Positions 1 through 39,211 of a stretch of 39,211 nt of DNA are shown piece by piece. This stretch comes from Nitrososphaeraceae archaeon (GTDB lineage: Archaea; Thermoproteota; Nitrososphaeria; Nitrososphaerales; Nitrosopumilaceae): contig JAICOU010000007.1 in the NCBI GenBank assembly GCA_025930495.1, positions 1 to 39,211 on the forward strand, written 5' to 3'. Every line of letters begins with the position of its first letter. Positions within the stretch are counted from its first letter, which is position 1. The translations under genes and the position numbers were made by a program. Below the pieces are notes generated by a model that worked only from the letters and a program-made list of their open reading frames with translations, did not search any database and was not told the origin of the DNA.

Positions 1-930
<930 letters not shown>

Positions 931-1140
931 CTGTTTTTACTTGATTATTGAAGTACACATTGTACTATATTGGAATTGACGGATGCACATAATCTTCACA
1001 TTTCAGATTTGATCAGTTGATCAGATCCTCATTTTGTATGCGTAAATGGAGGCCTATGAATCATAAAATGGTGCATTACCATACTTTCATCACAAGCGCC
1101 GCCTATTGCTTTACGTATGCAGAAGGTCAAACTTTTCAAA

Positions 1141-1150
1141 TACATATAAA
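1141..1150 (-). promoter_or_regulatory. Candidate TATA box of the rRNA operon
   Basis: On the minus strand this reads TTTATATGTA, a good archaeal TATA box. It would start transcription near 1120 and give a leader of about 190 nt before the mature 16S. The leader contains a hairpin (AGTAC/GTACT, 952-966) and tandem TTGATCA-type units (about 1008-1023). The same interval also holds the promoter of the divergent aminotransferase gene. Confidence 0.5.
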
Positions 1151-1174
1151 CCATGGCGAAAAATGGCGATCATC

Positions 1175-1184
1175 GATTAAATAA
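1175..1184 (+). promoter_or_regulatory. Candidate TATA box of the aminotransferase gene
   Basis: The plus strand reads GATTAAATAA. The predicted transcription start is near 1205, about 12 nt before the ATG at 1217, so the mRNA leader would be very short. Confidence 0.45.
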
Positions 1185-1216
1185 TCACTTAATTTGGTAG
1201 TAAATAGAAAAATAAA

Positions 1217-2527
1217 ATGAGTGTTATTTTAGATTACAAAAAAAAGACAAAAAAATCTGCAAGGTTATTTTCAACATCATCTAAACTTCATGTAAATGGG
1301 GTAAGTCACAACATACGATTTTTTGAACCATATCCATTTGTTGTAAAATCATCGTCAGGAAAAAATTTGGTGGATATTGATGATAACAAGTATACAGATT
1401 ACTGGATGGGTCATTGGAGTTTAATTTTAGGACATGGCCCAAAACAAGTCAAAGATTCACTGAAAAAACAGATTGAAAAAAGTTGGATGTATGGCACAGT
1501 AAATGAGCAAACTATCAAATTATCAGATTTAATTTCAAAGGCAGTTCCAGTAGCGGAGAAGATTCGTTATGTCACATCAGGTACTGAAGCTACAATGTAT
1601 GCAGTAAGACTTGCACGTTCTGTAACGGGTAAAAAAATCATTGCAAAAATAGACGGCGGATGGCACGGATACACATCAGATTTACTAAAGAGTGTAAACT
1701 GGCCATTTTCAGAATCAGAAAGCAGTGGTGTTGTAAATGAGGAAAAAATAATATCAATGCCATTTAATGATTTAGAGAGATCGCTTACAATTCTCAAAAA
1801 AGTTTCAAGGGATTTGGCAGGAATAATAATCGAGCCAGTATTAGGTGGTGGGGGATGTATCCCAGCAACTCCAGAATACCTAAAAGGAATACAAGAGTTT
1901 GCTCACAAAAATAAATCATTATTCATACTAGATGAGATTGTAACAGGATTTAGATTTAGATTTGGATGCTTGTATACTACCATGAAACTTGATCCGGACA
2001 TTGTAACATTAGGAAAAATTGTAGGTGGTGGAATGCCAATTGGTGTAATGTGCGGCAAAAAAGAAATAATGAAACATGCTGATACCACAGGAAAGAAAAA
2101 ATCAGAAAGATCATATATTGGGGGAGGAACATTTTCTGCAAACCCCATGTCAATGACTTCAGGATTTGCAACATTAACAGAATTAAAAAAATCAAAAAAC
2201 ACTATCTATCCAAAGATTAACTCTTTGGGAAAATTTACAAGAGACGAGATAGGCAAAGTATTTGGAGACAAAGTAGTCATAACTGGTCAAGGCTCATTAT
2301 TTATGACACATTTTGTAAAAGATGGAATTACAGAGGTGATAAATTCTGCTCAAGCTGCAAAATGTGATAGCAAATTACTCTACAAATATCACTTTAAGAT
2401 GATTGCACAAGACGGGATATTCTTTTTGCCTGGAAAACTAGGGGCCATATCCAATACACACACTAAAGATGACATAAAAAAGATGATTACAGCATCTGAG
2501 AATTTTCAGCAATCTCAGATTTACTGA
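1217..2527 (+). CDS. Class III aminotransferase, glutamate-1-semialdehyde aminotransferase-like
   Basis: PLP-dependent fold-type I aminotransferase of 436 aa. Visible landmarks are the [14 protein letters not shown] block (121-134) that binds the PLP phosphate, D239 in [13 protein letters not shown] (pairs with the pyridine N), and the Schiff-base lysine K267 in [13 protein letters not shown]. These match the HemL (glutamate-1-semialdehyde 2,1-aminomutase) branch best. However, the usual HemL N-terminal SPVRAF-type motif is not present and the first 30 residues are Lys/Ser-rich, so it may be a HemL-like paralogue with another substrate instead of the tetrapyrrole enzyme. Its position next to the 16S rRNA gene, read divergently, is a linkage described for marine group I archaeal genome fragments. 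The family call is strong; the exact reaction is uncertain. Confidence 0.8.
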
Positions 2528-2593
2528 AAATACAGCATTTGGAAATTCACACGAAACTAAACTTTCATTACCCATATCATTTTGTAACTAATC

Positions 2594-3415
2594 ATGGGCT
2601 TGTTTGGTTCAAAAGAAGACTCGGAAGACTTGATGTACCATGCAATGTCGCTAATGGAAAGAAATCAGCCCAAAGGGGCAATCGTATTATTTAGCAAAGT
2701 GCTAAAGCAGGATTCAAAAAACATATCAGCACTATACAATAAAGGATTGGCATTAAATCAAATCAAAAAGTATAGTGATGCGATAACATGCTTTGATTTG
2801 TTGTTAGAAATAAACTCCAAGGACGCATCTGCAATCAACAATAAAGGAATTGCAATGGCAGAGATGGGAAACATTCAAGGTGCATCAGAGTGCTACGATA
2901 TGGCAATAAAGGCAGACCCAAAATATGGGCCATCATATTTTAACAAAGGTGTTTTACTTGATAAATTACAAGATCATGAGGAAGCACTGAATTACCTTGA
3001 CAAAGCAATGAGCATAGAACCTAGAAAACCAAATGCACAATTTTACAAAGGAATAGTTTTGGGAAAACTAAAAAGGCATGAGGAAGCACTGAATTGTTTT
3101 GAAAACGTTCACAAAAAACATCCCAGTCACATGGATGCATTGTTTCACATAGGAATAGAATTAGCAGAATTAGAAAATAATAAAAAAGCAATAGAAATTT
3201 TTGATCAGATACTTGCAAACCACAAAGACAATGTAAATGTCATATATGCAAAATCAAGAAGCAAGTCAGCACTAGAGGAATTTCCAGAATCATTAGAATT
3301 ATTAAAAAAAGCAGTCGATTTGAATCCCAAAATAATCAGGGCATGGGCCAAAGAAGAAAAATTATTTGAAAAACTACACAGCAATGATCAGTTCAGAAAA
3401 CTAGTGAAACTCTAG
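2594..3415 (+). CDS. Tetratricopeptide-repeat (TPR) protein
   Basis: Protein of 273 aa built almost entirely of about seven TPR units of 34 residues. The repeats are easy to see, for example ALYNKGLALNQIKKYSDAI, AINNKGIAMAEMGNIQGAS and SYFNKGVLLDKLQDHEEAL, with the TPR pattern of small residues at positions 8 and 20 and Pro near position 32. There is no signal peptide or membrane segment, so it should be a cytoplasmic scaffold for protein-protein contacts. A short charged N-terminus (MGLFGSKEDSED) precedes the first helix. It lies 66 bp after the aminotransferase gene on the same strand. Partner unknown. Confidence 0.85.
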   Translation: MGLFGSKEDSEDLMYHAMSLMERNQPKGAIVLFSKVLKQDSKNISALYNKGLALNQIKKYSDAITCFDLLLEINSKDASAINNKGIAMAEMGNIQGASECYDMAIKADPKYGPSYFNKGVLLDKLQDHEEALNYLDKAMSIEPRKPNAQFYKGIVLGKLKRHEEALNCFENVHKKHPSHMDALFHIGIELAELENNKKAIEIFDQILANHKDNVNVIYAKSRSKSALEEFPESLELLKKAVDLNPKIIRAWAKEEKLFEKLHSNDQFRKLVKL

Positions 3416-3486
3416 AATTATTTCACAAGATAAATTTAGAAAAACATAATACAACAGATGAAATTTTACACATCATAAGGATTAAA

Positions 3487-3939
3487 ATGAAAAAATCAAA
3501 CATCTATTCATCGGGGGGCAAAAGAAAGATCAATCCAGAGTGGTTTACCAACAAAGTACACATGAAAGATATTTCATCTAAAATAAAATCAAAAGAACAA
3601 GACATCTATCATGTTTACTTTGAAAATGGCGCAAAAACAAAGATACATTTGCATAATGGCAACCAAATCTTACTAGTCACCAAAGGAATTGGCAGCCTTG
3701 AAACATTTAGAAAATACGGTACAAACAAGACAAATTTCAAAATTAAGCGAACTGAAAAAATTAGCCTCAAAGAAGGGGATATTGTGTACATTTCATCTAA
3801 CACACTACATACACATGGCTCATCAAACAAAAAGACGTTTTCGCATATTGCAATCAATATTTTACCATCTAAGAATTCAGAATACAAAACAACATGGTAT
3901 GAGTCAGACTTTAAGACAGATGTCACAAAAAAGATATGA
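3487..3939 (+). CDS. Cupin-domain protein
   Basis: Protein of 150 aa with a single cupin barrel. Motif 1 is visible as IHLHNGNQILLVTKGIGSL (two His and a Gln in place of the classic H-x-H...E set). Motif 2 follows as LKEGDIVYISSNTLHTHG, including the metal-ligand-type His after the GD turn. The small barrel fits a sensory or metal-binding cupin; no substrate can be inferred. The next gene, 9 bp downstream, encodes a second cupin, so the two are very likely co-transcribed. The start ATG at 3487 follows AAGGATTAAA. Confidence 0.75.
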   Translation: MKKSNIYSSGGKRKINPEWFTNKVHMKDISSKIKSKEQDIYHVYFENGAKTKIHLHNGNQILLVTKGIGSLETFRKYGTNKTNFKIKRTEKISLKEGDIVYISSNTLHTHGSSNKKTFSHIAINILPSKNSEYKTTWYESDFKTDVTKKI

Positions 3940-3948
3940 TTTCCCAAA

Positions 3949-4311
3949 ATGTCAATTAGAAAAAGCTCCGAAGTAGAAATAATTTCAGGAAACGAAGGAA
4001 CAAAGATAAAACAATACTTTCATCCACATAACACACTAAATGGAATCAACTATAGTCTAGCGCAATTTACATTAGAACCAGGAAAAAGGACACTACTACA
4101 CAAGATACAATCATCAGAGATTTATTATATTTTAGAAGGTGATGCAATTTTGAGAATAAATGATGAACCATATCAATTAAAAAAAGATGATTCGGTGTAT
4201 GTTCCACCAATGTCAGAGCAATACATAGAAAACACAGGTTCTGTGAATCTACGATTTTTATGCATCGTAGAACCCGCATGGAAACCAGAAGATGAGATCA
4301 TTTTAGAATAA
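3949..4311 (+). CDS. Cupin-domain protein (mannose-6-phosphate isomerase-like)
   Basis: Single-domain cupin of 120 aa. Motif 1 reads LLHKIQSSEIYYILEGDAIL, with the E-x4-LxG pattern typical of this family, and motif 2 reads LKKDDSVYVPPMSEQYIENTG, where the usual His after the PP turn is replaced by Glu/Gln. The closest general class is the small cupin_2 proteins related to the C-terminal domain of phosphomannose isomerases. It sits 9 bp after another cupin gene on the same strand, suggesting a two-gene unit that may form a hetero-oligomeric barrel. Function unknown. Confidence 0.75.
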   Translation: MSIRKSSEVEIISGNEGTKIKQYFHPHNTLNGINYSLAQFTLEPGKRTLLHKIQSSEIYYILEGDAILRINDEPYQLKKDDSVYVPPMSEQYIENTGSVNLRFLCIVEPAWKPEDEIILE

Positions 4312-4366
4312 ACCAAAGCCAAGTCTTGTGTAATTGTTTTTAACATATGAGAAATTTCTAGTAGTA

Positions 4367-5041
4367 GTGAATACATATCAAGCCCTCAGAGCATTGAATA
4401 TAAAATCAGAATCATCATGGGATGAGATAAAAATAGCATACAGAAAACTAGTCCTCGAGTTTCACCCTGATAAGAACACTAGTGAAAAAGAAGGCAATGA
4501 ATTCAAAAAAATTACAGAAGCATACAACCATTTGAGGAAAAATTTCAGCCAAAATACTAATGAAACAAAACAAAAATTTACAGATGCAAATAACAAAAAT
4601 AATTTTGAAAAAAAATCCCAATGGGGTGCGCCATCAGCAGAAAACATACCAGAGCAAGACTGGAGTAAATATACACGTGAATTTGAAGAAGGAGATCCTA
4701 CATTTTGGAAAGAATATGAAAAAAAATTCTGGGAAGAATACAATGCACATGTACGCTCAGATGGAAGACATGGAGAATATGAAAAAGCAAAAGAGCCTGA
4801 AAAGCAACCCAATCTATTTGTGGATGTGGATAAAAGTTTGTGCATAGGATGCTGTAGTTGTGAAATAATTGCTCCAGATGTTTTTGCAATAAACAAAAAT
4901 TCAAAATCAAATCCAAAATCATCAGTCATAAATCCAAAAGGTGCAGGAATAAACAAAATAATGAATGCTGCTGAGACCTGCCCCACTAAAGCAATAATTG
5001 TAGAAAATATAGATACAAAAGAGAGATTATTTCCTTATTGA
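4367..5041 (+). CDS. DnaJ-ferredoxin fusion protein (DnaJ-Fer)
   Basis: A J domain (about residues 3-60, with the HPD tripeptide in EFHPDKNTS) is joined through a charged, aromatic-rich linker to a C-terminal single [4Fe-4S] ferredoxin domain. That domain has the cluster ligands C-x2-C-x2-C in LCIGCCSCE plus a distant Cys in ETCPTKAI. Such DnaJ-Fer proteins are known from plants/green algae and Thaumarchaeota, where transfer from the plant lineage has been proposed. The J domain should stimulate DnaK while the cluster may sense or carry electrons. I choose GTG at 4367 (MNTYQALRAL) because a TATA-like TTTTTAACATAT lies about 26 bp upstream, fitting a leaderless mRNA; an upstream TTG at 4334 would add 11 unlikely residues. 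It ends 3 bp from the convergent HIT gene. Confidence 0.9.
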   Translation: MNTYQALRALNIKSESSWDEIKIAYRKLVLEFHPDKNTSEKEGNEFKKITEAYNHLRKNFSQNTNETKQKFTDANNKNNFEKKSQWGAPSAENIPEQDWSKYTREFEEGDPTFWKEYEKKFWEEYNAHVRSDGRHGEYEKAKEPEKQPNLFVDVDKSLCIGCCSCEIIAPDVFAINKNSKSNPKSSVINPKGAGINKIMNAAETCPTKAIIVENIDTKERLFPY

Positions 5042-5044
5042 AAA

Positions 5045-5446
5045 TTATTTTAATTTATTATAAATTTCTTCAATCTCTGAATCAGAAAACTTTACAGGAT
5101 TAAACATGCTATGAATTGCACCTGCAGAATCAGCTACAGCACGAGGGACTAGATGTACATGAACATGTGGAATTTCTTGTCCTGCTTCTTTTCCATTATG
5201 GATTGCAACAAGTGTTGCACCAGTTAGTTTGTCAATTTTTGGAATAACTTTGTGGACTAGTGAGAACAAGTCAGAGTTTTCTTCACTAGTCATGTCTTGA
5301 ATTTTTACATGGTGATTTTTTGGAATTACTAGAGTATGGCCTTTAGTCAATGGAAATGCATCTAAAAATGCCATAGAGTGGATGGTTTCTTTGATGAGTC
5401 TAGATGGAATTTGACCAGAAACTATTTTACAAAAAATACAATCCAT
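5045..5446 (-). CDS. HIT-family nucleotide hydrolase/transferase
   Basis: Protein of 133 aa, the normal length for a single HIT domain of the Hint/HinT branch. The signature HVHVHLVPR gives the catalytic triad-like H94, H96 and H98. CIFC near the N-terminus (C3, C6), with further His residues, resembles the zinc site found in many HIT proteins. Family members hydrolyse AMP-lysine or AMP-NH2-type phosphoramidates or dinucleoside polyphosphates in the cytoplasm; which one applies here cannot be told. It is followed by a convergent DnaJ-Fer gene and preceded, on the same strand, by a small zinc-finger gene 75 bp away. Confidence 0.93.
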   Translation of the reverse strand: MDCIFCKIVSGQIPSRLIKETIHSMAFLDAFPLTKGHTLVIPKNHHVKIQDMTSEENSDLFSLVHKVIPKIDKLTGATLVAIHNGKEAGQEIPHVHVHLVPRAVADSAGAIHSMFNPVKFSDSEIEEIYNKLK

Positions 5447-5521
5447 ATCACTTTAACACATAATCAAAATATTAACTGCTATGATTCAATTATTGTGCAT
5501 CATTTTCTGACTAAATTCCAG

Positions 5522-5686
5522 TTACCATGTACCGCCTGAACCAGAATTTGGATCTAGTTTCTTTTCAGGTATATTTCCGTGTGCCTTTTTTGTGTGTCTT
5601 TTGAGGCGTTCTGAGTCATGTAATTCTAAACCACATACATCACATTTGGTTTCATTGTCTTTGTCTTTTCGTTTGAATAGACCCAT
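5522..5686 (-). CDS. Small C2H2 zinc-finger protein (54 aa)
   Basis: A short reading frame with ATG at 5684-5686 and TAA at 5522-5524. The protein begins MGLFKRKDKDNETKCDVCG and carries one C2H2 finger: C-x2-C, 12 residues, H-x4-H (CDVCGLELHDSERLKRHTKK then AH), followed by a Gly/Ser-rich tail ending in GGTW. The start MGLFKRK resembles that of other small zinc proteins in this window (MRLFGKK at 8794, MGFFKKF at 9207). It may bind nucleic acid or protein. The finger spacing is canonical, so a chance ORF is unlikely. Confidence 0.8.
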   Translation of the reverse strand: MGLFKRKDKDNETKCDVCGLELHDSERLKRHTKKAHGNIPEKKLDPNSGSGGTW

Positions 5687-5708
5687 GATTTAGTAAATTT
5701 TTGAAATA

Positions 5709-5740
5709 CATTATAAAGGATACGAGGTTTTTGAAAACCT
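5709..5740 (+). promoter_or_regulatory. Promoter and operator-like palindrome of the hydroxyacyl-CoA dehydrogenase gene
   Basis: A TATA-like ACATTATAAAGG (5708-5719) lies about 27 bp before the ATG at 5742, implying a leaderless mRNA. Between them, at 5725-5740, is a perfect inverted repeat AGGTTTT-TG-AAAACCT that covers the predicted start site. A protein bound there would block initiation, so it is a reasonable repressor site; a chance palindrome is not excluded. Confidence 0.5.
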
Positions 5741-5741
5741 G

Positions 5742-6881
5742 ATGAATCTAAAAAACATCACAGTACTTGGGTCTGGCATAATGGGGCATGGCATTGCACA
5801 AGTTTCAGCTACTGCAGGATACAATGTAATTCTCAGAGATATTGAGCAGGGATTTTTAGATAAAGCAATGGAGAAAATAAAATGGAGTTTAGATAAATTA
5901 GTAACCAAAGGAAAAATTTCACAGCAAGAAGCAGATTCAATTTATTCAAGAATCACACCAATAGTCAATCTTGCAGAAGCTGTAAAAGATGCACAACTCG
6001 TAATTGAGGTGGTTCCAGAAATTATGGAGTTAAAGAAAAAAGTGTATGCTGAATTAGACGCAGTTGCAGGTAAAGACGTTATTTTTGCATCAAATACAAG
6101 CACATTACCAATTACAGAGATTGCAAATACAACATCACGCCCAGAAAAATTTATCGGGATTCATTTTTTCAATCCGCCACAACTAATGAAACTAGTAGAA
6201 GTAATTCCCGGAGAGAAAACATCACAAGAGATAGTGAATTTAACTCAAGAATATGTAAGAACAGTAAAAAAAGAATCCGTCCTATGCAGAAGGGATGTTC
6301 CAGGATTCATCATTAACAGATTATTCATTCCAATGATCCACGAAGCATGTTACATGATGGACAGAACCGGTGCAACAATGACTGAGATTGATTCTGCAGT
6401 GAAATTCAAACTTGGATTCCCAATGGGAATTTTTGAGCTAGCTGATTTTACAGGAATGGATGTAATACACAAGGCAACAATAGAGATGCACTTACGTGAT
6501 AAAAAAGTAATTTTGCCACATCCAACAATTGAAAAAATGTTTGATGCAAAAAAACTAGGGCAAAAATCAGGTGAGGGGTTTTACAAATATTCAGATGAAA
6601 AATATGAACGTGTTCCATTATCAGAAGAGTTGGCAGATAAATGCAATCCAATTCAACTTGTTGCAAACATCTTAAACAATGCAGCTTGGCTTGTTACAAA
6701 CAAAGCCAGTGATATTGCAGAAATTGAAAAGGCTGCACAGTTAGGTCTTGGATTAAAAAAACCGCTATTTGACACAGCAAAAGAAATAGGAATCAAAAAT
6801 ATTGTAAACGAGCTAAAACAACTAGCATCAAAACATGGTAATTTCTATGAGCCAGATCCATTGCTAATTTCTATGCAGTAA
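5742..6881 (+). CDS. 3-hydroxyacyl-CoA (3-hydroxybutyryl-CoA) dehydrogenase
   Basis: NAD(P)-dependent oxidation of (S)-3-hydroxybutyryl-CoA to acetoacetyl-CoA, a step of the thaumarchaeal 3-hydroxypropionate/4-hydroxybutyrate cycle. The Rossmann motif VLGSGIMGHGIAQ (8-20) starts the NAD domain. NTSTLPITEIA and H141 in IGIHFFNPPQLMKLVEV fit the family active site, and VPGFIINRLFIP marks the start of the C-terminal domain. At 379 aa it is about 90 residues longer than the usual 290-aa bacterial Hbd: after the first C-terminal domain (ending near EGFYKY) a second one follows (PIQLVANILNNAAWLVTNKA), as in the duplicated C-terminal domains of larger hydroxyacyl-CoA dehydrogenases. It overlaps the next, convergent gene by 11 bp. 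The role in the cycle is inferred from the lineage. Confidence 0.9.
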   Translation: MNLKNITVLGSGIMGHGIAQVSATAGYNVILRDIEQGFLDKAMEKIKWSLDKLVTKGKISQQEADSIYSRITPIVNLAEAVKDAQLVIEVVPEIMELKKKVYAELDAVAGKDVIFASNTSTLPITEIANTTSRPEKFIGIHFFNPPQLMKLVEVIPGEKTSQEIVNLTQEYVRTVKKESVLCRRDVPGFIINRLFIPMIHEACYMMDRTGATMTEIDSAVKFKLGFPMGIFELADFTGMDVIHKATIEMHLRDKKVILPHPTIEKMFDAKKLGQKSGEGFYKYSDEKYERVPLSEELADKCNPIQLVANILNNAAWLVTNKASDIAEIEKAAQLGLGLKKPLFDTAKEIGIKNIVNELKQLASKHGNFYEPDPLLISMQ

Positions 6882-7422
6882 TTAATTCAAGAATCTTCTT
6901 TACAGCATCTTTTGGAGAATCGACTCCAATAATTTTGATATTTTTTCTTTGATCTACATATCCATCAATGAATCTATCAGCTGTTCCACCAGTATTTCTG
7001 ATTGCAACCATTGGTTTGTTGTGCATGTATGCAGCACATATTTCAGATAAAGTTCCAGAGCCACCACCAACTATGATTATACCATCAGCAGACAGAGCAG
7101 TTAGAAAATCTCTTGTTAGTCCCATTCCACTTGGAATTACAATATCACAAAATTCATTTGCAAATGATGCATCATCTTGAGGAATAATTCCTATAGCCAA
7201 TCCATTAGCGTCATGTGCACCATGAGATGCGGCTTTCATTACACCGCCCAATCCACCTGTAATAAGAACACAGTTGGATTTTGCCACTTCGTAACCTATC
7301 TCATATGCAATTTTTTCATGATTGGGAGTGCAACCATTATCATTATGCCCTATCACTAGGATCTGGATTTTCTTTGTCAATATTATAGATAATAATTTGC
7401 CATCTAATATCTTTCCTAACAC
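6871..7422 (-). CDS. SLOG/TIGR00725-like Rossmann-fold protein
   Basis: Protein of up to 183 aa with the fold of LOG/TIGR00725 proteins (lysine-decarboxylase-like Rossmann fold). Landmarks are LITGGLGGVMKAASHGAHDA, where the first nucleotide-binding loop lies, and GGGSGTLSEICAAYMHNKP, corresponding to the PGGxGTxxE motif of LOG phosphoribohydrolases. The Pro is replaced by Gly, as in the TIGR00725 branch. Members bind nucleotides or nucleoside monophosphates; some cleave the N-glycosidic bond. The GTG at 7420-7422 gives the longest form, but a TTG at 7378-7380 (MTKKIQILVIGHND) begins just before the first strand and may be the true start (169 aa). Confidence 0.75.
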   Translation of the reverse strand: MLGKILDGKLLSIILTKKIQILVIGHNDNGCTPNHEKIAYEIGYEVAKSNCVLITGGLGGVMKAASHGAHDANGLAIGIIPQDDASFANEFCDIVIPSGMGLTRDFLTALSADGIIIVGGGSGTLSEICAAYMHNKPMVAIRNTGGTADRFIDGYVDQRKNIKIIGVDSPKDAVKKILELITA

Positions 7423-7455
7423 AAAAGATATTAGAGAATAAAATACGATATTAGT

Positions 7456-7578
7456 ATGGAAAATCGCTCAATGCCAGTTTGTTTTACAGAAAAACAATAC
7501 AAAATGATCGAAGAATTTGCCAAGAGAAACGGTATGCTAAATGCAAGCCAAGCCCTTGAAAAAATACTAACCAGTTAA
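7456..7578 (+). CDS. Small ribbon-helix-helix-like protein (40 aa)
   Basis: Short frame from ATG at 7456 to TAA at 7576-7578 giving 40 aa: a strand-like MPVCFTEKQYK followed by two helices (KMIEEFAKRNG and NASQALEKIL). This order, with a polar turn containing NAS before the second helix, resembles ribbon-helix-helix DNA-binding domains, which act as dimers. It lies 33 bp from the start of the divergent SLOG-type gene, so it might regulate that neighbour. The size makes the coding call moderate. Confidence 0.5.
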   Translation: MENRSMPVCFTEKQYKMIEEFAKRNGMLNASQALEKILTS

Positions 7579-7658
7579 ACGCTTTTTGTTATTTTTTGTT
7601 TTTATTTTATTTGCATTCATTGGACTGCCAAGTATTTGGTTGTGTAATTAGATTATTC

Positions 7659-8714
7659 TCATAGTGAAATTGTTTCGAAATAATGTAACAGAAATATGGC
7701 AATGCCAAAGTACACAACAATTGTGGTGATATCGCTGATAATAGTTGCAATAGGACCAGTAGCTGTTGCGGGGTCTATTCCAAATTTATCAAAAATAATT
7801 GAAACATATGCAGAGAAAAATGTTTGAAATATCATACTTAGAAAAATTGAAGAGCCTATAACAATTCCAAGATCAAGGTGTCCCCAACCAAAAGATACTG
7901 CTGCAAAAATAGATACTGCAAAAATTAATCCAAGAAGAGACCCAATTTTTATTTCTCTTAACATATATCGCCTTAAAGAAAAATTGGGCTCAAGGGCAAT
8001 CATCCTAATTACTAATGTCTGAGACTGTGTTCCTACAGCATCACTAAGATAAACAATTACAGGAATAAAAGATGCAAGAATAATGTATTTATTTAGAAAC
8101 GATTCAAAATTAGAAATTATTGCTGCTGCAACTAATCCTCCAAGAAGCCCAATGAATAAAGAAGGCAGACGTGCTTTGACCAATCTTGATGCAGGTGTTT
8201 GAAGTGATTCAATCTCTTTGATTTTATGATGGATGCCACTAGACCTCAAAACATCTTCTCTTACTTCATGATGGAATATTGAAAGAATTGTTTGATGTGT
8301 AATTACACCAAGCAAATGATTTTCATTATCCACTACTGGAATAGACCAAAAGCCATACTTTAGAGCAAGATCAACTACCTTTTCTTGATGAGTGTCCTCT
8401 CTGATAGAGATGACATTTTTTATCATTAGTTTTTCAGCAAATGTTTCATTACTTTCTTGCAGTATCTCCTTTAGAGATATTACACCGACTAATTTTTGAG
8501 TATTATCTACAACGTACACGTATCCAATAGTTTCAAACTGTTTGGCTTTTGAGGTCAAAATTTCTTTTATGTAACCAACGTTATTTTCTGGACTAACTGT
8601 CAGAATTTTTTTTGTAATGTGATTCTTTGCTTTTTCAGGATTGTTTTTCAAAATATCAATTTTCATATTTTTTATCTGGCTAATAACAATAGAGTTGATT
8701 TTTGAGGTTGGCAT
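7659..8714 (-). CDS. mgtE: MgtE-like magnesium transporter/channel with CBS pair
   Basis: Membrane Mg2+ channel-type protein. Residues about 30-155 (ATG numbering) form two CBS domains (VSPENNVGYIKEILTSKAKQ and ISIREDTHQEKVVDLALKYG), the cytoplasmic Mg2+ sensor. Then a linker helix with SRLVKARLPSLFIGLLGG leads into five membrane segments, including FIPVIVYLSDAVGTQSQTLV, matching the MgtE pore helices, and an acidic pore-type FGIDPATATGPIATIISD. The separate MgtE N-terminal superhelical domain of bacterial proteins (about 130 aa) is absent, making it shorter (351 aa against about 450). I prefer ATG at 8712-8714 (MPTSKINSIV); GTG at 8721-8723 adds three residues. Confidence 0.85.
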   Translation of the reverse strand: MPTSKINSIVISQIKNMKIDILKNNPEKAKNHITKKILTVSPENNVGYIKEILTSKAKQFETIGYVYVVDNTQKLVGVISLKEILQESNETFAEKLMIKNVISIREDTHQEKVVDLALKYGFWSIPVVDNENHLLGVITHQTILSIFHHEVREDVLRSSGIHHKIKEIESLQTPASRLVKARLPSLFIGLLGGLVAAAIISNFESFLNKYIILASFIPVIVYLSDAVGTQSQTLVIRMIALEPNFSLRRYMLREIKIGSLLGLIFAVSIFAAVSFGWGHLDLGIVIGSSIFLSMIFQTFFSAYVSIIFDKFGIDPATATGPIATIISDITTIVVYFGIAIFLLHYFETISL

Positions 8715-8793
8715 TAAAATCACAAAAACAACAAAGAATGGATTGTCGGGTAGATTTGTATTAACTTAAATTATTTCAATTACAATATAGCAT

Positions 8794-9204
8794 ATGAGAT
8801 TATTTGGTAAAAAGCCAACATATTGTACTATTTGTAACAAAGAGCTAACGCACAAACACAAACCTAAAAAAGAATGGAATATCAAGGGTGTGCTTTGCGG
8901 AGATTGTCATTTTGATAAATCAAAGGAATACTATGAGGGAAAGGTAAGACAAGCATGTGTGTCATGTGGAACAATAAAGATCATCTCAGAGTTGTGGGAG
9001 CCAAGATGGCAATGGGATATGGAAGGCTTGTTATGCAAAGAATGTTTTGATAAAAAAGAAGAGTCTTTTGAAGTAAAGAAAAAATTTTGTGCATTATGCG
9101 GAACAGAGATGGGATTTATCAGACACAATCCAAAAAGTAAATGGAAGATAGAAGGTCAGCTCTGCAGAAAATGTTGGGATGAAAAGAAAGCAGAGTTGGG
9201 GTAA
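8794..9204 (+). CDS. Protein with three tandem double-CxxC zinc modules
   Basis: Protein of 136 aa consisting of three diverged copies of one unit of about 40 residues. Each unit opens with CxxC (CTIC, CVSC, CALC), continues to a W-x3-G segment (WNIKGVLCGDC, WDMEGLLCKEC, WKIEGQLCRKC) and closes with a second CxxC. Six CxxC pairs would bind three structural zinc ions. There are no membrane segments. No enzyme motif is visible, so a nucleic-acid or protein adaptor is likely. The N-terminus MRLFGKK is close to that of other small zinc proteins here. The next gene, a two-finger C2H2 protein, starts 2 bp after its stop, so the two form an operon. Confidence 0.75.
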   Translation: MRLFGKKPTYCTICNKELTHKHKPKKEWNIKGVLCGDCHFDKSKEYYEGKVRQACVSCGTIKIISELWEPRWQWDMEGLLCKECFDKKEESFEVKKKFCALCGTEMGFIRHNPKSKWKIEGQLCRKCWDEKKAELG

Positions 9205-9206
9205 AG

Positions 9207-9404
9207 ATGGGATTTTTTAAAAAATTTGCTTGTGATGTTTGTAGCAGTAAGTTTTCACAACAAGAAGAACTGATGAATCACAAACAAATTGTACATGGAA
9301 AAGATTTGCAGTATGACTGTAAAGAATGTAAGAAATATTTTTCAAATATGGAAGATATGAGAACACATTTGCAAAGAGAACACAGTTACAAAAAAGACAG
9401 GTAA
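9207..9404 (+). CDS. Two-finger C2H2 zinc-finger protein (65 aa)
   Basis: Two fingers are visible: FACDVCSSKFSQQEELMNHK followed by QIVH, and YDCKECKKYFSNMEDMRTHL followed by QREH. Both have C-x2-C-x12-H-x4-H spacing and the hydrophobic Phe/Tyr and Leu/Met of classic fingers. Tandem fingers often bind DNA or RNA, and a basic tail (SYKKDR) follows. It begins 2 bp after the stop of the triple zinc-module protein, implying translational coupling, and ends back-to-back with the convergent rpoP gene with no spacer. The target is unknown. Confidence 0.82.
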   Translation: MGFFKKFACDVCSSKFSQQEELMNHKQIVHGKDLQYDCKECKKYFSNMEDMRTHLQREHSYKKDR

Positions 9405-9596
9405 CTAGATTGCTTTGACTGTTTTAACTACAGGAGGTCGTGTCTTTGTAAATACTCTAAATCCACAAATACATTTGATTTCAGGTAGTCTAGATAATTC
9501 AGTGTTTGAAACATTGGTTCCGCATCTTAAACAAGAGTAAATTACATCAAATGTTTCAGTAGTTTCTTGAACACTTTCGAGGTTTTCTTCAGCCAT
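9405..9596 (-). CDS. rpoP: DNA-directed RNA polymerase subunit Rpo12 (RpoP)
   Basis: Small zinc-ribbon subunit of archaeal RNA polymerase, counterpart of eukaryotic Rpb12. Recognised from YSCLRCG (C22, C25), a second Cys pair in IKCICGFRVF (C42, C44) and the conserved tail KTRPPVVKTVKAI. An acidic N-terminal extension of about 18 residues precedes the ribbon. The second zinc knuckle is C-x-C, one residue shorter than the CPYCG (C-x2-C) seen in crenarchaeal Rpo12; the DNA confirms it. The ATG at 9594-9596 is preferred over an upstream in-frame start that adds MMIN. It lies 38 bp downstream of rpsJ in the same direction. Confidence 0.9.
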   Translation of the reverse strand: MAEENLESVQETTETFDVIYSCLRCGTNVSNTELSRLPEIKCICGFRVFTKTRPPVVKTVKAI

Positions 9597-9634
9597 ATTT
9601 ATCATCAAAATTTCTATAATTTAAGGATACCAGA

Positions 9635-9943
9635 TTATGTTAGGGATAATTCAATGTAAACATCATCAGGGATCTTTAGTCTCATTAATTGTCTGATTGC
9701 TTTGTCGTCGGCACTAATGTTAATAATTCTTCGATGCATCTTCATTTCCCATTTTTCATATGTTTCAGTTCCGTTACCGCATGGAGATTTTCTTGTTGCA
9801 ACATGTAGTTTCTTAACAGGTAATGGAGTTGGTCCTTTTACTTTAACACCAGTTTTTTTACCAATGCCCATAATCTCACCACATACACCATCAAGTTTAG
9901 GAAGACTGGTGCTAGTTAGTTTGACACGAGCGGTTTGAGTCAT
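9635..9943 (-). CDS. rpsJ: 30S ribosomal protein S10 (uS10)
   Basis: Protein of 102 aa, typical archaeal S10 length. Recognised by RVKLTSTSLPKLDGVCGEI, the loop GVKVKGPTPLPVKKLHVATR that reaches into the 30S head, and MKMHRRIINISADDKAIRQL near the C-terminus. The archaeal/eukaryal form of the loop is clear. It starts 11 bp after the EF-1A stop on the same strand, the tuf-rpsJ order common in archaea, and is followed by rpoP, so the three make a transcription/translation operon. Confidence 0.97.
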   Translation of the reverse strand: MTQTARVKLTSTSLPKLDGVCGEIMGIGKKTGVKVKGPTPLPVKKLHVATRKSPCGNGTETYEKWEMKMHRRIINISADDKAIRQLMRLKIPDDVYIELSLT

Positions 9944-9954
9944 GCCAACTCAAC

Positions 9955-11253
9955 CTATGGTTTGAACTCTTCAGTAATTTCCTTAATGATTCCTGCTGCA
10001 ATAGTTGCGCCCATATCTCGAAGTGCAAATCTACCCATTTCAGGAAATTCTTGGAAAGTTTCTACACAAGTTGGTCTTACAGGTCTGATTTTGACAATTG
10101 CTGCATCACCGACTTTGAGGAACTTTGGATTCTCTTCTTCAACTGCGCCGGTAGCTGGATTGATCTTTTGGAGGAATTCAGTTACAGTTGCTGCAACTTG
10201 TGCAGTGTGACAGTGCATAACTGGAGTATAACCAGGTGCAATAGCTGTTGGATGATGAATAATTATGATTTGTGCTTTGAATTCTTTTGCAACCTTTGGC
10301 GGTGCATCTGGAGTTCCAAGTACATCTCCTCTTTTGATATCTTTCTTTTCAATACCTCTAAGGTTGAATCCAATGTTATCACCTGCTTCTGCAGTTGGCA
10401 TTTCTGTGTGGTGAGTTTCAATTGATTTGATTTCACCTAGAGCACCAGAAGGCATTACAATGATTTTTTGTCCTGCTTTCATGACTCCGGTTTCAACTCT
10501 ACCTACAGGTACAGTACCTACACCAGTAATGGTGTATACATCTTGAATTGGAACACGTAATGGTTTACCAATTGGTTTTTCAGGGATTGTAAAGTCATCA
10601 AATGCTTGGAGTAGTGTCTTTCCAGTATACCATGCCATGGCATCTGATTTTTTAACCAAGTTATCACCTTTCCATCCAGAAATTGGAATGAATGGTACAT
10701 TTTCTAGTTTGTAACCTACAGATCTTACTAGTTTTTCACCTTTTTCTTTTGCTGCTTTGAATGCTGCCTCTTTATAGTCAACTGCATCCATTTTGTTAAT
10801 TGCAACAATAAGTTGACCAACACCTAGTGTTTTTAGTAAAAATGCATGTTCTCTTGCTTGACCGCCTGCAGCAGTTGCAGTGTCAGTTTCACCTTCTTTT
10901 GCTGAAAGCACCAAAATAGCTGCGTCTGCTTCAGATGCACCAGTAATCATGTTTTTGATAAAGTCTCTGTGACCAGGGGCATCAATTAATGTAAAGAAGT
11001 ATTTTGGGGTTTCAAACTTTTGGAAAGCAAGATCAATTGTAATACCTCGTTCTCTTTCATCTTTAATATTATCCATAACCCACGCGTACTTGAAAGTATC
11101 ACCTTTTCCGGTCTTTTCGGATTCGGCTCCATGTGCTGCAATAGTTCTCTCATCTACAACACCAAGATCCATTAAGAAATGACCCATAGTTGTTGATTTT
11201 CCATTATCAATATGACCTGTAACAATCATGTTTAGGTGGGGTTTAACTGCCAT
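9955..11253 (-). CDS. tuf: Translation elongation factor 1A (aEF-1A)
   Basis: GTPase that delivers aminoacyl-tRNA to the ribosome A site, 432 aa. G motifs are all present: G1 GHIDNGKST, G2 with RGITID, G3 DAPGHRD, G4 NKMD, and G5 ISGWKGDN. Domains 2 and 3 follow (GVGTVPVGRVETGVMKAGQK; YTPVMHCHTAQVAATVTEF). It ends EITEEFKP. Start: ATG at 11251-11253 (MAVKPHLNMIVTGHID) is the family start; the open frame continues upstream for 35 residues without homology. A perfect hairpin lies one base before this ATG. It leads the tuf-rpsJ-rpoP operon and is divergent from the FBP aldolase/phosphatase gene. Confidence 0.98.
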   Translation of the reverse strand: MAVKPHLNMIVTGHIDNGKSTTMGHFLMDLGVVDERTIAAHGAESEKTGKGDTFKYAWVMDNIKDERERGITIDLAFQKFETPKYFFTLIDAPGHRDFIKNMITGASEADAAILVLSAKEGETDTATAAGGQAREHAFLLKTLGVGQLIVAINKMDAVDYKEAAFKAAKEKGEKLVRSVGYKLENVPFIPISGWKGDNLVKKSDAMAWYTGKTLLQAFDDFTIPEKPIGKPLRVPIQDVYTITGVGTVPVGRVETGVMKAGQKIIVMPSGALGEIKSIETHHTEMPTAEAGDNIGFNLRGIEKKDIKRGDVLGTPDAPPKVAKEFKAQIIIIHHPTAIAPGYTPVMHCHTAQVAATVTEFLQKINPATGAVEEENPKFLKVGDAAIVKIRPVRPTCVETFQEFPEMGRFALRDMGATIAAGIIKEITEEFKP

Positions 11254-11254
11254 A

Positions 11255-11270
11255 TCGAATCGGTATTCGA
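11255..11270 (-). promoter_or_regulatory. Perfect inverted repeat abutting the EF-1A start codon
   Basis: The minus strand reads TCGAAT-ACCG-ATTCGA-T-ATG, a 6-bp stem with a 4-nt loop ending one base before the start codon. In RNA it would fold next to the initiation site; in DNA it could be a protein-binding palindrome. No Shine-Dalgarno motif is seen in this place. Confidence 0.45.
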
Positions 11271-11384
11271 GGGGATTTATTACTGTTATGAATTTTTGAA
11301 AAAAATCTATAATTTTTTCAAGAATTTTTAGATCAAAAAAATTTGAAAAATTACACATAAATCAAAGGGAAAAACAGAGAAGTC

Positions 11385-12521
11385 ATGAAAATTACAGTCT
11401 CAGTAATTAAAGCAGATGTAGGTGGAATCGGTGGACATACTAGACCTAGTGATGCACTGATAGAAGCAGTTAGAAAAACTGTCAAGAGTTCTGGCAATTT
11501 ATTGATTGATCATTATATAGGATATTGTGGGGATGATGTTCACATTGTCATGTCACATACACATGGAATGGACAATGATAAAATTCACAAATTAGCGTGG
11601 GATGCATTTATGGCAGGAACACAAGTTGCAAAACAAGAAGGACTTTACGGAGCAGGTCAAGATCTTCTAAAAGATTCTTTTTCAGGAAATGTGAAAGGAA
11701 TGGGACCCGGTGTTGCAGAGATGGAATTTGAAGAAAGACCAAATGAGGCATTTACAGTTTTTGCAGCAGACAAAACAGAACCAGGTGCATTTAACTATCC
11801 AATTTACAGAATGTTTGTAGATAGTTTAAGCAATACAGGACTGATTGTAAACAAATCACTTGCAAGTGGTGTGATAATTAATGTCATGGATGTAGAAGAA
11901 GGAAAAATTGCAAAACTTTCATTGTGGGAAGACAAGCCAACAATTGAAGCAGCTTTAATGTATCCAGGAAGATATGTAGTTGCAACAGTTACAACAAAAC
12001 AAGGAGAACCAATTCTTGCAGCATCAACAGATAGGCTGCATAACATTGCAGGAACATATGTCGGAAAAGATGATCCAATATGCCTAATCAGAACACAAAA
12101 GAATTTTCCAGCAACAGAAGAAGTAGGCAGTGTGTTTAACAATCCACACTATGTTGCAGGAAACACACGAGGAAGTCACAACATGCCACTAATGCCAGTA
12201 AAGCTAAACTCTGCAGCATCGATCAACTTTTGCATCCCAATTGTAGAGGCACTTGTATTTAGCATGCATGATGGAAAACTTACAGGCCCATTTGATGGAT
12301 TTTCAACTCCAGATTGGGATTACATACGAGAGATCGCAACAAAAAAAGCACTTGCAATGAGAAGTCAGGGATTCATTCACCCAGCTACACTTGTTCCATC
12401 AGAATTAGAATATGCTGAAGGATACAGAGCCAGAATAGAAGTACTAGAAGCCAAGATGAAACCAATAGAGGAATCTGCTGCAAAGCCACAAAAGAAAGAA
12501 AATTATGAAGATCCAGATTAA
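11385..12521 (+). CDS. fbp: Fructose-1,6-bisphosphate aldolase/phosphatase (bifunctional, archaeal)
   Basis: Gluconeogenic enzyme that condenses triose phosphates to FBP and removes the 1-phosphate in the same active site. At 378 aa it matches the archaeal type V FBPase length. Visible features are the N-terminal MKITVSVIKADVGGIGGH with metal-ligand D11 and H18, D50/D51 in GYCGDDVHIV, and Y225/K228 in GTYVGKDDP, corresponding to the Schiff-base Lys and its Tyr partner in studied FBPA/ase enzymes. It produces hexose phosphates from the carbon-fixation cycle through acetyl-CoA and pyruvate. It is transcribed divergently from EF-1A with 131 bp between the two ATGs. The C-terminal 20 residues are charged and poorly conserved. 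Confidence 0.97.
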   Translation: MKITVSVIKADVGGIGGHTRPSDALIEAVRKTVKSSGNLLIDHYIGYCGDDVHIVMSHTHGMDNDKIHKLAWDAFMAGTQVAKQEGLYGAGQDLLKDSFSGNVKGMGPGVAEMEFEERPNEAFTVFAADKTEPGAFNYPIYRMFVDSLSNTGLIVNKSLASGVIINVMDVEEGKIAKLSLWEDKPTIEAALMYPGRYVVATVTTKQGEPILAASTDRLHNIAGTYVGKDDPICLIRTQKNFPATEEVGSVFNNPHYVAGNTRGSHNMPLMPVKLNSAASINFCIPIVEALVFSMHDGKLTGPFDGFSTPDWDYIREIATKKALAMRSQGFIHPATLVPSELEYAEGYRARIEVLEAKMKPIEESAAKPQKKENYEDPD

Positions 12522-12579
12522 AAACACAGAACAAAATTGAGAAATAGTTAAAAGAAATTACAACATACCAAAATCACCC

Positions 12580-12990
12580 TTGCAGCGAATCTTGAAGGTT
12601 TTTGATTGGAAAACATACATCTTTACAGCTGTTGCAGTAATTTCATTTTCAAATTTTATGGCAGTATTGTTTGGGCAAACCATACCAGCAACATTTATGA
12701 CATTTTTTAGATATGCTGGTGAGACAATAATTTTAGGGGCAGTCTTTTTGTTTGCATTGTTATGGCTGTTAAAGGCAAGACCACATAATCGTCCAAAGAG
12801 CTATTCAGTGATAATCTTTGATGTTTATGGAAGAGAAAGCGAGATAAGCGACATTCGCACTGAATTTAAGACTCATGATGTAGCTTGGAGTTTTATGAAA
12901 CAGTACAAAAAATCATACCCATTGTACAATTTTGCCATGGTGTCAAAACTTTCAAAATCAGACAAGCCAACAATTTTCAGATACATTTGA
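12580..12990 (+). CDS. Hypothetical membrane protein
   Basis: Protein of 136 aa with two probable membrane helices (about 14-33 and 46-65), followed by a cytoplasmic domain of about 70 residues beginning after KARPHNRPKSYSV. That part looks alpha/beta (YSVIIFDVYGRESE; DVAWSFMKQYKKSYPLYNFA). I do not recognise the family. The TTG start at 12580 is supported by a TATA-like AGTTAAAAG about 27 bp upstream, fitting a leaderless transcript. It follows the FBP aldolase/phosphatase gene by 58 bp. Confidence 0.6.
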   Translation: MQRILKVFDWKTYIFTAVAVISFSNFMAVLFGQTIPATFMTFFRYAGETIILGAVFLFALLWLLKARPHNRPKSYSVIIFDVYGRESEISDIRTEFKTHDVAWSFMKQYKKSYPLYNFAMVSKLSKSDKPTIFRYI

Positions 12991-13087
12991 AATATAATCA
13001 AAGATTTTAGGAATGTAATATACGATAAATTCTGAAAACAGGTTGTAAACGATTAGTCTATTTCACAGTGATTTGAAAAGAAACCAC

Positions 13088-13411
13088 ATGAAGATGACTT
13101 TGGGTAAGATGATTAGTCTGTCTATAGGTATTATTTTTTCAATATTAATGACAGTATCCTTTGTCGTGTATCCAGATATAGGTGAAAAGATACTGTATGG
13201 CAAACATCCACCAGTAAAGAATTTAGAACATAATGAGACAACAATACCGATAGATGCAGAAAACAAGGAGACAACAATACCAAAAGAATCCTTTGGATAC
13301 AGCGAAATAATGACATCTGGAAATGACAAATGCATTGAATATGCAAGTGATAAATCCGATGGCGATTTGAACAAGTTTGTAGATGAATTCAATTATTGCA
13401 ATTCACAGTAA
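13088..13411 (+). CDS. Hypothetical secreted or membrane-anchored protein
   Basis: Protein of 107 aa from ATG at 13088 (MKMTLGKMISLSIGII), with a single hydrophobic N-terminal segment (about 8-28) acting as signal peptide or anchor. The outer part holds a short near-repeat (ETTIPIDAENK / ETTIPKESFG) and two Cys (DKCIEYAS, FNYCNSQ) that could form a disulfide. Extracellular location is likely. An in-frame TTG at 13073 would add five residues. No family recognised; the Thr/Pro/Asp-rich linker resembles those of other anchored thaumarchaeal proteins. Confidence 0.55.
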   Translation: MKMTLGKMISLSIGIIFSILMTVSFVVYPDIGEKILYGKHPPVKNLEHNETTIPIDAENKETTIPKESFGYSEIMTSGNDKCIEYASDKSDGDLNKFVDEFNYCNSQ

Positions 13412-13473
13412 GAATGGTATTTTGGAATAATCAAGATTCAGACTTTTATTCAGGATAATACAATAGAACTAGA

Positions 13474-15246
13474 GTGGAGTTTTCTATTCTAGCTGATGCA
13501 TTTAGTAAAATGGAATCTACTACAAAGAGACTAGAGCTAACGCAGTATCTTGTAGAATTATTTGAAAAGACCCCACAAGACGTGATTTCAAGAATTGTTT
13601 ATCTCTTACAAGGAAAATTAAGACCAGATTTTGAGGGAATTGAATTAGGAGTTGCAGAAAAACTAGCAATAAGAGCAATAGCAAAATCAGCAGGGTCTGA
13701 CAATGCTGAAAAGAAAATTGAAGATGAATACAGAAAAAGCGGGGACTTGGGACATGCAGCATCCAAAATTTTAGAGCAAAAGGAACAGACCACGTTTATG
13801 GTTCAAGATATTACAGTTGAGCGAGTCTATGAGAACTTGTTTACAATTGCAAAACTAGAAGGCTCAAAGACTCAGGACAGAAAGATGAAATACATTTCAG
13901 GATTACTCAACGATGCAAGTCCAGTTGAAGCTAAATTCATCCTAAAGATTTTACTTGGAACATTACGATTAGGCATTGCAGAAAATACAGTAATGGATGC
14001 ACTTGCCATTGCGTTTACAAACAATAAAGAAAACAGAAAAGTTTTGGAGCATGCATACAACGTATCAAGTGATCTAGGAAAGGTTGCAAATACCATTGCA
14101 AGCAAAGGACTGAAAGGGGTAGAGGAATTTGAAATCAATTTGTTCAATCCTATACGACCAATGCTGGCAGACAGAGTAAAAAGTGAAGAAGAGGCAATTG
14201 AAAAACTAGGAAACAACTTTGCTGCAGAGTACAAATTGGATGGAGAAAGAGTTCAGTTACACATTGAAGGAGAGAAAGTAGTATTATTTTCAAGAAGCTT
14301 GGAAAACATCACAAGCTATTATCCAGATATTGTAGAAAAAATCCCTAAAGCAATTGTAGCACAAAAAGTGATTTTAGAAGCAGAGGCAGTTGCAATCAAT
14401 GAAAACACTGGAGAGTTTTTACCATTTCAAGAACTGATGCATCGAAGAAGAAAATACCAGGTAGAAAAAGCAGTGGCACAGTATCCAATCACTGTAAATT
14501 TTTTTGATGTACTGTATCATGATGGAAAAAGCTGTTTGGAATTAGGATACAAAGAAAGAAGAAGTATTTTGGAAAAAATTGTAAAAGAAGATGACTATGC
14601 AAAGCACATACCTATGACTATCATAAACAATCAAGACGATATTGAAGAATTTTTGGAAAATAGCATCAATTCTGGATGTGAAGGAGTAATGCTAAAGATG
14701 TTAGACAAACCATATCAAGCTGGCTCCAGAGGAAGTTATTGGCTGAAACTAAAACGAGAATACCGAAATGAACTTGGAGACAGTTTGGACCTTGTAGTAA
14801 TCGGTGCATTTTTTGGAAAGGGTAGACGAACTGGAAAATATGGAACACTACTTTTAGCTTCGTATGATTATGATACGGACATATTTACAAGCATATGCAA
14901 AGTCGGAACAGGATTTACGGATGAAGACTTGGATCAGCTTTATCAAATTCTATCAGATAAAGTAACAATAAAGAAAAATCCAAGAATAGATAGCGAGATG
15001 GAAGCTGATGTATGGTTTGAGCCAGAACTAGTAATTGAAGTGGTGGCATCTGAAATAACTCTTAGTCCAATTCACAAGGCAGCAAGAAATGAAATTAGAA
15101 AAGACACTGGACTGGCATTGAGATTTCCAAAGTTTACTGGAAAAATAAGACTGGAAAAAGATGCAGAGGACGCATCAACTAATGAGGAGATAATGACACT
15201 ATTCAAAGGGCAGAAAAAAGTAGCTCATGACAAAAATTTAATGTAA
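13474..15246 (+). CDS. lig: ATP-dependent DNA ligase
   Basis: Replicative/repair ligase of the archaeal/eukaryal ligase I type, 590 aa. Residues about 1-200 form the all-helical DNA-binding domain. The adenylation motif I AEYKLDGERVQLH carries the AMP-accepting K254; motif III is in VNFFDVLYHDG, motif IV in SGCEGVMLKML, and motif V in SYWLKLKREY. The C-terminal OB domain contains DVWFEPELVIEVVASEITLS. The GTG at 13474 (MEFSILADAFSKME) is the family-consistent start, with TATA-like ACTTTTATTC about 27 bp upstream, so the mRNA is probably leaderless. Length and all motifs appear intact. Confidence 0.97.
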   Translation: MEFSILADAFSKMESTTKRLELTQYLVELFEKTPQDVISRIVYLLQGKLRPDFEGIELGVAEKLAIRAIAKSAGSDNAEKKIEDEYRKSGDLGHAASKILEQKEQTTFMVQDITVERVYENLFTIAKLEGSKTQDRKMKYISGLLNDASPVEAKFILKILLGTLRLGIAENTVMDALAIAFTNNKENRKVLEHAYNVSSDLGKVANTIASKGLKGVEEFEINLFNPIRPMLADRVKSEEEAIEKLGNNFAAEYKLDGERVQLHIEGEKVVLFSRSLENITSYYPDIVEKIPKAIVAQKVILEAEAVAINENTGEFLPFQELMHRRRKYQVEKAVAQYPITVNFFDVLYHDGKSCLELGYKERRSILEKIVKEDDYAKHIPMTIINNQDDIEEFLENSINSGCEGVMLKMLDKPYQAGSRGSYWLKLKREYRNELGDSLDLVVIGAFFGKGRRTGKYGTLLLASYDYDTDIFTSICKVGTGFTDEDLDQLYQILSDKVTIKKNPRIDSEMEADVWFEPELVIEVVASEITLSPIHKAARNEIRKDTGLALRFPKFTGKIRLEKDAEDASTNEEIMTLFKGQKKVAHDKNLM

Positions 15247-15314
15247 TTTATGCGCAAAAATTACAATCAACCATAGAGGATTTAAATTACCTGAGCATAT
15301 TTTGAAATCTAGAA

Positions 15315-15968
15315 ATGTATAGCGGAGAGCTTGAAGTTCAAGCAAAAAGAAAGGCTATAGCAGTTTTACAAGACGAAATCAACAGAATTTTAAATGCAGC
15401 CAGAGAACTTGCAACACTACCAGACCTGATGATGAAAAAAGACAAAACAGGTATCAAAAATTCACTTGAGCAAATATCAACTATTGAAGAAGAAGTGGAA
15501 AACCTTAGAAGAAAAATCACTAGAGAGGTAGCTGATGTAGGAGGTTTGATCATGAACAGAGAGAACCTTCTCAATACAGCATACACAATGGATGAGATTG
15601 CAGGTTATATCACAGGAATAGCATTCAAGCTTTCTAACATCAAGATAACTACACTGAAAAGTGCAAAGCTGGATGAAGATATCACAAAGTTGATAGAGTT
15701 GGTAGTAGACGAAGTTTACAAGCTAAATGAGATCATACGTAGTCTAAACACCAATACTGCTAATGCAATTGAACTAGCACAAGAAACACAAAAGATAGAA
15801 CGTGAGATAGACGTCAAATATAGACAGGCAACAATCAAACTTTTATCAGAAGTTACAAACACCAAAGAATTACTGCTGATAAAAGACGTAATTGAGGGAA
15901 TTGAAGAAATGTCAGACAAATGTCAGCGTGTCTCAGATTCTTTCATACTATTAGCATTGAGTCTATAA
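15315..15968 (+). CDS. PhoU-like (DUF47) protein
   Basis: All-helical protein of 217 aa with two PhoU-like bundles. The pattern of long amphipathic helices matches the DUF47/TIGR00153 family: EEVENLRRKITREVADVGGL, then LLNTAYTMDEIAGYITGIAF, and near the end LLLIKDVIEGIEEMSDKCQR with the E-x2-D-type metal-binding pattern. Such proteins bind metal clusters and usually accompany Pit-type phosphate transporters or act as regulators of phosphate uptake; no transporter gene is adjacent here. A TATA-like ATTTAAATTA about 30 bp before the ATG supports the start. It follows the ligase gene by 68 bp and has its own promoter. Confidence 0.85.
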   Translation: MYSGELEVQAKRKAIAVLQDEINRILNAARELATLPDLMMKKDKTGIKNSLEQISTIEEEVENLRRKITREVADVGGLIMNRENLLNTAYTMDEIAGYITGIAFKLSNIKITTLKSAKLDEDITKLIELVVDEVYKLNEIIRSLNTNTANAIELAQETQKIEREIDVKYRQATIKLLSEVTNTKELLLIKDVIEGIEEMSDKCQRVSDSFILLALSL

Positions 15969-16064
15969 ATCACATCCATTTTTTTACTTTAAAATTTTTA
16001 TCTTAATTTGCAAAAAAAGTTAGCTATAACCAAGATAGTTTGTCTCAGAGAAATCACATTGCTT

Positions 16065-16172
16065 ATGAAAGGCATAACAGAAAAACAAGAAAAGAGAATC
16101 AGACAGAGGATAATTGAGGCTTGCAAAAATGACTCTGGCCATACAATAAAGTTATGCGCAGATTCAGAATAG
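16065..16172 (+). CDS. Possible 35-aa protein
   Basis: A short frame from ATG to TAG between the PhoU-like gene and endA. It encodes a basic, helical N-terminal part (MKGITEKQEKRIRQRIIEAC) and a tail with a second Cys (TIKLCADSE). Nothing identifies a function, and the length is short enough for chance. Confidence 0.3.
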   Translation: MKGITEKQEKRIRQRIIEACKNDSGHTIKLCADSE

Positions 16173-16207
16173 AGAATTCATATACGCAAATGATTTAAAA
16201 AAACTAG

Positions 16208-16744
16208 ATGCGAACAGAACTAATTGAAAATAGAATCATCGTATGGAATATTGAAGATTCACGTAAATTATTTAGTCATGGATATTATGGTAAACCAATT
16301 GGAATTCCAAAACCAAAACCTGAAGAAATCAATGTTCCATTAATTTTAGACCTTATAGAAGGATTGTATCTGCTTGAGAATAAAAAAATCACCATTTACA
16401 AATCAAATCAAAAGATCACAGTTGAAGAGATGACAGAAAAATGTAAAAAAGAATATCATGATTTTGATAAAAAATATCTAGTGTACAAAAACTTTCGAGA
16501 CAAAGGATATGTGATTAATCCTGGAATAAAATTTGGATGCGATTTTGCAGTGTATGAGAAAGGACCGGGTATTGATCATGCGCCATTTTTGATTCAGGTG
16601 TATAACAGAAATGACTCAATCACATCAACTGGAATTGTTTTGGCAGGAAGACTTGCAACTACAGTAAGAAAACAATTCATCTTGGCAATACCAAGAGGAA
16701 AAGACAAAGTAGATTTTCTTGCACTAGACTGGTGGAAAGCCTAG
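16208..16744 (+). CDS. endA: tRNA-splicing endonuclease EndA
   Basis: Cuts introns from pre-tRNA and pre-rRNA at bulge-helix-bulge motifs. At 178 aa it has the length of a homomeric or small-subunit archaeal EndA. The C-terminal nuclease domain shows the catalytic trio: Y116 in CDFAVYEKGPG, H124 in IDHAPFLIQ, and K155 in TTVRKQFILA. The N-terminal domain contains LFSHGYYGKPIG, typical of these proteins. The ATG at 16208 has a TATA-like TTCATATAC about 27 bp upstream. It ends with a 4-bp overlap with the convergent gene at 16741. Confidence 0.96.
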   Translation: MRTELIENRIIVWNIEDSRKLFSHGYYGKPIGIPKPKPEEINVPLILDLIEGLYLLENKKITIYKSNQKITVEEMTEKCKKEYHDFDKKYLVYKNFRDKGYVINPGIKFGCDFAVYEKGPGIDHAPFLIQVYNRNDSITSTGIVLAGRLATTVRKQFILAIPRGKDKVDFLALDWWKA

Positions 16745-17118
16745 ACGTTTTTTATGTGTCCAGCTATTCTATCATAAATCTCAAAGAGTTCTTTTGTAAT
16801 TCCAAATTCTAGATGATTCTTCCATTTGTTTCTAATTCTAATGGCACCATCAGTTGGCTCTATGAAAATTGTAGCGTCAGAGATTGATTGTTTTGCAATC
16901 ATCTCATTTAGTGTGTTGTCCTCATTGAGTTTTTGGGCAAGACTACCGCCTCCGTTCCACTCTACTTTAAGAATTGTTTTTGAGGAAAAATATCCCTTTG
17001 TTGTAAGTTTAGTGGTAGCAACATAGTTTACTCCATGATCAGTTTGTTTTCTAACAATAAAGTGTGCCTGATATCTATCAAGTGCGCCCCATGGCATTGG
17101 ATTTGGATCTTGCATCAT
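16741..17118 (-). CDS. Conserved-looking hypothetical protein
   Basis: Protein of 125 aa, mixed alpha/beta, soluble, with no Cys. It starts MMQDPNPMPWGALDRYQAHF and contains a hydrophobic-strand-rich middle (HFIVRKQTDHGVNYVATTKL; ILKVEWNGGGSLAQKL) and a C-terminal helix (KELFEIYDRIAGHIKNV). I do not recognise a family. Its ATG overlaps the stop codon of the upstream gene by one base (TAATG), so translation is probably coupled. Its 3' end overlaps convergent endA by 4 bp. Confidence 0.65.
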   Translation of the reverse strand: MMQDPNPMPWGALDRYQAHFIVRKQTDHGVNYVATTKLTTKGYFSSKTILKVEWNGGGSLAQKLNEDNTLNEMIAKQSISDATIFIEPTDGAIRIRNKWKNHLEFGITKELFEIYDRIAGHIKNV

Positions 17119-17354
17119 TATCCCTTTTGAATAATTTGAATTATGTCAATATTAGAATTCTTAATATCAAGACAACCTTTGTTTGTCATCATTCTAGGAG
17201 TATGAGAAAAATATCTACTGTAATAATCGCCTTTTTCAACGTCATCAGTTCCAATTTGTTTTGATTCAGAATCAACTCCGATCTTTTTTAGCATATCAGA
17301 AAATTTCTCAGGCCAAGATTGTAAGACAAATGTATCTGATTCTGAATCATGCAT
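17118..17354 (-). CDS. Small hypothetical protein (78 aa)
   Basis: Acidic protein beginning MHDSESDTFVLQSWPEKFSD, soluble, with one Cys. No known domain is visible. The ATG at 17352-17354 is chosen; an in-frame TTG at 17361-17363 would add three residues. Its TAA overlaps by one base the ATG of the following gene, so the two proteins are likely made in step and may work together. Confidence 0.6.
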   Translation of the reverse strand: MHDSESDTFVLQSWPEKFSDMLKKIGVDSESKQIGTDDVEKGDYYSRYFSHTPRMMTNKGCLDIKNSNIDIIQIIQKG

Positions 17355-17448
17355 GAAAGACAAAAAACCATACCCACAAATAAAGATATCAAGAAATTAT
17401 TTGCTCACATAGATCAATCCAATTAAATAATACAAAAGTTTCGTAAGT

Positions 17449-19233
17449 ATGTCTATGCTAAAATTTCAGGGCAAAGTTGCTCTAGTAACAGGCAGTGGAA
17501 CTGGAATTGGACAAGCCATTGCTAAAAAATTTATTGAAAACGGTGCCAGTGTAATTATCCTAGGTAGAAGACGAGAGCCATTAGAAGAAACATCAGTAAT
17601 GCTAAAAGAAATAATTTCCAAAGTAAATAGCAGTGCATTTGTAAGAATTTTCTCCGGTGTTGATGTAAGTGATGAAGTTGGAATTAATGATATGTTTGAT
17701 ACAATAAAAAAAGAAAATCTAACAGTTGATTATGTAATTAATAATGCAGGAGTTTCAGGACCTGTCACTTGCTTTGCAAATGCACCACTAGATGAATTCA
17801 AAAGTACAGTTGATATTCACTTGACTGGAACATTTTGGGGCTCAGTTCAAGCACTAAAAGTAATGAAAGAAAATGGAAAGATTGTCACAATTTCAACATT
17901 TTTCACAGAAGAAAGACCACTGGAACAAAGACCATACAGATTTAGAAGCCCATACACTGCATCACAAGGTGCAAAAAACAGACTAGTAGAAGCAATGTCT
18001 TGGGAATTAACAGATAAAAAAATCATATCAATTGGAACAAATCCAGGTCCAGTACATTCAGATAGAATTTACAAGACAGTTTATCCAAAAGCTGCAGCAG
18101 AATTTTTACGAGTGAGTGGCTTTGAGGACTTGACACCAGTTCAAGTCGATGCTGCAAACAAGGAACTATTACCATTATTAGGCGAAGATCAAAATATTAT
18201 AAAAGATGGGATTGTAAAAGCCGCACAAAAACTATCAAAAGATAATGGAAAAGACATTGCAAAACTAACTATTACTCTTGGCAATCTATTAAATAAAATT
18301 CAAAGCATTGCAGAAAAAGTTCAAAACAACACATCACATATGATTGCAGACAAACAATTCTTAGCACAAGAACAAGTTGCAGAATCAGTTTTGAATTTAT
18401 GTGATGATCAAATTGCAAAAATTCTAAACGGCAAAATCATTCCAGGAGACAGAGTATTTTATCCAGTCAAGCCACATATTGGTACTACCACACCAGGGAC
18501 ACACCAGCAAGATTTTACTGGAAGATCAGTAGTCTTTACAATTGATGCAACTGAAAAATCAGATGCAGAGAGAGTTGAATATCTGGCACAGCACGTTACA
18601 AAAAATGGAGGCAAAGTTGCATGTTTTATCTCCGAATCAACTCCAAAAGAATTACAAGAATACATTAGCGGAAAATTTCACTCCCATATAGTAAATCTCA
18701 AGAATCCAGATGAAGTTCAAAGATGGCTAAATACTGCAAAGACTAATCTGGGCAGCATACTAGCAGTAATTCACATCACAGGAAAATTGCCAAACATTAC
18801 AAAACTAACAGAATTATCAAGGGCAAAATGGCAAGAATTAATTGAAAAATTCATCACAACTCCTGCAATAGTTGGACAAAGAGCACTAGAGCAGTTTGTT
18901 CCTGGGGGAGATAAAGACCCACGATTATACAAAGATGCAAAAGGTGCCATGATGATAATTGGACCAGATTTGCCATCAGGTACAAAAGTCACGGGATTGC
19001 AAAGAGCACAAGTAGAGGTATTTCGTGGAGCACTAAGGCCATTTACAACTACAGTAAACCAAGAACTAAGCGATGTACTTGATTCAAAGATTAGAATATT
19101 TTCAATATTTCCAGGTTCAGTTACAGGAATGGAACCAAACAACGAGAGAATTGCCCAAGCGTTAAATTTCCTAGTATCAGATAATGCGGCATCTTCATCT
19201 GAAGTTACATTTTGTGTTGATGAATCAAGATAA
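17449..19233 (+). CDS. Tandem short-chain dehydrogenase/reductase (malonyl-CoA reductase N-half-like)
   Basis: Protein of 594 aa with two SDR domains. SDR1 (about 5-215) has the cofactor loop LVTGSGTGIGQ (12-22), the NNAG motif (98-101), S139 in IVTISTFF, and Y159 in SPYTASQGAKNR. The position that normally holds the catalytic Lys (YxxxK) is Gln163. A helical insert (215-330) then leads to a second, degenerate SDR (about 355-590: GRSVVFTIDATEKSDAERVE; GSVTGMEPNNERIAQALNFL). The order, plus NPGPVHSDRIY against GPIESDRI, recalls the N-terminal half of Chloroflexus malonyl-CoA reductase, which reduces malonic semialdehyde. It may serve the 3-hydroxypropionate arm or another keto/aldehyde reduction. 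TATA-like ATTAAATAAT lies 20-25 bp upstream. The next gene starts 2 bp after the stop. Confidence 0.8.
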   Translation: MSMLKFQGKVALVTGSGTGIGQAIAKKFIENGASVIILGRRREPLEETSVMLKEIISKVNSSAFVRIFSGVDVSDEVGINDMFDTIKKENLTVDYVINNAGVSGPVTCFANAPLDEFKSTVDIHLTGTFWGSVQALKVMKENGKIVTISTFFTEERPLEQRPYRFRSPYTASQGAKNRLVEAMSWELTDKKIISIGTNPGPVHSDRIYKTVYPKAAAEFLRVSGFEDLTPVQVDAANKELLPLLGEDQNIIKDGIVKAAQKLSKDNGKDIAKLTITLGNLLNKIQSIAEKVQNNTSHMIADKQFLAQEQVAESVLNLCDDQIAKILNGKIIPGDRVFYPVKPHIGTTTPGTHQQDFTGRSVVFTIDATEKSDAERVEYLAQHVTKNGGKVACFISESTPKELQEYISGKFHSHIVNLKNPDEVQRWLNTAKTNLGSILAVIHITGKLPNITKLTELSRAKWQELIEKFITTPAIVGQRALEQFVPGGDKDPRLYKDAKGAMMIIGPDLPSGTKVTGLQRAQVEVFRGALRPFTTTVNQELSDVLDSKIRIFSIFPGSVTGMEPNNERIAQALNFLVSDNAASSSEVTFCVDESR

Positions 19234-19235
19234 GG

Positions 19236-19688
19236 ATGAAAAAATTCTCTGAGTTCAAAGTCGGAGATGAGTTTTTTTCAACATGCAGCATTTCAGAAAA
19301 AGAACTAACAGAATATCTAAAGTTTTCTAGAATAAAAAATGCGTTTTTAGAAGATATGCAAAATACAAAACAAAAACTAGTTTCAGGCAGAGCCATACTA
19401 TCAAGAATGGAGGGTGAATTTACCAGACTGAGCCAAATTTATGGAAATTACATCATATTTGTTGGAACTGATGGAGATTCAAAGTGGGAGAATAGAAGTA
19501 GTAGATTTCTAAAACCATTGTACACAGATGATGTATTGAAGATAAAATTCACCGTATCTGTAAAAGAAGACATTGATGAAGAGTTTGGAAAAATTGCAAT
19601 AGACTATGAAGGAACAAAGCAAGACGGGGAGATTGTAGTAATATCAAAAAGAAACTGGTATCGAATTAAAAAAACAATATCAAGATAG
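19236..19688 (+). CDS. MaoC-like hot-dog-fold protein
   Basis: Protein of 150 aa. The opening FSEFKVGDEFFSTCSISEKE and the strand-rich end (LKPLYTDDVLKIKFTVSVKE, VVISKRNWYRI) fit a single MaoC/hot-dog domain, a fold used by acyl-CoA hydratases and thioesterases. The D-x-N-x2-H hydratase motif expected after the first strand-helix unit is not visible; that place reads KFSRIKNAFLEDMQN, so it may be non-catalytic or have changed chemistry. It starts 2 bp after the tandem-SDR gene and is surely co-expressed with it, suggesting acyl-CoA or semialdehyde metabolism. Confidence 0.6.
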   Translation: MKKFSEFKVGDEFFSTCSISEKELTEYLKFSRIKNAFLEDMQNTKQKLVSGRAILSRMEGEFTRLSQIYGNYIIFVGTDGDSKWENRSSRFLKPLYTDDVLKIKFTVSVKEDIDEEFGKIAIDYEGTKQDGEIVVISKRNWYRIKKTISR

Positions 19689-19711
19689 ATGTTACTAATG
19701 AAAACAAGAAA

Positions 19712-19724
19712 TTTTTTAAATAAT
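19712..19724 (+). promoter_or_regulatory. Candidate TATA box for the 42-aa gene
   Basis: TTTTTTAAATAAT is centred about 25 bp before the ATG at 19744, the distance expected for a leaderless archaeal mRNA. Confidence 0.5.
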
Positions 19725-19743
19725 ATCATATCAGAAATGTCAT

Positions 19744-19872
19744 ATGTATGATGATTCCATCAAAGCACTAATCACATTAGATGTGAAAAATGCTCGTCTT
19801 AAAATGGGATTACCTAAGTTAGAGTTAGCTAGTTTTGGAGGTCCCATATCAAGAAGAGATGCTCTACTGTAA
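19744..19872 (+). CDS. Small protein of 42 aa
   Basis: ATG at 19744, TAA at 19870-19872. The peptide starts MYDDSIKALITLDVKNARLK, with one amphipathic helix, and ends SFGGPISRRDALL. A well-placed TATA box supports transcription from the first base of the ATG. No family is recognised. It is the only convincing coding piece between the hot-dog gene and the TauE-like gene. Confidence 0.5.
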   Translation: MYDDSIKALITLDVKNARLKMGLPKLELASFGGPISRRDALL

Positions 19873-20012
19873 CTTGAACTAATTCTCCATATGCGTGCTG
19901 ATTATACAAGATATGACACATATTGTGATAATAGATAAAGTGTATGTTGTGATATGCAACAGACAAATAATTTTGTAGTAATGGTTTAATGCAATAATCA
20001 GATTCATAATGT

Positions 20013-20102
20013 ATGAGCCTGGATTGCAACTGTACCATCAATGATTATGGAGAGTTACTCCAAGAATGTGATGGACATAGAGAAGCTAATTTTATGAAAT
20101 AG
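20013..20102 (+). CDS. Possible 29-aa Cys/His peptide
   Basis: ATG to TAG frame encoding MSLDCNCTINDYGELLQECD followed by GHREANFMK. The C-x-C, a later Cys and a His three residues on could bind a metal. It is very short and could be chance, or a remnant. Confidence 0.25.
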   Translation: MSLDCNCTINDYGELLQECDGHREANFMK

Positions 20103-20104
20103 AT

Positions 20105-20237
20105 TCCATCTCTTTTTGAATTTATGATGCCCCCTCAAAAGTGGAGGCAAATGAAATGTGCTAACTAGTTTATGTGAGCTATTTGGCTTCCAGCTAACAC
20201 CGCGAGATGTCCCTGACTCAATGAGGGCTCCATACAA
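20105..20237. other. GC-elevated patch with short inverted repeats
   Basis: This stretch is richer in GC than the AT-rich flanks. It contains CCTC/GAGG around AAAAGTG, AGCT/AGCT around a loop of about 11 nt, and CCCT/AGGG around nine bases (20208-20224). On the minus strand a TTTTTTATTA box (about 20247-20256) precedes it. It could be a small RNA gene or decayed coding DNA (the minus strand is open for 60 codons); the signals are weak. Confidence 0.25.
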
Positions 20238-20379
20238 AACACAGTAATAAAAAACAGAGGTAGAAAAAAATCACTTTTTGGTTAACACTTGCAATATAGT
20301 TTTAATTTTGATATAAAAAATTTATAAAATTTAGCAAGATATTAAAAATATTGTCAATTTTCTGGATAATTTTGGAATG

Positions 20380-20509
20380 CTAGTCTTCTGATTCTTCGTA
20401 TTTTTCATCTTGTTCATAATTTTCTTTGAGATCTAGCTGGTGATCTTCTTCTTTCAACTCTTCTTGTTCTACTTTTTTCCATTTTTTTCTATCTCTTTTT
20501 CTTTACCAT
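20380..20509 (-). pseudogene. Possible frameshifted small charged protein
   Basis: On the minus strand, ATG at 20507-20509 starts MVKKKR and meets TAG at once. One base off, the frame continues as KKWKKVEQEELKEEDHQLDL and on through an Asp/Glu/Tyr-rich tail to TAG at 20380-20382. Removing one A from an A-run would join them into a lysine-then-acidic peptide of about 42 aa. This could be a broken gene, a sequencing indel, or chance in purine-rich DNA. Confidence 0.25.
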
Positions 20510-20584
20510 GTCATATTACAGCAAAACCAAACATATTAGAGAATTCATAATTTCTAACTTTGATAGTCTTAAGAGATAATAACT

Positions 20585-21355
20585 CTAACCACCAATTAGT
20601 AGATTCTCAGATACTGAATCAAAAAACAGCTTTATTGCAGCTATGATAATTATTGTAGAGACCAAAATTTGCAAAGATCTCTCTTTGATATCCAAAGAAA
20701 GTCGTGCACCGATTATTCCGCCAATAAATGCACCTGCAGCTAGTAAACCTGCCTGGAGAAAATCAGGATGACCCAATATGCTATGAGTAATAATACCAGA
20801 TAGAGAGGCAAAGAGCAAAATAAATTGTGATGTAGGTGCTGCATTTTTCATAGTCATTCCAATTCCGACTACCATTAATGGCACAAAGATTATCCCTCCA
20901 CCTATTCCAAAAAATGATGAGATTATTCCAGCAAAAAAGCTTGCAGCCATAACAAAGACAATCATTTGCTTTGTGAGATTTTTTTCTTTGGTCTCAATTT
21001 TTTTTCTCATAAAGATATAGACTGCACATGAGATCAACACCAATCCAAATAATATTCTGAATATTGCAGGAGTGACATCACTTGAGATAAAGGCTCCCAA
21101 GACAGTTCCAGGGATGCACAGTAATCCAAGCTTTAATCCAAGGGAATAGTCAATTCTTTTTTGACGCGAATATGAAACTGTAGAACCTACTGCATTGCTA
21201 AAAGCTGCAAAAAGACTATTGCTTGCAGCTAGTGTTGGTGAAAAACCAAAAAATGTCAAGACAGGTACAACTATAATTCCTCCACCAAGACCTATCATAG
21301 AACCTAGTATTCCAGCTGCAAACCCTAATGGAATTAACCATAGTTGATCAATCAT
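20585..21355 (-). CDS. TauE/SafE-family anion exporter
   Basis: Polytopic membrane protein of 256 aa with about eight hydrophobic segments in two homologous halves. Each half carries the family's glycine-rich motif: MIGLGGGIIVVPVLTFFG in the first and FFGIGGGIIFVPLMVVG in the second. TauE/SafE proteins are permeases thought to export sulfite, sulfoacetate or related anions; the substrate here is unknown. The upstream genes on the same strand (an anchored protein, then DUF192) are spaced by about 40 bp, so a three-gene unit is possible. The ATG at 21353-21355 gives the usual short N-terminus. Confidence 0.9.
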   Translation of the reverse strand: MIDQLWLIPLGFAAGILGSMIGLGGGIIVVPVLTFFGFSPTLAASNSLFAAFSNAVGSTVSYSRQKRIDYSLGLKLGLLCIPGTVLGAFISSDVTPAIFRILFGLVLISCAVYIFMRKKIETKEKNLTKQMIVFVMAASFFAGIISSFFGIGGGIIFVPLMVVGIGMTMKNAAPTSQFILLFASLSGIITHSILGHPDFLQAGLLAAGAFIGGIIGARLSLDIKERSLQILVSTIIIIAAIKLFFDSVSENLLIGG

Positions 21356-21395
21356 GATACACTCCAGCCATACACACTATATGCATATCTTGAAT

Positions 21396-22136
21396 CTAGT
21401 TTGATATGATGAATTTCCAAAGATATCCTTCGGTATTTGTGGTGACTTCTAAGATTAGTTGTTTTTGAGCAAAGCCGGTAATCTTGGAGCTACTGGTGGT
21501 GCCAGTTGCCTCTCGATGATGAGATTTTGTAGCATCAACCCAAGAAGAAACTGATTCAAGATCTCCGGGTTTTTGGTCCTGCCAGCAGTCACACACAAGT
21601 GATGCCGCCATGACTTGATAAATTATCTTAATATTATCTAGATTAGACATGTCAAGATCTGTTTGGATTATCCCCAATACTGCGCTAGGTGAATCCATGC
21701 TGCCAACCATGTGGATATTTCCAAGAAACTTGCCGTCTGAATCTTTTAGTTCAGTTGATGTACAGTATTCAATGGAGTTTTGTTTCTCAACATCATTATA
21801 GAAAGCGCAATATTTTGCAATAGAGCCTCCTGAGATTTTTAATGCACTAGACATGGAGATTCCTTTTGCAGCAAGTGATGATTTCATAAGAGAGTTTGAG
21901 TCAACATATGAAAAGTCAATTGGTGTGATTGGAATTGGAACTGCAGTATTGTTAGTTGGAATTGCAGTTTCATTTGTTAGGTTTTCTCTGATTGGAATTG
22001 GTTCAGTTACTGGTTTTTCATTTATTGGTTTTTCAGTTATGACGATTGGTTTTTGATTCATAGGAATTAGTATAGTCATTAAAATTATTGTAATAGTAAT
22101 TCCAAAAATAACAGGTATGAGAATTTTCTTGTTCAT
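21396..22136 (-). CDS. Membrane-anchored extracellular hypothetical protein
   Basis: Protein of 246 aa with an N-terminal anchor (about 5-25, ILIPVIFGITITIILMTILI). A Pro/Thr/Asn/Glu-rich spacer follows (about 28-70, with repeated EKPIN/EKPVT and ENLTNETAIPTNNTAVP) with potential N-glycosylation sites. The outer domain (about 75-246) contains four Cys in AKYCAFYN, IEYCTST and LVCDCWQ, probably two disulfides. No enzymatic motif is recognised; it is likely an outer-face binding protein. It lies 40 bp upstream of the TauE-like gene and 43 bp downstream of the DUF192 gene. Confidence 0.65.
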   Translation of the reverse strand: MNKKILIPVIFGITITIILMTILIPMNQKPIVITEKPINEKPVTEPIPIRENLTNETAIPTNNTAVPIPITPIDFSYVDSNSLMKSSLAAKGISMSSALKISGGSIAKYCAFYNDVEKQNSIEYCTSTELKDSDGKFLGNIHMVGSMDSPSAVLGIIQTDLDMSNLDNIKIIYQVMAASLVCDCWQDQKPGDLESVSSWVDATKSHHREATGTTSSSKITGFAQKQLILEVTTNTEGYLWKFIISN

Positions 22137-22179
22137 TTTATTTGGTTGAATTATTATTATAACATAAGGTTTTGCAATT

Positions 22180-22671
22180 CTAAATGGAAATTATATTTAG
22201 CTTTGAGTCTTTTGTGATATGGAATTTATCAACAAATCCAGAAGTCACTTCTAAAATGTATAGAGATTCACCATCAGGGGTGATGCTTTGACAGGTCATA
22301 GTTTCAAGGGCAGTCTTGCATGGAGGAATATTTTTTTCAATATGGATGATGTTGCCGTCTTTATCAAACCAGATCATATCTAGTGGAAATTGCATGTTTA
22401 GCATCCAAAGCGAGTAAATGCCTGCTTTGTCAAAAACAAAGATCATCCCTTGGTTGTATGGCAATTGGTCCTGAAACATCAAGCCACGTACACGTCTTGG
22501 CTCAGTATCGGCAATTTGTACTTCCAATGGAATATCATCTATTTTGATAGTGCCTCTTGGAAATTCAACTGATTCTAGCTTGCTGTCACTTGGGATAGAC
22601 ATTATTCCTACAACGCCGATAATTGCCGCGGCAATTACCACTGGAATTAGAATCTGGGTTCGGGTTGCCAT
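22180..22671 (-). CDS. DUF192-family exported protein
   Basis: Protein of 163 aa. An N-terminal hydrophobic segment (about 7-26) is a signal or anchor. The DUF192 domain follows and is clear: VQIADTEPRRVRGLMFQ, then MIFVFDKAGIYSLWMLNMQF, then PLDMIWFDKDGNIIHIEKNI, the most conserved stretch of the family. Two Cys (PPCKTALETMTCQS) could make a disulfide. DUF192 domains are extracytoplasmic and their function is unknown. The gene leads a group with the anchored protein and the TauE-like transporter. Confidence 0.9.
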   Translation of the reverse strand: MATRTQILIPVVIAAAIIGVVGIMSIPSDSKLESVEFPRGTIKIDDIPLEVQIADTEPRRVRGLMFQDQLPYNQGMIFVFDKAGIYSLWMLNMQFPLDMIWFDKDGNIIHIEKNIPPCKTALETMTCQSITPDGESLYILEVTSGFVDKFHITKDSKLNIISI

Positions 22672-22735
22672 GAAAAGAGTAATTTTTTCCTTTTAAAAAA
22701 TATATCATATGGGTGAGGAAAACAGAGTTTAGAAT

Positions 22736-22984
22736 CTAGTTTCCATCAAGAATTGATTGAAGTTTTTCTATGACAATATTGTGAATTATGATTTCCATTG
22801 GAACTAATGAATTAATTACTATTTTTTGATTGTCTTTAATTGCTTTTTGCAATCTTTCTCTAATTTCTTGATCTTCAAAGATTTGCTGTTTTAACGAAAA
22901 TGCTTCTTTTTGGTTCTTGACATAAATTTGGAGCCAATAATAGCCTGTTTGACTATCGTCTATTTTTATTTCAGTTATCTTCAT
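22736..22984 (-). CDS. Small hypothetical protein (82 aa)
   Basis: Soluble protein with a beta-rich start (MKITEIKIDDSQTGYYWLQI) and a helix-rich middle (KEAFSLKQQIFEDQEIRERL), then another strand and helix. No family recognised. ATG at 22982-22984 is preferred; an in-frame TTG five codons upstream would add MRNNA. It lies between the zinc-ribbon gene and the DUF192 gene on the same strand. Confidence 0.55.
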   Translation of the reverse strand: MKITEIKIDDSQTGYYWLQIYVKNQKEAFSLKQQIFEDQEIRERLQKAIKDNQKIVINSLVPMEIIIHNIVIEKLQSILDGN

Positions 22985-23058
22985 GGCATTATTTCTCAAA
23001 TTACTATTTTAACTATAGTTTACCAAATCAAAATGCCTCTAGCAAACCACAAGAAGAT

Positions 23059-23202
23059 TTATTCGGTTTTGAATTTCAAATTACAGGTAGGACAAAACCA
23101 AGTTATCGTTTCACCTTGTTCTCTAAACATCATTCCAAAACATTTAGGACACTGCCCAATTTCTTCGCTCACAAATTTTCTAAATTTAGTACAGACATAC
23201 AT
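23059..23202 (-). CDS. Small zinc-ribbon protein (47 aa)
   Basis: The C-terminal part has two zinc knuckles, QCPKCFGMMF and WFCPTCNLKF, in the order of a zinc ribbon. I choose the ATG giving MYVCTKFRKFVSEEIGQCPK because the frame upstream (23 more codons to 23271) is hydrophobic and unlike the ribbon. Function unknown; small zinc-ribbon proteins are a recurring theme in this window. Confidence 0.6.
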   Translation of the reverse strand: MYVCTKFRKFVSEEIGQCPKCFGMMFREQGETITWFCPTCNLKFKTE

Positions 23203-23506
23203 AAGTATTTCAAAAAAAATGATACAACGAGGAAACAATGGAAATTCAAAACGAATTTTGAGTGCTTCCACCCTTTTCGTCTCTTTTCCTTACTGTCTTC
23301 CAGCTGTGACAGTTCCTCGTCGAATATGCTACAACTGGATGATATTAAAGTGATTTGGCATAAATTCATTACATTTGACAAGAGAAAGATAAGATATTCA
23401 AATAAATGTAAATATAATACATTAGAGTAATTATTTACAATTTTTAATAGAAAATATATCAAAAACTACATTGAATAAAGATCAATATCATAAATTTTCA
23501 GGTTAA
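23203..23506. other. Interval without a clear gene
   Basis: Overlapping open frames on both strands look like chance products of Lys/Phe-rich DNA. The one visible structure is an inverted repeat ACTGTC/GACAGT around a 10-nt loop at 23292-23313. Nothing else is seen. Confidence 0.4.
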
Positions 23507-23517
23507 TTTTTAAATAG
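23507..23517 (+). promoter_or_regulatory. TATA box of the structured RNA
   Basis: TTTTTAAATAG on the plus strand, centred about 28 bp before 23540, where a hairpin-led structured segment begins. Confidence 0.6.
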
Positions 23518-23539
23518 TTAAACTTCTTATACAGACTAT

Positions 23540-23660
23540 GTCGATAAGTGTTTCGACTGAATAAACTGCGTGACCCTGCAGAACGAAAAAGGCAATCAGG
23601 CGTTTAACGTCCTGACCACGAGAGGAAATCTCTCTATGTTCTGCAATTAAGGGTTACGCC
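23540..23660 (+). ncRNA. Candidate structured non-coding RNA, family unknown
   Basis: A GC-rich island in AT-rich DNA that folds convincingly by eye. The 5' end has a hairpin GTCGA/TCGAC (23540-23557). A long closing helix pairs GCGTGACCCT (23568-23577) with AGGGTTACGC (23650-23659), nine Watson-Crick pairs plus one G-U that fixes the plus strand. It continues, after a 5-nt bulge AATTA, as GCAGAAC (23578-23584) with GTTCTGC (23638-23644). Inside are two hairpins: TCAGG/CCTGA (23596-23615) and GAGAG/CTCTC with loop GAAAT (23620-23634), making a three-way junction. A TATA box 28 bp upstream and a T-run right after the helix give it its own transcription unit. It does not match 5S, SRP, RNase P or tRNA as I know them. 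Confidence 0.7.
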
Positions 23661-23670
23661 TTTTTGTTTT
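23661..23670 (+). terminator. T-run terminator of the structured RNA
   Basis: TTTTTGTTTT follows the closing helix of the RNA by one base, typical of archaeal termination at T-rich sequence. Confidence 0.55.
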
Positions 23671-23850
23671 CTAGAATCAAAATCATATCATCTCAAAAGG
23701 ACATAATGATGTATTGTAGCTCAAGATTCTAATCTACAAGATGCATGTTTGTAATCCTAGCAAAGACAAGAATCTCAGAATAATTGAAAGGTTTTCCTAA
23801 AAATAATAATCAAAGATCTATTTTTATGCTAGAAACGCGTAATAGTATTT

Positions 23851-23952
23851 GGAAAGCTGACACAATTTCCTATTGTCAAATGTTGGCATCAGTTTGCTGG
23901 CCTTTGCTTACTGCAGGGCTATGCAAAGGTTGATCCGCAAAAGTCAGCTTCC
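23851..23952. ncRNA. Second candidate structured RNA segment
   Basis: Another GC-elevated segment with nested pairing. An outer helix pairs GGAAAGCTGAC (23851-23861) with GTCAGCTTCC (23943-23952), with one bulged A. Inside are a hairpin ACAAT/ATTGT (23862-23876) and a longer arm GG-C-ATCA (23885-23891) with TGATCC (23931-23936), topped by CCTTTGC/GCAAAGG (23901-23907/23923-23929). The pairs are all Watson-Crick, so the strand is not fixed. A plus-strand TATA-like CTATTTTTAT lies at 23818-23827; on the minus strand it would be in the 3' region of the MFS gene. No T-run follows. No known RNA family recognised. Confidence 0.5.
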
Positions 23953-24004
23953 CACCTTTACAATGAGATTTCTAAATTAGTACAATTCAAAAAATAAAAT
24001 ACAA

Positions 24005-25279
24005 TTAAAGATCAACATCTCGAGTTTCTCTGCTGAGTAGTGTAGGTATTATTAGAATTATTGCACCGATTATAATATTGATGCCAAGTGCAACAGGAAT
24101 CATTTGTTTTGGAACACTAGACAACAGATATAATGCAATTAATGGAGACCAAGAACCAAAGATCAATCCAGCATTATATGAAAATCCTGCAGCACTGTTT
24201 CTTATCTGGGTTGGAAATCTTTCTGAAAAATATGCAGGAATTGGTCCGGATGCAGTTGATATGACAAATGCAAACACTATAACATACAATACTAATCCAT
24301 AGACATTATCCAATATTGCACTTGCCAAAGGAATTGAAATTAGTATAGAAGCAAATACAAATAGAAGCATTGATTTTTTTCGCCCAATTTTTTGCGATAG
24401 CCAGCCAGTAAGAATCATCCCAAGCCAAGACGATGCAGTAGCATAAATCATAATTAGTGCTATTTGCTCTTTTTGAAAATTACCAAACTGTTCTAGGTAT
24501 GTAGGCAAGATGCTAATTGAGCCATGATACATGTAGACAAGGCCAGTCATTATTGCGGCGCAGAGTAAAAACTCTTTTCTATGTATTCCAAAAACAATGC
24601 TTCGGAGCGGGGTTTTTTCAAGCCCATTTTCTTTATTCTTTTTTATCCATAGTGGGGATTCATCCATACTTAGTCTTACAAAAAGGGCAACAAAACCTGG
24701 AATTATGCCTGTAAAAAAGAGGATTCTCCAACCAAACTCCTCAAAGAGAGGTCCTGGAAAAATAATAGTTATGATTTGAAATGATATCGCAGCCAAAAGA
24801 AAGCCAAATGAGAATCCACTTTGCAAAAACCCAGACAGCAATCCCCTTTTCTGTTTTGGTATGCTTTCAATTGTTAGCACAGCACCGCTACCCCACTCAC
24901 CACCAGCAAAGATTCCCTGAGTTAGACGAACCAATATCAAAAGAATTGGAGCCAATACTCCAACAACGGCATATGTTGGTAACAGTCCAACTGCAAATGT
25001 TGCAACAGAAAATCCCAGTATTGTGACAATCATGGATTTTTTTCTACCAAACTTGTCGCCATAAATTCCAAAAATCACAGAGCCAAGTGGTCTCATTATT
25101 AGTGTAACTGTGTATGATGCAAATGTTGCAAGTATACTAAACACAGGATCCTGAGATGGAAAAAACAATTGGCTAATTGAAGGAATAACTAAAAGCATCA
25201 ACACAATGTCGTATCCATCCAAAGACCATCCAAGAAATGATCCGACAGCGATTTTTTTCTGAGCTACAGTTAAACTCAA
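24005..25279 (-). CDS. MFS transporter, metabolite:H+ symporter-like
   Basis: Integral membrane protein of 424 aa with 12 predicted helices. The family loop-2/3 motif GIYGDKFGRKKSMIV and its second-half copy LSQKIGRKKSMLL are both visible, along with LVRLTQGIFAGGEWGSGAVL, typical of the metabolite:H+ symporter (ShiA/ProP-like) branch of the sugar-porter superfamily. Such carriers import organic acids, betaine or shikimate; the substrate is not evident. It is transcribed alone, with 100 bp to the divergent gene at 25380. Confidence 0.92.
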   Translation of the reverse strand: MSLTVAQKKIAVGSFLGWSLDGYDIVLMLLVIPSISQLFFPSQDPVFSILATFASYTVTLIMRPLGSVIFGIYGDKFGRKKSMIVTILGFSVATFAVGLLPTYAVVGVLAPILLILVRLTQGIFAGGEWGSGAVLTIESIPKQKRGLLSGFLQSGFSFGFLLAAISFQIITIIFPGPLFEEFGWRILFFTGIIPGFVALFVRLSMDESPLWIKKNKENGLEKTPLRSIVFGIHRKEFLLCAAIMTGLVYMYHGSISILPTYLEQFGNFQKEQIALIMIYATASSWLGMILTGWLSQKIGRKKSMLLFVFASILISIPLASAILDNVYGLVLYVIVFAFVISTASGPIPAYFSERFPTQIRNSAAGFSYNAGLIFGSWSPLIALYLLSSVPKQMIPVALGINIIIGAIILIIPTLLSRETRDVDL

Positions 25280-25379
25280 TAAAATATTTCCAGTCTAGTT
25301 GTATATAGGCTTAGATTTCAAAATAGAAAAAAGTTCACATAGTAGAAATATAGAAACAATTGAATAAATAGAATAAAGC

Positions 25380-25769
25380 ATGCCAGAAATCAATATCAAA
25401 GAATACGAAAATAGATGTCAAGACATACTTGAAGATGACGAAGTGAGATTTGCAGGACTCTTAGATGAATTTGGAAAACTACTTGCTGGAGGATATAAAC
25501 AAAATATCAACCCGAGATTAACAGAAGAACAGCAGGATTTAGTGTGTAAAGAATTAGCAAGTAGGGTTGCCAAAAGAAAAAAATATGACATAGAGTTGGG
25601 ACGTGTAAAATATTCTGCATCACGCAGAGAACATGTTGTAATAATGAGCTTTCCAATTTATGAAAAAGTAATAATGATAGTGGCAGAACCACACGTGAAC
25701 ATTGACAGATTGGCATTTAGAATAATAGAGAAACTAGGAAGCCAGTGGGGCGAGTTTTTTGGAAAATAA
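25380..25769 (+). CDS. Hypothetical protein, paralogue of the protein at 33465
   Basis: Soluble protein of 129 aa with a helix, a strand-turn-strand (VRFAGLLDEFGKLLAGGY), a helix (LTEEQQDLVCKELASRVAKR) and a hydrophobic strand block (HVVIMSFPIYEKVIMIVAEP), ending in a helix. The architecture (N-terminal helix, RFxGxx...GxLLA, later VxIxxxP/K) is shared with the gene at 33465-33845, so they are a pair of paralogues. The layout resembles roadblock/profilin-like small alpha/beta proteins, but this is not proven. Both are probably lineage-restricted to Thaumarchaeota. Confidence 0.7.
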   Translation: MPEINIKEYENRCQDILEDDEVRFAGLLDEFGKLLAGGYKQNINPRLTEEQQDLVCKELASRVAKRKKYDIELGRVKYSASRREHVVIMSFPIYEKVIMIVAEPHVNIDRLAFRIIEKLGSQWGEFFGK

Positions 25770-25815
25770 ATTTCAGAGTTAAAGAATTATAATTTTTAAT
25801 AGGAATAGTCAGCAA

Positions 25816-26166
25816 CTACATTACAGTACTTTTGAAATCATTTATTGCAGAAATTGTATGCTTTGTCTCATGACCAATATCATTAATAGTTGCGCCATTG
25901 TATTTTTTATCAAGATACCTACCAGCCAAAATCATAGGAGCACCTATTGCATTACTAATACCAGTAGGTTCTGGAATCCAAAATATGATAAAACCAATTT
26001 TTTGGAGTTTTTTGCCTGGTGCTGATGCTCTTTGTACACATCCCAAGGACTGCGCAGTTGATTTGCCGTCAAATTTTGACATGTCTGTGTATAACGAAGC
26101 TCTTCGTCTAGCAGAATCAGAAACCTTACGTAGTTTTTCTAGGCGTGTCTTCAGATGATCAACCAT
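25816..26166 (-). CDS. Hypothetical protein
   Basis: Protein of 116 aa beginning MVDHLKTRLEKLRKVSDSAR with a basic helix. The middle has one hydrophobic stretch (GFIIFWIPEPTGISNAIGAP) that could be a membrane-associated or buried strand-helix unit, followed by ILAGRYLDKKYNGATINDIG. No motif recognised. It is divergent from the MntR-like gene with about 130 bp between. Confidence 0.55.
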   Translation of the reverse strand: MVDHLKTRLEKLRKVSDSARRRASLYTDMSKFDGKSTAQSLGCVQRASAPGKKLQKIGFIIFWIPEPTGISNAIGAPMILAGRYLDKKYNGATINDIGHETKHTISAINDFKSTVM

Positions 26167-26263
26167 AACAATTAGACATTTAGAAAAAATTAGTTAAGAT
26201 TCAATGATCAATATCGATTACCTGCAAGTCAATAAAGAGCAACTAGGAACAAGGGACATCCAA

Positions 26264-26273
26264 TTATACTAGA
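26264..26273 (+). promoter_or_regulatory. Candidate TATA box of the MntR-like gene
   Basis: AATTATACTA lies about 28 bp before TTG at 26297 and supports that start as a leaderless one. Confidence 0.4.
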
Positions 26274-26296
26274 TTCAGATTAGATACAAAGATACA

Positions 26297-26761
26297 TTGA
26301 AGACAAAAAACTCCAAGAGACTAGAGTCAATCAAGGCAGCTCACCAGTCAAGAAGAGCAAGCTACAGTACGAGAATGGAAGACTATCTAGAGGTAATCTC
26401 AGAGTTGGTAGAATTAAAAGGATATGCAACAACATTGGATATTTCACGATACATGAATGTAAGTGCACCAAGCGTTACAAAAATGCTGCAGAGATTAGAA
26501 GAAAACAAACTATTAGAATATGAAAAATATCATGGAATTAATCTAACAGATAAGGGTATGCAGATAGCTTATGAAATAAGACAAAATCATGGAATTTTGT
26601 TAGAGTTTTTTGAGATTTTAGGGGTAAATCATGAAACAGCAAATAAAGATACAGAGGGAATTGAGCATCATTTGAATCCAAAAACAATAAAACAATTAAG
26701 AAAATTCATTACATTTCTAAAATCAAATCCAAAAGTTTTAGAAAATTTTAAAAATCCTTGA
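26297..26761 (+). CDS. mntR: DtxR/MntR-family metal-dependent repressor
   Basis: Winged-helix repressor of 154 aa that senses Mn2+ or Fe2+. After a basic N-terminal extension (about 26 aa), the DNA-binding domain starts at RMEDYLEVISELVELKGYAT and its recognition helix is in VSAPSVTKMLQRLEENKLLE. The metal/dimer domain follows, with NHGILLEFFEILGV and EGIEHHLNPKTI, matching the E-x2-H and E-G-I-E-H-H-L patterns of MntR. No SH3 domain, as in MntR. The TTG start fits a TATA box upstream. The last 14 bp overlap the 3' end of the convergent PIN-ATPase gene. Confidence 0.88.
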   Translation: MKTKNSKRLESIKAAHQSRRASYSTRMEDYLEVISELVELKGYATTLDISRYMNVSAPSVTKMLQRLEENKLLEYEKYHGINLTDKGMQIAYEIRQNHGILLEFFEILGVNHETANKDTEGIEHHLNPKTIKQLRKFITFLKSNPKVLENFKNP

Positions 26762-28562
26762 GAAATATCTGAATGTCATTTTGAGATGATGCAAGTTTCA
26801 TAAGAGATCTTGAAGCCTCAGAACGTTTAGGAATCAGTATCTCACCTTTTTTTCCAATTCTGACAGATGTCACATATTTATCATGTACATAGATATCAGC
26901 ATGCATTGAGGAATATTCTCTGCCAACAGTCAATGATAACGCAGTTTTTGATTCTGAAAAAGTAAATGGCAGATCACCAGATGAATTGGTAGAATGAGAA
27001 TTTTTTTCAACGACATCGATGTGAATCTTAAGTAATTTTTCAATCTCGTTTATGTTAGAGCCGCCCTTACCAATAATAGATGGCATAGATTGCTTGTCAA
27101 CTAGAACTTTGACTTTATTATCAGATAATATCTCAACTTCTACTCGAGGATCAAATTTCCTAAAAATGTCTCGTATTTTATCTTCTGCAAGTTTCTCAAT
27201 TCCAACTTTTTGCACTCTTTTTGAGACTGGAACTATGACATTTTCTTCACCAAAAGTATAGATCTCATGCTCTAGTACGTTATCGGCAAAATTCCTAATC
27301 TCAATTACAGGCCTTGCCAAATCAGACTCGGTCATGCCGGTGGGAACTTTTACTACAAGCTCCAAGTCATAGATTTTACCAATGTGCCCGTCTTTGACAA
27401 AAACTACAGTATCTATAACATTTGGAATTATTCCTAGTTCAATTTTTCCAATAAAACGTTGTATTGCATCCAAAGGAGAGTTTGCATGTACAACACCGAC
27501 CATCCCCACACCAGTTAGCCTTAGATCAGCAAAGGTGCGAAAGTCTTCTCGTCTTCTCACTTCATCAAAAATTGTATAGTCAGGACGAACCAGTAATAAA
27601 ATATCAGCACTGTTATCAAAGCTGCCATCTAATTTTGTATATTGTGTGATTCCAGGATCCACTTGCAGATCACGCGGAGATTCAAATGTTTTTACAATCT
27701 TTCCTGTGTGATGATAAAAATTAGCTAGACTTGATGCCAGAGTACTTTTTCCAGAACCAGGAGGACCAGAGATTATAATTCCCTCTGCTCTATCAGAAAA
27801 TCTCTTCATCAGCGCTTCAGATATCTCATAATCATCAAGGGTTAATTTTACAATAGGATGAACTATTGTGATTTCAAATGCTTCAGAAAATGGTGGATAA
27901 GTAATAGCGATTCGATAGTCATTGTACTGAATTACAGATGCGCCGGTCTTTGAGATTTCCACAGTACTTGAATCATAAGTGGTAGTCTCTAAGATTTGAG
28001 ATGATATGAATTGTAAATATTCTTTGGTAAGAATTTCATCACCTAGTTTTGTCAGATTGAAAGAACCAGGCTTTCCTTTTTTTGCCATTGGATGCATGTT
28101 TTCTTTGAGATGCACACTCATTGTTTCAGAATCAAAAAATTTTAAAAATTCCAAAACAAGGTTTTTAGAAATAGGTTTTACAAATACAGATTCTAGTCCT
28201 TCTGCCTGTGCCACTAAATGTTGTACATGATCGGAGGTGTAAAGAATAGCTTGATTTTGTTTTGCTGTATCTTTAATTATTGCATCAATTCTGCCGGCAC
28301 TTGCCATACGAATATCCTCAGATGTAGGATGAGCACCATGAATTGTGATAACCAACCCAAAATTGTTTGATATTTCTTTGAGTTTTTTTATCCCCTCCAG
28401 TCCGATAAACCCCTGTTCCTTTTTCTGAGATGCCTGAGATTGTAATTCATCAAAAACTGCTTGCGGTATTATAATTTCAGAATTTTGAAGATGTCCAGAT
28501 TCAATTTGTACAAGCAATTGACCATTAATTATGATACTTGTATCAACAACAATTTTTGACAA
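26748..28562 (-). CDS. PIN-ATPase-KH protein (archaeal PINA-type)
   Basis: Protein of 604 aa with three parts. Residues 1-135 are a PIN domain (VVDTSIII with the first Asp, later acidic residues D93, D111). Residues about 215-450 are a PilT/VirB11-type ATPase with Walker A GPPGSGKST (266-274), DEVRRREDFRTFADLRLTG as Walker B region and GVVHANSPLDAIQRF. Residues about 500-530 are a KH domain (SIIGKGGSNINEIEKLL), followed by a C-terminal beta-rich tail. Such archaeal proteins act on nucleic acid; a crenarchaeal homologue is reported to drive Holliday-junction branch migration. It lies 34 bp upstream of nothing co-directional, 38 bp beyond the receiver gene. Confidence 0.9.
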   Translation of the reverse strand: MSKIVVDTSIIINGQLLVQIESGHLQNSEIIIPQAVFDELQSQASQKKEQGFIGLEGIKKLKEISNNFGLVITIHGAHPTSEDIRMASAGRIDAIIKDTAKQNQAILYTSDHVQHLVAQAEGLESVFVKPISKNLVLEFLKFFDSETMSVHLKENMHPMAKKGKPGSFNLTKLGDEILTKEYLQFISSQILETTTYDSSTVEISKTGASVIQYNDYRIAITYPPFSEAFEITIVHPIVKLTLDDYEISEALMKRFSDRAEGIIISGPPGSGKSTLASSLANFYHHTGKIVKTFESPRDLQVDPGITQYTKLDGSFDNSADILLLVRPDYTIFDEVRRREDFRTFADLRLTGVGMVGVVHANSPLDAIQRFIGKIELGIIPNVIDTVVFVKDGHIGKIYDLELVVKVPTGMTESDLARPVIEIRNFADNVLEHEIYTFGEENVIVPVSKRVQKVGIEKLAEDKIRDIFRKFDPRVEVEILSDNKVKVLVDKQSMPSIIGKGGSNINEIEKLLKIHIDVVEKNSHSTNSSGDLPFTFSESKTALSLTVGREYSSMHADIYVHDKYVTSVRIGKKGEILIPKRSEASRSLMKLASSQNDIQIFLKDF

Positions 28563-28599
28563 ATTTTCTATCAGTTTTTAAATGAACCTAGACCCTAAA

Positions 28600-28962
28600 T
28601 TACTTTGCCAAAATATTGGAAATGACTTTCAAGACATTGTTAAAGTCAAATGGTTTTGAGATAAAAGATGAAGCACCAGAATCTAAACATTGTTGGATTG
28701 TTTTTTGATCATCGCTGGCAGTTATTAGTATTATCTTGGCAGAGGGATTTTGCGCAATGATTTCTTTGACAACAACAAGCCCATCTTTTTTAGGCATTGC
28801 CAAATCTAAGAGCAATAAATCAGGATGCAATTGTGGAAACAATTTCACAGCTTCTGCACCATCTTTTGCTTCTCCTATTATAATATGATCACCAATGGTC
28901 AAAATATCTTTTAGAACTAGTCTAATGGCATCAGAATCATCCGCAATCATAATGTTTCCCAT
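28600..28962 (-). CDS. Response-regulator receiver domain, stand-alone (CheY-like)
   Basis: Single receiver domain of 120 aa with no output domain. Acidic pocket D8-D9 (MIADD), phospho-acceptor D53 in LLLLDLAMPKKDG, Thr in IILITASDD, and Lys in FISKPFD are all in place, so it should be phosphorylatable. The ATG at 28960-28962 is chosen; TTG one codon upstream is also possible. It lies 38 bp downstream of an HPt gene on the same strand and near a divergent sensor kinase, so the three likely form a relay. Output would be by protein contact. Confidence 0.93.
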   Translation of the reverse strand: MGNIMIADDSDAIRLVLKDILTIGDHIIIGEAKDGAEAVKLFPQLHPDLLLLDLAMPKKDGLVVVKEIIAQNPSAKIILITASDDQKTIQQCLDSGASSFISKPFDFNNVLKVISNILAK

Positions 28963-29000
28963 CAAATCATCCTATGATTACACGTAATTAAAAATATGCA

Positions 29001-29360
29001 TCAAGAAAGAGCAGAAGACAGATGGGAAATCTTTTGCTTTATTTTATCCAAATTATAATCTGAACAAGTCATTGATTTTTTCATTTCATCAGCTGCGATT
29101 ATTAATGATTCAAGTATTTCATTGGCAACAACACCATTCATAATTTTTTTTAACAGAGAATCAAGCAATGCTGCCAGAATCCCTAAATCTTCTTTTCCCA
29201 TCATGGGGGCCAATCCTTTAATTTTATGAGTCGATTTTTGAATTTTTGCTGCATTTATAGACACATCGAGATTGCTCTTACAGGAATTTAGAATATTTTG
29301 AATTTCAGAGATTTCGTTATTAATTTCAGCAGTTGCAATTTTGAGAAATTCATCAGACAT
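29001..29360 (-). CDS. Histidine phosphotransfer (HPt) domain protein
   Basis: All-helical protein of 119 aa. The phospho-accepting His is H45 in STHKIKGLAPMMGKEDLG, matching the H-x2-K-G pattern of HPt domains, followed by the helix pair LAALLDSLLKKIM and SLIIAADEMKKSM. It should take phosphate between a hybrid or plain kinase and a receiver. Its ATG lies 60 bp from the divergent kinase start. A free HPt in an archaeon is uncommon but has precedent in Thaumarchaeota. It precedes the receiver gene and the two are likely co-transcribed. Confidence 0.85.
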   Translation of the reverse strand: MSDEFLKIATAEINNEISEIQNILNSCKSNLDVSINAAKIQKSTHKIKGLAPMMGKEDLGILAALLDSLLKKIMNGVVANEILESLIIAADEMKKSMTCSDYNLDKIKQKISHLSSALS

Positions 29361-29420
29361 GTATCTAATTTAATAAAATTCACCCATTATTTTTATACCC
29401 TATGCCAGATTTCAAATACT

Positions 29421-31304
29421 GTGAAGATTATCAATAAGACGTATCTACTAGTGGCAATTCTAATTGTAGCTGCAATAATCAATTTGACATTACTTTATCA
29501 GTCAGAACAAACAGATAATTCTCAATCACATTCCATTATCAGAACAGGGGATCTTAAAGTACAGACAGAATCTATTTCAGGATTAGCTGTATCTGTAGCA
29601 AATGGGAATATTGAGGATAAAGATAATTTAGATAAAGAGATAGAAAATACAGATTCAGTTCTTACCATGTTAAAAAATGGAGGAGTGATTAAAGGACAAA
29701 CAATACAAAAAATCCCACCTTCAATAACATCAGATTATGATAAAGTAATAACATCATGGAATACATATAAAGAAAAAGCATTGAACGTAGAAAAAACATC
29801 AGTTTTTGATAGAGAAACAACAAATGCAGTGAATTATGTACTGCAAAAAAATAGCGAACTAGTTTTAACAACGAATTCTTTATCTAAAGAACTATCAGGG
29901 TTAGGAAGAGACTACAACAGACATAAAGAAATTGCCAATGAATTAGAAGATTCTGCAAAAGAAATTGGGCAATTAACTTTGTTAATTTCAATTGGTGAAG
30001 AAGAAAATGCACAAGAAAAATTGAAAAAAGAAAGGATTGGATTTGAAGTAGGCCTACGAAAATTATTGGGCATCTCAACAAAAGAACTAGATGTACAAAG
30101 TACAGGACAAGAACATGAGGAGTTAATCCAAATTCCAAGAGAAAATTCAAATGAATTACGAAAACTAGATCCATTGTGGGAAGCATTGCAACCCAAAATT
30201 AGTATTCTTGAAGAAAGAGCATTACTATCCCCGAATTTTAATTTAGCAAAAAATGAGATGAACGTTGAAAAGTTAGTTTTATTTTCAGAGATTGATGATT
30301 TATTAAATTCCTGGAATGCTCAAATGGCAAAAGAAGGCAATCAGGAACAATTAATCATTCAGATTTTATTAATAATAGATATTGTAATATTCTTTTTAGT
30401 ACTTTATGTCATCAGACAATCTCTTTTACCTCTAAGATTAATCACAGATGCACTTTCAGAAATCAAAGAAGGGTCATATAGTGAAAAAATACAATACACA
30501 AAAGCAGACGAGGTAGGAAAATTAGCAAGTACATTTAACATAATGTCAGATACAATTAAAGAAAAAGAAGAACAAGCCAAAAAAACAGAAATCGCAAAAG
30601 ATGAATTTCTGGCAATGATCACTCATGAATTAAAAACTCCATTGGTTCCTATTCAAGGATATGCAGATATTTTACTGAGTGAACATTTAGGAAAATTGAC
30701 AGACAAACAAAAAGAGAGAATAAGCATAATCAAATCTAGTTCAGAAACATTACTGGCATTAATATCAGATTTACTTGATGCACAAAAACTAGAGTTAGGC
30801 CAGCTTAAAATTAGAAAAGAAAATGCCAACATAAAAGACACAGTTACAAATACAATAAAATTATTTCTGCCACAAACACAGAAAAATAAAATAGAGATTA
30901 TTTCAAATGTGCAGGATCTTTCAATAGAACATGATCCAGAGAGAATAAAGCAAGTGATAACAAATCTAATCAAAAATAGTTTGATGGCAGTGGAACCAGA
31001 AAAAGGAAAAATAGAGATATCAATGATTGATCTTCCCCAAGAGATTCAGATTAACGTGAAAGATAATGGGGTAGGCATTCCAATAGATAAACAAAGCAAT
31101 CTGTTCAAGAAATTTTATCAGGTAGATGCAACGCTAACAAGGGAAAAAGGTGGAAGCGGCTTAGGATTATCCATATGTAAAGGCATAATGGAAAATCATG
31201 GTGGAGCAATTACTGTGAAGAGCACACCAAATCAAGAAACAATATTTACTTTTACACTGCCAAAAAAAGCAGGAACAGGAAAATCTCCGATTGGACTTGC
31301 TTAA
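29421..31304 (+). CDS. Membrane sensor histidine kinase
   Basis: Kinase of 627 aa from GTG at 29421. TM1 (about 6-27) and TM2 (about 310-332, LLIIDIVIFFLVLYVIRQ) frame a large outer helical sensor domain. A HAMP-type linker follows (LRLITDALSEIKEGSYSEKI; KADEVGKLASTFNIM), then the dimerisation helix with H402 in AMITHELKTPLVPIQGY, and a HATPase domain with N box (TNLIKNSLMA), G1 (VKDNGVGIP) and G2 (GGSGLGLSICKG). The frame is open further upstream over the HPt gene, but that part has no homology. It is divergent from HPt and receiver genes. The ligand is unknown. Confidence 0.93.
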   Translation: MKIINKTYLLVAILIVAAIINLTLLYQSEQTDNSQSHSIIRTGDLKVQTESISGLAVSVANGNIEDKDNLDKEIENTDSVLTMLKNGGVIKGQTIQKIPPSITSDYDKVITSWNTYKEKALNVEKTSVFDRETTNAVNYVLQKNSELVLTTNSLSKELSGLGRDYNRHKEIANELEDSAKEIGQLTLLISIGEEENAQEKLKKERIGFEVGLRKLLGISTKELDVQSTGQEHEELIQIPRENSNELRKLDPLWEALQPKISILEERALLSPNFNLAKNEMNVEKLVLFSEIDDLLNSWNAQMAKEGNQEQLIIQILLIIDIVIFFLVLYVIRQSLLPLRLITDALSEIKEGSYSEKIQYTKADEVGKLASTFNIMSDTIKEKEEQAKKTEIAKDEFLAMITHELKTPLVPIQGYADILLSEHLGKLTDKQKERISIIKSSSETLLALISDLLDAQKLELGQLKIRKENANIKDTVTNTIKLFLPQTQKNKIEIISNVQDLSIEHDPERIKQVITNLIKNSLMAVEPEKGKIEISMIDLPQEIQINVKDNGVGIPIDKQSNLFKKFYQVDATLTREKGGSGLGLSICKGIMENHGGAITVKSTPNQETIFTFTLPKKAGTGKSPIGLA

Positions 31305-31373
31305 AGAAAACAAACTTTCTTAACTAAAATCACTCACTCTCCTGAAAAAATGGGTTTTTTGCAATAATCATTA

Positions 31374-31514
31374 ATGAGTCACGAAAGCCATGAAAATACG
31401 GAGTTTTATGCAAACTGTGCTGCATATTTTGAATTCCTGCGTAAGAAAGGAGACAGTGACTATAATTTTGAGGATGAATACTACTTTACCATGCCTGCGA
31501 TATCAAATCATTAA
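31374..31514 (+). CDS. Small acidic protein (46 aa)
   Basis: ATG at 31374 to TAA at 31512-31514. The peptide starts MSHESHENTEFYANCAAYFE, has a basic kink (FLRKKGDSDYNF) and an acidic/aromatic end. Codon use and a single clean frame look coding. No family recognised; it sits between the kinase and the glycosylase genes. Confidence 0.45.
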   Translation: MSHESHENTEFYANCAAYFEFLRKKGDSDYNFEDEYYFTMPAISNH

Positions 31515-31572
31515 AGCAAACAGAAGACTTACGAACCATCAATAGAGAAAATACATAGAGGATAAATGAAAA

Positions 31573-32166
31573 ATGGGTTCTGAATTAGAAATAACAAGAC
31601 AAAATGTAATAGAATGCACCAAGTGTGAACTTTCCAAGACTAGAATAAATGCAGTTCCAGGTAAAGGAAATTTTCAATCAGATGTGATTTTCGTTGGAGA
31701 AGCACCCGGTAGAAATGAGGATAAAAATGGTGAGCCATTTGTTGGAATTGCTGGACAGAGACTTAACCTTGCATTAGATGAGGCAGGAGTATCAAGAGAG
31801 TCAATATACATTACAAATGTTGTAAAGTGCAGACCGCCAAACAACAGAGTTCCAACAATTTCTGAAAGAAGCACATGCCAAGACTATCTTCAAAAAGAAA
31901 TTTCCATAATAAAACCAAAAATAATATGCATTTTGGGAAATACTGCATTTAATTCAATTTTAGGTGGATCAGAAATTACAAAATACAGAGGCAAAATTGT
32001 AAAAAAAGACAAACAGTTTTATTTTTTGACAGTACATCCAGCCGCTACAATTTATAATCAAGAATTAATCACAGTTCTAAAAGAAGACATTGCCAAATTA
32101 TTTGATTTGATCAGAGAGTTAAAAAATGGCAAACAAATTTTAGCAGATATTGACTATTCTGTCTAG
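31573..32166 (+). CDS. udg: Uracil-DNA glycosylase, family 4 ([4Fe-4S])
   Basis: Removes uracil from DNA (base-excision repair), 197 aa. Four Cys that hold the 4Fe-4S cluster are visible at C15, C18 (IECTKCELSKTR), C86 (VVKCRPPNNR) and C102 (STCQDYL). Motif A is VGEAPGRNEDKNGEPFVG and motif B is the TVHPAAT segment. All landmarks of family-4 UDG are present. It is fused in an overlapping operon with a 3-methyladenine glycosylase gene, whose start lies 17 bp inside this gene. It has the usual length and is intact. Confidence 0.95.
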   Translation: MGSELEITRQNVIECTKCELSKTRINAVPGKGNFQSDVIFVGEAPGRNEDKNGEPFVGIAGQRLNLALDEAGVSRESIYITNVVKCRPPNNRVPTISERSTCQDYLQKEISIIKPKIICILGNTAFNSILGGSEITKYRGKIVKKDKQFYFLTVHPAATIYNQELITVLKEDIAKLFDLIRELKNGKQILADIDYSV

Positions 32167-32713
32167 AACGTTTTATTCACGTGATACAATTATAGTTGCA
32201 AAAAGTCTACTAGGAAAAAAAATAATACGAAAGATAGGCAAACATGAGATTTCAGGAATAATCATAGAGACAGAAGCATACAGACATAGAGATGATCCAG
32301 CAAGCCACGCATTTAGAAAAATTACTGAGAGAAACAAAGCAATGTTTGATGAAGTAGGAAAGGCATATGTCTATTTTACATATGGGATGCATTATTGCTT
32401 TAATGTAGTTGCAAGAAATTCAAAATTTGAGGCGGGTGCAGTTTTAATCCGTGCAATTATACCTGAAAAAGGAATAGAGATAATGGAAAAAAACAGAGGC
32501 ATAAAGGACAGGAAAAAACTCACCGACGGTCCTGCCAAGTTAACGCAGGCATTAGGCATTACAAAAGAACACTATGGTGTAGACCTAACTACAGATTCAA
32601 AATTATTCATTATCGAAGGAGTAAAAAGGCCGGGAAAAATAATTGCTAGTCCTAGAATCGGAATAAAAAATGCGACAGACAGATTATGGAATTTTAAGAT
32701 ATCAATAAAATAA
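32150..32713 (+). CDS. mpg: 3-methyladenine DNA glycosylase (AAG/MPG family)
   Basis: Removes alkylated or deaminated purines, 187 aa. The active site matches human AAG: E42 and Y44 in IIETEAYRHRDDP, H53 in ASHAFRKITE, and the YVYFTYGMHYCFNVVARN block, plus TDGPAKLTQALGITKEHYGV in the C-terminal part. The start is TTG at 32150, overlapping the upstream uracil glycosylase gene by 17 bp in another frame, so translation is likely coupled. The two enzymes form a base-excision-repair operon. Its 3' end lies 9 bp from the convergent DedA-like gene. Confidence 0.94.
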   Translation: MTILSRTFYSRDTIIVAKSLLGKKIIRKIGKHEISGIIIETEAYRHRDDPASHAFRKITERNKAMFDEVGKAYVYFTYGMHYCFNVVARNSKFEAGAVLIRAIIPEKGIEIMEKNRGIKDRKKLTDGPAKLTQALGITKEHYGVDLTTDSKLFIIEGVKRPGKIIASPRIGIKNATDRLWNFKISIK

Positions 32714-32722
32714 AACGAGAGT

Positions 32723-33355
32723 CTATTTGTCATTGCTTTCATCTAATGTCCATGGTGCAAATCGTCCTAAGATTCTCTGCCAATCTAATCTTAAAAGTAA
32801 AACAACGACAGCAGTCATCATTGCACCAAAGATGATGATTCCAACATATACAGTAGTTACATCATTTACATTTTCAAGAAATGGTTCTACCAAAGAGAGA
32901 CCGAGATTGTGAGAGATAAGAACGATTGAATAGCTAAGAACAATCTTGCCAGCAAGTGTAGCAATGAAAAATTTTTTTGGGTTATATTTTGCCAACCCTA
33001 ATGGAACATAGATTAAATCGTCAGGGATTGGTGTTGCGGCAGCAACAAATGCAGCAGCTGCACCATATCGTTTTACTAATCTTTCAAATGGTCGCATTCT
33101 TTTTCTAGTTTTTTCATTTAGAATATGTCGTCCTTCATAACTTATATAGAAAATAATTTGTTTTGCAACAGTTGCAGTTAATGCGGAAAGCAATGCAAGA
33201 ACATGCAGATTAAATTGATCACCTACAGACATTGAAGCAAGTAAAAGAAAACCAGGCAACGGAATAAATGGAATTAAAGAACCAAAAAAATTAACAAGAC
33301 CCAAACCAAGATATCCTACTTCAGGAGCAAATGGAAACAGTGCAGAAAAATCCAC
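32723..33355 (-). CDS. DedA/VTT-family membrane protein
   Basis: Membrane protein of 210 aa with about four to five hydrophobic segments and a C-terminal cytoplasmic tail. The VTT signature is seen as AFVAAATPIPDDLIYVPLGL after a re-entrant-type helix, along with NFFGSLIPFIPLPGFLLLAS near the N-terminus. VTT proteins act as lipid flippases or scramblases, or in membrane-potential upkeep. The partner is unknown. ATG at 33353-33355 is the natural start. Confidence 0.85.
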   Translation of the reverse strand: MDFSALFPFAPEVGYLGLGLVNFFGSLIPFIPLPGFLLLASMSVGDQFNLHVLALLSALTATVAKQIIFYISYEGRHILNEKTRKRMRPFERLVKRYGAAAAFVAAATPIPDDLIYVPLGLAKYNPKKFFIATLAGKIVLSYSIVLISHNLGLSLVEPFLENVNDVTTVYVGIIIFGAMMTAVVVLLLRLDWQRILGRFAPWTLDESNDK

Positions 33356-33464
33356 AAATCACCCAGACATCAAGCATTATTTAACAAAAGCGAACATGAC
33401 ACGAGATTTGGCAAAAAATTATCTTCATAATCATTAAAATATCATCTTTTTACAACCAAAACGG

Positions 33465-33845
33465 ATGATCAAAGAAGAATACCCAAAAATTTGTGATGAA
33501 ATATCAGGGATTAGCCCATATATCAGATTTGTAGGGATAATTAGTCAGGGAGGAGAACTTTTGGCATATAAAAGGAGACCAGATTTAAAACCACTTTTGG
33601 ATGCAAAAAATACGCAGTATCAATTTTCACATATTGCCATAAAAACAGATCTTGAGGGATTCTTTGATGAGAATCTTGGGGAAATTGAATTTGTTTGGGA
33701 AGAAAGGAAGAAAGTTCAAACAATATCATTTGCCATTAAAAAAGTTCGTGTTTGGATATCAATTGATAAAAAAGTAATTCGCTCAGAAATGCTAAGAATA
33801 ATTGATTCTTGCTTACTAATTGTAAAAAAATATGCTCAAGTATAG
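33465..33845 (+). CDS. Hypothetical protein, paralogue of the protein at 25380
   Basis: Protein of 126 aa with the same layout as 25380-25769: an N-terminal helix (YPKICDEISGISPY), then IRFVGIISQGGELLAYKRRP, then a helix and FSHIAIKTDLEGFFDENL, and a strand (TISFAIKKVRVWISIDKK) with a final helix (RSEMLRIIDSCLLIVKKY). The shared RFxGxx...GELLA block marks them as paralogues. A roadblock/longin-like alpha-beta fold is a guess. It lies 80 bp before a coiled-coil protein gene on the same strand. Confidence 0.65.
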   Translation: MIKEEYPKICDEISGISPYIRFVGIISQGGELLAYKRRPDLKPLLDAKNTQYQFSHIAIKTDLEGFFDENLGEIEFVWEERKKVQTISFAIKKVRVWISIDKKVIRSEMLRIIDSCLLIVKKYAQV

Positions 33846-33924
33846 ATTGATTAAAACATATTTCACAATATAAAAAAATCAGAGCAATCCTTAGCTTTTT
33901 TAAAACAATTACTCCAAGAGAATC

Positions 33925-34224
33925 ATGGAAGAGATAGAGGAAATTCAGAATTTTGTGGATATGATAAACATGAGAGATTCTAATTCAAAAGAGTATCAAA
34001 AAATGAAAATTGAAGAACTAAGTGCAGAGATTAGAGAAGTCATAAAATTTCAACAAGAATTGTTTCAAAGGATTGAAGAATTTGAAATAAAAGGAATACA
34101 ACAAGATTTAATAAAATATACAAAGATGATTTGTAAAAACACTACTGAAAGAGAAATATTAAAAATTCAAGAAGTATATCTAAAAAAAATTGAAAAAGAA
34201 TATCTCAAATCAAATAAAAAATAA
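33925..34224 (+). CDS. Coiled-coil hypothetical protein (99 aa)
   Basis: Highly charged, almost entirely helical protein with heptad-like spacing (EEIEEIQNFVDMINMRD; KIEELSAEIREVIKFQQELF; IQEVYLKKIEKEYLKSNKK). There is one Cys and no membrane segment. Probably a dimeric coiled coil; function unknown. It ends 1 bp from the convergent ABC ATPase gene. Confidence 0.55.
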   Translation: MEEIEEIQNFVDMINMRDSNSKEYQKMKIEELSAEIREVIKFQQELFQRIEEFEIKGIQQDLIKYTKMICKNTTEREILKIQEVYLKKIEKEYLKSNKK

Positions 34225-34225
34225 A

Positions 34226-35158
34226 CTACAGATCATCATATAACCAACATCGGACATAACCAGTTTTAGTTTTAAATTTTGGTGGGACTGTTTTGCATTT
34301 TTCTATTGCAAGTGGACATCGTTCAATGAAACGGCATTGAGTTGAAGATTCTAAAAGACTAGGAGGAACACCTTTTATGTATTTGGGAGTATTTCCTTTT
34401 AATTTTGGGATTGATTCTAAGAGTCCTTGTGTGTAAGGATGTTTTGGGTTTTGATAAATTTCATGAGAAGAACCAAATTCAACCATGTGTCCGCCATACA
34501 TTATTCCAATTTTATCAGCAATCTCAGATAAAACTGCCAGATCATGGGTAATTAGCATAAATGACATGCCATCTTTTTTGAGTTTTTTTAAGAGATTAAT
34601 AATTTGAGCCTGGATTAAAACATCAAGGGCAGTTGTAGGCTCATCGGCAATAACAAATTTTGGCTTTAGTAATAACGCCATGGCAATTACTATTCTTTGT
34701 TTCATTCCACCGCTGAGCTCGTGAGGATATTTCGTTAAAACAACATCATTCAAACTTACGGAATGAATTGCATTTACAATTGTCTCATCTAAATTACCAT
34801 TGAAGTTATGTTGTTTTAGAATTTCAACGAATTGTTCTTTTATGGTAAATACAGGATCAAGCGAATTCATTGCTCCCTGAAATATCATTGAGATTTTTTT
34901 CCATCGAAATTTTTCAGTAAATTCAGATTCTGAAATACTTAGTAATGAATTGCCATCAAAAAGGATCTCTCCATTTGTCGTACCTCCTAAAAGCATCCTA
35001 ATAATAGAAAGACCCAAAGTGCTTTTACCACATGCACTTTCTCCTGCAATACCTATTGATTCGCCGTCAGCCAAATCAAAGTCTACATTATCTACTGCAT
35101 ATACCGAACCCTTTGATGTATGATATTGAGCAGAAAGCCCATTTACAATTAAGACCAT
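34226..35158 (-). CDS. Oligopeptide-type ABC transporter ATPase (OppD/DppD-like)
   Basis: ATP-binding subunit of 310 aa. Walker A reads GESACGKST (39-47) where GESGSGKST is normal; signature LSGGMKQR, Walker B FVIADEPTTALD and the H-loop MLITHDL are intact. The C-terminal oligopeptide domain has four Cys (QCRFIERCPLAIEKCKTVPP and RCWLY), the pattern that binds a 4Fe-4S cluster in DppD. Opp/Dpp importers also need two permeases, a binding protein and usually OppF; none is next to it here. It may pair with genes outside the window or act alone. ATG at 35156-35158. Confidence 0.88.
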   Translation of the reverse strand: MVLIVNGLSAQYHTSKGSVYAVDNVDFDLADGESIGIAGESACGKSTLGLSIIRMLLGGTTNGEILFDGNSLLSISESEFTEKFRWKKISMIFQGAMNSLDPVFTIKEQFVEILKQHNFNGNLDETIVNAIHSVSLNDVVLTKYPHELSGGMKQRIVIAMALLLKPKFVIADEPTTALDVLIQAQIINLLKKLKKDGMSFMLITHDLAVLSEIADKIGIMYGGHMVEFGSSHEIYQNPKHPYTQGLLESIPKLKGNTPKYIKGVPPSLLESSTQCRFIERCPLAIEKCKTVPPKFKTKTGYVRCWLYDDL

Positions 35159-35241
35159 GTATGTAGTAGATCCAAACTAGAATTTTTGTTTTGCACTAAG
35201 GGATATAAACAACTTGACAGAATGTAAAAAAATCGATTCAA

Positions 35242-35757
35242 ATGAAGCTGCCAATATGTAATTTTGATGCAAAAAATGCGGTACTTTGCCCAAAATGTGA
35301 GAGTAAGGTAGAATCAGCAAGCATTACAAAAGCAGATGTTGATGCATCAATCAAACTAGCACAACTAGCCAAATCAAATCACATAATTGACAAATTTACA
35401 CTTTATTCATGTAAAGAATTTAATGGAAACTTTGTATTGTCCCTAGCTAAAAATGACATTATGGCAATTAGACAAAGTCGTGTACTTTACAGATTACTTC
35501 AAGATCAATTTCAAGGTAAAATATGGCTAGTGGAAGCTGAAGAAAACGACAAGAAATTCATAGAAGATCTATTCTTTCCAACAAAAATTTTGTCAATCAA
35601 TTTGGTTTGGGCACCAGGCGGGATACAAAAAACAAAAGCAGTTGTATCTGGAAAATGGACACCTAGATTCCCAATTGACACAAATAAAGTCATTCAAATT
35701 GTCAAAAATGCCCGAAACCTTGACATTGAGATAGAATTTGAGGAGAAAAGAGCGTGA
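35242..35757 (+). CDS. NusA-like KH-domain transcription factor
   Basis: Protein of 171 aa. The N-terminus MKLPICNFDAKNAVLCPKCE carries Cys residues of a small zinc knuckle (C6, CPKC), as in archaeal NusA-like KH proteins. A KH-type region follows (FVLSLAKNDIMAIRQSRVLY; LLQDQFQGKIWLVEAEENDK), and the FFPTKILSINLVWAPGGIQK block resembles the second KH module of these proteins. The GxxG loop is replaced by RQSR/QFQG-like residues, so RNA binding may be altered. aspS follows 7 bp after the stop, so the pair is co-transcribed. Confidence 0.75.
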   Translation: MKLPICNFDAKNAVLCPKCESKVESASITKADVDASIKLAQLAKSNHIIDKFTLYSCKEFNGNFVLSLAKNDIMAIRQSRVLYRLLQDQFQGKIWLVEAEENDKKFIEDLFFPTKILSINLVWAPGGIQKTKAVVSGKWTPRFPIDTNKVIQIVKNARNLDIEIEFEEKRA

Positions 35758-35764
35758 GAATGAA

Positions 35765-37051
35765 TTGGGATTTGTTAAAACTCACAATATTTCAGAATTA
35801 AACGCAGACATTATTGGAAAAGAGGTGATATTAGGAGGATGGATTGAAGACCTCCGAAAATTAGGAAAGATGACATTCATTACATTACGTGATGCTTCTG
35901 GAATTTCTCAGATAATAGTAAAAGGGGAATTAAATGACAATCTAGAGGAGCTAAACCGTCAAAGCGTAATTAGCGTAAGAGGAATTGTACAAGAAACGAA
36001 GGCACGAGATTTTGATTTTGAGATAAAAGCAGATGAAATAGAAGTGTTAGCAAAGGCAGTGCATCCATTACCAGTTGATCCAATTGGGAGAGTAGAAAGC
36101 AACATCGATACAAGATTAAATCATCGTGCATTAGATATGCGAAACCAAAAAACTGCATCAATTTTCAAATTACGACATTATGTGTTAGAAATATTACGTA
36201 AAACATTAGCATCAAAAAAATTTATTGAGATTACAACACCAAAAATAATCGGTAGTGCAAGTGAGGGAGGAGCAAATTTATTTTCATTGGATTATTTTGG
36301 CAAAACTGCATATCTTGCTCAAAGCCCACAGTTATACAAAGAGCAAATGACAATAGGGCTTGAGAGAGTTTATGAAATTTCAAATTTCTATAGAGCAGAG
36401 AATTCACATACAGGTCGTCATCTTAGTGAATTTACAAGTATAGACATTGAAGCTGCATTTATGGATTATAATGATGTAATGGATATTTTAGAATCATTAG
36501 TAATAGAAGTGTACAAAGTTACGTCAGAGAAATGTAAAAAAGAACAAGAAAACATAGGCCATACAATTGAAATTCCAACATCCCCTTTTGAAAGAATAAC
36601 ATACACCCAAGCAATTGACGAGCTAAAAAAAGTGGGGGAGAAAGTAGAATTTGGGGATGATTTGCTTGATTCGCATTTAAGAATAATTGGAAAGAATCAT
36701 CCAGGGTTTTATTTCCTCACTGATTGGCCAATGAAATTAAAACCATTTTACATAAGAGAAAAAGATGAAGATCCTAAATTATCACGCTCATTTGATCTTC
36801 AATTTGGATATCTAGAATTGTCATCTGGGGGAACTAGATTACACAACTCAGAGATGTTAAAAACCAGACTAAAAGAACAGGGTTTGGATCCAACCCAATT
36901 TGCAGATCATCTCAAAACATTTGATTGGGGAATGCCGCCTCACTCTGGTTGGGGAATGGGATTAGACAGACTAATGACTACGCTTATTGGGATAGATAAT
37001 GTAAGGGAAGTTGTACTTTATCCAAGAGACTCAGACAGATTAAGTCCATAA
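35765..37051 (+). CDS. aspS: Aspartyl-tRNA synthetase (archaeal type)
   Basis: Class IIb synthetase of 428 aa, the length of archaeal AspRS (without the bacterial insertion). The N-terminal OB fold (VILGGWIEDLRKLGKMTFIT) binds the anticodon. Motif 1 is in KFIEITTPKIIGSASEGGAN, motif 2 in YRAENSHTGRHLSEFTSID, and motif 3 is GWGMGLDRLMTTLIGI. I choose TTG at 35765 (MGFVKTHNI), just after the upstream gene's TGA; a TTG at 35738 would overlap that gene by 20 bp and add charged residues. Whether it also charges tRNA-Asn cannot be read safely here. Confidence 0.95.
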   Translation: MGFVKTHNISELNADIIGKEVILGGWIEDLRKLGKMTFITLRDASGISQIIVKGELNDNLEELNRQSVISVRGIVQETKARDFDFEIKADEIEVLAKAVHPLPVDPIGRVESNIDTRLNHRALDMRNQKTASIFKLRHYVLEILRKTLASKKFIEITTPKIIGSASEGGANLFSLDYFGKTAYLAQSPQLYKEQMTIGLERVYEISNFYRAENSHTGRHLSEFTSIDIEAAFMDYNDVMDILESLVIEVYKVTSEKCKKEQENIGHTIEIPTSPFERITYTQAIDELKKVGEKVEFGDDLLDSHLRIIGKNHPGFYFLTDWPMKLKPFYIREKDEDPKLSRSFDLQFGYLELSSGGTRLHNSEMLKTRLKEQGLDPTQFADHLKTFDWGMPPHSGWGMGLDRLMTTLIGIDNVREVVLYPRDSDRLSP

Positions 37052-37092
37052 ATCAATTCAGATTTTTATTGTAAAGGAAATAACAACATTAT

Positions 37093-37341
37093 ATGATAGA
37101 ACAAACAGATGCAAAAAAAGTAGTAGAAGTCATAGGAAACAATCTGATTGGAGTATCACATGACTCCAATAGCTTTCAGAAATTACCAGATTCTTTTTGG
37201 GGTTATTTTGCAAGAGGCCATGATAAAAAAGGGACATTTGGTGTAATAGTCACTTATTCTGAAAATGGAAGTGATGTAGATGAACTAATCAAAATGTATG
37301 AAGAGTGGGCAAATAAAAATAAAAGTAAAGAAACCAAATAA
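37093..37341 (+). CDS. Small hypothetical protein (82 aa)
   Basis: Soluble protein with a helix-strand start (TDAKKVVEVIGNNLIGVSHD), an aromatic middle (SFWGYFARGHDKKGTFGVIV) and an acidic helix at the end (DVDELIKMYEEWANKNKSKE). No family recognised. A TTTTTATTG box about 30 bp upstream supports a separate transcript. It ends 1 bp before the convergent 43-aa zinc-protein gene. Confidence 0.55.
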   Translation: MIEQTDAKKVVEVIGNNLIGVSHDSNSFQKLPDSFWGYFARGHDKKGTFGVIVTYSENGSDVDELIKMYEEWANKNKSKETK

Positions 37342-37342
37342 T

Positions 37343-37474
37343 CTACTTGGTTTCTTTTAAGAGTTTTCTGTACTCGCTGCATTCCTTACAAATTGGCTTT
37401 CCTTTGTATTTTGGATTACCATCTGTAATTTTTAATGTGCCCTGATTTATTTTACAAATTACGCAAATAACCAT
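37343..37474 (-). CDS. Small CxxC zinc protein (43 aa)
   Basis: ATG at 37472-37474, TAG at 37343-37345. The peptide starts MVICVICKINQGTLKITDGN and ends with ICKECSEYRKLLKETK. Two CxxC pairs (CVIC and CKEC) with a basic linker make a plausible zinc site. On the minus strand a TATA-like TATAAATTATATA lies about 15-25 bp upstream. Function unknown; it is one of several tiny zinc proteins in the window. Confidence 0.6.
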   Translation of the reverse strand: MVICVICKINQGTLKITDGNPKYKGKPICKECSEYRKLLKETK

Positions 37475-37779
37475 AATCACATGGTAGAATATATAATTTA
37501 TAAAAATTTATAATTTCTTTGAAAATGTGTAAATTCAAAGACAGCACAATATAGATTATTTTTATTTAGTCATCATTAAGAGATAAGATTAAGTAAAAAA
37601 CTCACGCCTAAGTCAATTAACTGTTTTTAAAAAAATGCCAACCATATGATCAAATTAATTACACAATTGAGAAGATAATTAAAAATATAATTATTTTTTA
37701 TGGATGCAAACGATCAGGCATTTTTATGGATGATAAAAACACAAAAAAGAATCCATGAAGAATACATTGAAAGAATTTC
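37475..37779. other. AT-rich intergenic region
   Basis: About 300 bp with no confident gene. The left end holds AT-rich boxes with a repeated TTTATAA unit (37494-37514) likely used by the minus-strand 43-aa gene. The right end may hold a 27-aa frame. I see no repeat array or RNA structure in between. Confidence 0.4.
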
Positions 37780-37783
37780 TTAA
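37700..37783 (+). CDS. Possible 27-aa peptide
   Basis: ATG at 37700 to TAA at 37781-37783, encoding MDANDQAFLWMIKTQKRIHE then EYIERIS, one amphipathic helix. It overlaps the last 4 bp of the convergent dehydrogenase gene. A TATA-like AATTAAAAATATAA is close upstream. Short enough for chance. Confidence 0.3.
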   Translation: MDANDQAFLWMIKTQKRIHEEYIERIS

Positions 37784-38799
37784 TTTTTGAGTCTATTAAT
37801 AATTTCTTGAGTAAATTCAGATGTAGATTTATCTCCTCCAATATCTTTAGTTTTGACACCATTTTTTACCAAATCAAAAATAACAGATTCTAGTTTTTTG
37901 CCAACCACAATACATTTTGAATCATTATGTTTTGCTCCAAGCCAATCAAGCATCATTTTAATAGATAAGATAAAAGAGGAAGGATTTGCAATGTTTTTTC
38001 CTGCAATATCAAATGCAGCACCGTGAACGGGTTCAAACAATGCAAAATTATCACCAATATTAGCAGCTGGTGCCATACCCAATCCTCCTACAACTTGAGA
38101 GGATTCATCAGATAAAATATCACCAAACAAATTAGTAGTCACTATAACATCAAATTGTTCTGGTTGGCGAATGAGATTCATAGCACACGCATCTACATAC
38201 ATTTGTTCAAATAAAATATCGGGATAGTTTTTTGCTACTTCACTACAAGATTTTGCAAATAATCCATCAGTGAGCCGCATTACATTTGATTTATGAACAC
38301 ATGTGACTTTTTTCATAGAGTTACGCTGCTTTGCAGTTTCAAATGCATATTTGGCAATTCTTTTTGAAGCATACTCTGAGATTATTCTCAATGCAACAGC
38401 CGAATCTCCCAAGCTAAATTCCTTACCAGTGTAAAGATCCTCAGTATTTTCTCTAACAATTACCATGTCAATATCATCTCTTAGTGCGGGCATGTGAGGA
38501 TATGATTTTGCAGGGCGAATATTGGCATAAAGATCAAGAATGCGTCGCAACACAACAATTACATCAGCTGCGCTCTCACCAACTGGCGCCTTTAAACAAG
38601 CATTAGATTTTTTAATTGTAGATATGGTTTCATCAGGAAGTGCTTTTCCAGTTTCTTTTAATGAAGAATCTCCTGCATGTAATTTTGTAACATCAAATTT
38701 CAAATCTAATTTATCATTAATGGTATTCAACACAGATACCGCAGAATTAGAGAGTTCAGGTCCAATTCCGTCACCAGTAATTAATGAGATTTTATACAT
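37780..38799 (-). CDS. Isocitrate/isopropylmalate-family beta-decarboxylating dehydrogenase
   Basis: Oxidises a 2-hydroxy acid with loss of CO2, 339 aa. The start MYKISLITGDGIGPELSNSA, substrate loop VVLRRILDLYANIRPAKSYP, VIVRENTEDLYTG, and the metal block CAMNLIRQPEQFDVIVTTNL then FGDILSDESS are typical, as is NIGDNFALFEPVHGAAFDIA for the cofactor site. LRRxLDLYANxRPAK is close to homoisocitrate and some NAD-isocitrate dehydrogenases; the exact substrate is uncertain, isocitrate being likely for TCA-type 2-oxoglutarate supply. ATG at 38797-38799 is the family start; the longer upstream frame lacks homology. It is divergent from a PII gene. Confidence 0.9.
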   Translation of the reverse strand: MYKISLITGDGIGPELSNSAVSVLNTINDKLDLKFDVTKLHAGDSSLKETGKALPDETISTIKKSNACLKAPVGESAADVIVVLRRILDLYANIRPAKSYPHMPALRDDIDMVIVRENTEDLYTGKEFSLGDSAVALRIISEYASKRIAKYAFETAKQRNSMKKVTCVHKSNVMRLTDGLFAKSCSEVAKNYPDILFEQMYVDACAMNLIRQPEQFDVIVTTNLFGDILSDESSQVVGGLGMAPAANIGDNFALFEPVHGAAFDIAGKNIANPSSFILSIKMMLDWLGAKHNDSKCIVVGKKLESVIFDLVKNGVKTKDIGGDKSTSEFTQEIINRLKN

Positions 38800-38897
38800 A
38801 ATCAAAAATAATGTAAATGGGAATTTTAAATGATTGCTTAAAAAATATAGTGTAAAGTCAGGAAGGTTTATGTTTTGTGAACAAAAAGCGGTAAAAG

Positions 38898-39211
38898 ATG
38901 TTGAAAATAGAGGCAATAATCAGAAGCTCAATGTTGCAAGACATTAAAGCGATATTAGCAAAAAATGGAATACCCACTTTTTCAGTATATCAAGTACAGA
39001 TAACAGGAGTGCATAAAGCACATAAAACTTTGAGAAACAAAACTAGTGATTTTATTCCAAAATCAAAGCTGGAGATTCTATGTTCAGATAATGCAGGAGA
39101 TGAAATAGTCAAAATAATTCAAGATACAGCCAGAACAGGTGAAAAAGGAGATGGAGTAGTATATGTCTACAAAATAAACAAATTAGTGAAAATCAGAAAC
39201 GGAGACACAGA
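38898..39211 (+). CDS. PII-like nitrogen regulatory protein (partial, 3' end outside)
   Basis: The first 104 codons of a PII-fold protein, cut by the window edge. The start MLKIEAIIRSSMLQDIKAIL is the PII beta1-alpha1 unit, and TARTGEKGDGVVYVYKINKL then VKIRNGD give the B- and C-loops that bind ATP/ADP. The T-loop is changed: the usual GRQKG...YRG is replaced by ITGVHKAHKTLRNKTSDFIP, with no Tyr to be uridylylated. TATA-like TTAAAAAATATAG (38836-38848) lies upstream. PII proteins sense energy and 2-oxoglutarate, which the divergent dehydrogenase may make. Confidence 0.85.
   Translation, partial: MLKIEAIIRSSMLQDIKAILAKNGIPTFSVYQVQITGVHKAHKTLRNKTSDFIPKSKLEILCSDNAGDEIVKIIQDTARTGEKGDGVVYVYKINKLVKIRNGDT

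Follow-up and report, generated by a model that had tools for sequence, protein, structure and literature searches.

The segment at positions 23507-23670 of the window, by which we mean the whole stretch of 39,211 nucleotides that was analysed, raises the question whether it encodes an RNA that has so far escaped cataloguing and, if so, what such an RNA might do. A first-pass annotation had described it as a self-contained transcription unit for an unknown structured RNA, with a TATA box, a 5' hairpin, an interrupted closing helix of 17 bp, a three-way junction with two hairpins and a T-run right after the helix. The features considered here, all on the plus strand, are the following.

23505-23516, plus strand: promoter, consisting of a BRE-like stretch and the TATA box TTAAATA (23510-23516), seen in the sequence
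23538-23564, plus strand: mini-ORF of 9 codons, ATG TCG ATA AGT GTT TCG ACT GAA TAA (MSISVSTE, stop)
23540-23557, plus strand: predicted 5' hairpin GUCGA/UCGAC (23540-23544/23553-23557), lying inside the mini-ORF
23568-23576/23651-23659, plus strand: closing helix P1, 9 bp, GCGTGACCC/GGGTTACGC
23578-23584/23638-23644, plus strand: helix P2, 7 bp, GCAGAAC/GTTCTGC
23596-23615, plus strand: bulged junction hairpin HPa, TCAGGCGT...ACG-T-CCTGA, which closes the three-way junction together with HPb
23620-23634, plus strand: junction hairpin HPb, GAGAG-GAAAT-CTCTC, identified by invariant columns, loop tally and covariation
23660-23670, plus strand: U-tract (TTTTTGTTTT), with T-runs at 23661-23665 and 23667-23670, seen in the sequence
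23586-23593/23658-23665, plus strand: tentative alternative helix AAAAAGGC/GCCTTTTT, based on complementarity of the junction strand with the 3' tail

Folding of positions 23535-23670 as RNA gave a minimum free energy of −49.6 kcal/mol, against −28.4 ± 3.6 kcal/mol for 200 dinucleotide shuffles (z −5.97), none of which folded equally well. P1 is stacked on P2 via a one-sided internal loop. Most of what had been read from the letters was recovered at the positions given above, namely the TATA box, the 5' hairpin, the three-way junction with its two hairpins and the T-runs directly after the helix, as well as a G-U pair in the closing helix, which is G23572-U23655 in P1 and is replaced in relatives by G-C, A-U or U-A. 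The interrupted closing helix is also present, but its two parts add up to 16 pairs instead of 17. The RNA gene stands alone and is about 130 nt long, the U-tract likely representing the 3' end of the transcript in the window's copy. A leader hairpin is predicted for almost every one of 62 divergent representatives (mean z −2.45). For the alternative helix, pairing within copies exceeds permuted pairing and one subgroup carries an AAUGGC/GCCAUU variant; it is limited to the genus of the window and one sister genus and is missing in distant genera, and it was rejected as a defining feature of the family.

No covariance model of Rfam 15 matched over the element at its gathering score, a relaxed E value produced only two chance-level matches on the opposite strand (E 3-4), and 19 divergent loci searched against Rfam likewise gave no match over the element, so that the earlier remark that no known archaeal RNA fits the segment holds. 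Archaeal SRP RNA is ruled out, since the SRP RNA of this genome was found once elsewhere (G000:C93), and ARAGORN detects no tRNA or tmRNA in the window. A C/D or H/ACA guide RNA was dismissed on the absence of an Rfam match, the one-sided P1-P2 loop and a 3' end that consists of GCC and the U-tract, without ACA. A hammerhead-like core, a kink-turn and Shine-Dalgarno mimicry in HPb were rejected by eye on the ground that the needed bases are not conserved. A viral scan for the HPb-P2 pattern returned two matches only, both unrelated, and none in phage records. The literature searched, papers on Nitrosopumilus included, contains no description of this RNA. The element is a genuine RNA family that was previously uncatalogued.

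BLASTN searches of the genome and 60 relatives located the RNA in 22 of the 61 genomes, mostly twice in each; the genome of the window has its second copy at G000:C50:4706-4803. A covariance model of the core matched in 76 of 250 genomes of the order. When the model was rebuilt from 68 diverse copies and run on 350 genomes of the class, matches were obtained in 176 genomes, which all belong to the 193 sampled members of the window's own family, whereas the 157 other genomes gave none. The copy number per genome is mostly two, the copies being paralogues. No relatives outside the family were detected with the improved model on genomes of other orders, also when laxer filters were used, and when 40 relatives grouped around another family were searched with laxer settings, the sole match came from the one genome among them that belongs to the window's family. 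Within these genomes the RNA is restricted to a single archaeal family, which we infer from the first-pass annotation and the archaeal 16S rRNA to be the Nitrosopumilaceae. Two genera of this family (g5 and g11) showed no match in the sampled genomes, some of which are of small size; losses, or divergence beyond the reach of the model, are possible. In one genome the RNA occurs as a tandem pair (L161, 1501-1586 and 1807-1894, in G304:C184) with the copies about 220 bases apart. Six further loci (L031, L040, L043, L110, L185 and L190) hold extra or weak copies, several of them with a degraded mini-ORF or a poor structure score, which suggests birth and decay of paralogues.

As judged from the homologous sequences, the structure of the RNA is under selection, and the helices display the extensive compensatory change that the proposed fold calls for. 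When 68 copies were aligned to the model, standard pairs made up 97.1% of the cells, and 24 of the 29 pairs, with 200 cells, have changed on both sides; none of 500 shuffles did as well, and a shift of the partners by 1-3 columns lowered the paired cells to 36-60%. A second set of 72 copies was 93.9% paired, with 25 pairs and 285 cells changed on both sides. For P1, 98-99% of the cells are paired and 6-7 of the 9 pairs have changed on both sides, for P2 these values are 94-98% and 6-7 of 7, and in HPa all 8 pairs have changed on both sides in relatives. Since these alignments had been fitted to the model, an alignment-free control was run, in which the two ends of P1 from the same copy paired at a mean of −17.6 kcal/mol, as compared to −13.4 kcal/mol for ends exchanged between copies, with none of 200 permutations equally low. 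The arms of HPb gave the same outcome, and the cross-pairing figure for P2 was left out of this control as it was distorted by an out-of-range value. The best-conserved part is HPb, with a pentaloop that reads GAAAU in 57 copies and GUAAU in 45 and of which the terminal G and U are nearly invariant. The junction strand differs strongly between genera, and no single-stranded seed is conserved throughout the family.

What the first-pass annotation overlooked is the mini-ORF that encloses the 5' hairpin. An equivalent frame is present in 134 of 139 copies, with a length of 8 (17 copies), 9 (112) or 10 codons (5). It starts with ATG (122), GTG (7) or TTG (5), and ends with TAA (77), TGA (30) or TAG (27), the stop codon being separated from P1 by 3, 4 or 5 nt in 129 of the 134 frames and by 0 nt in the other 5. 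The level expected by chance was obtained by shuffling the stretch between the TATA box and P1; about 3.5% of the shuffled leaders contain such a frame. In these statistics, which treat sequence relatedness only roughly, the frame occurs in 102 of 107 representatives with less than 90% identity (3.7 expected from shuffles) and in 42 of 45 representatives with less than 65% identity (1.7 expected). The pattern had been suggested by the first 68 copies; another 71 copies were gathered with a model that excluded this stretch, and 69 of these carry the mini-ORF. The frame is lacking in L031, L040, L110, L185 and L190, several of which are weak or extra copies, and most of them look like decaying or surplus paralogues. 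A structured RNA with its own promoter and a mini-ORF in front is thus an architecture that we hold to be very probable, and on the sequence pattern it is also quite probable that the mini-ORF is translated. The description as a self-contained unit for an unknown structured RNA stands as far as the promoter, the covarying helices and the absence of an Rfam relative are concerned, but in view of the mini-ORF the unit is not purely non-coding.

All 134 ORF-bearing copies have a TATA-like heptamer before the start codon (at least 6 of the 7 letters of TTAAATA, with the exact heptamer in most), at a distance of 22 nt in 103 copies and of 19-23 nt throughout. As a yardstick for the start site, the SRP RNA genes of nine relatives were read by inspection. 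In these genes the TATA-like box ends some 20-22 nt before the 5' end, the same distance as that between the TATA box and the ATG of the mini-ORF, and the transcript should therefore be leaderless, with its first base at the ATG or a few bases from it. Some archaea have many leaderless messages and others few. In Haloferax volcanii, they account for 72% of the protein-coding transcripts (PMC4983044). At the other end of the gene, a run of four T residues occurs within 20 nt in 99 of 140 copies and directly after P1 (within the first seven bases) in 49 of 140. Intrinsic termination by P1 and the T-run, as proposed earlier, agrees with the strong T-run in the window's copy, but the run is weak in many relatives, and such a terminator is therefore not a family-wide property.

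Whether the peptide or the act of translation is maintained can be approached from the substitution pattern. Among 37 independent close pairs, the differences comprise 21 synonymous, 77 non-synonymous and 1 stop-creating change, as compared to 24.1, 70.7 and 4.2 when the same substitutions were placed at random, and they are distributed over codon positions 1, 2 and 3 as 32, 40 and 27. Hence, these pairs show no excess of synonymous change and no purifying selection on the peptide, with the proviso that the hairpin within the ORF also constrains the sequence and could mask weak peptide selection. New stops are below the random level, with 27 of 500 placements as low. Over the first 24 nt, the 111 distinct ORF-bearing leaders are all open in frame 0 by construction, the set having been chosen for its ORF, so that the numbers open in the other frames (33 and 77) offer a descriptive contrast only. 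The lack of a synonymous preference together with the paucity of new stops indicates that openness of the frame is kept rather than the peptide, and with a peptide that is not conserved, the act of translation is seemingly what is selected. This suggests that translation itself matters and that the peptide is probably a by-product. A frame whose start, length and stop are conserved while its peptide is not would constitute an unusually clear case of selection for translating a small RNA.

The genomic setting bears on how the RNA may act. In many genera one copy occupies a shared locus, flanked by an SDR dehydrogenase gene and, on the opposite side, by genes for a hypothetical protein, TFB and a Snf7-like protein. 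The hypothetical protein has no Pfam match, and its gene is convergent and ends 2-5 nt from P1 in most cases. As seen for this locus at L029 (1509-1606 and flanks), the neighbour gene on the opposite strand ends inside the terminator of the RNA, so the 3' ends of both transcripts may overlap. The loci of the other copies, that of the window included, vary between genera, the window's copy being flanked by small ORFs and a convergent gene for an MFS transporter. A mobile element or repeat is ruled out by the presence of one copy at the same locus across many genera, while duplication does occur, the non-shared copies differing in place between genera. No common co-oriented downstream gene, as a cis-acting riboswitch or attenuator leader would have, was found next to the copies, and in one group that was checked the co-oriented gene carries its own TATA-like box. 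With no shared downstream gene to regulate in cis, the RNA is best seen as trans-acting.

These observations can be combined into a model in which the RNA is both a leaderless mini-mRNA and a structured RNA, gated by translation and acting in trans; we give this model as a whole about even chances. The transcript would start at an AUG, or at most some 2 nt from it, and a ribosome would initiate leaderlessly, read 8-10 codons through the small hairpin and terminate 3-5 nt short of P1. When a stop codon is in the A site, about ten bases beyond it lie under the ribosome. At the end of the mini-ORF the ribosome would thus cover the greater part of the 5' strand of P1 and open this helix, and with the stop codon so close, translation and closure of P1 should exclude each other. 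The structured part, consisting of P1, P2 and the three-way junction, would in this way be gated by translation, the nearly invariant loop of HPb would be a likely candidate site for binding of a protein or RNA, and the molecule would act in trans as a translation-responsive regulator. The gating step draws on general knowledge of ribosome footprints and is put forward tentatively, with the odds somewhat against it. The same reservation applies to the more specific idea that the activity of the RNA depends on whether its leaderless nine-codon frame is translated, irrespective of the peptide, and that the RNA serves as a sensor of ribosome initiation or termination, which is possible, but hardly to be called probable.

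Other readings of the same data place the weight differently. The locus could be a micropeptide gene, with a peptide of 8-10 residues as its product and the structured RNA as no more than a 3' untranslated region. The complete frame in nearly all copies and the loose pattern M-x-K-D-[IV]-[IK]-[SP]-[IT]-[DA], which recurs in several genera, would fit, but the 134 ORFs encode 91 different peptides, synonymous changes are not in excess, substitutions fall evenly on all codon positions, and the structured part is conserved far better than the peptide. The peptide as product was rejected as the main reading on the substitution pattern, and we regard a micropeptide gene as very unlikely. It is slightly less likely still that the RNA is not translated at all but is an ordinary structured non-coding RNA, in which the triplets read as start and stop serve as initiator motifs or as motifs at the RNA level. 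The 5' hairpin does constrain the stretch by itself, and an Inr-like base preference at the start site is plausible, but this would leave it unexplained why three start and three stop codons interchange at one place and why shuffled leaders reproduce the pattern so rarely.

Two further explanations accept that ribosomes engage the RNA. In one, it is a base-pairing or dual-function small RNA that pairs with mRNAs in trans, the mini-ORF only recruiting ribosomes that protect the RNA or tune its stability. Its own promoter, the trans-type setting and the paralogous copies agree with this, as does the existence in Haloferax of ribosome-occupied small RNAs that lack evident coding potential (PMC12482152). 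The variation of the junction strand between genera and the lack of a family-wide seed speak against it, and we consider it unlikely. From sequence, two properties of dual-function small RNAs, an own promoter and an internal ORF, appear to be present, and a third, a conserved functional peptide, was not found. In the other explanation the ribosome itself is the target: the leaderless AUG would load the RNA, after which the junction and HPb would act on the ribosome in parking, hibernation or control of recycling. This would account for start and stop codons that are conserved without a peptide, for a stop codon so near P1 that a ribosome cannot terminate without running into the structure, and for HPb being the best-conserved part; we rate it as rather improbable, somewhat below base pairing. 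The translation-gated, trans-acting RNA described above is the reading that we prefer.

Of the known RNAs found, rnTrpL of Sinorhizobium meliloti comes nearest; this small RNA is derived from an attenuator, acts in trans and starts at the ATG of the 14-aa leader peptide ORF encoding peTrpL (PMC7298713). The likeness is one of layout, a short stand-alone RNA with the start codon of a tiny ORF at its 5' end (here predicted from the TATA spacing) followed by structure, and does not extend to origin or peptide conservation. The S. meliloti RNA is bacterial, stems from the trp attenuator ahead of trpE(G) and encodes a functional peptide, whereas the present RNA has a three-way junction, no common downstream gene, no Trp codons and an unconserved peptide. 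Regulatory codons of the rnTrpL type were sought by inspection, and none of the 91 peptides contains Trp or shares a repeated codon with the others. Another comparison is with the ribosome-associated small RNAs of H. volcanii, some of them without coding potential and some with small ORFs (PMC12482152). These resemble the present RNA in being archaeal and possibly engaged by ribosomes, but the passages considered show no shared structure or conserved mini-ORF, whereas the present family is defined by a covarying fold and a conserved ORF. Tan1, a 229-nt ncRNA that is abundant in marine group II Euryarchaeota, is likewise an uncatalogued structured RNA of marine archaea, but it belongs to another phylum and has another length (PMC5069720). 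Archaeal SRP RNA (RF01857), a stable RNA, shares with the present RNA an own promoter and equal TATA spacing, and differs in having 317 model positions, another fold and a gene of its own elsewhere in this genome.

The covariation and the presence in some nine tenths of the sampled genomes of the family, mostly in duplicate, imply that the RNA must have an important role in these organisms. If the preferred model is true, a translation-switched RNA would be conserved throughout a dominant group of ammonia-oxidising archaea.

Two other elements of the window were noted. About 180 nt downstream of the RNA lies a second conserved intergenic element (23836-23965), which is apparently structured (fold z −3.2) and probably represents a separate RNA. 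It has no Rfam match, its BLASTN matches are in the genus of the window and in one genome of another genus, and its closing helix, GGAAAGCTGAC/GTCAGCTTCC, shows one compensatory change, in L139. On the minus strand, positions 1-930 of the window carry a partial archaeal 16S rRNA gene that is cut by the contig end and provides the sole Rfam match of the window.
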